DNA of 38,292 nucleotides from the IMG/VR virus record IMGVR_UViG_3300005262_000010, positions 1 to 38,292 of that record. The stretch is one strand, 5' to 3'. The stretch is from a virus. The first letter of the stretch is position 1. The number at the start of each line of letters is the position of its first letter. The position numbers were made by a program, and so were the translations under genes. Shown piece by piece: positions 1 through 38,292 of the stretch. The notes beneath the pieces are model-generated. The model did no database searches. It saw nothing but the letters and a program-made list of their open reading frames with translations, and was not told where the DNA came from.

Positions 1-318
1 CAGGCGGACAAGAAGACCCGAAAGGCGATCGACAAGATTGCTGAGATGACAGCGATCAAAGGTCGGCTTTTTACCGCTGGCCTTGCTCTTCTCGATATCG
101 ACCGCACGTATCAGCTCCCGCGTGGAACTGCTGGAACGACGCTCCGGGAACCGAATGCGGCTGGGGAGAGGGCGATCGCTGCAGCTCTCGGTACAAGGCC
201 ACATCTCCTGTGGCGGTCGCGTTACCACGCCTCCGGTCTGCGGAAATCCCCTCAACCCCGCGAGAACTATGAGCGTCCGGCCACGATGGCACAACGCCAA
301 AACGGCACGGCTGCGTAG
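1..318 (+). CDS. ner: Ner-like DNA-binding regulator (5' end probably cut by window edge)
   Basis: This is a small lambda-repressor-like DNA-binding protein of the Ner/Nlp family, which in Mu represses early transcription and helps set the lytic/lysogenic choice. From the ATG at 46 it runs 90 residues. The first 75 follow the Ner pattern: an amphipathic helix, LALLDIDRTYQLPRGTAG as the turn-helix part, then AAGERAIAAALGTRPHLLWRSRY, matching the Ner signature of a GE.IA.AL stretch ending in a W.SRY motif. The reading frame is open back to base 1, and the upstream residues are compatible with a first helix. The true start may therefore lie before the window; no clear ribosome site precedes 46. 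It is the first gene of the early operon. Family call from sequence pattern; start uncertain. Confidence 0.75.
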   Translation, partial: QADKKTRKAIDKIAEMTAIKGRLFTAGLALLDIDRTYQLPRGTAGTTLREPNAAGERAIAAALGTRPHLLWRSRYHASGLRKSPQPRENYERPATMAQRQNGTAA

Positions 319-320
319 AC

Positions 321-449
321 ATGCGCAATCCCTTCATTCCCTCACGTTCCCCGGTTTGCGAACTCGCAAATCTGATCCTGATTTTCGGGGTGACTGTCGC
401 AGGTATTGCGGCAGCGGCAGCGGCCCTGGTCGCGAGTGTGATGCCATGA
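321..449 (+). CDS. small single-pass membrane protein, 42 aa
   Basis: An ATG directly after the ner-like stop opens a 42-residue frame. It has a short polar N-terminus and one hydrophobic segment rich in Ile, Val and Ala (about residues 17-40, containing LILIFGVTVAGIAAAAAALV). Its TGA overlaps the ATG of the next gene (ATGA at 446-449), the translational coupling used throughout this phage. I do not recognise a family. It could be a small early inner-membrane peptide, in the position where Mu carries small accessory early genes. Function unknown; evidence is the overlap and the clean transmembrane segment. Confidence 0.5.
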   Translation: MRNPFIPSRSPVCELANLILIFGVTVAGIAAAAAALVASVMP

Positions 450-808
450 GCTTGAACGTATTCGACCAGAACGCGCTCTATGACGCGCACCTTCACGCCT
501 GCTTTGCGGCAGTCCGCGAGGGCTTTCCGCATCTTGCGGTTGGCGAAATCGTCGACCCGCCGCACGACTGGTTCGATGCGGCCCTCGCGCGCCAGGTCGT
601 GATGTACCTGATGGTCACGGAATTAAAGTGGCCGAAGCGGCGCGTCGTCGAGGCCGAGAACCGTTCTCGGGAAGCGATCAACCGAGCGCTCCGCACGGTC
701 GATGCGCGCCTCGGCAGTCTGCGTTTCGCCGCTCATTACAAGACGATGGCACTGCGTGCCCGCGCGCTCATCACCCTCCAAACGACAGCAGAAGAAGAAG
801 TCGCATAA
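446..808 (+). CDS. DnaA-domain-IV-like helix-turn-helix protein, 120 aa
   Basis: The ATG at 446 overlaps the upstream stop and the gene ends in TAATG, overlapping the ParB gene. Residues about 46-100 (ALARQVVMYLMVTEL, then NRSREAINRALRTVDARL) resemble the DNA-binding domain IV of DnaA. In DnaA an AR.IAMYL helix is followed by a GRDHTTV-type recognition helix and an arginine-rich helix. There is no AAA+ ATPase domain, so this is at most a stand-alone DNA-binding module. Inside the early operon of a transposable phage it may bind phage or host DNA during replication or regulate transcription. The DnaA resemblance is my reading of the pattern and needs a profile search. Confidence 0.6.
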   Translation: MSLNVFDQNALYDAHLHACFAAVREGFPHLAVGEIVDPPHDWFDAALARQVVMYLMVTELKWPKRRVVEAENRSREAINRALRTVDARLGSLRFAAHYKTMALRARALITLQTTAEEEVA

Positions 809-1659
809 TGGCCGAGTTCAAACGTATCCTGATTTCAGACATCGTCATTCCGGAGCGGCTGCGCGCTGTCGAAGAAGAGCATGCGATCGCGATTGCTCAG
901 AGCATCGTCGAGCATGGGTTGATCAACCCCATCACCGTTCGCAGCACGCCCAATGCGAAGGGCGGCAAATATACTCTTGTCGCCGGCGCTCATCGTATTC
1001 GGGCAGAGCAGATCAATGAAGAGCCCGAAATCGATGCGATGATCGTCGAGGGCGACAAGGCCGAAGCCCAGCTCATCGAAATTACGGAAAATCTTTTCCG
1101 AAACGACCTCTCGGTCATGGATCGCGCGATCTTTGTTCAGTCATACCGTGACATTTGGGAGAAGGCGCACGGCAAGATAGCGGTGGGACGGCCGGGAAAT
1201 AGGGCCAACTTGGCCCAATTATTCGGGGACGAGACGGAGGCGGGAAGCTTCTCCCAACACGTCGCTGACCGGATGGGGCTGTCCAAGCGAGCCGTTAAAC
1301 GGCTCTCACAGATCTCGCAGAACCTTCACACTGACGTCCGCGCTGCTATCCGAGGCACTCCAGTTGCCGACAACCAGTCGGCTCTGTTGAAGATCGCCAA
1401 GATGGAGCCGCAAAAGCAGCGACAGACGGCGATTGCCTTCCGCACTGAGCAGGATCTGAAAAAGGCGCTTGCGCTGGTCGAGCCCGCACCGAAGCTCTCC
1501 AAGGCGCAGATCGAGCAAGCAACGCTTCTGTCTCGCCTCGTAACTGCCTGGGAAGACGCCAGTGAGGAGACGCGCACTCAATTCCTGGCCCATATCGGCC
1601 TGGGTGACGAACACGATGCCCTGATGGCAGAAATCCGCAGCGAGGCCGGTGATGAGTAA
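808..1659 (+). CDS. ParB-like (ParB/Spo0J nuclease-domain) protein
   Basis: 283 residues starting at the ATG overlapping the previous TAA. Residues about 5-100 form a ParB N-terminal domain: ISDIVIPERLR, a SIVEHGLINPITVR segment, the VAGAHRIRA motif (the ParB GERR-type box written as GAHR), and ENLFRNDLSVMDRA, the usual ENL.R.DL motif. A central helix-turn-helix follows at roughly 150-175 (VADRMGLSKRAVKRLSQI), then a helical C-terminus. ParB-like proteins are frequent next to the transposase in alphaproteobacterial Mu-like phages; no ParA partner is visible. It could act in early regulation or DNA organisation rather than plasmid-like partition. Family clear, role inferred. Confidence 0.85.
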   Translation: MAEFKRILISDIVIPERLRAVEEEHAIAIAQSIVEHGLINPITVRSTPNAKGGKYTLVAGAHRIRAEQINEEPEIDAMIVEGDKAEAQLIEITENLFRNDLSVMDRAIFVQSYRDIWEKAHGKIAVGRPGNRANLAQLFGDETEAGSFSQHVADRMGLSKRAVKRLSQISQNLHTDVRAAIRGTPVADNQSALLKIAKMEPQKQRQTAIAFRTEQDLKKALALVEPAPKLSKAQIEQATLLSRLVTAWEDASEETRTQFLAHIGLGDEHDALMAEIRSEAGDE

Positions 1660-2110
1660 GCACCCCGCGCAGCTGGACTTCTTCCTGCAGCCGCTCTTTC
1701 CCGTTCGCCAAGCCACGGTCACGATTGATATCGAGCGCTTTCGCGCAAAGCTGAAGCGGGCGATGGCGCAGGCGATCAGGGAATGCCCGCACGGCCGCGA
1801 AGTCGTCGCGGCTCGCATGGCTCAATATCTCGGCTTGCCAAACCTCTCCAAGACCACACTCGACGCCTACACAGCGGAAAGCAAGGCCTCCCACGACATC
1901 AGCCTTGTCCGTTTCAAGGCTTTCGTACGCGCGACGGGCGCTCTTTGGCTTTGGGATCTGATCGTCTCGGAGGACGGGCTGATCATGCTTGAGGGCGACG
2001 AAGCCCGACTGGCCGAGATTGCACGACTTCAGCAGGAGCAGCGAGCGCTCGCCCAGGAGCTGAAGGCTCTCCGATCCACTCCCATCAACATCAAGCGACG
2101 CGGACGTTAA
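1652..2110 (+). CDS. HTH protein upstream of transposase A, 152 aa
   Basis: The ATG at 1652 lies inside the end of the ParB gene (a GTG at 1649 is the alternative). The middle (about residues 55-95) contains AARMAQYLGLPNLSKTTLDA and a following helix, consistent with a helix-turn-helix. The C-terminal third (EARLAEIARLQQEQRALAQELKAL) is a predicted coiled coil ending in a basic tail. The gene ends three bases before the transposase start, so the two are coupled. Proteins of this layout occur beside MuA homologues in other transposable phages, but I cannot name a function. A regulator or transposition accessory protein is plausible. Confidence 0.65.
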   Translation: MSKHPAQLDFFLQPLFPVRQATVTIDIERFRAKLKRAMAQAIRECPHGREVVAARMAQYLGLPNLSKTTLDAYTAESKASHDISLVRFKAFVRATGALWLWDLIVSEDGLIMLEGDEARLAEIARLQQEQRALAQELKALRSTPINIKRRGR

Positions 2111-2112
2111 GC

Positions 2113-4071
2113 GTGAAGCAGTTTTACACCATAGCCGAGTTGATTGCGGCCAACCTGCCGGACCTTCCGCGCACGGAGAAGAGCCTCGACAACCTTGCCC
2201 GCGCGAAGTGGCGTGTGAACGAGGCCACTTCTCGGCGGGTGAGCGGGAAGACAAAACCCGTTTGGGAATATCACGTTTCACTTCTGCCGCAGGCGGCGCA
2301 AACGCGTTTGCTGATCGTCCACTCGGCTCCAGCAAACGACGACAAGGATCTGAAAGCGCAGGAAAAGAAAGCCCTCTGGCAGCGATACGACGCGTTGCCA
2401 GTGCATCAGAAAGCGGTGTGTGAAGCCCGTTTGAGAACCCTTCAAATGGCCGATGAGCTTGAGCGCGCCGGCATGTCTGCCAAGGCTGCCGTCCTTATGG
2501 CCTGCAACAAGGGTGGTGTCGAAAAGTCGGCGCTCTACGAATGGCGCCGCATGGTCGAGGGGATCGACCGTCAGGACTGGCTTGCCGCTCTGGCACCGAA
2601 CTATACCAATGAGCGGAGCCGCTCGGAATGCCATCCGAAGGCGTGGGAATATCTGACGTCTGATTATCTCCGCGCGGAAGCGCCGAAGTTCTCGACCTGC
2701 TATCGCCGCATGATCAAGGTGGCCGCGAAGCAGGGGTGGTCGCCCATCCCGCATGAACGCTCCCTCCGCCGTCGCCTCGACGCTGAAGTGTCCGCAGCGG
2801 TCCAGCAGTTGGCTCGCAAGGGGAAGGAAAAGGCAAAGGGGCTCTATCCCGCCCAACGACGCACTCGATCGCACCTGCACGCCATGCAGATGGTCAACAT
2901 GGATGGCCACAAGCTGGACGTTTTCGTTTCGGTGCCATGGTCGGAACAGCCGGTTCGCATGTTCCTGCTCGGCATCCAGGACCTCTATTCCGGCAAGATC
3001 GTCGCATGGCGGATCTCTGATAGCGAAAACAAGGAAACGGTGCGCCTCGTCATCGGCGATATGGTCGAGCGCTACGGCATCCCTGATCGCATTTACCTCG
3101 ATAACGGCCGATCGTTCGCATCGAAATGGATCTCCGGCGGCGCTGCTACCCGCTATCGTTTCAAGGTTCGGGAGGAGGATCCGGAAGGTCTGCTCGTTAC
3201 CCTCGGCATCGAGCCGCGCTGGACAAACCCGTATTCCGGCCAGTCGAAGCCGATCGAGCGCGCCTGGGGTGATCTCGCCGAGAACATCTCCAAGCACCCA
3301 TTTTGCGCCGGCGCCTATACCGGCAACAAGCCGGACGCCAAACCGGAAAACTACGGCAGTCGCGCCGTGCCTCTTGATGGTTTCCGCGCACATGTCGGCC
3401 GGGAGATCGCCGAGCATAACGCGCGTCTCGGCCGGAAGTCTCAAACCTGCAAAGGCCGCAGCTTTGACGAAACGTTCCAGGCGAGCATCGATGGCGGGGC
3501 TATCGTGCGGTGGCCTACGGCTGCTCAGCGAGCACTATGGCTGCTCGCCTCGGAGGCAATCCGGGCACAGAAGGGCAGTGGGGAGATCCACTATCACGGC
3601 AACCGCTACTGGAGCCGTGAGTTGAACCAGTACGCCGGGCAGAAAGTGACGATCCGGTTCGATCCCGACAACCTGCACGGCTCTATCCGCGTCTACGACC
3701 TGAGGAACACTTTGATTTGCGAAGCGCCCTGCATCGCCGATGCCGGCTTCGATGATCAGGATGCGGCTCGCCAGCACGCTCGCAAGCGTCGTGATTACCA
3801 AAAGGCCGTGGCCGCTGAGAAGGCCGCAATTGCGGCGCTAACCGCTGCGCAGCTTGCTGATCTCCTGGCCAAAGGCGAGCCGGCAATGCCGCAGCCTGAA
3901 GAGCCGATCCGCCCGAAAATCACACGCCTGTCGACCGGCAATCTGGCGCTGAAACAGCAGCCGGCCGGCGACGACGGTGCGTTCGAAGACCGTTTTTCCC
4001 GCGCCTTGTCCCGAGTGTCGGGCGAGAACGCGGTCATCCAATTCCCGAAGGGGGATCGGTCGGGAAAATAG
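2113..4071 (+). CDS. A: Mu-type transposase A (DDE recombinase)
   Basis: 652 residues (MuA has 663), starting at a GTG two bases after the upstream stop. The N-terminus (1-70, FYTIAELIAANLPDLPRTEK and then KWRVNEA) matches the Mu DNA-binding winged-helix domain. End-binding helical domains follow at about 75-240. The RNase-H-fold core contains the catalytic triad D264 (VNMDGHKLD), D330 (IYLDNGRSF) and E382 (SKPIERAWGDL), nearly the spacing of MuA D269/D336/E392. The C-terminal 570-652 is lysine/glutamate-rich and would contact the B ATPase and ClpX, as in Mu. It cuts and joins the prophage ends during integration and replicative transposition; the target ends are the repeats at 38124-38172 and the unseen left end. 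Confidence 0.97.
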   Translation: MKQFYTIAELIAANLPDLPRTEKSLDNLARAKWRVNEATSRRVSGKTKPVWEYHVSLLPQAAQTRLLIVHSAPANDDKDLKAQEKKALWQRYDALPVHQKAVCEARLRTLQMADELERAGMSAKAAVLMACNKGGVEKSALYEWRRMVEGIDRQDWLAALAPNYTNERSRSECHPKAWEYLTSDYLRAEAPKFSTCYRRMIKVAAKQGWSPIPHERSLRRRLDAEVSAAVQQLARKGKEKAKGLYPAQRRTRSHLHAMQMVNMDGHKLDVFVSVPWSEQPVRMFLLGIQDLYSGKIVAWRISDSENKETVRLVIGDMVERYGIPDRIYLDNGRSFASKWISGGAATRYRFKVREEDPEGLLVTLGIEPRWTNPYSGQSKPIERAWGDLAENISKHPFCAGAYTGNKPDAKPENYGSRAVPLDGFRAHVGREIAEHNARLGRKSQTCKGRSFDETFQASIDGGAIVRWPTAAQRALWLLASEAIRAQKGSGEIHYHGNRYWSRELNQYAGQKVTIRFDPDNLHGSIRVYDLRNTLICEAPCIADAGFDDQDAARQHARKRRDYQKAVAAEKAAIAALTAAQLADLLAKGEPAMPQPEEPIRPKITRLSTGNLALKQQPAGDDGAFEDRFSRALSRVSGENAVIQFPKGDRSGK

Positions 4072-4113
4072 TGCGTCCGACTGAAATAGCAGAGCCGAAA
4101 TGTAGTGCGTCCG
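4069..4113 (+). repeat. direct repeat TAGTGCGTCCG, two copies
   Basis: The 11-mer TAGTGCGTCCG occurs at 4069-4079, overlapping the transposase stop codon, and again at 4103-4113, a spacing of 34 bases (about three helical turns). Its GTG..TCCG core recalls the CGTGTCCGG stretch of the prophage right end at 38159-38167. It could be a binding site for transposase or for an early regulator between A and B. No function is shown. Confidence 0.5.
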
Positions 4114-4130
4114 GTTCCGACAAAAAAATA

Positions 4131-4151
4131 GGGCGGGGTTCAACCCCGCCC
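4131..4151. terminator. strong GC hairpin in the A-B intergenic gap
   Basis: GGGCGGGG at 4131-4138 pairs with CCCCGCCC at 4144-4151 around a TTCAA loop. The hairpin is preceded by seven A (4122-4128) and not followed by a T run. It therefore looks like a rho-independent terminator only for minus-strand transcription; on the plus strand it could attenuate or protect the A-B message. It sits in the 120-base gap between A and B, about 40 bases before the B start, which has its own AAGGAA ribosome site. A second small repeat, GCCCT/AGGGC, lies at about 4164-4175. Confidence 0.45.
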
Positions 4152-4191
4152 GCCAAATCAGCCCTCAAGGGCAACACAAAGGAACCTTAGT

Positions 4192-5211
4192 ATGAATAAA
4201 CACGTCGACACAAGTAGGATGACAGGCTGGGAACAGCCCGAACCTTCGATCGACTTTCTTTCTAAGCATGTCGATGACATCGACGACTGGCGCGCGATCC
4301 GGGAGCAGGTAGCAGAGCTGGCAATCGCCAACTCGTGGAGCAAGGCGGAAGTCACCCGTCGCAGCGCCATGAAGGAGGGCACCTTTAGCCAGTGGTTCTC
4401 GGGAACCTACCTCGGCAGGCTCGAAAACATGAACCGGCAAATGCGCCAGTGGGTGGACGCGGTGGTGGAAGCCGCCGGCATGCCTGCCATTCCGACATCG
4501 CCGGCGTTTGTGAAAACACGCATCGCTTCGGAAATTGCCCAGACGCTCCAGTGGGCGCAAATGACAGCCGATCTGGTGATGATCACGGTCGGCGCAGGCT
4601 TCGGCAAAACTGCCACCTGCCGGCACTATCGAGCCACGCATCCGCATGTCTTCCATGCGACCGTTAGCCCGCATACTCGGACGGTTCACGGGATGCTCGT
4701 CGAATTGGCGGCAGAGCTGGAAGTTCACGAGAACAACCCGGCAAAGCTGACCCGAGCAATCGGCGCTAGGCTGCAGCGCATCGGAGGCGGTTCGCTGCTC
4801 ATCATCGACGAAGCGCAGAACCTCGTCGACGACGCAATCAATCAGCTCCGGCACTTCTCCGACATCTACCAATGCGGCATTGCTCTCGTTGGCAACGAAG
4901 AGGTCTATTCCCGCTTTGCCAAACAGGCAGCAGGAAAGTCCTATGCGCAGTTGAAGCGCCGCATCGGCAAGCACCTAAAGCGGCAGAAGCCGTATGCCGA
5001 AGACGTCGCCGCCTACATCAGGGCTTGGGACGTCACTGATCTGGACAGCGTCAAGCTGCTCACCGGGATCGGTATGAAGGGCGGCGCTCTCGGGCAGATC
5101 GATAAGACGATGAAACTCGCCAGCATGATCGCGCTCGCCGACGATCGTTCCGTCACCGTCAAGGATATCCAGGATGCCTGGAAGAATCGCGACGTGGAGG
5201 ATTTGGGATGA
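4192..5211 (+). CDS. B: Mu-type transposition protein B (AAA+ target-selection ATPase)
   Basis: 339 residues (MuB about 312). The N-terminal part has a lambda-repressor-like HTH at about 49-75 (WSKAEVTRRSAMKEGTFSQW), as in MuB. The ATPase core shows Walker A GAGFGKT at 134-140 and Walker B LLIIDEAQN with D206 and E207. A C-terminal helical domain (about 265-339) ends at the stop that overlaps the next ATG. MuB polymerises on DNA with ATP, captures target DNA, delivers it to the transposase and underlies target immunity. It is separated from A by 120 bases with repeats and a hairpin, unlike the tight overlaps elsewhere, so B may be regulated separately. Start chosen for the AAGGAA site at 4180-4185. 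Confidence 0.95.
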   Translation: MNKHVDTSRMTGWEQPEPSIDFLSKHVDDIDDWRAIREQVAELAIANSWSKAEVTRRSAMKEGTFSQWFSGTYLGRLENMNRQMRQWVDAVVEAAGMPAIPTSPAFVKTRIASEIAQTLQWAQMTADLVMITVGAGFGKTATCRHYRATHPHVFHATVSPHTRTVHGMLVELAAELEVHENNPAKLTRAIGARLQRIGGGSLLIIDEAQNLVDDAINQLRHFSDIYQCGIALVGNEEVYSRFAKQAAGKSYAQLKRRIGKHLKRQKPYAEDVAAYIRAWDVTDLDSVKLLTGIGMKGGALGQIDKTMKLASMIALADDRSVTVKDIQDAWKNRDVEDLG

Positions 5212-5501
5212 GCGCCGCCCTGATCCTCAGCACCGAAATTGCCAACGCGCGGAGGCGCTTTGACGAACTGGTCTCTCCCGACCGCGCCAAAGATGCCGAC
5301 GTCGTCGCGTTTCGCAAGCAACTCCAGATCCTCGGCAAACTTGCTGCGAGCCTCGAACGCGAAGTGCAGATCTATCGGCTTTGCGAAGCCGGCAAGACTG
5401 GCCGCGAGGTTGTCGAACAGCTCGCTGCCGAAGCGGCGGCCAACTTCATTCTGAACAGCGACGGAAACGTCATCAAACCGGATTTCGGGAGGAGGTCATG
5501 A
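5208..5501 (+). CDS. early hypothetical protein, 97 aa
   Basis: The ATG overlaps the stop of B (ATGA). The protein is mostly helical and charged, with a probable helical-hairpin region at 30-60 (RKQLQILGKLAASLEREVQI) and a helix at 60-85 (CEAGKTGREVVEQLAAEAAA). No membrane segment or catalytic motif is visible. I do not recognise the family. It belongs to the run of small early genes after B, where Mu has kil, gam and others; no Gam-like or Kil-like signature is seen here. Confidence 0.6.
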   Translation: MSAALILSTEIANARRRFDELVSPDRAKDADVVAFRKQLQILGKLAASLEREVQIYRLCEAGKTGREVVEQLAAEAAANFILNSDGNVIKPDFGRRS

Positions 5502-5776
5502 GCTGCTCAGAACTCGTATCGGGCTGCCTTTCCCATCTTCGCGAAGAACTGAAACCGCACGTCCACGGTGGAAAGTTCTTCACTAGCGAGGACGTCGGCA
5601 ACCTCGTCCGCCGCCTCAATACGGCGATTTCTCTCGCCGAGGAGATCGAGGAAGAAAAGCGAATGCTGGAGCGGCGGGAACGCCTCTCCAGCGGCCGTCA
5701 GCACGGCCTGGCGCTTGTCGGCGCCAACGTCGTCGCCTTTCCGGCACATACGCCGGCGGGAGGGGGCCGAGCGTGA
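5498..5776 (+). CDS. early hypothetical protein, 92 aa
   Basis: The ATG at 5498 is preceded by an excellent GGGAGGAGG ribosome site and overlaps the end of the preceding gene. The upstream in-frame extension back to 5381 lacks support and overlaps coding sequence. The protein has a helical region with an acidic, arginine-containing coiled-coil stretch at about 45-65 (AEEIEEEKRMLERRERL). The stop overlaps a GTG start of the next gene (GTGA). Function unknown. Confidence 0.6.
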   Translation: MSCSELVSGCLSHLREELKPHVHGGKFFTSEDVGNLVRRLNTAISLAEEIEEEKRMLERRERLSSGRQHGLALVGANVVAFPAHTPAGGGRA

Positions 5777-5973
5777 ACGAGACATCCTCTGCTCCATCGG
5801 TCAAACGCCGTCTGCCGACGGAGCCCCTTCGAACCGCGGTCGATCGCGTCGTGAGCGCGCTCAGCTATTTGGAAACAGTCACTCACACGGTCGGAGAACC
5901 AAATGCGCGCCGGCAGCTCATGAAGGCTGTCAGCAACCTACGCGCCACCGCCGTCAAACAAAGGAACAGGTAA
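5773..5973 (+). CDS. early hypothetical protein, 66 aa
   Basis: The GTG start overlaps the previous stop (GTGA) and the following gene's ATG lies one base after the stop. The product is a small basic helical protein (LRTAVDRVVSALSYLETV, then NARRQLMKAVSNLRAT). Evidence is position, coupling and composition; there is no recognisable domain. It belongs to the early operon that runs into the DUF3164 gene. Confidence 0.5.
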   Translation: MNETSSAPSVKRRLPTEPLRTAVDRVVSALSYLETVTHTVGEPNARRQLMKAVSNLRATAVKQRNR

Positions 5974-5974
5974 A

Positions 5975-6625
5975 ATGGAAGCTGCGATACTCGAAGAACG
6001 CACCGATGGCGTCACGCTCATTAACGGCAAGGAATTCATGACCGATGCGAAGGGAGCATACGTGCCGCTCTCGCTGGTGAAACCCCAGCACAAACTGGAA
6101 GACGAGACTGTCAGGAAGATCATCAATTTTGCGATTGACGTCAGTGCACAGATCGCCCGGTTCCGAGGCCATACAATGACCGACCTTGGCAGTCTTGACG
6201 CGTTGATCGCCCAGGAATACGGCGCCAAGATCGGTGGCGCCAAGGGGAACCGAACGTATCAGACGATCGACGGACTGATGAAGGTCCAAGTGCAGGTAGC
6301 CGAGCAGATCGACTTCGGATCGGAGCTGCAGGTCGCGAAATCTATCATAGACGAATGCCTGACCGAGTGGTCGGCGGATAGTCGCGCAGAGATCCAGTCC
6401 ATAATCACTCGCGCGTTCAATACGGACAAGGAGGGAAAGATCAATCGCGCCGAAATCTTCATGCTGTTGCGTCATCAGATCGAAGATCCCCGCTGGCAGC
6501 GAGCCATGGATGCGATCCGTGACGCAATGCGCGTGACCGGGTCTAAGGAATATGTTCGTTTCTACCGGCGAAAGACTATCGCCGAGGCGTGGCAAGCCGT
6601 TACTATCGACATGGCAAAGGCTTAG
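5975..6625 (+). CDS. DUF3164 family protein
   Basis: 216 residues from an ATG with an AGGAACAGG ribosome site. The pattern fits DUF3164, common in the early operon of Mu-like phages: MTDAKGAYVPLSLV near residue 22, KLEDETVRKIINFA at 41-54, IGGAKGNRTYQTIDGLMKVQ in the middle, and ARAEIFMLL... then RFYRRK near the C-terminus. Biochemical function is unknown; the family is sometimes mislabelled as a sulfate transporter, which this soluble protein is not. It is the last plus-strand gene before the two minus-strand membrane genes, with which it converges across only 12 bases. Confidence 0.85.
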   Translation: MEAAILEERTDGVTLINGKEFMTDAKGAYVPLSLVKPQHKLEDETVRKIINFAIDVSAQIARFRGHTMTDLGSLDALIAQEYGAKIGGAKGNRTYQTIDGLMKVQVQVAEQIDFGSELQVAKSIIDECLTEWSADSRAEIQSIITRAFNTDKEGKINRAEIFMLLRHQIEDPRWQRAMDAIRDAMRVTGSKEYVRFYRRKTIAEAWQAVTIDMAKA

Positions 6626-6637
6626 GGGCGTCGGATG

Positions 6638-7342
6638 TTATCGTTCAACTCCGTACCTTTTGGCAGTTGCCGAAAGCAGCTCAACGATTACGGGGAGTTC
6701 ATCGGCAAGCTTGATTATCTGTCCGTAGAGATAGTTCACGCGAAAATATCCATCTTGATCATCGAGAGCAAAGCTGGGCGCGGTGTATCGACTCCCTCTC
6801 GAGAAGGTCTCAAGAAGCGCCTGAGCTTCCTTGCTGTTTTCGCGGAGCCAATGCAGTTTGTAGGTCAGAATGCCGTCGAAAAGGCGGCTCCCCTCTACCA
6901 GTTGTGCCCGTTCGAGAAGAGCGACAAGGTCTCGGCACGACGTCTCAACCCAATAGGCTTCTTGCACAATCAAGCCGAGCTGACCGCGAAGAGTATTTAT
7001 CTTGAGCATCTCGGTTTTCAGCCTAGCGAATGCATAACCCGCCTGAGAAAGCCCCAGTACCTGAGGGTAGACTGCGCGCTCCACTGCGAGCCGATCGCTC
7101 CGCAGCGAAAGCTCAACAAGTTGGGCGTGTCGCTCTCCCTGTCGCGCATCCGTCTTTTCCATCACCGAGATGGTCCATGTGGCGGCTCCGACAGCAGCGA
7201 GGCCTGTGATCAATGTCTGATAATCCGACACGAACTTTCCCCAGGGATCCCCGATGCCACCTGCTACGGCAGGTATAAGAAGCGCGGTGGCAACTACCAG
7301 AATCGCTGCGGCGAGGATCCGTCCTCGATTTGTCTTTGGCAT
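6638..7342 (-). CDS. minus-strand membrane protein, moron candidate 1 (234 aa)
   Basis: The ATG at 7342 has a strong GGAGGA ribosome site five or so bases upstream on the minus strand. Residues about 8-30 (ILAAAILVVATALLIPAVAG) and 42-60 (QTLITGLAAVGAATWTISVM) are hydrophobic, forming a membrane hairpin or two-pass anchor. A soluble helical part follows with the segment LRSDRLAVERAVYPQVL. The same layout and the matching words ITGLAAV and LRSDRL occur in the neighbouring protein at 7427-8218, so the two are paralogues. Opposite orientation inside the early operon suggests independent expression from the prophage, as for superinfection-exclusion or host-benefit genes. No family recognised; that role is inference. 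Confidence 0.75.
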   Translation of the reverse strand: MPKTNRGRILAAAILVVATALLIPAVAGGIGDPWGKFVSDYQTLITGLAAVGAATWTISVMEKTDARQGERHAQLVELSLRSDRLAVERAVYPQVLGLSQAGYAFARLKTEMLKINTLRGQLGLIVQEAYWVETSCRDLVALLERAQLVEGSRLFDGILTYKLHWLRENSKEAQALLETFSRGSRYTAPSFALDDQDGYFRVNYLYGQIIKLADELPVIVELLSATAKRYGVER

Positions 7343-7394
7343 TCAGTTCCTCCGGCCACTGCCACTAAACTACAGGCGCGCTGTGAAGCGCCCT

Positions 7395-7408
7395 GCCATT
7401 GCAATGGC
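7395..7408. promoter_or_regulatory. 14-base perfect palindrome between the two minus-strand genes
   Basis: GCCATTGCAATGGC is a perfect palindrome in the 84-base gap (7343-7426), next to an imperfect GGCGC/GCGCC repeat at 7376-7389. Relative to minus-strand transcription it lies just after the stop of the 7427-8218 gene and about 50 bases before the start of the 6638-7342 gene. It could be an operator for the second gene or part of a terminator stem for the first. There is no T run. Confidence 0.4.
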
Positions 7409-7426
7409 GATGTAATTCTCGGCGTA

Positions 7427-8218
7427 TTAGATATTTGTTCCGAGAGCATAGCCCTCGGACAAATAGAGGTCAGCGAGGGCACTAAGTCCCTGTCGCACCT
7501 CCTCCAGGCAATTTTTAAGAAGCTGAGCTCTGATCATCATGCTTTTGAGATCACTCTGGACGGCAACGAAAATCGTCACCTCAGGTTCGCCTTCTTTGCT
7601 CTTGTTTCGAATTTCTTCCATGAGGTTTTGGGCTGCCGCCCGAAGGTGGTTGGCTCTGTACTGCGCGTCTTGAAAATCGATCGCAAGCTTGCCGTCGAAG
7701 AGCTCGTAGGCTTCTTTCATCTGTGGGTTGTTGAGATAATGAGTGAGGAAATTCACGCAGTTCTCTACTTCGGATACAAAGAGCATTTGGCTCCCAACGT
7801 CATCAAGACCGGTCCGGGAGATAATGCTACCCAACTCTGCTATTGCCCGGATGATGGATGGCAGGACGGGCCCAACAAGCCTGCTGACTTTCAATCGATC
7901 CGACCTCAGCGTCAACGCCATCATTTGGCGGTGCCGCCGCTCGCTTTCTCGCTCTATTTCTCGGGCCAGAGCGAGAGCGTTTTGCGACTGTCTTTGAGAT
8001 TGCTCATGTCGAAACTGTGCAGCCTCGTCAGTCCTTTCCATGGTCCGGATGGTCGCATCCATTTTCCCGATAGTGATACTTGCGGCGAAGACAGCGGCCA
8101 GTCCGGTTATCAATCCCTGAAACTCACGTATCCAGGCCTGGAAAACCGGAAATGCGAAGGTCCCGGCAAGCATGCCGACCGCCCCGCCTACCAGGCTCCA
8201 TTTCAGATAACGCCCCAT
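7427..8218 (-). CDS. minus-strand membrane protein, moron candidate 2 (263 aa)
   Basis: Start taken at the ATG at 8218, preceded on the minus strand by GGGGGCG. A longer in-frame start at 8278 would overlap the gemA-like gene and add a non-hydrophobic, arginine-rich leader. From 8218 there are two hydrophobic stretches, about residues 7-27 (WSLVGGAVGMLAGTFAFPVF) and 33-52 (FQGLITGLAAVFAASITI). A long charged coiled coil follows (about 55-100), then LTLRSDRLKVSRLVGP and a helical C-terminal domain. It is a paralogue of the 6638-7342 product, longer mainly through the coiled coil. Convergent with the DUF3164 gene and divergent from gemA (38-base gap), it is transcribed against the early operon. 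Function unknown. Confidence 0.75.
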   Translation of the reverse strand: MGRYLKWSLVGGAVGMLAGTFAFPVFQAWIREFQGLITGLAAVFAASITIGKMDATIRTMERTDEAAQFRHEQSQRQSQNALALAREIERESERRHRQMMALTLRSDRLKVSRLVGPVLPSIIRAIAELGSIISRTGLDDVGSQMLFVSEVENCVNFLTHYLNNPQMKEAYELFDGKLAIDFQDAQYRANHLRAAAQNLMEEIRNKSKEGEPEVTIFVAVQSDLKSMMIRAQLLKNCLEEVRQGLSALADLYLSEGYALGTNI

Positions 8219-8256
8219 AAGAATCGCCCCCAGCGCATTTCGAACGGAATCATCGC

Positions 8257-8931
8257 ATGACCGCCTCGATCGCTGCAATCCATGTTGCTAAGAAGCATCT
8301 CGGCCTCGACGACGATACCTACCGCGCCAAGCTTGAGCGTATTACGGGCAAGCGTTCCGCCAAAGACATGTCCGAGGCCGAGCGTGAGAAGGTTTTATCG
8401 GTCTTTAGAAACGAGGGCTTTATCAAAGCCCCCGCAGCCCGTCGGATAGGAGGGCGTCAAAAGCTGACAGGTAAATATGCCAAGAAGCTGCAGGCGCTTT
8501 GGATCGCCGCCTGGAATCTCGGCATCGTTCGCGACCGCGACGACAAGGCGCTTATCGCATTTGTGAAACGTCAGACCGGCATCGATCACACGCGCTTCCT
8601 CGTCTACGCCGACGATGCCAGGCGCGCGATCGAGGCGCTAAAGGGCTGGATCAATCGCGAGGCCGGCGTCTCCTACGGCAACACAAACGGCTATGACTGG
8701 CTGGCGGCGGATGGCGCAAAGGTCGCCTGGGCGCAATGGAAGGTCCTGACGCCAGGCGCGGGTCTCTTGGTCCGCAAAGGCTTCGACAGCGAAGTGGCAA
8801 AGCTGACAGGCAGGGCCATGCTCCAGGAGGTCGCCGCCGCCGACTGGCAGATCGTCATGAACAGCTTCGGTGATCGCATCCGTGCGGGGAGGGGCCGATC
8901 CGGCGACCTGCCCGTTTCACGAGGAGCATGA
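8257..8931 (+). CDS. gemA: GemA/gp16-like regulatory protein (DUF1018)
   Basis: 224 residues. The N-terminus IAAIHVAKKHLGLDDDTYRA followed by ITGKRSAKDMSEAEREKVL is characteristic of the Mu gp16/GemA family. The segment ALWIAAWNLGIVRDRDDKAL and the FVKRQTGIDHTRFL motif also belong to the family. In Mu, GemA affects host gene expression and DNA supercoiling. It resumes the plus-strand early operon after the minus-strand pair, so it needs readthrough or a promoter inside that pair. Its stop overlaps the next start. Confidence 0.9.
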   Translation: MTASIAAIHVAKKHLGLDDDTYRAKLERITGKRSAKDMSEAEREKVLSVFRNEGFIKAPAARRIGGRQKLTGKYAKKLQALWIAAWNLGIVRDRDDKALIAFVKRQTGIDHTRFLVYADDARRAIEALKGWINREAGVSYGNTNGYDWLAADGAKVAWAQWKVLTPGAGLLVRKGFDSEVAKLTGRAMLQEVAAADWQIVMNSFGDRIRAGRGRSGDLPVSRGA

Positions 8932-8933
8932 CA

Positions 8934-9128
8934 ATGCCACACGCTCTGCCACTCTTTGAAAGCACCGAACTCGCAGCCGTCAGAGCCAAGTGCGACGACC
9001 TGTTGAAGAGGCTTCAAAGAGGCGGCGTGGATGCCGAGACGCGCATCCGTAGGGAACAGCGTCTGCGCAAATTACGTGCGGAGCAGATGCGCCTTGAGAT
9101 GCAGCTCGGGCTGGGAGAGTGCCAGTGA
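8934..9128 (+). CDS. small charged helical protein, 64 aa
   Basis: The start is decided by spacing: GAGGAG at 8921-8926 lies one base from an ATG at 8928 but seven bases from the ATG at 8934, the better start. The protein is largely helical and highly charged (AVRAKCDDLLKRL, then TRIRREQRLRKLRAEQMRLE), probably a coiled coil. Its stop overlaps the start of the Mor-like gene. No family recognised. Confidence 0.55.
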   Translation: MPHALPLFESTELAAVRAKCDDLLKRLQRGGVDAETRIRREQRLRKLRAEQMRLEMQLGLGECQ

Positions 9129-9484
9129 GTGATCTGACCGGCGAACTGCTCGACGCGCTTGGCGTCGAAGGCTTCATTGCCTTGACCGAAGCCCACGGCG
9201 GCATTCGGCTTTATGTGCCCGTCGAAGCGCACGGATCGCAGCTTGCGGCCGATATCGGTCTCGATCATGCAGCAAGGCTTTCCAAACTTTTTCCTGGCAG
9301 CTATATAAGAGTGCCGTTGGCCCGCGAAATTCGTGCGCAGCACTATCGCGCATTGGGCGAGAGTAACGGAAAGATTGCTCGACGCCTCGGCCTGACTGAG
9401 ACCGGCGTCGATAAGCTCTTCCGGCGATCGCCGAACACGATCGGCAGACCGGAAAAAGATCCCCGACAAATCGAAATGTTCTAG
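9125..9484 (+). CDS. mor: Mor/C-family transcription activator of middle/late genes
   Basis: About 119 residues from the GTG at 9125, which overlaps the previous stop (GTG 9119 is an alternative). It has the Mor architecture: an N-terminal dimerisation part, a beta segment GGIRLYVPV at 26-34, a GSYIRVPL linker at 58-65, and a C-terminal HTH at about 78-101 (ESNGKIARRLGLTETGVDKL). Mor and C of Mu bind inverted repeats just upstream of middle and late promoters and recruit RNA polymerase. No second C-like gene is visible, so this one protein may serve all late promoters. It sits immediately before the first late promoter module (9486) and the lysis genes, as expected for the early/late switch. 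Confidence 0.85.
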   Translation: MSDLTGELLDALGVEGFIALTEAHGGIRLYVPVEAHGSQLAADIGLDHAARLSKLFPGSYIRVPLAREIRAQHYRALGESNGKIARRLGLTETGVDKLFRRSPNTIGRPEKDPRQIEMF

Positions 9485-9485
9485 T

Positions 9486-9545
9486 CCCGCCCGCCTTGGC
9501 GGTCATGACCACGAGGCCGGTTGCAAAGCTATTGTCGCCCCATGT
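9486..9545 (+). promoter_or_regulatory. late promoter module 1 (before lysis genes)
   Basis: The 98-base gap before the endolysin carries an imperfect copy of the module seen at 18035 and 30233. GCCCGCC (9489-9495), a two-base centre, and GGCGGTCATG (9498-9507) are followed by A, 32 bases and CATG at 9541-9544. A -10-like TATTGT lies at 9530-9535. The dyad centre is about 45 bases before the CATG, the position a Mor/C-type activator needs. The ATG here (9542) is not in frame with the endolysin, which starts 41 bases further on. A hairpin, AGCCGC TTC GCGGCT, lies at 9548-9562 in the leader. Confidence 0.6.
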
Positions 9546-9582
9546 TCAGCCGCTTCGCGGCTAATCCGGCAGGGGCGATCTC

Positions 9583-10317
9583 ATGGCAAATTTTGATCAG
9601 TGGCTTATCCAGCGCCTGCGTTTGCACGGTGCCTATGCCGGCGTCGTCGATGACGCTCACGGCCGGGCCGCGATCGAGGCGCTGAAGCGCTTTCAGCATG
9701 CTGAGTGTTTGCCGGAAACGGGACAGGCGGATGAAGCCACCGTCGAGGCGCTGCGCTATGACCCAGCCCGAACCGCGAGCAGCGCTCCGGTTGTCGTCAC
9801 ACCTGCGCCCCCCAAGCCGGCGGAGCCCGTGTGGATGCGCGAGGCACGGCGGTTCATGGGGCTGAAAGAGATTGCCGGCGCCGGCTCAAATCCGACAATT
9901 CTCGGCTGGGCGAAGAGGCTCGGCGGCTGGATCGCCAGCTTTTACACCAACGACGATACGCCTTGGTGCGGCCTGTTCATCGGCAATCTGATTTCGACGA
10001 CACTTCCGCAGGAGAAATTGCCGTCGAACCCGCTCGGCGCCTTAGAGTGGGCGAAGTTCGGGCAGCCAATGCCGGCGCCGGCGCTAGGCGCTATCCTCGT
10101 CTTCCAGCGGCCTGGCGGCGGTCATGTCGGCCTCTACGCGGGCGAGGATGATGAGAATTACATTGTTCTCGGCGGCAACCAGGGCAACAGCGTAAAATTC
10201 TCGCCTGTCGAAAAGCGCCGCTGCGTTGGCATCCGCTGGCCGAAGACGGGCGAGCAGCCCGTTGGCGGAAGAGTTCGGGCGATCACTATCGGCGAGGTCT
10301 CCCGCAATGAGGCCTGA
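9583..10317 (+). CDS. endolysin: peptidoglycan-binding domain plus TIGR02594/CHAP-like peptidase
   Basis: 244 residues, with a GGGGCG ribosome site before the ATG. Residues 5-58 form a PG_binding_1-type domain (QRLRLHGAYAGVVDDAHG, then AIEALKRFQ). A Pro/Ala-rich linker covers about 62-82. The catalytic domain (about 85-225) follows the TIGR02594 pattern of NlpC/P60-CHAP-like peptidases, with candidate residues C129 (DTPWCGLF), H181 (GGGHVGLY) and N199 (GGNQGNS). It would cleave peptidoglycan peptide bonds once released through the holin. It replaces the lysozyme found at this place in Mu. There is no signal peptide, so holin-dependent export is expected. Confidence 0.9.
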   Translation: MANFDQWLIQRLRLHGAYAGVVDDAHGRAAIEALKRFQHAECLPETGQADEATVEALRYDPARTASSAPVVVTPAPPKPAEPVWMREARRFMGLKEIAGAGSNPTILGWAKRLGGWIASFYTNDDTPWCGLFIGNLISTTLPQEKLPSNPLGALEWAKFGQPMPAPALGAILVFQRPGGGHVGLYAGEDDENYIVLGGNQGNSVKFSPVEKRRCVGIRWPKTGEQPVGGRVRAITIGEVSRNEA

Positions 10318-10585
10318 ACGTCGGTCCACGAAACCGAGCTATACGCTCTCACGGCGCCAGATCTGGGCGTCGTTCTGGTTTGCGTGGGGGGTGAACGCCT
10401 TCATCCTCGTCTCGGCCATCATCTATCATTCGGCCGAGGCGGTGCAGCTTGCGCCGATCATCACGCCCAGCACCTTCCTGCTTATCGCCGCCATGCTCGG
10501 CGTCCACCGGTTCTCCGGCGCCGCAGATTTTCGTGCTGCCGCAATCATGGCCTCGACCTCGGCGAACGCAGAGGAGGTCCAGTGA
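10307..10585 (+). CDS. holin candidate, two membrane segments, 92 aa
   Basis: Start at ATG 10307, overlapping the end of the endolysin gene; earlier in-frame starts lie deep inside that gene. Two hydrophobic segments are clear: about residues 19-42 (SFWFAWGVNAFILVSAIIYH) and 48-70 (LAPIITPSTFLLIAAMLGV). The N-terminus is basic and the tail short and polar, fitting a small class II-like holin. It lies directly between endolysin and spanins, the usual place for a holin. Function is inferred from size, topology and neighbours; an antiholin or other lysis membrane protein is the alternative. Confidence 0.7.
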   Translation: MRPERRSTKPSYTLSRRQIWASFWFAWGVNAFILVSAIIYHSAEAVQLAPIITPSTFLLIAAMLGVHRFSGAADFRAAAIMASTSANAEEVQ

Positions 10586-10956
10586 CCGCGTTGTTTTCGA
10601 AGCCACTGGTCCGGTTGATCCTCATCGTGGTCCTGGTCATCGCGGTCCTCGGCACGGCGTATCTCGGTATTCGCGAGATCCGGGGAATGGTCGCCGACGC
10701 GGTCACGCTGAAGGGTGATGAGCGCGACGCATATTGGACAGCCAAAATCGAGAAGGCGAACGCCGACACCAACAAGCGGGCTGCCGACCAGGCGGCCGCG
10801 GTCGTGAAAATCCAGGCGGTCATGGCAGAGCAAAGCCGGTCCGACCAACAGACACTTGCAGATTTGAGGACGAAGAATGCGCAGCTTCCTAAGGGGGACG
10901 GCAAGGGTGGCCGTTGTGGTCTCAGCGGTGATCGCGTCGGCTTGCTCCCAGACTGA
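10582..10956 (+). CDS. Rz-like inner-membrane spanin
   Basis: 124 residues from a GTG at 10582 that overlaps the holin stop and has a GAGGAGG ribosome site. There is one N-terminal membrane anchor (about 9-32, VRLILIVVLVIAVLGTAYLG) followed by a periplasmic helical domain with many Ala, Lys and Asp residues (AKIEKANADTNKRAADQAAA), as in inner spanins. The last 80 bases overlap the start of the lipoprotein gene at 10877 in another frame, the overlapped Rz/Rz1 layout. The pair would fuse inner and outer membranes at the end of lysis. No sequence identity to lambda Rz claimed; the call rests on topology and overlap. Confidence 0.8.
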   Translation: MTALFSKPLVRLILIVVLVIAVLGTAYLGIREIRGMVADAVTLKGDERDAYWTAKIEKANADTNKRAADQAAAVVKIQAVMAEQSRSDQQTLADLRTKNAQLPKGDGKGGRCGLSGDRVGLLPD

Positions 10957-11188
10957 GCGCAAGGAGGCCACATTGATCCCGGCGCCGACGCCGATCGTCG
11001 TGCCGCCTGAGGCGCGGCGGCCCTGTGTTCTCGCGCCGAAGCCGGCCGTAGACCCTGCGACGAACTCGGTGCCCGAAGATCAGGTTTTCGAGATGTCAGC
11101 GACTGATCGTTTCGAGATCAGGTCTTGCGATCGGCGCCGGGCCGCAGCCGTAGCCGCGATCGACGCGGCGAATGGAGCCGCGCCGTGA
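10877..11188 (+). CDS. Rz1-like outer-membrane lipoprotein spanin
   Basis: 103 residues. A basic N-terminus and hydrophobic core (VAVVVSAVIASAC) end in a lipobox-like ASAC with the modified cysteine at C23, giving an outer-membrane lipoprotein. The mature part is proline-rich at first (LIPAPTPIVVPPEARRP), as in Rz1 proteins, then helical. The gene starts inside the inner spanin gene, in a different frame. Two further cysteines (near residues 50 and 84) may form a disulfide. It would pair with the product of 10582-10956. Its stop overlaps the GTG of the zinc-finger gene. Confidence 0.8.
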   Translation: MRSFLRGTARVAVVVSAVIASACSQTERKEATLIPAPTPIVVPPEARRPCVLAPKPAVDPATNSVPEDQVFEMSATDRFEIRSCDRRRAAAVAAIDAANGAAP

Positions 11189-11406
11189 CGATCGAGCTGA
11201 ATTACGACCAGGCCGAAGAACTGGCGGCCAAAGAACGGCAGGCCGGCATCCGCCGTTTGCAAGCCGCCCTGGAACGCGATGGCAGTTCCGATTGCCTGGA
11301 CTGCGAAAAGGAAATCGAGCCGGCGCGGCGTGAGGCGATGCCTTCAGCCACCCGGTGCATTGCATGCCAGACGCGCTCCGAACAGCGCATGCGTAGGAAC
11401 CGCTAA
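11185..11406 (+). CDS. TraR/DksA-type C4 zinc-finger protein, 73 aa
   Basis: Start GTG at 11185, overlapping the spanin stop. The N-terminal helix (YDQAEELAAKERQAGIRRL) is followed by a zinc-finger with C37-x2-C40 and C58-x2-C61 (DCLDCEKEI... TRCIACQ), the TraR/DksA signature. Short TraR-like proteins bind the secondary channel of RNA polymerase and alter promoter choice, mimicking DksA plus ppGpp. Many tailed phages carry one in the lysis/packaging region. Here it could modulate host or late phage transcription. Domain is clear; the target promoters are unknown. Confidence 0.85.
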   Translation: MTIELNYDQAEELAAKERQAGIRRLQAALERDGSSDCLDCEKEIEPARREAMPSATRCIACQTRSEQRMRRNR

Positions 11407-11795
11407 TGGATCTCAAAGACATCGTCCTGTACGTCTCGCTCTTTCTCAATACCGCGAACGCGGTTGCCCTGGTGAAGAGCTTCTTCAGCTCAGGAGAAAA
11501 GCAGCTCGCCGATAAAATATCGAAGCTTGAGAGCAAGACCGACGCCAACGAAAAGAAGCTGATTGAGCACGATCGCCGCGTCCAGATGCTGGAGAGCGAC
11601 ATGAAGCATCTGCCCGATCGCGACACGACGCATCGCATCGAAATGACCATGGCGCAGATCATGGGCCGGCTGGATGCCCAGGACGCGACGCTGGCCGGCC
11701 GGTTCTCCGCAATGGACGAGCGCCTCAAACCCATCCAGGCGATCGGAGAGCGCCTTCAGGATGTTCTTATCGAACAGGCAAGGAACGCAGCATGA
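11406..11795 (+). CDS. DUF2730 protein (Mu gp25-like)
   Basis: 129 residues with an ATG overlapping the previous stop. One N-terminal hydrophobic segment (about 5-27, DIVLYVSLFLNTANAVALVK) is followed by a long coiled coil (KQLADKISKLESKTDANEKK onward) containing RRVQMLESDMKHLPDRDTTHR. This matches DUF2730/Mu gp25, found between lysis and packaging genes in Mu-like phages. Function unknown; the membrane anchor with cytoplasmic or periplasmic coiled coil suggests a structural or lysis-related role. Confidence 0.8.
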   Translation: MDLKDIVLYVSLFLNTANAVALVKSFFSSGEKQLADKISKLESKTDANEKKLIEHDRRVQMLESDMKHLPDRDTTHRIEMTMAQIMGRLDAQDATLAGRFSAMDERLKPIQAIGERLQDVLIEQARNAA

Positions 11796-12109
11796 GCCTC
11801 GGTATCGACTACGCCAATATGCAACGGGAGGAAGGCCGGCTGATCCTCCTGAAGGAAATGGCAGAGCAGCCAAACGAAAGCCTGTCGTCGAGCATGATGG
11901 AACCAGCGCTGAACCGGTTTGCGATCTACCAGGACCGGCCGTGGATTCATCAGCAGCTCGACTGGATGGCGAACATGGGCGCGATCACCGTTCTGGATGC
12001 AGGGACGGTCAAGATCGCGACCCTGACGCCGGCTGGCTGGCGTCACCTTCGGCGTGAGCACTTCATTGAAGGCATCAAGCGTCCGTCACCCGTTCGACCG
12101 GGGATTTGA
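11792..12109 (+). CDS. Mu gp26-like protein (VpaChn25_0724 family)
   Basis: 105 residues, coupled to both neighbours by overlap (ATGA at 11792). The pattern REEGRLILLKEMAEQPNESL followed by FAIYQDRPWIHQQLDWMANM and an ITVLDAG beta hairpin looks like a winged-helix fold. It matches the family seen at the Mu gp26 position. Such proteins resemble small DNA-binding regulators, but a role in packaging cannot be excluded. Family reading fairly sure, function unknown. Confidence 0.75.
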   Translation: MSLGIDYANMQREEGRLILLKEMAEQPNESLSSSMMEPALNRFAIYQDRPWIHQQLDWMANMGAITVLDAGTVKIATLTPAGWRHLRREHFIEGIKRPSPVRPGI

Positions 12110-12111
12110 GT

Positions 12112-12735
12112 ATGTCCAAAGGACGTGGGAAACTCTCCGCTATCGATCTGTTGCCGGATGAATGCGAGCCGATCGTTAACTGGGCTGCGCATGAGCTTGC
12201 CAACCGAGATCGCACCCAGCTCGAAATCTTCGCCGAGTTTAAGACGAAGCTGATCGCGCTGCAGGGCGAGCTGGGCCTTGCCTTCGACATCCCGTCGTTT
12301 TCGGCCTTCAACCGCTATTCCATCCGCCTGGCGATGCTATCGCGCCGGTTGGAACAGACGCGTGACATCGCCGAGACACTCTCCCAACGGATGGATGCGG
12401 CAGGCTCCGACGATCTGACGCTGATCGCGGCCGAGGCGATCAAGACGCTGATCTTCGAAGTGCTGCAGTCGTCGGGTGAAGCGGGCATCAGTCCGAAGGG
12501 CGCGATGGAGCTGGCAAACGCGCTGCGCGCTGCCGCAGCTGCGCAGGCTTCGTCGTCGAGCCGCCGTCTCAAGCTAGAAGCCGAGGAGAAGGCGCGCAAG
12601 GCGGAGGCCGACATGAAGGCCAATGCAGAGCGGGCGCTGGACACTCTATCGAAAGAACCTGGCATCTCGAAGGAGGCGATCGCGCGCGCTCGCCGCGACT
12701 TCCTTGGTGTTCGTCCGAGAAAGGAAACAGCCTGA
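12112..12735 (+). CDS. DUF3486 protein, probable small terminase subunit (Mu gp27-like)
   Basis: 207 residues from ATG 12112 (a TTG at 12106 is possible). It starts KGRGKLSAIDLLPDECEPIV and continues WAAHELANRDRTQLEIFAEF, the DUF3486 signature for an N-terminal DNA-binding helical region, then a long helical, alanine-rich oligomerisation part. In Mu this protein lies directly before the large terminase and recognises the packaging site near the left end. Here a 59-residue zinc-ribbon gene is inserted between the two. Confidence 0.85.
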   Translation: MSKGRGKLSAIDLLPDECEPIVNWAAHELANRDRTQLEIFAEFKTKLIALQGELGLAFDIPSFSAFNRYSIRLAMLSRRLEQTRDIAETLSQRMDAAGSDDLTLIAAEAIKTLIFEVLQSSGEAGISPKGAMELANALRAAAAAQASSSSRRLKLEAEEKARKAEADMKANAERALDTLSKEPGISKEAIARARRDFLGVRPRKETA

Positions 12736-12914
12736 TGTCCGATGTTGCCGCGACATCACCCGCCTGTTCGCGGTGCCGGGGCGTTGGTCTCGGCATTAAG
12801 CGTATCACCACCCGAAAGGACGGCTCGATCGCAACGATCAGCTATGACCTCAAGGCGAAGTGCAGCGCCTGCCGTGGCACCGGCCTTCAGGTCATGGAGG
12901 TGCATCGTGGCTGA
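12735..12914 (+). CDS. small zinc-ribbon (DnaJ-type CxxCxGxG) protein, 59 aa
   Basis: The ATG overlaps the previous TGA (TGATG at 12733-12737) and the TGA overlaps the terminase start region, so the frame is tightly embedded. It has two treble-clef-like knuckles of the DnaJ central-domain type, CSRCRGVG at residues 11-18 and CSACRGTG at 43-50, separated by a predicted beta hairpin (GIKRITTRKDGSIATISYDL). It probably binds one zinc ion. It is too short for many gene callers. Role unknown; position suggests packaging or chaperoning. Confidence 0.75.
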   Translation: MSDVAATSPACSRCRGVGLGIKRITTRKDGSIATISYDLKAKCSACRGTGLQVMEVHRG

Positions 12915-14583
12915 AGCTCTTCCCGGCCTGCCGCGTGGCAAATGGATTGATCCGCCCGTCCTGTCGCGTGATCCCGAGAAACTGCCAGACGACTTTCCGC
13001 GCGGCGGCGACATTCCCGACGATCTCGACCCTTTGGCCGAAGGCGTTCTCATGGCGCACCAGTCGGATTGGATCGCCGACGAAAGCACCCTGAAGATCTG
13101 CGCCAAGGGCCGACGCACGGGCATCACCTTTGCCGAGGCTCTGGACTGCACGCTGATCGCCGCTGCCCGGCGTTCGGCTGGCGGGCAGAATGTTTTCTAC
13201 ATTCCGGATACGAAGCCGAAGGGCCGCGAATTCATCGGCTATGCCGCCCACTTCGCCAAGACCGTGTCGAAGGAGCTGCTGACGATTGAGGACGGCATCT
13301 ATTTCGACCAGAAGGAAGACGGCACCACAAACGCGATTTCCAGCTACATCATCCGCTTTGCATCCGGCTTCCGCATTGAGGCGCTATCCTCTCGCCCGGA
13401 AAACATTCGCGGTCTTCAGGGCACCGTCGTCATCGACGAAGCGGCATTCCATCGTGACGTTCGTGGTGTCGTCGATGCGGTCGGCGCCCTGCTGATCTGG
13501 GGCGGCAAGGTGCGGATCATCTCCTCGCACAATGGCATCAGCAGCCCGTTCAACGAACTGATCAAGGAAGCCGAGGCAGGGAAGAACGGCTTCAAGATCC
13601 ATAAATATTCCTTCGGCGATGCTGTGGAGAACGGCCTCTACAAACGCGTTTGCCTGATCAAGGGAGACGAATGGTCCCAGGAGAAGCAGGACGCTTGGGA
13701 AGCCGAGATCCGCAGCGCCTACGGCACGCGCACCGCGAAGATGAAACAGGAGCTGGACGCTATCCCGGCCGAGGCGGAGGGCTCGGCCTTGTCCCGCGTC
13801 CTGATCGAGAGCTGCATGTCGCGCGACTTGCCGGCCGTCGTTCGCTGGGATCGTCCCGATGACTTCAAGAACCTCGACGATTTCGAGCGCGAAGAGCAAG
13901 CCCTGGAATTCTGTGAAGGTGTTTTGAAGCCTCTTCTAGAGGCGCTCGATCCCGAGCGCGAGCATTGCTTCGGCGAAGACTTCGCCCGCAGCGGCGACAA
14001 GACTGCCATCGTCGTCTTCGAGATCGGCGCCGACCTCGTCCGCCGCGCCCGCCTGGTCGTCGAGCTGAAGAACATTCCGTTTGATCAGCAGCGCGATATC
14101 CTCTTTTACATTGGCGACGCCCTCCCGAGGATGATGGGCGGCGCGCTCGATGCGCGTGGCAACGGCCAGTACCTGGCGGAAAAAGCTCGTCAGCGCTGGG
14201 GCGAAAACATCGTCGAAGTGATGTTGTCGGCTAAGTGGTACGGCCTCCAGATGCCGGCGTACATCGAGGCGTTCTCCGACAAGACAGTGTTGCTGCCGTA
14301 TGACGCCGACGTGCTGACCGATCACCAGGCGCTCGCCTATGTGAACGGCATCATCAAAGTGCCGGACGGTCATTCCAGCAAGGGTGTCGACGGTTTTGAT
14401 CGGCACGGCGACACGGCGCCGGCCGGCGCCCTTGCCTGGTTCGCGAGCTGCCAGGACTTCATCGCCTACGTCTACGAGACCGCAAGAGACCGTGGCAAGC
14501 CGCAGGAAGTTCATCCGAGCAGGGCGGCGCGGGAAGACGATCGCAGCCGATCGGTGGATGTTCATATGAGAGGATCGCTTTGA
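12907..14583 (+). CDS. terminase large subunit (Mu gp28-like)
   Basis: 558 residues from a GTG at 12907 with a GGAGG site at 12896-12900. The longer frame upstream is the shadow of the zinc-ribbon gene. The ATPase part has AKGRRTGIT at 66-74 as Walker A and VVIDEAAF with D177/E178 as Walker B. The C-terminal RNase-H-like nuclease starts with FGEDFARSGDKTAIVVFE, which supplies the first acidic metal ligand. The enzyme packages DNA by a headful mechanism, in Mu cutting host DNA beyond the phage ends. It is followed directly by the portal gene. Confidence 0.93.
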   Translation: MAEALPGLPRGKWIDPPVLSRDPEKLPDDFPRGGDIPDDLDPLAEGVLMAHQSDWIADESTLKICAKGRRTGITFAEALDCTLIAAARRSAGGQNVFYIPDTKPKGREFIGYAAHFAKTVSKELLTIEDGIYFDQKEDGTTNAISSYIIRFASGFRIEALSSRPENIRGLQGTVVIDEAAFHRDVRGVVDAVGALLIWGGKVRIISSHNGISSPFNELIKEAEAGKNGFKIHKYSFGDAVENGLYKRVCLIKGDEWSQEKQDAWEAEIRSAYGTRTAKMKQELDAIPAEAEGSALSRVLIESCMSRDLPAVVRWDRPDDFKNLDDFEREEQALEFCEGVLKPLLEALDPEREHCFGEDFARSGDKTAIVVFEIGADLVRRARLVVELKNIPFDQQRDILFYIGDALPRMMGGALDARGNGQYLAEKARQRWGENIVEVMLSAKWYGLQMPAYIEAFSDKTVLLPYDADVLTDHQALAYVNGIIKVPDGHSSKGVDGFDRHGDTAPAGALAWFASCQDFIAYVYETARDRGKPQEVHPSRAAREDDRSRSVDVHMRGSL

Positions 14584-16190
14584 TGGCTTCATTTCGTGAC
14601 TGGTTGGGCCGTGTCGTTCTCGGCCGCGAGCTGATGGAGCAGGTTGCCGAGGGACGCATCGGGAGCGTTCGCAATCCGTATTCCGGCCATCCGGCGGACG
14701 GCATGACGCCGCAGAAGCTCGCCGGCATTCTTCGCTCCGCCGCCAACGGCGAACCGGAGCCTTACTTCGAACTCGCCGAGGACATCGAAGAGCGCGACCT
14801 TCATTATGCCGGCGTGCTCGGGACTCGGAAGCGATCGGTGGCCCAGCTCCCGATCACGGTCAAGGCCGCCTCGGACAGTGCCGAACACCAGAAGCATGCC
14901 GCCCTGGTCCAGTCGTGGCTCGATGACGAAATCCTGCAGGCCTCGCTTTTCGACATGCTTGACGCGATCGGCAAAGGTCTCTCCGTCATGGAAATCGACT
15001 GGCAGTATCGCCTCGGCAACATGCTGCCACGTGAGCTGACCTGGAGGACGCAGCGCTGGTTCACCTTCGATTATAACGATGGCGAAACCGTTCTGCTGCG
15101 CGAGGGCGTCTCCGGCATCGAGCTGCCGCCACATAAGTTCATCATCCATCGCCACAAGCAGAAGTCCGGCCTGACGATCCGTGCCGGCATTGCCCGCGTG
15201 GCTTGCTGGGCGTGGATGTTCAAAGCCTTCACCGTGAAGGACTGGGCGATCTTCTGCCAGAATTTCGGTCAGCCGATCCGTATAGGCAAATATGGACGCG
15301 GCGCCACCGAGGCGGAGAAGGACGTACTCTGGCGCGCCGTCAGCAGCATTGCCGGCGACTGCGCTGCGATCATCCCACGCGAGATGCTGATCGAGCTTAC
15401 GGAAGTCGGCTCCAAGGGCACCACGACGGATATGTATGAACGCCGTGCTGACTGGCATGACCGGCAGGTCTCCAAGCTCGTCCTCGGCCAGACGGCGACG
15501 ACGGATGCCATTGCGGGCGGCCATGCGGTCGGGAAAGAGCATCGCCTCGTCCAGGAAGATATTGAGCGGGCTGATGCCAGGTGCGTTTCGTCGACGCTCA
15601 ATGAGCAGATCATCCCCAACATCGTCGCCTTCAATTTCGGGCCGCAGGATCACTATCCGAAGGTGCGCGTCGGCCGTCCGGACGAAGTGCCACTCGGCGA
15701 ATTTGCCGAGGCCTTTGACAAGCTCGCTTTGCACGGTCTGACAGCCGAGGAGAGCTACCTGCGCGACCGTATGGGCATCCCGGCGCCGAAGGCCGGCGCC
15801 ATCCTGGTCGGCGGCCGCAAGCCTGAGGCTGCGCCAAGCGCAGATCCTGCAGCTGTGCCGCCGGCAAAGAAGGGCAGGCCGGAAAAGACCGTTCATTCGG
15901 CCTTCAATCATCTCTTCAAGTCGACGCATGCGAAATCTGCCAACGATATCGTCGTCGACGAATTGGCCGCCAAGCTTGAGCGAGATGCGGCCGGCGCGCT
16001 CGGCGGGATGGTCGACCAAGTTAAAACAGCACTGATGCAGGCCACCGATTTGAGGGACGCGGCCGAGCGTATCGCCAAGCTCGATCTAGAACCGGATGCG
16101 CTTGCCGAGGCGATGGCGCGCGGCATGGCGCTGGCGCATCTTGCAGGCCAGGCCACGCTGATCGACGACCTCAGGAGTGCCGATGAATAG
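14583..16190 (+). CDS. portal protein (DUF935, Mu gp29-like)
   Basis: 535 residues; ATG 14583 overlaps the terminase stop. Features of DUF935 portals are visible: DDIEERDLHYAGVLGTRKR-type region near residue 65-85 (here EDIEERDLHYAGVLGTRKR), GKGLSVMEIDWQY, the FKAFTVKDWAIFCQNFGQPI segment, and a C-terminal Ala-rich extension. The portal forms the dodecameric vertex through which DNA is packaged, and is the assembly nucleus of the head. The gene lies between terminase and the MuF gene in Mu order. Confidence 0.93.
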   Translation: MASFRDWLGRVVLGRELMEQVAEGRIGSVRNPYSGHPADGMTPQKLAGILRSAANGEPEPYFELAEDIEERDLHYAGVLGTRKRSVAQLPITVKAASDSAEHQKHAALVQSWLDDEILQASLFDMLDAIGKGLSVMEIDWQYRLGNMLPRELTWRTQRWFTFDYNDGETVLLREGVSGIELPPHKFIIHRHKQKSGLTIRAGIARVACWAWMFKAFTVKDWAIFCQNFGQPIRIGKYGRGATEAEKDVLWRAVSSIAGDCAAIIPREMLIELTEVGSKGTTTDMYERRADWHDRQVSKLVLGQTATTDAIAGGHAVGKEHRLVQEDIERADARCVSSTLNEQIIPNIVAFNFGPQDHYPKVRVGRPDEVPLGEFAEAFDKLALHGLTAEESYLRDRMGIPAPKAGAILVGGRKPEAAPSADPAAVPPAKKGRPEKTVHSAFNHLFKSTHAKSANDIVVDELAAKLERDAAGALGGMVDQVKTALMQATDLRDAAERIAKLDLEPDALAEAMARGMALAHLAGQATLIDDLRSADE

Positions 16191-17391
16191 CGGGCCGCTG
16201 GCGCGCGCGGGCTACTCCGGACGGGTGAGCGCCGCGCAAGTCACCAAAAACGCTTCTACGGGCTTTGAAGCGCCTTTGAAAACGAGCGTGAAGGCGATGG
16301 GAGCGAAAGGGGAGACGGTTTCGGCGGTCAACCTGCCGTTCGATGAAGCCATAGCATTTCTACGGCAGAAAGTTAGCACCCCGACCGAAAGCTGGCGTGA
16401 CGTCTGGGATGGGGCGCATTCGAAGATGTTCATGGTCGCCGGCGCCAACTCGAAGGCGATTGTCGACGACTTCAAAGACTCGATTGCCAAGGCGCTGGAA
16501 CAGGGCACCACGCTCGAAGACTTCCGCAAGGACTTCGACGGCATCGTGAAGACGCACGGCTGGAGCTACAAGGGAGAGCGCGGCTGGCGAACGCGAACGA
16601 TCTTCGAAACAAACTTGCGCACGGCCTACGCCGCTGGCCGCTATGCCCAAATGACAGAGCGGGATACGCTCGCGACCTTTCCCTATTGGCAATATCACCA
16701 TTCGGGCGCCGTCCATCCGCGCCTGCAGCACAAGGACTGGGATGGGCGTTGCCTCGCCGCAGATGATCCGTTCTGGACAACGGCATATCCGCCGAACGGT
16801 TTCGGATGCGGTTGCTTCGTCACGCCGATCTCTCGGCAGGCGCTTCGTCGCCTGGGAAAAGCCGGTCCCGATCGCACTCCAGATCTCGACCAGCTCGGCA
16901 CCGATCAGCCACTCGGCGTCGATCCGTCCTTTGCTTACAACCCCGGCAAGGCGTGGCTTGAGCAGACCGCGCCTGGTCCGAAGGCGGTCTCTGCAGATGA
17001 AGCGAATGTCGCGGCCTTCGTCTCTTCGGCATTGCGCGGCAAATGGCCGGACGGCTCCTGGATGCCAGTGGCGACCGCCTCGAAAGAGGTTGCCGCAACG
17101 CTCGACGTCAAGGTCGGCACAGAAGTGCGCCTGTCGGCCGACACAATCCGCAGCCACCTCAAGCATGCGATTGCGTCGCCGGCGGCCTATGGCGTCATCC
17201 CGCGCCGGCTGGCTTCGTCGGGACGCCTGGTCAAGGATGCAAGCGGCCGCTGGGCTATCGTCGGCGAATATGATGGCCAGCTCTATCAGGCGGCGGTCAA
17301 GATCGTGAAAAAAGGTGATCGCGAAGAGATCTATCTCGTCTCGCTGCGGCGGACGAATGCCAATCAGATCAAGCAGCGGTTTGGAGAATGA
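16183..17391 (+). CDS. MuF minor head protein (SPP1 gp7 family) with C-terminal nuclease-like toxin domain
   Basis: Start ATG 16183, set by AGGAG at 16173-16177. Residues about 50-260 are the MuF/SPP1 gp7 domain, with the signature H178, H183, C190 and C209/C211 (VHPRLQHKDWDGRC, then NGFGCGC). Mu gpF ends near there. This protein continues for about 140 residues with a Pro/Ala linker and a compact alpha/beta domain at about 295-402 (LSADTIRSHLKHAI, RWAIVGEYDGQLYQAAVKIV, LVSLRRTNANQIKQRF). That layout resembles the phage BECR-fold nuclease (PBECR) domains fused to MuF in polymorphic toxins. Candidate active residues are H325, H328 and T391. Fusion is seen; toxin activity is inferred. Confidence 0.85.
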   Translation: MNSGPLARAGYSGRVSAAQVTKNASTGFEAPLKTSVKAMGAKGETVSAVNLPFDEAIAFLRQKVSTPTESWRDVWDGAHSKMFMVAGANSKAIVDDFKDSIAKALEQGTTLEDFRKDFDGIVKTHGWSYKGERGWRTRTIFETNLRTAYAAGRYAQMTERDTLATFPYWQYHHSGAVHPRLQHKDWDGRCLAADDPFWTTAYPPNGFGCGCFVTPISRQALRRLGKAGPDRTPDLDQLGTDQPLGVDPSFAYNPGKAWLEQTAPGPKAVSADEANVAAFVSSALRGKWPDGSWMPVATASKEVAATLDVKVGTEVRLSADTIRSHLKHAIASPAAYGVIPRRLASSGRLVKDASGRWAIVGEYDGQLYQAAVKIVKKGDREEIYLVSLRRTNANQIKQRFGE

Positions 17392-17462
17392 CGCGCCGGG
17401 GGGCCGGAAATACCATCCCAATCACCCTGAAGGGTGCGCTTCCTGCTCGGCGCGTCATCTGA
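17388..17462 (+). CDS. possible 24-aa coupled peptide
   Basis: The ATG at 17388 overlaps the MuF stop (ATGA) and gives a 24-residue basic peptide beginning MTRRGAGNTIPITL. The rest of the 102-base gap (17392-17493) holds a short CCCGATCGGG palindrome at about 17470 and the ribosome site of gpG. The gap is larger than usual here, and coupling suggests translation. It is too short to be an immunity protein of known type. Low confidence. Confidence 0.25.
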   Translation: MTRRGAGNTIPITLKGALPARRVI

Positions 17463-17493
17463 AACATAAGCCCGATCGGGCAGAAAGGCAAAT

Positions 17494-18006
17494 ATGTCGG
17501 GCGCGGTGCTCTCGATCACAACCCAGGTCATGGACCGCCAGGTGCAGCGCGCTTTCGAGCAGTTGCAGCACCTCATGGGCAATACCCGCCCGGTCATGGC
17601 GGCGATCGGCGTCGAGCTGGTGGGATCGACGCATATGCGCTTCGTCACCCAAACCGATCCGGACGGCCAGGCGTGGAGGTCACTTAATACCGAATATGCC
17701 GCCACCAAGCGTAATTCCCGAATCCTGACTGAGAGCGGCCGGCTGCGCGACAGCATCAGTTCGCAGCCGTCGAGTGATGAAGTTCGAGTTGGAACGAACA
17801 CGATCTATGCCGCCGCTCACCAATTCGGCGCCGAGATCAAGCCGAAGACTGCCAGCCATCTTTATTTCCGGATCGGCGGCAACCTGGTCGTCACGGACAG
17901 CGTGACCTTGCCCGATCGTCCCTTCCTCGGTATATCGGATGACGACGAGACGTCGATCGCGGAAATCGTCTTCGACTTTGTTGACCGGTACTCGATCCGG
18001 GACTAG
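17494..18006 (+). CDS. G: virion morphogenesis protein (Mu gpG-like)
   Basis: 170 residues. Family features: LVGSTHMRFVTQTDPDGQAW near 45-65, then SRILTESGRLRDSISSQPSS, AAAHQFGAEIKP at about 107-118, and LPDRPFLGISDDDE near 143-156. These are the hallmark words of the phage virion morphogenesis / tail-completion family to which Mu gpG belongs. It acts at head completion or head-tail joining. It closes the first late block; the next promoter module follows. Confidence 0.9.
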   Translation: MSGAVLSITTQVMDRQVQRAFEQLQHLMGNTRPVMAAIGVELVGSTHMRFVTQTDPDGQAWRSLNTEYAATKRNSRILTESGRLRDSISSQPSSDEVRVGTNTIYAAAHQFGAEIKPKTASHLYFRIGGNLVVTDSVTLPDRPFLGISDDDETSIAEIVFDFVDRYSIRD

Positions 18007-18034
18007 CTCTTCCCTTCATCGCCAATCAGCTGCA

Positions 18035-18094
18035 CATGCCCGCCTGGGCGGGCATGATATGGGCTTCGGCGTCATGGCATATCTCGTGCCATGG
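18035..18094 (+). promoter_or_regulatory. late promoter module 2 (before protease/scaffold/capsid genes)
   Basis: A perfect 22-base inverted repeat, CATGCCCGCC TG GGCGGGCATG, lies at 18035-18056. A, 32 bases and CATG (18090-18093) follow. The same arms recur at 30233 and imperfectly at 9489. A -10-like CATATCTC lies about ten bases before the ATG. A second inverted repeat, CATGGCA (18073-18079) with TGCCATG (18087-18093), surrounds the -10-like stretch and includes the start codon. The dyad sits where a Mor/C activator would bind, about 45 bases upstream of the CATG. It replaces the Mu I promoter. As a hairpin it could also terminate upstream transcripts. Confidence 0.65.
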
Positions 18095-19128
18095 AAAAAG
18101 CGATCAACTCCATTATCCGGGCCTTGAACCATGCTGACGCGACCGCGCCGGAATGGCTGCACCTGCTTCCTGCCGGCGAGTTTACGGGCGTCGACGGGCG
18201 TGGTCCTTATGCCGCGCCTGACATGGACGCGCTGATCTCGCTCTTCAACCGCGAAGGTCACAAGCTCGCTGTTGACGAGAACCACTCCACCGATCTTGCC
18301 GCCAAGAAAGGCCACTCGGCGCCGGCGCGCGGGTGGGTCGTGGAGTTACAGAAGCGCGACGACGGGCTTTATGGCCGTGTCGAATGGACGCCCGAGGGCG
18401 AGCGCATGGTGACGGCCAAGGAATACGGCTTCCTGTCGCCGGTCTTCAACCACACTACCGCCAAGCCGTTCAAGACGACCAAGGTGCTGCGCGTCTCGCT
18501 GACCAACGATCCCAATCTCACAGACCTGAAATCCCTTCACTCTCAACAGGAGACTGCAATGCTTGAACAGTTGCGGAAGGTGTTTGGCCTTCCCGAGACT
18601 GCCGACGAGGCGACCATTTTGGCCGCGGTCTCGGCAGCTCATGCGGCACAGACGGCCGGCGCCGCTCTGATGTCCCGCATCGCCGAGGCCGCCGGCGTCG
18701 CTAAGGACACCGCACCGGATGCCCTCGTCACCGCCATCCAGACGCGTGGCAAGGTGTCGGCGACCGACGCTGAAAACGCCGAGCTGAAAACCCAGCTCGT
18801 CGCGATGCAGGCGCAGTTGACGACGCTGGCAACCTCCACCGCCCAGGACAAGGCCACCACCGCGATCGACGGCGCCATTCAGGCCGGGAAGATCGTCCCG
18901 GCGCTGCGCGATCACATGATCGCCCGTCACATGAAGAACCCGACCGAGGTCGAGAGCGAAATCAAGCTGATGCCATCGCTGAACGCCGGTGGCCTCGGCA
19001 ATCGCAAGCAGCCCGGCGCCGACGATAGCGCGCTCACCGCCGAAGACGACAAGGTCATGGCGATGATGGGCATCGACCCGAAGGCCTACGCCGATACGGC
19101 AAAGGCGCTCCACGGAAAGGGCAACTGA
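18091..19128 (+). CDS. I: prohead protease (Mu gpI-like, peptidase U35 family)
   Basis: 345 residues. No ribosome site precedes the ATG, which sits at the predicted transcription start of module 2, so translation may be leaderless. Residues about 20-150 match the Mu I protease: EWLHLLPAGEFTGVDGRGPY, LAVDENHSTDLAAKKGHSAP (putative catalytic H near 68), GWVVEL, LYGRVEWTPEG and EYGFLSPVF. The rest is the scaffold part, also made separately from an internal start at 18559. The protease degrades the scaffold and trims the head during maturation. Confidence 0.92.
   Translation: MEKAINSIIRALNHADATAPEWLHLLPAGEFTGVDGRGPYAAPDMDALISLFNREGHKLAVDENHSTDLAAKKGHSAPARGWVVELQKRDDGLYGRVEWTPEGERMVTAKEYGFLSPVFNHTTAKPFKTTKVLRVSLTNDPNLTDLKSLHSQQETAMLEQLRKVFGLPETADEATILAAVSAAHAAQTAGAALMSRIAEAAGVAKDTAPDALVTAIQTRGKVSATDAENAELKTQLVAMQAQLTTLATSTAQDKATTAIDGAIQAGKIVPALRDHMIARHMKNPTEVESEIKLMPSLNAGGLGNRKQPGADDSALTAEDDKVMAMMGIDPKAYADTAKALHGKGN
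18559..19128 (+). CDS. Z: head scaffold protein Z, nested in-frame start within protease gene
   Basis: An internal in-frame ATG at 18559 has a clear AGGAG ribosome site (18548-18552, seven bases before), giving a 189-residue protein. It is alanine/glutamine-rich and helical, with coiled-coil-like segments (AENAELKTQLVAMQAQLTTL), as expected for a scaffold. Mu, like many phages, makes its scaffold from the 3' part of the protease gene in this way. The nested ribosome site is seen; independent expression is inferred. Confidence 0.75.
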   Translation: MLEQLRKVFGLPETADEATILAAVSAAHAAQTAGAALMSRIAEAAGVAKDTAPDALVTAIQTRGKVSATDAENAELKTQLVAMQAQLTTLATSTAQDKATTAIDGAIQAGKIVPALRDHMIARHMKNPTEVESEIKLMPSLNAGGLGNRKQPGADDSALTAEDDKVMAMMGIDPKAYADTAKALHGKGN

Positions 19129-19129
19129 C

Positions 19130-19525
19130 ATGACGGCGACGAACGATATTCGCGCGAAGAAGAAGCCCGGCCTCGGCCGCGCCTACGGCTATCCGGTCCT
19201 TGCCGGCGTCCTGATCTACGGCGGCGCAGCCGTTGGCATTACCGCCAACAAGGAAGCCGTGCCGGCCGGCCACGTCAGTGCCGTCAAGCTCATCGGGTTT
19301 GCCGAGGAGCGGATCGACAATACGACCGGCGCGACCGGCGACCAGTACGTCAAGATCGAGAAGGATGTTCGCATCATTCCGCTCGCCGGCGCTACCGTCG
19401 CCAACATTGGCGCGGCTGTTTACGCCAGCGCCGACGACACCTTCACTCTGACGGCCGGCGCGCTGCTTCAGATCGGCACCATCGACGCCATCGACGCCGA
19501 CGGCGTCTGGCTGAAAACCCTTTAA
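19130..19525 (+). CDS. structural protein before the major capsid, probable decoration/cement protein
   Basis: 131 residues, beta-rich and glycine/alanine-rich: GRAYGYPVLAGVLIYGGAAV, AGHVSAVKLIGFAEERIDNT, RIIPLAGATVANIGAAVYAS. It ends TIDAIDADGVWLKTL, a pattern seen in small capsid-cement proteins (DUF2190-like folds). Genes of this type sit between scaffold and major capsid and stabilise the head surface. I infer the role from position and beta-rich composition. Confidence 0.65.
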   Translation: MTATNDIRAKKKPGLGRAYGYPVLAGVLIYGGAAVGITANKEAVPAGHVSAVKLIGFAEERIDNTTGATGDQYVKIEKDVRIIPLAGATVANIGAAVYASADDTFTLTAGALLQIGTIDAIDADGVWLKTL

Positions 19526-19535
19526 GGAGCGAGCC

Positions 19536-20429
19536 TTGGATATCAATTCCAACACCCTGCGCGGCATCTACACGGGCCTTTCGACCGCCTACAATGCGCG
19601 GTTCAGCTCGGTGCCGACATTCTACAGCTCTGTCGCAATGACGGTGCCTTCCACCACGGCCATGAACGAATACCCGCGTCTCGACGATCTGCCGGGCATG
19701 CGCGAATGGATTGGCGATCGCATCGTCCATGACCTGTCGGCCCAGACCTACATCATCCGCAACCGCGAATTCGAAAAGACGATTTCGATCAAGCGTTCGC
19801 AGATCGAAGATGATCAGATCGGCATCTTCACGCCGGTCGCCGGCCAGATCGGCCAGGATGCCGCCGAGTTTCCCGATCAGCTCGTTTTCCCGCTGATGAA
19901 GAAGGCCGAGACGGTCAAGTGCTACGACGGCCAGTATTTCTTCGACACAGACCATCCGGGCTATGACGAGAACGGCGCCGCAACCGTCGTCTCCAACTTC
20001 ACCGATGGCCCCAACCCCGCATGGTATCTGATCGACGATACCCAGGTGATGAAGCCATTCGTCTTCCAAAGCCGCAAGAAGTTTGTCCTGACGGCGATGC
20101 AGAACCCTGACGATCCGAACGTCTTCTACCAGGGCAAGTTTGTTTGGGGCGTCGATGGCCGCTGCAATGCCGGTCTCGGGCTTTGGCAGCTCGGCTACAA
20201 ATCCAAGGCGACGCTCAACGCCGCAAACTACGCCCTGGCGCGCACCGCCATGCAGTCGATCCGCAAGCGTGGCGGCGAAGTCATCAACATCCGCCCGACG
20301 AAGCTGGTGGTGCCGCCGGCGCTCGAAGGTGTCGCCCGCCAGATCCTCAATGCCGAGCTGGTGAACGGCGGCGATAGCAACGTCTGGGCAAAGACGGCTG
20401 AAGTTCTGGTCATCCCTTACCTCGCGTGA
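19536..20429 (+). CDS. T: major capsid protein (Mu gpT-like)
   Basis: 297 residues (Mu gpT about 305) from a TTG start preceded by AAGGAG. The frame and family alignment support TTG because no ATG lies near. Gpt-family words are present: GIYTGLSTAYNARF near the N-terminus, YPRLDDLPGMREWIGDRIV, YIIRNREFEKTISIKRSQIE, and FFDTDHPG near 135. It forms the icosahedral head shell. It is followed by three consecutive hairpins that probably end or process the abundant message. Confidence 0.95.
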   Translation: MDINSNTLRGIYTGLSTAYNARFSSVPTFYSSVAMTVPSTTAMNEYPRLDDLPGMREWIGDRIVHDLSAQTYIIRNREFEKTISIKRSQIEDDQIGIFTPVAGQIGQDAAEFPDQLVFPLMKKAETVKCYDGQYFFDTDHPGYDENGAATVVSNFTDGPNPAWYLIDDTQVMKPFVFQSRKKFVLTAMQNPDDPNVFYQGKFVWGVDGRCNAGLGLWQLGYKSKATLNAANYALARTAMQSIRKRGGEVINIRPTKLVVPPALEGVARQILNAELVNGGDSNVWAKTAEVLVIPYLA

Positions 20430-20437
20430 CCCGGGTG

Positions 20438-20524
20438 GCGGGCACTCTTGCCCGCCGAGCCGTCGCCGGCACTCCTCCCAGCCGGCGACGGGTTTCTGAC
20501 AAGCGGCCGAAACGGGCCGTTTCT
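20438..20524 (+). terminator. three consecutive hairpins after the major capsid gene
   Basis: Three perfect inverted repeats lie in the 118-base gap. GGCGGGC/GCCCGCC is at 20438-20457 (loop ACTCTT), GTCGCCGGC/GCCGGCGAC at 20463-20490 (loop of ten starting ACTC), and GAAACGG/CCGTTTC at 20510-20524. Only the second is followed by GGGTTTCT, a weak T stretch. They may act as partial terminators or as 3' stabilisers that set capsid message level. The next gene starts 24 bases after the last arm with its own GAAGGAG site. Confidence 0.55.
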
Positions 20525-20547
20525 CCGAAACCCGAAGGAGAGATCCA

Positions 20548-20970
20548 GTGAAGATCCAGATCATCTGCAGCTCGCCCGGCATGTGGCGCAATGGCATCCA
20601 GCATCCTGCCAGTGAATTCTACCCGGCCGATCGCTGGAGCGAAACCGAGCTTGAGCGCTTCAGAGCCGACCCGGCCTTCGCGGTTCGTGAGGTCGATGAA
20701 ACCGCCGAGAACACAATGACGGATGCCGACTTCCAGCTGCGCGTCGACGCAGAGGTCAAGCGTCAGGTCGATGCCCTGAAGGACAGCCTGCAGGCGGGCT
20801 TCGCAAACGCTGTGAAGGATGCGGTCGCCGAGAAGACCGCCGAGTTGAAGGCCGGCCACGACAACGCAATGGACGCCCTCGGCAAGCAGCTGAAGACGGC
20901 CAACGAAGCGGTCGAGGATCTGCAGGCGAAACTCGCCGCCGCTCCGAAGCCGGTTGCTGCAAAGAAATAA
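20548..20970 (+). CDS. Mu gp35-like protein (FluMu N-terminal domain plus coiled coil)
   Basis: 140 residues from a GTG preceded by GAAGGAG. The N-terminal 50 residues (IQIICSSPGMWRNGIQHPAS, then FYPADRWSETELERFRADPA) match the Mu gp35/HI1506-like N-terminal domain. The remainder is a predicted coiled coil (VDAEVKRQVDALKDSLQAGF onward) ending in a Lys/Ala/Pro tail. Family present next to the capsid gene in Mu-like phages; function unknown. Confidence 0.8.
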   Translation: MKIQIICSSPGMWRNGIQHPASEFYPADRWSETELERFRADPAFAVREVDETAENTMTDADFQLRVDAEVKRQVDALKDSLQAGFANAVKDAVAEKTAELKAGHDNAMDALGKQLKTANEAVEDLQAKLAAAPKPVAAKK

Positions 20971-20990
20971 CTCCCAAGGCGGACCGACCG

Positions 20991-21018
20991 GGCGGCCTGG
21001 CAATTCAGCCAGGCCGCC
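20991..21018 (+). terminator. 11-bp GC hairpin before the gp36-like gene
   Basis: GGCGGCCTGGC (20991-21001) pairs perfectly with GCCAGGCCGCC (21008-21018) around AATTCA. No T run follows. It lies between the gp35-like and gp36-like genes in a 78-base gap. It is probably a transcript stabiliser, processing site or weak terminator between head and tail genes. Confidence 0.5.
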
Positions 21019-21048
21019 AGAGCCGACCGAAAGCAGAGACCCTTCATT

Positions 21049-21483
21049 ATGTACGCAACCGTTTCCGACATGATCGCCCGCTTCGGTGAGACGCAGATCA
21101 TCCGGCTTTCCCGGCCGGAGGACCGCACGGCCGAGACGGTTGACGAAGACAAGGTCAATATCGTGCTCGCTGACGCTGGAGCGCTAATCGACGGCTATAT
21201 CCGTGGCCGCTATTTCGCGCCGATCGCGGCGCCGCCGGCGGAGATCGTTCGCGCCGCCTGCATCCTTGCCCGCTACGACCTTGCCCAGGGAGAGCACACG
21301 GACCCGAGCGAAGAAATGTCGAAGGGCCGCAAAGACATCATCACGTGGCTGGAGAACATCGCCAAGGAGCTGGTCAATCTCGACGTGCCCGCCGCAGAGC
21401 CCGCCGGCCCGGCCGTCAACTCCGGCCCGCGCATGTCCGACCGCCCGCGCATCATGACATCTGACACGTTACGGGGTTGGTGA
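21049..21483 (+). CDS. DUF1320 protein (Mu gp36-like), head-tail joining candidate
   Basis: 144 residues. The N-terminus YATVSDMIARFGETQIIRLS is typical of DUF1320, as are ADAGALIDGYIRGRYFAPIA and RAACILARYDLA. Family members are head-completion or connector proteins in Mu-like phages, equivalent to gp36. The C-terminal segment (PAAEPAGPAVNSGPR) is low-complexity. Its stop overlaps the next ATG. Confidence 0.9.
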   Translation: MYATVSDMIARFGETQIIRLSRPEDRTAETVDEDKVNIVLADAGALIDGYIRGRYFAPIAAPPAEIVRAACILARYDLAQGEHTDPSEEMSKGRKDIITWLENIAKELVNLDVPAAEPAGPAVNSGPRMSDRPRIMTSDTLRGW

Positions 21484-22064
21484 TGGATCTCGCTTACGCA
21501 CCGATCCGCAAGATGGAGCCGCCGATCGTCGAGCGGCTGCGGCTTGCCTTCCCCGCCAAAGATTTCACCATCGAGCGCGTGCCGCAGACCCTGACGATCA
21601 AGGAGTTTGAGCGTCTCGTAAAGCAGGCTCCCTTCATCGGTCTGGCGTGGACCGGAATGAAGCCCGACGCGGCGAGCGGCCGCATCCTGAAAGGTCAGAT
21701 GCTTTGGCGCCTGGTCCTCATCTTCAAGGCTTCGAACGGCCTTGAAACCCGCTTCAAAGGCGACAGGCGCGGTCTCGGCCTCGACGCCATGATCGATGTC
21801 GCGGTCGCGCTGCTGCAGGGGGCCGAGATCCCAGGCGTCGGCGTCGCGACGGTCACCGGTTCCAACAGCGTCATCGCCGATGGCTGGACCGAAGATAACG
21901 TCGTGATCGCCCAGATCGATTTCAACGTCGCCTTCCAGATCAGCCCAGCTGCCTTCCGACTGGTGACGCTCGACGATCTCAAGCGGATCGGCGTGTCCTG
22001 GGCCTTTGCCGAAGATCCGGACACAACCGCTGCCACCGACCTAACCGAGCTACCTGAGGAGTAA
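21483..22064 (+). CDS. DUF1834 protein (Mu gp37-like), tail terminator candidate
   Basis: 193 residues from ATG 21483 (in-frame TTG and GTG lie just upstream). It shows the DUF1834 pattern: an N-terminal helix with IVERLRLAFP, a WRLVLIFKASNG beta strand, GLDAMIDVAVALLQGAEIPG, and the final NVAFQISP strand. Proteins at this place close the tail tube end in contractile phages. Role inferred from synteny with Mu gene 37. Confidence 0.85.
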   Translation: MDLAYAPIRKMEPPIVERLRLAFPAKDFTIERVPQTLTIKEFERLVKQAPFIGLAWTGMKPDAASGRILKGQMLWRLVLIFKASNGLETRFKGDRRGLGLDAMIDVAVALLQGAEIPGVGVATVTGSNSVIADGWTEDNVVIAQIDFNVAFQISPAAFRLVTLDDLKRIGVSWAFAEDPDTTAATDLTELPEE

Positions 22065-22067
22065 ACC

Positions 22068-22355
22068 ATGCTTGGATTTTTGAAGCCCGCCGAGGGCTGC
22101 ACCGTCGACCAGGAAGACGGCAGGCCGTGGCCGGCTGACGGCATGGACGCGCCGAACACGCTGTTCGTCCGCCGTCGCATCGCCTGCGGCGACCTGGTCG
22201 AAGCCGAGCGCCCTGTCGTGGCGCCTGCAGATCCCGAAGAGGAAGGCGAGCCGTCAGTCGTTCCGGAAGGCGAAACGCCCGAGAACGATCCGCTTGCCGG
22301 CGCCACCGAAACCGAAACACCGCCGCGCACGCGCCGGTCCAAAGGAGAGAAGTAA
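22068..22355 (+). CDS. DUF2635 protein (Mu gp38-like), 95 aa
   Basis: The first 45 residues match DUF2635: FLKPAEGCTVDQEDGRPWPA and DTLFVRRRIACGDLVEAE-like NTLFVRRRIACGDLVEAE. The C-terminal half is an acidic, proline-rich tail (APADPEEEGEPSVVPEGE) ending in basic residues. In Mu-like phages it lies immediately before the sheath gene. Function unknown. Confidence 0.85.
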   Translation: MLGFLKPAEGCTVDQEDGRPWPADGMDAPNTLFVRRRIACGDLVEAERPVVAPADPEEEGEPSVVPEGETPENDPLAGATETETPPRTRRSKGEK

Positions 22356-22358
22356 GCC

Positions 22359-23846
22359 ATGGACTTTGATGAAATCCCCTATGATTGGCTTGAGCCGGCG
22401 ACCCTCCTTGAGGTCAAGCCGAACTATTCAAATTCCGGTGTCCTGCCATATCCGACCAAGCCGCTGATCGTTGTCCACAAGCTTGCCAGCGGCACTCTGG
22501 CGCCCGGCCAGATCGTCGAGGTGACGCGCGGCGAGGAAGGCATCGACCTTTGCGGCCGTGGCTCGATCGGCGCCGAACAGATCGCGGCTTTCCGCAAGGC
22601 CAACAAAACCTCGCCGCTCTTCGTGACGGCAGCGGTCGACGCCGGCGGCGCGGTCAAGGCGACCGGCACCATCACGTTCGCGGGTGCCGTGCCTCAGGCC
22701 TCCGTTCTGCGGTTCAAGATTGCCGGCCGGGCGATCCGCTTCACTGCGAATCCGGCCGACACGGTCACGGTAATGGCTGCGGCACTGGCGGCTGCCATCA
22801 ACGCGGACCTGGACAACGTGGTCACGGCGGCCTCGGCGCTTGGCGTCGTTACCTGCACCGCCCGCAACGGCGGTGAGTTGGGCAACGGCATCGATCTGCG
22901 CGTCGATGCGGGAGCGTCTCCGGTTCCGTCCGGCCTGACGATCACAGTCGTCGATATGGCTGGTGGCGCTGGCAACCCCGTGCTGCAGACGGTGCTCGAT
23001 CTCCTTGCGAACACCTGGTTCACCGATATCAACAGCCCCTGGGCGGATGCCACCAACATGGCGGCACTCGCTGAGTGGCTGCGCGTCCGCTACCAGGCGA
23101 CGTCGAAGCTCGATGTCCACGGCTATGTCGCCAAGCGCGGCACCTATGGGGCGCTCGGTACCTTCGGCATGCTCACCAATTCGCCGAACCTGACCGCCAT
23201 GGGCCTCAACCGATCGCCGACCAGCCCTTGGGTTCTCTCGGCATCGGTTATGGCTCTCTGCGCCTTCCACTTGACGAACGATCCGGCTCGGCAGCTGCGG
23301 TCATTAGTCGTTCCTGGTGTCGAAGCGCCGGCGCCGGCGGACCAGTTCACCGACAGCGAACAGAACCTGCTCTTGAACAAGGGCATCTGCACCTTCGACC
23401 ATCTGTCTGATGGCTCGACGGTGATCTCGCGCATCATCACGACATACAAGACCTCAAGTCTTGGCGTCGCCGATCGTGCTTGGCTGGACATCATGACGCC
23501 GAAGACGCTGTCGCGCATTCGCTACGACTGGTCGGCCTACGTCTCGCTGCAATATCCGCGCTCCAAGTTGGTCGACGACGAAAGCGATGCATCTATGGCA
23601 AGTCGCTTCGATGATGACGAGGACGCGGGCAGCGCCGTCGTCACGCCGCGCCGCATGCATGCCTCCTGGGGCGCGCGCTGCAAACTCTATGGCGAGAAAG
23701 TCTGGATCGAGAATGTCCAGGCGACGGTCAAGGCCAGCGTCTTCCAGCGGGCATCCGACGACAGGAACCGGCTCGAAAGCCGTCAACAGATCAAGATCGT
23801 CGGCAACCTCATGGTGCTCGCCGGCTCCCTTGAATTCCAAGTGTAA
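22359..23846 (+). CDS. L: contractile tail sheath protein (Mu gpL-like)
   Basis: 495 residues, about the size of Mu gpL. The N-terminus (FDEIPYDWLEPATLLEVKPN, then YPTKPLIVVHKL) matches Mu-type sheaths, as do KTSPLFVTAAVD, the repeated beta-rich insertion, and the C-terminal RLESRQQIKIVGNLMVLAGS, which forms the extended-arm strands linking sheath subunits. The sheath contracts to drive the tube through the envelope, establishing a myovirus morphology. Followed 16 bases later by the tube gene. Confidence 0.95.
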   Translation: MDFDEIPYDWLEPATLLEVKPNYSNSGVLPYPTKPLIVVHKLASGTLAPGQIVEVTRGEEGIDLCGRGSIGAEQIAAFRKANKTSPLFVTAAVDAGGAVKATGTITFAGAVPQASVLRFKIAGRAIRFTANPADTVTVMAAALAAAINADLDNVVTAASALGVVTCTARNGGELGNGIDLRVDAGASPVPSGLTITVVDMAGGAGNPVLQTVLDLLANTWFTDINSPWADATNMAALAEWLRVRYQATSKLDVHGYVAKRGTYGALGTFGMLTNSPNLTAMGLNRSPTSPWVLSASVMALCAFHLTNDPARQLRSLVVPGVEAPAPADQFTDSEQNLLLNKGICTFDHLSDGSTVISRIITTYKTSSLGVADRAWLDIMTPKTLSRIRYDWSAYVSLQYPRSKLVDDESDASMASRFDDDEDAGSAVVTPRRMHASWGARCKLYGEKVWIENVQATVKASVFQRASDDRNRLESRQQIKIVGNLMVLAGSLEFQV

Positions 23847-23861
23847 GGAGAAAACCCAACC

Positions 23862-24224
23862 ATGGCTCAGGTATTGGGCATTGTGGATATCGTCTGGCGC
23901 GGACGAAATATCCCAGTCGAAAAGGGCGCCAAGATCAAGGTCGGTGGCATCAAGAATAATGCCGTGACCTATGGCCGCAAAGTGGGTCGCGCCCAGGAAT
24001 TCGAAGCCTCCGAGGTGACGGCTACGACCAATCTCGAAGCCGGTCAGCGCTGGGGCAATCTCTGGGATGCCAGTGAAGGCGAACTGCAAGTGGTCTGTGA
24101 CACCGGCCAGACCTTCGTGTTCGCCGAAGCCTTCCTGACCGACATCCCTGAGATCACCGGGGGCGAAGGCGGCAAGATCGAACTCAAATGGGCAGGCCCT
24201 CAGCCTGACGAGGTGCTCGCATGA
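23862..24224 (+). CDS. M: tail tube protein (Mu gpM-like)
   Basis: 120 residues (Mu gpM about 118). GIVDIVWRGRNIPVEKGAKI followed by YGRKVGRAQEFEASEVTATT, and AEAFLTDIPEITGGEGGKIE near the end, are typical of Mu tail tube proteins. It polymerises as hexameric rings inside the sheath. An AAGGAG site lies at 23846-23851. Its stop overlaps the next ATG. Confidence 0.93.
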   Translation: MAQVLGIVDIVWRGRNIPVEKGAKIKVGGIKNNAVTYGRKVGRAQEFEASEVTATTNLEAGQRWGNLWDASEGELQVVCDTGQTFVFAEAFLTDIPEITGGEGGKIELKWAGPQPDEVLA

Positions 24225-24703
24225 CGGCCGCTCTCAGCAAATCAAGCACTGTCGTCATCGATCTTGACGAGGATGCCGGCAAAACGGCAGAGACCGTGGT
24301 GGATCTCGACCGGCCCGCCGCGATCGCGGGCAAGGCGGACGCGGATGTCGTCGACGAAGACCTCAATCCGCTCGATCGGCTGCCCGAGGATGCCGTGCGC
24401 AATTCGGACGGCTCCGTAACGCTGCCCTTGCACTACAGCGTCACCCTTCGCACCAAGAAGGATGACAAGATCAAGGAGCGCGTCTTCGCCGAGCTTATCT
24501 TCCATCGCCTCAATGGTGCCGATCAGCGGGCGATCGGGGCGGTGAGCGATGAACATCAGATCGCCGTGTCCTTCGCGCGATCGACCCGCCTCAATCAGGC
24601 GATCATGAACGCGCTCTACGACAAGATGGATCTGTCCGACATCGCTCGGGCCGGACGCGTGATCAATTTTTTCGTCAGCAATGGCCCCAAAATTGGCGGC
24701 TGA
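24221..24703 (+). CDS. tail assembly chaperone, zero-frame product (Mu gp41-like)
   Basis: 160 residues. The N-terminal third is acidic and low-complexity, then DGSVTLPLHYSVTLRTKKDD and AELIFHRLNGADQRAIGAVS lead into a helical domain, the pattern of tail-assembly chaperones encoded between tube and tape measure. Most of the protein would also be made as a longer form by a -1 frameshift at 24667-24673. The chaperone binds the tape measure protein during tail assembly. Confidence 0.88.
   Translation: MTAALSKSSTVVIDLDEDAGKTAETVVDLDRPAAIAGKADADVVDEDLNPLDRLPEDAVRNSDGSVTLPLHYSVTLRTKKDDKIKERVFAELIFHRLNGADQRAIGAVSDEHQIAVSFARSTRLNQAIMNALYDKMDLSDIARAGRVINFFVSNGPKIGG
24667..24673 (+). other. probable -1 ribosomal frameshift site (T TTT TTC)
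   Basis: In the chaperone frame the codons AAT TTT TTC at 24665-24673 give a perfect X XXY YYZ heptamer. Both tRNAs keep good pairing after a -1 slip (TTT to TTT, TTC to TTT). The -1 frame is open from there to 24834 and joins without stops. A stem GTTGGC/GCCGAC lies about 35 bases downstream (24706-24723). Tail chaperones of many phages use programmed frameshifts at this place. Confidence 0.65.
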
Positions 24704-24834
24704 TGGTTGGCGGTCTTGCCGACAGTACGTCGCTCTCGGCGTCGGACATTGATGGGTTCGACGCCGAAACTCTCACCTACTGGTGGAACTGCGTGATGGA
24801 ATGGCGGGGATACGCCAAGACCCTGGGAGACTGA
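24667..24834 (+). CDS. -1 frame extension of the tail assembly chaperone (Mu gp42-position partner)
   Basis: After the slip, the -1 frame adds about 54 residues (RQQWPQNWRLMVGGLADSTS, then DIDGFDAETLTYWWNCVMEW, ending YAKTLGD) and stops one base before the tape measure ATG. Aromatic-rich C-terminal extensions of this kind are typical of frameshifted chaperone T domains. An ATG at 24703 overlapping the zero-frame stop could start a separate 43-residue protein (24703-24834) instead; it has no good ribosome site. Either way this stretch is coding. Confidence 0.7.
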   Translation, partial: FFRQQWPQNWRLMVGGLADSTSLSASDIDGFDAETLTYWWNCVMEWRGYAKTLGD

Positions 24835-24835
24835 C

Positions 24836-27271
24836 ATGGCAAGGTCGATGGCGCTGGACGTTCTGGTCCGATTGAAGGATCTTCTGTCCTCGCCGTTGCG
24901 GGGCCTCCGCCGCAGCCTCCAGGGCGTTGTCGACACGGCCAAGAAAATCGGCCTGGTCGGCACGGCGATCGCCGCCATCTCCTTTATGCAGCCGATGAAG
25001 GAGGCGGCCGCATTCCAGCAGCAACTCCTCGACATTGCCGGAACGTCCAACAAGACAGGCGCGCAAGCCTATCTGATGGTCGATCAACTCAAGGGGCGTT
25101 TCGAGGATCCGGCGCTGACGGTCGGGCAGACGTCCGACACGGTCGCCAAGGGCTCCGGCCAGATGATCGCCGCCGGCCTTGATGAGCAGCTCGTCAACAA
25201 TTCCCTGAAAAGTATCGGCCGCGCCACCAAAGCCGCGAATGCCGATTTCGCAGACATGTCGGCAGTTGCGGTTTCACTCCTGCAGACGCTGAAGCTCCCG
25301 GCCGATCAGCTCGAAGATACTTTTGCCGGCCTCATTGTCGCCGGCAAGGAAGGTTCCTTCGAGCTGAAGGACATGGCGAAAAGCTTCCCCGGTCTTACCG
25401 GGCAGATGGCAAAGCTCGGCATCACCGGCCGAACGGCTGCGACACAGCTTGCCGCCATGCTGCAGATTGCCAAGAAGGGAACAGCCGACCCGGCCGAGGC
25501 GGCGAACAATCTCAATAATTTCCTGTCGAAGATCACTGCGCCGGAGACCGTGCGCAACTTCGAGAAGATGGGCGTCGATATCCAGGGCGTCATGCAGGAC
25601 GCGGTCACTAAGGGCATCAATCCGATCGAAGCCGTCATCCAGAAGATCTCGACGCTGACGGGCATCTCCGGCAAGGAAATCGACGGCCTGATGAAGAAGG
25701 CCGAGGCCGGCGGCCTCAAGGGTGCCGACGCGCTGGAGCAGGTTCGCACACAGCTCGAGGCGATCCATGGCGCCGGCGCGCTCGGCGGGCTCTTCTCCGA
25801 CATGCAGGTGATGGGCTTCATTATTCCCATGCTTGCCAACGTCGACGAATACAAGCGCATCCGCGATCGGGTGGCCGAGGCGACGGGCGCAATGAGCGAC
25901 GCCGACTTTGCAACGCAGATGCAGAGCTTGAATACGCAGCTTACCATCTTCGGCGAACTCGGAACGCAGGCCTGGCGGGAAGTCGGCCTCGCATTCGGCA
26001 CCTGGCTGCCGCCCATTAACAGCGCCCTCCAAGCGGCTTTGAAGTGGCTTCGAGATCTCGACGCCTCGACGGGCGGCATGGTGAAACAGAGCCTCGCCTG
26101 GGCCGGTGCCGGCGTGCTTGTCGTCACGGCCCTTGGCGCCCTCGGCGTTGTCCTGCCTGTCATCGCCGCTGGCCTTTCGGCCGTCGCTGCCCTCATCTCG
26201 CCTGTCGGTCTGGCGCTCGCAGCGATCGCCGCCGGCGCCGTCTATGTCTATCGCAACTGGTCGAGCTACGGGCCGCGGCTGACCCGGCTTTGGGATCGGG
26301 CCAAGGATGGGTTCTTCCGGCTCGCTGATGGTGTGCGTGATCGCGGCCGCCGGATTATGGATGCCGGCCGCGAAATCTACACGCGATATGCGCCGATGGT
26401 CCGGCGAGGATTCGAAACGGCTTGGCGCGACGTCCAGGCCGGCTTGCGCAACCTTCAGCCGTTCTTCGACAGCTTCCGCAAGAGCCTCAAATTCGATATC
26501 GACCTGTCCGGCCTGTCGATCGATAATGCCAAGCTGGCGACGTTCAGGGCGCTCGACCTAGCCCTTGCCGGCATCAAGTCGGGCTGGGAGGCGCTGCGCG
26601 ACTTCGGCTCCGGTTTTGCGCCGCATCTCGCCAAGATCGGCGAAAACCTCGGCAGCACGGTCAACTCGGCCGTCGCGATCGCCCGCGCGTTTGGTCGTCT
26701 GGCGAATGCCGTTGGACGTCTCATCGGCCTCGATCAGACGAAACTCGACGGTTTCTTCAAGCTCTTGGGCGATATAGCCGGCCATACGGGCGAGCTGGCA
26801 ACCAAGATCATCAGCGAGCTCTCGCGTCTGATTGCCGATTTCGTCAACGGACTGGCGAGCCTGGTCGAACAGGTCAATGCCGGCATCGACTGGCAAAAGC
26901 TGATGCCAACCGGCGTTGCAGATGCGTGGAATGCATTGGCCAGCGCAATCAAAGCCGTGAAATCCGCCATGTCCTACTTCCAGGGCAGCGTCGTTAAACC
27001 GGGCGAAGCTCTGCCGAATGGCACGGCTGCAGGCTCCGCGACTGATGCGGACGGCGGCCGTGGCGCGGCGCTGGATGACTTCTTGAGCGGGCCAGTTCCC
27101 GCCAACAATAATCGCCCGGCCGGCGCTGTTGCTCCTGCTCAGACTAAGGCTGTCGTCGGCGGAACCGTTACCGTCAAGATCGACGGTCCCGGACAGGTGA
27201 CGGGTGTCACCAGTGACAATCCGGCCGTGCCGCTGAAGGCAAACACCGGCCGTTCTGTCGGGAGGCCGTAA
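24836..27271 (+). CDS. tape measure protein
   Basis: 811 residues. The N-terminal helical domain (LDVLVRLKDLLSSPLRGLRR, VVDTAKKIGLVGTAIAAISF) and the region ELKDMAKSFPGLTGQMAKLG to NNLNNFLSKITAPETV match the TP901-type tape measure core. A long hydrophobic stretch at about 418-472 (VLVVTALGALGVVLPVIAAG, then ALAAIAAGAVYVYRNW) is the membrane-active part. The C-terminus is glycine/alanine-rich. The protein sets tail length and is ejected into the envelope. It uses the chaperone pair upstream. Confidence 0.95.
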   Translation: MARSMALDVLVRLKDLLSSPLRGLRRSLQGVVDTAKKIGLVGTAIAAISFMQPMKEAAAFQQQLLDIAGTSNKTGAQAYLMVDQLKGRFEDPALTVGQTSDTVAKGSGQMIAAGLDEQLVNNSLKSIGRATKAANADFADMSAVAVSLLQTLKLPADQLEDTFAGLIVAGKEGSFELKDMAKSFPGLTGQMAKLGITGRTAATQLAAMLQIAKKGTADPAEAANNLNNFLSKITAPETVRNFEKMGVDIQGVMQDAVTKGINPIEAVIQKISTLTGISGKEIDGLMKKAEAGGLKGADALEQVRTQLEAIHGAGALGGLFSDMQVMGFIIPMLANVDEYKRIRDRVAEATGAMSDADFATQMQSLNTQLTIFGELGTQAWREVGLAFGTWLPPINSALQAALKWLRDLDASTGGMVKQSLAWAGAGVLVVTALGALGVVLPVIAAGLSAVAALISPVGLALAAIAAGAVYVYRNWSSYGPRLTRLWDRAKDGFFRLADGVRDRGRRIMDAGREIYTRYAPMVRRGFETAWRDVQAGLRNLQPFFDSFRKSLKFDIDLSGLSIDNAKLATFRALDLALAGIKSGWEALRDFGSGFAPHLAKIGENLGSTVNSAVAIARAFGRLANAVGRLIGLDQTKLDGFFKLLGDIAGHTGELATKIISELSRLIADFVNGLASLVEQVNAGIDWQKLMPTGVADAWNALASAIKAVKSAMSYFQGSVVKPGEALPNGTAAGSATDADGGRGAALDDFLSGPVPANNNRPAGAVAPAQTKAVVGGTVTVKIDGPGQVTGVTSDNPAVPLKANTGRSVGRP

Positions 27272-28515
27272 TGCAGCTAGATAGCATCTCCTGGGTTCTT
27301 CCCGGCCTGTTGCCCGGCAGCTTTCGCGGCATCACCTTCCACGTCCCGGACGCGTCGAGTGACGTCGGCCGCCGCGTCGTCGAGTATCTTTTCCCCGGCG
27401 TCGACCTTGCCGCCTATGACGACTTCGGCCGCGCACCTGGTGTCATCTCGATTAGCGGCCTGATCGTCGGGGATGACTACCGTGCCCAGGCAAAGGCCCT
27501 TGAAGCCGCTTTCGAGACGGCCGGACCCGCAACGCTGATCCATCCCTGGCTTGGCCCGATGACTGTGATTGTCGAGGAACCGGCACAGATCTACTTCTCC
27601 GATCGGGAGCTGCGCGTTCTGCGCTTCACCGCGACCCTGAAGCGGATCGCTACGTCCGCGTCTTCGATCCTTGCCGGCATCAGCGGCCTGTCGGATGCGA
27701 TCGCCTCGGTCACGGCCGCCGCCACCGCTCTGGCCGCCGGCGTCTCCTCGATCCTGTCGGCAACGCGCGGCAAGGCGGTTTCCCGTTCCTATCGCGTCCT
27801 GACGTCCACCGCCGCAGCAGTGACGGCCCCGACAGGATCGGCAAGGGCGCTGCCGCGCATCAAGGCCGCGATCGCCGCGACCACGCCCGCCGATCCGGTC
27901 GCGCTGGATGGCCTGGTTCAGACGGTCGCTGCCGTCGTCAGTGAATATGCCGAGACGCCGGCCGTTTCTCCGGCCGCAAGCGCAGTCGCGACTGAGCAGG
28001 CAACATCGAGCGCCCTGATGGATCTCGGCATCGCCATCGCCGAGCAGCTCACCGGCGCCGTCGCGGATGCGCCATCCGACGCCGATCGAGCGCTTCTCCT
28101 CTCGGCCGCTTCGCAGTTCCTTGCCGCAATCGCCAGCCAGTCGACCTTCGCCGACTATGCTTCGCGGCAGGAGGCTCAAGCCTTCCGGTCGCGGGCGACG
28201 GTCGCGATCGACGCGCTCACGGATAATTTGGAGACGTTTTCCGGCTCGACCTTCGACGTCCAGAGCACCACGCTTCGGCGCGCGGCGCGGGATCTGCAGG
28301 CGGCATTGATCGCCGATATCAATGAGACGATCGGCCGTCTGCCGGCCGTCATCGTCTTCAGGAATGATCGCCCGCTCGACGCCTGGCTTCTTGCCCAGCA
28401 CGTCTTCGGCGATACGCCGGCGCAGATCGAGGCTGGCTATCGTGACATCGTCGCCAGGAACCGGCCGCGCCACCCTTCGGCCCTGCCGGCCGGCGGCGTC
28501 GAGGTGCTGCGCTGA
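27271..28515 (+). CDS. N: DNA circularisation N-terminal-domain protein (Mu gpN-like)
   Basis: 414 residues; ATG overlaps the tape measure stop. Residues 5-95 (GSFRGITFHVPDASSDVGRR, EYLFPGVDLAAYDDFGR, then HPWLGPMTVIV) match the DNA_circ_N domain found in Mu gpN. Despite the name, gpN is a baseplate/tail component (its Mu homologue was linked to DNA ends being protected on entry). The middle is alanine/serine-rich and helical; the C-terminus has the AWLLAQHVFGDTPAQIEA signature. Confidence 0.9.
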   Translation: MQLDSISWVLPGLLPGSFRGITFHVPDASSDVGRRVVEYLFPGVDLAAYDDFGRAPGVISISGLIVGDDYRAQAKALEAAFETAGPATLIHPWLGPMTVIVEEPAQIYFSDRELRVLRFTATLKRIATSASSILAGISGLSDAIASVTAAATALAAGVSSILSATRGKAVSRSYRVLTSTAAAVTAPTGSARALPRIKAAIAATTPADPVALDGLVQTVAAVVSEYAETPAVSPAASAVATEQATSSALMDLGIAIAEQLTGAVADAPSDADRALLLSAASQFLAAIASQSTFADYASRQEAQAFRSRATVAIDALTDNLETFSGSTFDVQSTTLRRAARDLQAALIADINETIGRLPAVIVFRNDRPLDAWLLAQHVFGDTPAQIEAGYRDIVARNRPRHPSALPAGGVEVLR

Positions 28516-29714
28516 TGACCAGGACGTCTGGCATTTCGCTGCGTGTCGCCGGCAAGCTTTACGATCAGTGGACCTCGGCCGAAGTGACGCGCGACCTGAA
28601 GGACTTTTCGGGCTCTTACAGCTTCACCCTCCGGGACACCAAACGTTCGCTTCAGACCTTCGACTATGCAAGCGGTGGCGCGATCACCGAGATTCGCCCA
28701 GGTCCGGCTTGTGATGTTCTCATCCACGGCGAAGTGGTGCTGAAGGGCTTCATAGAGGACGTTGCGCCGGATATCGGTGAGGGCTCGGCCAGCGTCCAGA
28801 TCGCGGGGCGCGACAAGACCGGCGACCTGGTCGACTGCGCCGCCTTGACCGATGGGCCGTCGGAGTTTCGCAACGTCAAGCTTGAAGACGCGGCCAAGCG
28901 CATCGCCGAGCCTTTCGGCCTTGGCGTCCGCAGCGAGATAGATACGGGTGAGCCCTTCACACGCTATGGGCTGGACCTTGCCGAGACGGCGTTTTCCGCA
29001 ATCGAGAAGGGCTCTCGGGCGCGTCATGCTTTGATCCTCTCCGATGGCGTCGGCAATATCGTCATCACCCAGACGGGAAAGACGCGGGCGCCGGCTGATC
29101 TTCGACTGCCGGGCAACGTCCTCAGATCGTCTGGCAGCTATAGTCACCAGCGCCGCCACTCCAAGACTTACGTGCGCGGGCAAGGCGAAAAGGCTGGCAA
29201 GACCCGCTCCGGATCTGCGGCACTCGATAAGACGGCCGCACCGCTGTCTCCCGACGATCGGCAGGCGTCCAGCGGTGCGACCGAGATCGAGCGTAAGGGC
29301 ACGGCCGCGACCGGCATCGCCACGGACGACGAGATCACGCGCTATCGCCCCATCGTCCATCTAGCGCGTAGCAAGGCTGATGCGGCCTCTGCCCAGGACG
29401 AGGCGGACTGGCGCATGCGTACGGCGCGCGGTGAGAGCGAAGAAGTGACCTATACCGTCAGGGGGTTTGACGCTGATGGCCGGCTCTGGCGCGTCAATGA
29501 GATCACCTATGTTTCCGACGCATTCCAGGACATCGAGCGCGATATGCTGATCGTCAAGGTGACGAACCGCTCCGACGAGAGCGGCGACGTGACCGAGCTG
29601 ACGGTGACGAGTCCGGAGGCCTTCGACGCCGGGCCGACTGGCAAACGCCGCACCAACCGCACACGGCGCAAGAAGGCGTCGGGCAATCTCGACGGCACAG
29701 CTCGGGGGCTTTGA
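28515..29714 (+). CDS. P: baseplate hub protein (Mu gpP/gp44-like)
   Basis: 399 residues; ATG overlaps the gpN stop. The beta-rich N-terminus (ISLRVAGKLYDQWTSAEVTR, GSYSFTLRD) continues with VSVQIAGRDKTGDLVDCAAL-like SVQIAGRDKTGDLVDCA and AEPFGLGVRSEID, as in gpD/gpP hub proteins. Further on, GDAHFQ-type blocks are replaced by RTARGESEEVTYTVRGFDAD and LWRVNEITYVSD. It forms the trimeric hub joining tube and spike. C-terminal tail is basic. Confidence 0.93.
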   Translation: MTRTSGISLRVAGKLYDQWTSAEVTRDLKDFSGSYSFTLRDTKRSLQTFDYASGGAITEIRPGPACDVLIHGEVVLKGFIEDVAPDIGEGSASVQIAGRDKTGDLVDCAALTDGPSEFRNVKLEDAAKRIAEPFGLGVRSEIDTGEPFTRYGLDLAETAFSAIEKGSRARHALILSDGVGNIVITQTGKTRAPADLRLPGNVLRSSGSYSHQRRHSKTYVRGQGEKAGKTRSGSAALDKTAAPLSPDDRQASSGATEIERKGTAATGIATDDEITRYRPIVHLARSKADAASAQDEADWRMRTARGESEEVTYTVRGFDADGRLWRVNEITYVSDAFQDIERDMLIVKVTNRSDESGDVTELTVTSPEAFDAGPTGKRRTNRTRRKKASGNLDGTARGL

Positions 29715-30229
29715 TGAACAACGAAACCGCAAGCAAGATTCGCGGCATGGTCCGGCGCGCAACGCTGAAGAACATCAAGGATGACGGCCAGACGCAGACG
29801 GCATCCGTCGAAGTTGCCGAGGGCGTCTGGCGCGACGACGTCGAGGTCATGCAGCCATACGGCTTCGCCTCGCATGTTCCCGAGGACGGCGCCCTGGCGA
29901 TTGTGCTGGCGGTTGGCTCCGATGAAGGTGATATCGTCGTCCTGCCGGTTGCCAATCCTTCTAAGCGGCTTGGAAAGCTCGGCGCCGGCGACGTCGGCCT
30001 CTACGGCCAGCATGGCGACAGGGTGACGATTTCGGATGGCGGCACGATCGAGCTGCAGGCGGGCGAGTCCGTCGCGGTCAAGGTCGGCGGAGTGACGTTC
30101 GTGGTCTCGGCCGAGGGCGTTGATATCACCGGCGGCCACGTCAAGCACAACGGCAAGAACATCGGCGACACGCATATTCATGGCGGCGTTGTCGAGGGTG
30201 GAGACGACACCGACGTGCCGTCAAACTGA
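29714..30229 (+). CDS. baseplate spike protein (Mu gp45-like)
   Basis: 171 residues from ATG 29714 (TTG 29711 possible), overlapping the hub stop. An OB-fold-like N-terminal half (VEVMQPYGFASHVPEDGALA) leads into a beta-helix spike (AGDVGLYGQHGDRVTISDGG) and the tip motif GDTHIHGGVV with its H-x-H, which in Mu gp45 binds iron at the spike point. The spike pierces the outer membrane. The second late block ends here, directly before promoter module 3. Confidence 0.92.
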   Translation: MNNETASKIRGMVRRATLKNIKDDGQTQTASVEVAEGVWRDDVEVMQPYGFASHVPEDGALAIVLAVGSDEGDIVVLPVANPSKRLGKLGAGDVGLYGQHGDRVTISDGGTIELQAGESVAVKVGGVTFVVSAEGVDITGGHVKHNGKNIGDTHIHGGVVEGGDDTDVPSN

Positions 30230-30232
30230 TGG

Positions 30233-30291
30233 CATGCCCGCCGAGGCGGGCATGATCTAATCCGCGCGCGCGCGATAGCGTGCGCCCATGT
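30233..30291 (+). promoter_or_regulatory. late promoter module 3 (before baseplate/fibre genes)
   Basis: The perfect inverted repeat CATGCCCGCC GA GGCGGGCATG is at 30233-30254. A, 31 bases and CATG follow (30287-30290); the ATG is the gp46 start. The spacer contains CGCGCGCGCGCG (30263-30274), an alternating tract able to form Z-DNA, and a -10-like GATAGCG at 30274-30280. No ribosome site precedes the ATG. Arms and spacing match module 2 within one base. Confidence 0.65.
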
Positions 30292-30749
30292 TTCTCGATC
30301 TCGCTCTTAAATATGACAGTGCAGCGCGCCGGTGCGATCTCGTGCTCGGCGCCGACTTCGATTTGGCGATCGACGAAACCCCCATTCCCGCCATCCTCAT
30401 GTCTGTTGGTCTCGATCGGCGCGCAGCTCCGGACGATCCCCTGCCGGAAGGCCGCTCGCAGTTCCTCGCGCCGGCGTCCTATTCCGAACGCCGGGGCTGC
30501 GCCGGCGATGCGCTCGACCCTTATGGCGATGTCACCGGTGTGCGCACCTGGTTGCTTGATCGCGCCAAGCAGACCGAAACGACGCGGCAGCTCTACGAAT
30601 TCTGGCTGCAGGAAAGCCTTGCCTGGGCGGAAGCCGAAACCGGCGAACCCGCCGAAATCGAAGTTGCATGGCTCGCTTCGGGAATCCTCGGCTACCGCGT
30701 CCAGGTCCAGGACGAAAGCGTGATGCTTTCCAGACGCGTGGAGACCTGA
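30288..30749 (+). CDS. baseplate wedge protein (Mu gp46-like)
   Basis: 153 residues. FLDLALKYDSAARRCDLVLG, ILMSVGLDRRAAPDD, and GDALDPYGDVTGVRTWLLDR (RKGYWGD-type block) match the GP46 family, as does the ending GILGYRVQVQDE. It starts at the CATG of promoter module 3 with no ribosome site, so a leaderless or very short-leader message is likely. It links spike hub and wedge. Confidence 0.9.
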   Translation: MFLDLALKYDSAARRCDLVLGADFDLAIDETPIPAILMSVGLDRRAAPDDPLPEGRSQFLAPASYSERRGCAGDALDPYGDVTGVRTWLLDRAKQTETTRQLYEFWLQESLAWAEAETGEPAEIEVAWLASGILGYRVQVQDESVMLSRRVET

Positions 30750-30750
30750 C

Positions 30751-31890
30751 ATGCCCTGGCCGATCCCAACAGCGAAGGACATTGCCGCCAAGATCGCCGG
30801 CTCGCTTGAAGCCGGCATTTTGCGTCTGCGTCCGGATGCGGATGCCTCAGCCGTTTCCCGCGCCGTCCGATCGGCGCGCGGCGTCTTCGCGCAGATCAGC
30901 CGGGCCTTCTCGCTGGAGCTGCGCGAGGCACATGATCATCTGGGCTGGTGGGGCAGACAGTATTTTCCCGATACTGCCGAAGAGGAGTACATTCTTCGGC
31001 ATGCGAGCATTTGGGGTGTCGAGCAGCGCGGCGCCACCAAGGCGGTCGGCAGCATCCTCATCGAGGGCGTGGCCGGCACGCCGCTGCCTTCCGGCCTGCA
31101 GTTCTCCGCTTCGAATGCGGTCATCTACCAAACCACCGCCGTCGCGGCGATCGGCGTCGGCGGGACGGTGACCGTTGCGGCGGCTGCGGTCGCGGCCGGA
31201 GCGGATGGTAACCTCGAAAGCGGCGTGCAGCTCACCGTCGTCACACCGTTACCGGAGATTTCGAAGGCGACGATCGCCGCCGCCTTTGTCGGTGGCGCTG
31301 ACGAACAGACACCGGCCGAGATCCAGGCGGCGACCTTGGAACGCATCCGCCAAGCGCCGCACGGCGGCGCTGCTTTCGACTATCCGACTTGGGTTGGAAA
31401 GGTCGCGTCGGTCAAAGCGGTCGGTGTCATTGAAGGCTGGATTGGACGCGGTTCGGTCGGCATCGTCGTCATCATGAAGGACGATGACGGGACCGCCCGC
31501 GTGCCGTCCTCGGGCGAAATCGAGCTTATCCAGGACTATCTTGGCGGTGACGGAAGCCAGACGGGCGTTCGGCCGGTGACGGCCCGCGTGATTGTGGTGC
31601 CCGGCGTTCTCAACACGCTGGCGATCACCGTTCGCCTGCGGCCCGATACGGTCGCTAGCCGTGCCGCCGTTACCGACGCCTGGCAGCGCTTCGTCGCGAC
31701 GATCGGCGATGAAGATGACGCCGAGAATGCAAGCCCGATCGGCGCATTGATCGAACCGTCGCGGATCTCTGAGGCGATCTCGGCCGCATCAGGTGAATAC
31801 GCCCATGATCTGACCCTGCCGGCCGCACCCTTTACGCTTGAGCCCACGGAATACCCGGTCGCCGGCCCAATCACCTTCGAGGATCCTTGA
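30751..31890 (+). CDS. baseplate J-like protein (Mu gp47-like)
   Basis: 379 residues. RHASIWGVEQRGATKAVGSI, then GVAGTPLPSGLQFSASNAVIYQ-type block and AAGADGNLESGVQL, plus GGADEQTPAEIQAATLERI, are typical of gpJ/gp47 wedge proteins. The C-terminus (EGDA-like, LTLPAAPFTLEPTEYPVAG) also fits. It forms the baseplate wedge connected to gp48 and the fibres. Stop overlaps the next ATG. Confidence 0.93.
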   Translation: MPWPIPTAKDIAAKIAGSLEAGILRLRPDADASAVSRAVRSARGVFAQISRAFSLELREAHDHLGWWGRQYFPDTAEEEYILRHASIWGVEQRGATKAVGSILIEGVAGTPLPSGLQFSASNAVIYQTTAVAAIGVGGTVTVAAAAVAAGADGNLESGVQLTVVTPLPEISKATIAAAFVGGADEQTPAEIQAATLERIRQAPHGGAAFDYPTWVGKVASVKAVGVIEGWIGRGSVGIVVIMKDDDGTARVPSSGEIELIQDYLGGDGSQTGVRPVTARVIVVPGVLNTLAITVRLRPDTVASRAAVTDAWQRFVATIGDEDDAENASPIGALIEPSRISEAISAASGEYAHDLTLPAAPFTLEPTEYPVAGPITFEDP

Positions 31891-32486
31891 TGGCCCGGCT
31901 GGTTTCAACGATCCTTCAAAGCCTGATCGCCAAGCTTCCGACCGGCCTCGGCCTTGGCTTCAGAGGCGGCAATATCGACGTTGTGCTTGAGGCGGCCGCC
32001 ACGCCGATCGCCGACATCGAGGCCGGCGCCGAAGCGATGATGATCGAGGTCGATCCGCGCGCTGCCAACAACTTCCTTGCCGATTTCGAGCGTGTGCTTG
32101 GTCCCGATCCATGCGGCCGGGATCTCGGCGGGCTCTCGGTCGCCGATCGCCAGCGGCTTGCGCACCAGCGCTGGACCGCGACTGGCGGGCAGTCGATCCC
32201 CTATCTGATCCAGCTCGCCGCTAAGCTCGGCGTCACAATCACGATCGAGGAATTCTGGCCGTCGCGCACCGGCGTCTTGAGAACCGGCCAGCCGCTGCGG
32301 GCGGAGGGATGCCAGTTCGTCTTCCGCGTCCAAATTCCCGGACTCGTCACCGTCGTTAATTTCAAGGTGGGTGCGAGCAGAGCCGGTCAAAGCCTTGGCA
32401 GCTTCCAGGTGTCGTCGATCGAATGCGATCTGCGACGCGTGAAGCCTGCCCATACCCAAATCATTTTCGCCTATGGAGAGGCCTGA
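31890..32486 (+). CDS. baseplate wedge protein (Mu gp48/YmfQ-like)
   Basis: 198 residues from ATG 31890 (TTG 31887 possible). DPRAANNFLADFERVLGPDP and DRQRLAHQRWTATGGQSIPY followed by LGVTITIEEFWPSRTG match the YmfQ/DUF2313 family of Mu gp48. It attaches the tail fibre to the baseplate. Its stop overlaps the fibre ATG. Confidence 0.9.
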   Translation: MARLVSTILQSLIAKLPTGLGLGFRGGNIDVVLEAAATPIADIEAGAEAMMIEVDPRAANNFLADFERVLGPDPCGRDLGGLSVADRQRLAHQRWTATGGQSIPYLIQLAAKLGVTITIEEFWPSRTGVLRTGQPLRAEGCQFVFRVQIPGLVTVVNFKVGASRAGQSLGSFQVSSIECDLRRVKPAHTQIIFAYGEA

Positions 32487-33547
32487 TGGATCGCATTAAC
32501 GGTGCGGGAACGACAGACATTGGCGGCGGCCGGCGTGGCTTCCGTGACGAGAACCTTGGATCGGGCATCGAGGGAACCGAGGTAACCGCGCTGTGGGCCA
32601 ACATGCTCCAAGAGGAGATCATGGCAGTCATCGAGCAGGCGGGGTTTGTCGCTACCGAGGCGGACTGGACGCAACTCCTCCAGGCCATCCGCTCTCAAAA
32701 GTGGTCCTACCTTGCTGCTGCCGGCACGGCGAGCGCGATCGTCGTCGCGCCTGCACCGGCGTATTCGACACTTGCGTCGCTCGTAGGTGTCCCGCTGCGC
32801 ATCATGCCTTCGGCGGACAATGTCGGAGCGGTCACGCTTCAGGTCAACGCCCTGGCCGCCACGAGCGTCACTTGGAAAGGCCGGACGCTTTGGGATGGCG
32901 CAGTAAAGGCGGGCGTACCGATCACCGTGATTTACACCGGGACTCGCTTCGAAATCCTAGATCCGGCTCCCTTGGCTCCGGGCAAGCAGATCTACAGCGC
33001 TGCTGGATCTTATACGTTTGTCGTGCCCGCAGGCGTCTATGTGATCGATTACGCGGTTATCGGTGCTGGCGGCGCATCGGGCTATTCGACTAGCGGCTCA
33101 AACCACGGCGAGGGCGGCGGTGGCGGTGGTGGCGCATATGGCCGAATGGCGGTTACACCGGGGCAATCCATCGCTGTCGTCGTGGGCGCCGCCGGCACAC
33201 GATCAGGTACGGTCGGGAGTGCAGGCGGCACATCTTCATTCGGCGGGATCAGTGCGACAGGGGGCGGCGCGACGTCCACTGGCTCCCCGGGAAATGGTGG
33301 GTTGGGCTCTGGCGGTGACATCAACTTCGCAGGTGAAGGCGGCCTGAATGGCGACTCCACGGCCAATCAGTACGCCGGTATCGGTGGTGATGCAGGTGGC
33401 CCGATGGGCGGGCGTGGCGCGCAATCGCAAGTCGGCGGCACATGGCCGGGCGGCGGCGGTTGGAGCGTCTGGAATACGGCTGCGACCACGTACAGCGAGG
33501 GGGCTCCTGCAGCGGGTGGCGTGATCTTGCGTTGGGGAGAAAAGTGA
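32486..33547 (+). CDS. tail fibre with glycine-rich receptor-binding domain
   Basis: 353 residues from ATG 32486; the longer in-frame start at 32423 is inside gp48. The N-terminus (DRINGAGTTDIGGGRRGFRD, VTALWANMLQEEIMAVIEQA) is the conserved fibre attachment region. A beta-rich middle follows, and residues about 190-353 are dominated by glycine (GEGGGGGGGAYGRM, GNGGLGSGGDINFAGEGG), like the polyglycine-sandwich tips of some phage adhesins. It probably binds the host receptor. Its stop overlaps the next gene. Confidence 0.85.
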   Translation: MDRINGAGTTDIGGGRRGFRDENLGSGIEGTEVTALWANMLQEEIMAVIEQAGFVATEADWTQLLQAIRSQKWSYLAAAGTASAIVVAPAPAYSTLASLVGVPLRIMPSADNVGAVTLQVNALAATSVTWKGRTLWDGAVKAGVPITVIYTGTRFEILDPAPLAPGKQIYSAAGSYTFVVPAGVYVIDYAVIGAGGASGYSTSGSNHGEGGGGGGGAYGRMAVTPGQSIAVVVGAAGTRSGTVGSAGGTSSFGGISATGGGATSTGSPGNGGLGSGGDINFAGEGGLNGDSTANQYAGIGGDAGGPMGGRGAQSQVGGTWPGGGGWSVWNTAATTYSEGAPAAGGVILRWGEK

Positions 33548-34119
33548 TGCCGAAGTATGTGAGAGTAGTAGACGAGATTGTCGTTGAGATCATTCCCCAA
33601 TTGCCGGAGGGGTTCTCTCTAGAAGAGGTGTTTCACGCCGACGTGGCCGCCCAGATCCAGTTGGCCGCTGACGACATCGGGACTGGCTGGACCTGGAACG
33701 GAACGGAATTCTCCGCTCCGGTTGGGCCATCCCTGGATGATGTGAAGGCCGCGAGAATCGGCGTCATCCTCACAGCGGCGTGTGCGACGGCGATCGTCGG
33801 GGGGTATCAGTCCTCGGCCCTTGGCGCTGCTCACCTTTATCCGTGCAGCATTACCGATCAGATCAACATGATGGGTAGCGTTACGGCGAGCCTTTTGCCT
33901 GACCTGCCGGGCGATTGGACAACGCCGTTTTGGTGCAAGGACGAAGCTTCAGGTCAGTGGGCCTTCCGCCCGCACAATGCGACGCAAATTCAGCAAGCCG
34001 GCGCCGACGGCAAGGCGCATATCGTCGAGTGCCAAGCGAGACTTGAGCAACTCAGTGCGCAGGTGATGGCCGCCGCCTCGGCCGAGGCTATCAGGGCGAT
34101 CGTCTGGGAGACTGAATAG
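33547..34119 (+). CDS. DUF4376 tail fibre assembly-like protein
   Basis: 190 residues; ATG overlaps the fibre stop. An N-terminal region (MPKYVRVVDEIVVEI) with TGWTWNGTEFSAP resembles the start of tail-fibre assembly chaperones. The part at about 65-190 is a DUF4376 domain (ARIGVILTAACATAIVGGYQ, YPCSITDQINMMGSV, PFWCKDEASGQWAFRPHNAT). Likely helps fold or attach the fibre, or is a fibre tip itself. Confidence 0.8.
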   Translation: MPKYVRVVDEIVVEIIPQLPEGFSLEEVFHADVAAQIQLAADDIGTGWTWNGTEFSAPVGPSLDDVKAARIGVILTAACATAIVGGYQSSALGAAHLYPCSITDQINMMGSVTASLLPDLPGDWTTPFWCKDEASGQWAFRPHNATQIQQAGADGKAHIVECQARLEQLSAQVMAAASAEAIRAIVWETE

Positions 34120-34121
34120 TC

Positions 34122-35741
34122 ATGGCAGTATCCCCTATCCGCCGCCCGTCGCTGGTCAGCTATTCCGATCGCCCGATTTCGCGGGGCATCGTCACGCCCG
34201 GCAGCGCCTTCGGGCCAATCCCGAGCGATCCAGGGCCGTACATGCTTGGCTCGACGCGCAACAGGGCGCTGTCCGGGTTTGGGCCGGCAAACCTCTATGT
34301 CGCGCCTGATGGCCTCAATGTCTTTGCGCCGTTGCTGAAGTTCGGCACGCTTTGGCCGACCGATGAAGGCGTATTCCGCTTTGCCGGTTCGCAATATACC
34401 GAAGGCAGCCTTGCTCCTCAGGAGACCACGTTCGCCAGCGCCGCCATGACTATCCACATGGTGCTGCTGATCTACAAAGGCCAGGTGTTTTCCTGTGACT
34501 TCTCCGGATTGCCGGGCAGCTCGGTGGGGATCGGCGCGGCGGGTGTTTGGGCGCATATCAAGCTGCCGATCATCCTGCCCGCAAAGAGCGTTTATAGTCT
34601 CGTCCCGATCTACTCGGTTCCTGTCGGCGCGACGGTTCTCGGTCAATACCGCATCCAGCGCCATCGCGGCGAAAAGGTGTGGCAGGGTGCAAACGTCGAT
34701 GCCGTCTTGACGCAATTGGCAGCCGACGCCCCATCGTCGGCCGCTTTCCAGCTCGGCTATAATTCCGTCTCGAATTGGAACGCCAGCCCGCCCGGACAGA
34801 ACTTGGCTTATGGTCCCGACCTGATCGCCTGGAAGCGATGGGATGGCCGCCGTGTCGTGTGCGGCGTCTTGGACAGCCTGTCGGACCGGCAGGAGCTGGC
34901 GGCGTCGGCAGACGAGTGGGGCAATTTCGGTTTTGCGCCACGCCTCTTTGACAGTTGGGGCTTCGGCTTCTTCAACGTCGGATGCCCAGGCTCGAAGGCG
35001 GCGCAGACGCTCACGACCAACGCCATGAAGATCTGGCAGGGCCTCGACGAACTGTCCGCCATGAACCCGAATGGCAAACGGCCTTACACCCATTATTTCC
35101 AGCAGATGGGCCGCAACGACAACAACACCGTAGCTTCGACTTGGCTCACACCCATCCGAAATTTGAATACGCGGTTGCGGACACGTGACCCTGCCATTCC
35201 CATCATCGGCGCGACGATTCCAGCAACGGCCTCGACGACGGATCGGTATCAGACGGCCGCCGGACAGACGCTTTCAGCCACCTGGAGCACCGTGCTGGCG
35301 ACCGTGAATGCTTCGATCCTTGCCGGCAACAACGGCACGACCGACAACGCCATCGACTTGACCGCCTATCGGATGGCGGCTGACGGCAAATTCCGGCCTG
35401 GCAACGAACACCTGAAGGGCACCGTCGCGGTATCGACCGGCAACGGCGTCGACCCCACCACCACGCTGATTGTGGATTTCAAGCCGAGCCTCGGCCAGCA
35501 ATACACCATCGATATCAGCGGTGGAGCGGGCACGACGTTCACAGGTGCGGTTTGCATCGACGTTTCCGGCACCGGCCCATGGACACTGACGCGCATGGAG
35601 ACGTCCACCACCATATTCCCGGTAGGCTCGCTCCTCTACGAGCAACCTTCGCCGGACGGGACGCACTACAACAAGGAATACAACATTCAATCTGTCGCCA
35701 ATGTCCCGGCTTCCGAGGCGGCAAAGTTCGTGATGGCCTGA
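34122..35741 (+). CDS. large tail protein with SGNH/GDSL-hydrolase signature blocks
   Basis: 539 residues, with an N-terminal beta-rich attachment part. From about residue 245 it carries spaced blocks of SGNH hydrolases: VLDSLSDR (D251-S252, the Ser block), NVGCPGSKA (N285-G287), MGRNDN (G330-N332-D333) and SPDGTHYN (D512, H515). Together these give the Ser, Gly, Asn and Asp-His set. A beta-sandwich-like insertion lies at about 420-505. Such enzymes deacylate polysaccharides; in a tail protein it may trim acetyl groups from capsule, LPS or exopolysaccharide at the receptor. Catalytic reading is inference; the block order is seen. Confidence 0.75.
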   Translation: MAVSPIRRPSLVSYSDRPISRGIVTPGSAFGPIPSDPGPYMLGSTRNRALSGFGPANLYVAPDGLNVFAPLLKFGTLWPTDEGVFRFAGSQYTEGSLAPQETTFASAAMTIHMVLLIYKGQVFSCDFSGLPGSSVGIGAAGVWAHIKLPIILPAKSVYSLVPIYSVPVGATVLGQYRIQRHRGEKVWQGANVDAVLTQLAADAPSSAAFQLGYNSVSNWNASPPGQNLAYGPDLIAWKRWDGRRVVCGVLDSLSDRQELAASADEWGNFGFAPRLFDSWGFGFFNVGCPGSKAAQTLTTNAMKIWQGLDELSAMNPNGKRPYTHYFQQMGRNDNNTVASTWLTPIRNLNTRLRTRDPAIPIIGATIPATASTTDRYQTAAGQTLSATWSTVLATVNASILAGNNGTTDNAIDLTAYRMAADGKFRPGNEHLKGTVAVSTGNGVDPTTTLIVDFKPSLGQQYTIDISGGAGTTFTGAVCIDVSGTGPWTLTRMETSTTIFPVGSLLYEQPSPDGTHYNKEYNIQSVANVPASEAAKFVMA

Positions 35742-35762
35742 CGGCCGACAATTAACGAATGC

Positions 35763-35792
35763 CGGGTGTCAATTCACCCGAAGACGGGTCTT
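35763..35792 (+). terminator. possible terminator after the tail genes
   Basis: CGGGTG (35763-35768) pairs with CACCCG (35775-35780) around TCAATT, followed at once by AAGAC GG GTCTT (35781-35792) and AGTTT. It lies 20 bases after the tail gene stop in a 150-base gap, where a late-operon terminator is expected. The T run is weak. Confidence 0.4.
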
Positions 35793-35834
35793 AGTTTGCC
35801 GACCAGTCCCGTCCGACAGCCACAATCGATAACC

Positions 35835-35871
35835 GTCACATCCGTACCCTGCAGGGCGGGACTTCTGTGAC
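35835..35871. promoter_or_regulatory. nested inverted repeats upstream of the methylase (operator candidate)
   Basis: GTCACA (35835-35840) and TGTGAC (35866-35871) enclose the palindrome CCCTGCAGGG (35847-35856), 20 bases before the methyltransferase start. Nested dyads of this type often bind regulators. Mu controls its mom modification gene very tightly, so an operator here would fit, but nothing else supports it. Confidence 0.4.
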
Positions 35872-35891
35872 TGAGTCGATGGATATTTGAA

Positions 35892-36695
35892 ATGGTGAAT
35901 GATGAAACGTGGCGGGAAGTCCCCAACACCCAGCCGCCGGCCGCTTGGATAGGCGGTAAGCGCTCACTCGCTCCTCGCCTAGTGAAGGCGATCGCGGCCA
36001 TCCCGCATCAGCTCTACGCGGAACCTTTCGTCGGGATGGGGGGTGTTTTCTTCAGGCGCACGAAGGTGCCGAGAAGCGAGGTAATCAACGATCGCAACGG
36101 AGAAGTAACCAACCTCTTTCGCATTCTGCAGCGGCACTATCCGCAATTTATGGACACCCTCAAGTTCCAGATCACAAGCAGACGCGAATTTGAAAGGTTG
36201 AAGGCTTGCGATCCCGCCACACTCACCGACCTCGAACGGGCAGCTCGATTCATCTATCTGCAAAAGCTGGCCTTCGGTGGCAAAGTCTCGGGACAGAATT
36301 TCGGGGTCAATGCGACAGGCGGTGCTCGCTTCAACCTGAACCGGTTGGCTCCGCTCCTGGAGGATGTGCATGAACGCCTGGCAGGCGTGGTGATCGAGAA
36401 TTTGGACTGGCTGAAATTCGTCGATCGCTATGATCGGCCGGGGACGTTGTTCTATCTCGATCCGCCGTATTTCGGGAACGAGGGCGATTACGGAAAGGCG
36501 CTTTTCGGCCGCGACCAGTTCGAAGCCATGTCGGCTCGCTTACGTCAGTTGAAAGGGCGTTTCATTCTCTCGATAAACGATGTGCCGGAGATCCGCAGGC
36601 TATTTGATGGGTGTCTAATTCATCCTGTCGAATTGACCTATTCGGTGAGCGGCGGAAACGGTACCAATGCAAAAGAATTGGTCATCACGGGCTAA
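35892..36695 (+). CDS. D12-class DNA adenine-N6 methyltransferase
   Basis: 267 residues. Motif X WIGGKRSLAPRL (19-30), motif I YAEPFVGMGGVFF (42-54), and catalytic motif IV DPPY at 190-193 (FYLDPPYFGNEGDYG) give the D12/Dam class that methylates adenine N6 using S-adenosylmethionine. No restriction enzyme gene is adjacent, so it is a solitary methyltransferase, probably protecting phage DNA from host restriction. It occupies the right-end place where Mu carries mom. It has a weak ribosome site. Confidence 0.93.
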   Translation: MVNDETWREVPNTQPPAAWIGGKRSLAPRLVKAIAAIPHQLYAEPFVGMGGVFFRRTKVPRSEVINDRNGEVTNLFRILQRHYPQFMDTLKFQITSRREFERLKACDPATLTDLERAARFIYLQKLAFGGKVSGQNFGVNATGGARFNLNRLAPLLEDVHERLAGVVIENLDWLKFVDRYDRPGTLFYLDPPYFGNEGDYGKALFGRDQFEAMSARLRQLKGRFILSINDVPEIRRLFDGCLIHPVELTYSVSGGNGTNAKELVITG

Positions 36696-37143
36696 ATGGA
36701 GATTGTTGGTGCGGATGTTTTGGATAGCCTTGGCTGCAGTCACAATTGGTGCATCGGCTACGGCGCAAGAAAACAAAAGTAGTGAACTGGGAGCATTCAC
36801 CTGCACGACCGTGGCGGATTTCTCGAACGCCTCGGCGGACACGGGGAATGTCAGGATCAACAACTTCTCCATTCGCGAGGCTAAGGCCTTCATCGCACGC
36901 GGAGCAAGCAATCTTGAGATCAGTTATGCCATAGCGAACCGCTCCGATGTCCCAATGCATATCTCTGCCGACTTCATGATATTCGATGGGGAGCAATTGC
37001 CCTTGGCTGCTCTCAACGTCAGCCCTATGCTCAACACGGTCCAGCCCGGAAAGACCGAAAGCGCTAGTGGAGAGACCTTTGTGAATGAAGGGGTTCTAGC
37101 AAAGGCGAAAACGATCTGTCTCCGGATCTACTCGACTAACTAA
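36667..37143 (+). CDS. exported protein of unknown function
   Basis: 158 residues from the ATG at 36667, which overlaps the methylase; ATG 36715 (142 aa) is a good alternative because the signal peptide starts there (MFWIALAAVTIGASATAQEN). Cleavage after ATA or AQ near residue 34 would leave a periplasmic beta-rich protein with two cysteines (C46, C151) able to form a disulfide. I recognise no family. Composition is less GC-rich than the tail genes, fitting cargo acquired at the right end. Confidence 0.65.
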   Translation: MQKNWSSRAKWRLLVRMFWIALAAVTIGASATAQENKSSELGAFTCTTVADFSNASADTGNVRINNFSIREAKAFIARGASNLEISYAIANRSDVPMHISADFMIFDGEQLPLAALNVSPMLNTVQPGKTESASGETFVNEGVLAKAKTICLRIYSTN

Positions 37144-37211
37144 TCAAGTCGCATCGGCTGCCCCAGGTGGTCGAAACGTTAGACACACACCATTCGCAAG
37201 GGTTCCAATGA

Positions 37212-38063
37212 ATGGCTGCCCACCATTTTGTACCTCAATTGCTCTTGAGACGGTTCTCGCACGACGGAGTCCATCTTAATTTGATGGAAAAAGGCACTCG
37301 TCGCATCTTTGGGGGCACCGTAGCAAAATCCTTTTCGCTACGTGACTTCCACCGAATCGTCCCAGACGGATTGCCTCATTTCGATGATCTTGCGGCAGAC
37401 AAGCGTGTCCCTGATTTGGAACAATTGCTCGATAGATCATTTGAGACACCCGCGGGAGCTATCATCAAGAATATCGTTCAGACGGAACGCCTCGATTTGC
37501 AGCCCGAGCAACGTTTCTATCTCGTGGCATTCGTCGTGTTGCAGTGGTATCGAACGCCTGGGAGGTTTTTTAAGCAGCAGGAGGACATGCGCAAGCTCAT
37601 TCCGACATTGCCTAGCCCCAAGAACAAGATGCATCCTCTTGGGAAGGCGGGTGATGGCGAAGACCCTTTGAGGGATATGAGGTTGTTCGCGATGCCGATG
37701 GAAGTCTTCGATCTGGCCTTCGTCCTGCAGCGCGCCGATCTTTATCTCCATAAGCTGCATGAAAGCGAGTTCTTATTGGGGGATGATCCGGTTTCCGTGA
37801 TGAATCCAACCATACGACTTGCTTCGAACGGAGTAGCGCCTTTTACAATCACGGCACGGGGTTCCGAAGTCTTTCTGCCAATATCGCCTCAATTCGGTAT
37901 TTATCTTCAAACGGGGATGGACGCGAAGAGGGGGGATATCGGCAGAACAATAAGCGAGCCAATTACCTTGGATGCACGCCATAGAGCGCGTTTAAATCAG
38001 CTTCAGTTCAAGAATGCATTACTATACGTGACGTCCCAAAGTGGGGACTTTCCCGACATCTAG
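37212..38063 (+). CDS. DUF4238 protein
   Basis: 283 residues. AAHHFVPQLLLRRFS at the N-terminus, FYLVAFVVLQWYRTP at 102-116 and LLGDDPV at 188-194 are hallmark blocks of DUF4238. The conserved His, Arg, Asp and Asp suggest an enzyme, but no activity is established to my knowledge. The gene is the last before the prophage right end, in lower-GC sequence with its own spacing (68 bases after the previous stop), so it is cargo. A role in exclusion of other phages is possible but unproven. Confidence 0.8.
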   Translation: MAAHHFVPQLLLRRFSHDGVHLNLMEKGTRRIFGGTVAKSFSLRDFHRIVPDGLPHFDDLAADKRVPDLEQLLDRSFETPAGAIIKNIVQTERLDLQPEQRFYLVAFVVLQWYRTPGRFFKQQEDMRKLIPTLPSPKNKMHPLGKAGDGEDPLRDMRLFAMPMEVFDLAFVLQRADLYLHKLHESEFLLGDDPVSVMNPTIRLASNGVAPFTITARGSEVFLPISPQFGIYLQTGMDAKRGDIGRTISEPITLDARHRARLNQLQFKNALLYVTSQSGDFPDI

Positions 38064-38123
38064 CGTTTTTGGGCTAATTATAAGTTTCAAAACATCCTTC
38101 GAAGGCGCTTCAAAGGCTTCCTG

Positions 38124-38172
38124 AAATTCCAGAACCTAGTGTCAAAATTCCGGAATTTCGTGTCCGGCTACA
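38124..38172 (+). mobile_element. right end of the Mu-like prophage (attR with tandem transposase sites)
   Basis: Two direct 20-base repeats, AAATTCCAGAACCTAGTGTC (38124-38143) and AAATTCCGGAATTTCGTGTC (38145-38164), lie 21 bases apart, like the adjacent R2 and R1 sites of Mu. Read inward on the minus strand, the terminus begins TGTAGCCGGACACGAAAT. The Mu R end begins TGAAGCGGCGCACGAAAA: same TG, same eight-base gap to CACGAAA. The end is therefore placed at CA 38171-38172, and the first five host bases are ATGCA (38173-38177). The 60 bases before the repeats hold another pair, CTTCGAAGGC (38097) and CTTCAAAGGC (38108). Confidence 0.85.
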
Positions 38173-38204
38173 ATGCAGGAAAAATAGGATCTTAGAGAGT
38201 TGAA

Positions 38205-38280
38205 TGGTGGGCCCGGAGGGACTCGAACCCCCAACCAAGCGGTTATGAGCCGCCGGCTCTAACCATTGAGCTACAGGCCC
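38205..38280 (-). tRNA. tRNA-Ile2(CAT) (lysidine-type), host gene
   Basis: A full 76-base cloverleaf with encoded CCA (38205-38207) and anticodon CAT at 38245-38247 (tRNA positions 34-36). Acceptor GGGCCTG pairs with CGGGCCC; the D arm, the anticodon arm (GGCGGCTCATAACCGCT) and the T arm GGTTCGAGTCC are intact. The anticodon stem and the following TTGGT resemble E. coli ileX rather than elongator tRNA-Met, so C34 is probably changed to lysidine to read AUA. Software may call it Met. Its 3' end is 32 bases from the prophage end; the T-rich stretch between (TATTTTTCC on the minus strand) may be its terminator. Confidence 0.9.
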
Positions 38281-38292
38281 TTGGCGCCGGGT

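Follow-up and report, generated by a model that had tools for sequence, protein, structure and literature searches.

A predicted SGNH-type esterase of host surface polysaccharide encoded next to the tail fibre genes of a Mu-like transposable phage

The window, that is, the whole stretch of 38,292 bases that was analysed (IMG/VR virus record IMGVR_UViG_3300005262_000010), has the gene content and layout of a Mu-like transposable myophage, with genes for a ParB-like protein, a transposase, a transposition protein, a terminase, a portal protein, a minor head protein, a head maturation protease, a tail sheath, a tape measure protein, and a Mu gp48 baseplate protein. The gene under study encodes an SGNH-type esterase and lies between a gene for a DUF4376 tail-fibre-associated protein, itself preceded by a tail fibre gene whose true start codon may be further in, and a gene for a D12-class adenine methyltransferase (Table 1). 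In a PHROG profile search with the window protein, the match to phrog_8480 (E = 1.1e-60) extended over residues 40-536 and profile positions 49-526 of 528. The preliminary description of this DNA had confined the feature to 34854-35680, which holds for the SGNH part, although the feature is the whole gene. After the phage genes, the window encodes a DUF4238 protein (37212-38063; PF14022, E = 4.2e-27), no homologue of which was present in the compared stretches of related Mu-like prophages, and at the right edge, a minus-strand tRNA-Met (38205-38280) that is probably host flank.

Table 1. Positions in the window of the esterase gene, its neighbours, and the parts of its product
Feature	Coordinates	Strand	Basis
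SGNH-type esterase gene, 539 aa, PHROG 8480	34122..35741	+	open frame and translation; phrog_8480 profile match
Tail fibre, C-terminal domain rich in glycine, second gene upstream of esterase	32423..33547	+	phrog_863 8.8e-23, further fibre families; PF21722 1.6e-7
DUF4376 tail-fibre-associated protein, directly upstream of esterase	33550..34119	+	PF14301 1.2e-9; phrog_1348 'tail fiber protein' 3.7e-27
D12-class adenine methyltransferase, directly downstream of esterase, conserved flank of variable locus	35892..36695	+	PF02086 8.4e-24
Residues 1-35, N-terminal tail, mostly disordered, unconserved	34122..34226	+	pLDDT <50 for 1-31; mean conservation 0.19
Residues 36-233, CBM-like beta domain and linker	34227..34820	+	model strands; 7toj match; conservation
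Residues 234-539, SGNH catalytic domain, interrupted by beta insertion	34821..35738	+	model; Foldseek and VIA-align 2
Block I, L250-D251-S252-L253, predicted nucleophile S252	34869..34880	+	D251, S252 130/130
R256, conserved Arg 4 or 5 residues past Ser	34887..34889	+	R in 128/130
Block II, G287-C288-P289-G290	34980..34991	+	P289 130/130, G290 126/130
Block III, N332-D333, predicted oxyanion Asn	35115..35120	+	130/130
Residues 431-507, six-stranded beta barrel inserted between blocks III and V	35412..35642	+	strands in full model and in stretch folded alone
Block V, D512-G-T-H515, predicted catalytic acid and base	35655..35666	+	H515 127/127 ungapped rows; D or E at 512 in 107/127

Translation of the gene placed the four SGNH motifs exactly where the preliminary description had reported them, once each and in the correct order (VLDSLSDR from residue 249, NVGCPGSKA from 285, GRND from 330, and DGTH from 512), and LDS, within LDSL, does replace the usual GDS; the codons of S252, N332, D512, and H515 are at 34875-34877, 35115-35117, 35655-35657, and 35664-35666, respectively. 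A loose ordered SGNH pattern, drawn up after the protein had been seen, was found in 0 of 20,000 shuffles of the esterase protein, and conservation is a stronger test of the signature than such shuffling. In a family alignment of 130 distinct sequences, from which four duplicates and six short or cut ORFs were removed, D251, S252, P289, N332, and D333 are invariant, likewise W240-D241-G242-R243 and E184, and H515 is kept in every one of the 127 rows that reach that position, the other three having a gap. The arginine represented by R256 follows the serine at an offset of five residues in 71 rows and four in 57. Comparison with the two relatives whose esterases are 81% identical to that of the window (L001 and L107) gave dN of 0.118 and 0.122 and dS of 0.817 and 0.837, i.e., purifying selection. 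The protein is one that selection has maintained together with its predicted catalytic residues.

The glycine of the oxyanion hole had been assigned to G287, an assignment that the alignment shifts to G290 as the better candidate: position 287 is Gly in 118 and Ala in 12 of the 130 sequences, whereas position 290 is Gly in 126 and Ser in four. Block II of PbeAcXE is reported as GIGG at 226-229, with acetate contacting Gly229 (Gly228 in another section of the source) (PMC9105624), and by analogy the oxyanion amide is most likely that of G290, the last Gly of G-x-P-G, aligned with this GIGG. Position 512 is Asp in 100 sequences, Glu in seven, Ser in 19, and Gly in one, with three gaps; the presence of Ser or Gly instead of an acid in 20 of 127 relatives counts against the catalytic reading. 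The Asp-to-Ser change, seen in 19 of the 127 His-bearing sequences (e.g., L068, L105, and L139), may reflect a Ser-His dyad or a relocated acid.

Relatives were encoded in 70 of 50,697 phage records, all from Rhizobium phages, in one of 72,556 plasmid records, in 105 of 141 pattern-matching IMG/VR stretches (80 of which were kept), and in 40 of 77 for GTDB genomes, by record title 31 Rhizobium, four Sphingomonas, two Caulobacter, two Agrobacterium, and one Rhizobiales. Outside the 81% relatives, identity to the window protein is 26-39%. All 22 members of a smaller alignment (A1) match PHROG 8480, and the family already bears the name 'lysophospholipase L1-like esterase' in both PHROGs (as PHROG 8480) and RefSeq, so that the gene has been annotated before; within PHROG 8480, the window clade sits on a long branch, and the PHROG function is a name, not a test. 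The window protein had no Pfam match at E ≤ 10 and did not reach the curated cut-off of PF13472 (Lipase_GDSL_2), which seven of the 22 relatives match at E ≤ 1 (best 9.3e-6); NCBIfam returned nothing for it, and searches of the PDB by sequence with the family profiles recovered no SGNH chain, giving weak unrelated matches or none. The NCBIfam matches and non-GDSL Pfam matches of other A1 members were chance-like and were rejected. Among the open-access papers covered by the search, no title or abstract beginning described this Rhizobium phage family as an esterase, and the terms esterase, lipase, and GDSL do not appear in PMC10783043.

The AlphaFold2 model of the window protein, built from 60 rows comprising the window and related-locus sequences, has a mean pLDDT of 85.4 and a pTM of 0.85, with a mean pLDDT of 64 across the active-site stretch 251-260. 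No hydrophobic signal segment occurs in the first 60 residues (highest 15-residue Kyte-Doolittle mean, 0.74), and residues 1-35 are a possible virion-attachment peptide. Residues 36-233, missing from the preliminary description, are modelled as a conserved CBM-like domain in which R177, Q179, R182, and E184 are invariant or near-invariant. The remainder adopts an alpha/beta/alpha fold with the serine after strand 1 (strand 245-250, then S252). Foldseek against the PDB placed PbeAcXE first (7tog, E = 1.4e-13), followed by 7toh, the polyvinyl alcohol esterase 9kr0, and CspAcXE (7toj), and after these acetyl-xylan and polyvinyl alcohol esterases by CE2 enzymes, Ape1, and others. With VIA-align 2, 7toj aligned over model residues 38-539 (Z 22.9, rmsd 3.4, 326 of 361 residues), 9kr0 at Z 22.8, and 7toh at Z 22.7; full-length matches to CspAcXE, PbeAcXE, and the polyvinyl alcohol esterase span Z 22.6-22.9, rmsd 3.4-3.5, and 326-346 aligned residues, followed at a distance by the next chain (Z 12.4) and by single SGNH domains (Z ∼10.4-12). 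Because the alignments to 7toj, 9kr0, and 7toh are full-length, the structural match covers the N-terminal beta domain, the counterpart of which in acetyl-xylan esterases has been termed CBM-like (PMC9105624).

Single-domain SGNH enzymes (TesA, AlinE4, and CrmE10) aligned at Z 10.6-11 over model residues 239-538. For E. coli TesA (e.g., 1u8u), model 243-536 corresponds to 1-178, and the alignment ends agree with Ser10, Asp154, and His157 of that enzyme. In CrmE10 (7c29; 239-511 on 16-177), S252 falls on Ser29 if there is no gap between the alignment end and the motif, and in AlinE4 (7c82; 239 on chain residue 0 and 513 on 163) S252 would fall on Ser13 and D512 on Asp162, both reported to belong to the AlinE4 triad (PMC7294632), provided that no gap lies near the alignment ends. 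For 7tog and 7toj, an end offset of 152 would place His366 of these enzymes opposite residue 518, three residues away from H515, and a short indel must therefore be present near the C-terminus. By these end-points against SGNH enzymes, the model does not refute the Ser-His pairing that the preliminary description had proposed to look for by structure prediction, and the assignment to the SGNH hydrolases is upheld by both the conservation (n = 130) and the predicted fold. Among predicted viral structures, the best matches outside close kin include proteins of Sinorhizobium phage phiN3, Xanthomonas phages Xp15 and XAJ2, and Gordonia phage Mcklovin; thus, the architecture extends beyond Rhizobium phages, though the sequence family does not.

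A beta-rich insertion ahead of the last block had also been described, and it is real, with six model strands between residues 431 and 507. The N332-H515 spacing is long in all 127 His-bearing rows (180-272 residues, median 192), making the additional stretch a trait of the family; the same spacing in PbeAcXE is ∼100. Folded alone (94 residues, 58 rows), the insertion reached a pLDDT of 83.8 and a pTM of 0.70 and had no Foldseek match at E ≤ 0.001, and VIA aligned it with phage tail tube, tailspike, capsule lyase, and tail-tip proteins at Z 8.1-10.4 (a phage tail tube being best at 10.4) and, further down, with glycosidase and ATP-synthase barrels. As modelled, it appears to be a small beta barrel of the kind found in phage tails, nothing more specific. 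Since the barrel is located in the loop carrying D512 and H515, the counterpart of loop 5, which is reported to shape the PbeAcXE active site (PMC9105624), a role in specificity may fairly be supposed by analogy. A second, different beta-rich insertion of ∼70 residues was seen in the SGNH domain of five relatives (L017, L019, L021, L022, and L023), after the position of residue 369 of the window protein in alignment A1.

The FjoAcXE-type enzymes, an unclassified CE family including PbeAcXE (7tog/7toh) and CspAcXE (7toj), share with the window protein the N-terminal CBM-like and SGNH architecture (Z 22.7-22.9) and a conserved Arg shortly past the Ser. However, where they have GNSI at the serine, the window family has xDS[LI], with Asp before Ser in 130/130 sequences, the phage proteins carry ∼80 or more extra residues between blocks III and V, and identity is 14-16%; because the GNSI signature is absent and there is no Pfam match, the protein was not filed as FjoAcXE-type. 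The polyvinyl alcohol esterase (9kr0, 9kr1, and 9kqz) has the same two-domain fold (Z 22.6-22.8, 15% identity), and is described as acting on a synthetic polymer, unlike the substrate proposed for the phage protein. CE2 esterases (2wao, 2waa, and 4xvh) also combine beta and SGNH domains, but their Foldseek matches were much weaker (E = 2.7e-7 for 2wao to 4.4e-6), and whereas catalysis in many CE2 enzymes relies on a Ser-His dyad, with block V contributing a Trp (PMC9487903), the window protein has D512 and no Trp beside it. The SGNH-type domain of Shigella phage Moo19 Gp82 (9d81) matches at Z 10.6 over 183 residues, in the catalytic domain only. Phages of enterobacteria and Acinetobacter are known to carry SGNH deacetylases. 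O-deacetylation of the host polysaccharide is reported for SGNH esterases in the receptor-binding proteins Possum gp66 (Pectobacterium) and G7C gp63.1 (E. coli) (PMC9569702), and pNP-acetate hydrolysis for two Klebsiella prophage fibre proteins with an SGNH esterase domain (PMC13123978); these are, however, fibres with a separate attachment part, and differ in host range and gene context. The structure of G7C gp63.1 was not among the matches listed by Foldseek and VIA-align 2, which excludes nothing. By prediction, the window protein works like the FjoAcXE-type esterases and like the G7C, Possum, and Klebsiella prophage deacetylases.

The surroundings of the gene are conserved among Mu-like prophages to a degree that the gene itself is not. 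In L035, L068, and L077, the D, V, W, 47, and 48 proteins are 81-89% and the methyltransferase 81-90% identical to those of the window, but the esterase only 36-37%; L069, read in part, follows the same pattern, L121 is apparently the same prophage as L068, and L027 repeats L001 and was left uncounted. Methyltransferase identity is 81-91% in six of seven Mu-like relatives and 68% in L107, whereas the fibre gene varies, with 24-55% alignable, and the DUF4376 protein retains 70-71% identity across 61-65% of its length. A tree of 73 esterases, supported by SH-aLRT only and subject to possible attraction between the long branches of L028 and of the window clade, placed the six Mu-like members to which this statement is limited in three positions: the window with L001 and L107, L035, and L068 with L077. 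L083, L116, and L053 share fewer than three of the compared genes and were left out of this statement. Block exchange between conserved neighbours is a pattern of host-surface proteins. Because the baseplate and methyltransferase genes on the flanks are conserved and the block between them is exchanged, the esterase varies like a host-surface specificity gene, and is a swap hot spot as expected for one.

The preliminary description had called the product a tail protein, and the gene does follow the tail fibre in the window; however, head genes adjoin it elsewhere. Of the 23 homologous phage loci with annotation, 10 (L003, L005, L006, L008, L010, L011, L012, L014, L015, and L018) have, by deposited annotation, a gene for a head structural function (portal, major capsid, head morphogenesis, or capsid assembly) no more than two genes from the esterase, a position that fits poorly with a simple tail role, and in other phage groups (Autographiviridae, Pootjesviridae, Kleczkowskaviridae, and others) the gene is found among structural genes. 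Among neighbouring ORFs, called roughly by a simple picker on the + strand only and searched against PHROG, 76 selected from 117 upstream included up to five matches to single tail fibre families, four and two to major head protein families, and up to four to endolysin families, and 50 of 108 downstream included seven to a methyltransferase family and two to an endolysin family. Gene order is weak evidence of virion location either way. Nine neighbouring proteins were chosen as annotated with a pectin-lyase fold or as polysaccharidases, or as adjoining such genes, and six of these matched right-handed beta-helix families at E ≤ 0.01, two above the Pfam cut-off; a deacetylase beside likely depolymerases fits an attack on polysaccharide.

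We infer an enzymatic activity, an acetyl leaving group, an EPS or O-antigen substrate, and a virion location, and consider it probable that the gene product is a virion-borne esterase of host surface polysaccharide, the ester most likely being O-acetyl. In the proposed mechanism, S252 would attack the ester, the oxyanion would be held by the N332 side chain together with the backbone NH groups of S252 and G290, and H515, with D512, would act as general base, after which water would release the acyl group. The CBM-like domain would pack on the SGNH domain as in FjoAcXE-type enzymes, such that the sugar would be read by both domains, while the barrel in the D512/H515 loop probably shapes specificity. 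Removal of acetyl would expose the receptor or else make the polysaccharide accessible to beta-helix depolymerases, which several relatives encode beside the gene. The EPS of R. leguminosarum VF39 is reported to carry O-acetyl on glucose and glucuronic acid (PMC11598398), pssR has been named as a putative acetyltransferase gene (PMC3233446), and relatives are present in phages with VF39 or VF39SM as recorded host (P10VF and B1VFA); the LPS O-antigen is an equally possible target.

A broader proposal, that PHROG 8480 is a class of alphaproteobacterial-phage carbohydrate esterases that read an acidic sugar and serve unrelated phages as a transferable head-or-tail module for unlocking the surface, is more speculative, and we regard it as rather unlikely. 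In PbeAcXE, glucuronic acid is described as bound by Arg139, Arg25/Asn26, and Arg193 from both domains (PMC9105624). By spacing, R256 is a possible counterpart of Arg193, and in the CBM-like domain the near-invariant R177 and R182 are where a counterpart of Arg139 might be sought. Under this proposal, R177/R182 and R256 would bind glucuronic acid and S252 would take off the acetyl group, which would match the acetylated glucuronic acid of rhizobial EPS, and the barrel in the catalytic loop would tune the enzyme to strain-specific acetylation.

The alternative to which we give most weight, though we favour it clearly less than the virion-borne surface esterase as such, is that the protein decorates the capsid, aiding virions through or onto acetylated slime, and was recruited in the window to the tail end of the operon. 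This would account for the head structural genes within two genes at 10 of 23 loci, and the unconserved N-terminal 35 residues are compatible with it, but in the window the gene directly follows the fibre and fibre-associated genes, and five of the 76 scanned upstream neighbours match tail-fibre families. Far less likely is a lipase or lysophospholipase for lysis or injection, for which the PHROG and RefSeq name, the endolysin neighbours (4/76 upstream and 2/50 downstream), and a lysis-module SGNH esterase in Xanthomonas phage PBR31 (PMC10975493) would speak. Against such a role, the window protein lacks a hydrophobic signal segment, whereas PBR31 gp40 has a signal peptide (PMC10975493), the enzymes that match the fold over its full length are active on acetylated polymers, conservation extends to the CBM-like domain, and the gene is also found among virion structural genes in other phages. 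As a functional claim, lysophospholipase was rejected and is treated as a database label only.

Loss of catalysis with retention of the fold, leaving a pure receptor-binding protein, is slighter still in our estimation: the gene does lie in the variable part of the fibre locus and the oxyanion Gly is replaced by Ser in 4/130 sequences, but no row that reaches the Ser, Asn, and His positions has lost these residues, despite strong divergence elsewhere. The lack of a hydrophobic signal segment and the placement among structural genes in Autographiviridae, Pootjesviridae, Kleczkowskaviridae, and others also argue against prophage cargo that alters the lysogen surface (superinfection exclusion) rather than acting in entry, which we consider the least likely of these explanations, even with the gene near the prophage end beside the methyltransferase and other non-structural genes.

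By prediction, 70 sequenced Rhizobium phage records, which differ greatly in build, share the chemistry of the enterobacterial and Acinetobacter phage deacetylases, and the architecture concerned has so far been matched to bacterial acetyl-xylan esterases and the polyvinyl alcohol esterase. If the activity holds true, the role of EPS acetylation in rhizobium-phage specificity becomes testable, a tool for trimming acetyl from rhizobial EPS becomes available, and the misleading database name (lysophospholipase) can be replaced.

Several members of the family stand out individually. Rhizobium phage RHph_Y65 encodes a second SGNH/GDSL hydrolase of 425 residues directly upstream of its PHROG 8480 member (L017:1629-2906), which matches PF13472 above the cut-off. 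In one IMG/VR stretch (L095:5908-10032), the esterase gene is interrupted by a two-gene insertion with ORFs of 503 and 245 residues, which we take, by eye, to resemble an IS21-type istA/istB pair. The Rhizobium beringeri plasmid pRlX6 (L026:2368-5241) carries a PHROG 8480 member over two annotated genes together with a major capsid gene, and because of this combination it looks like a phage-plasmid or the remnant of one.
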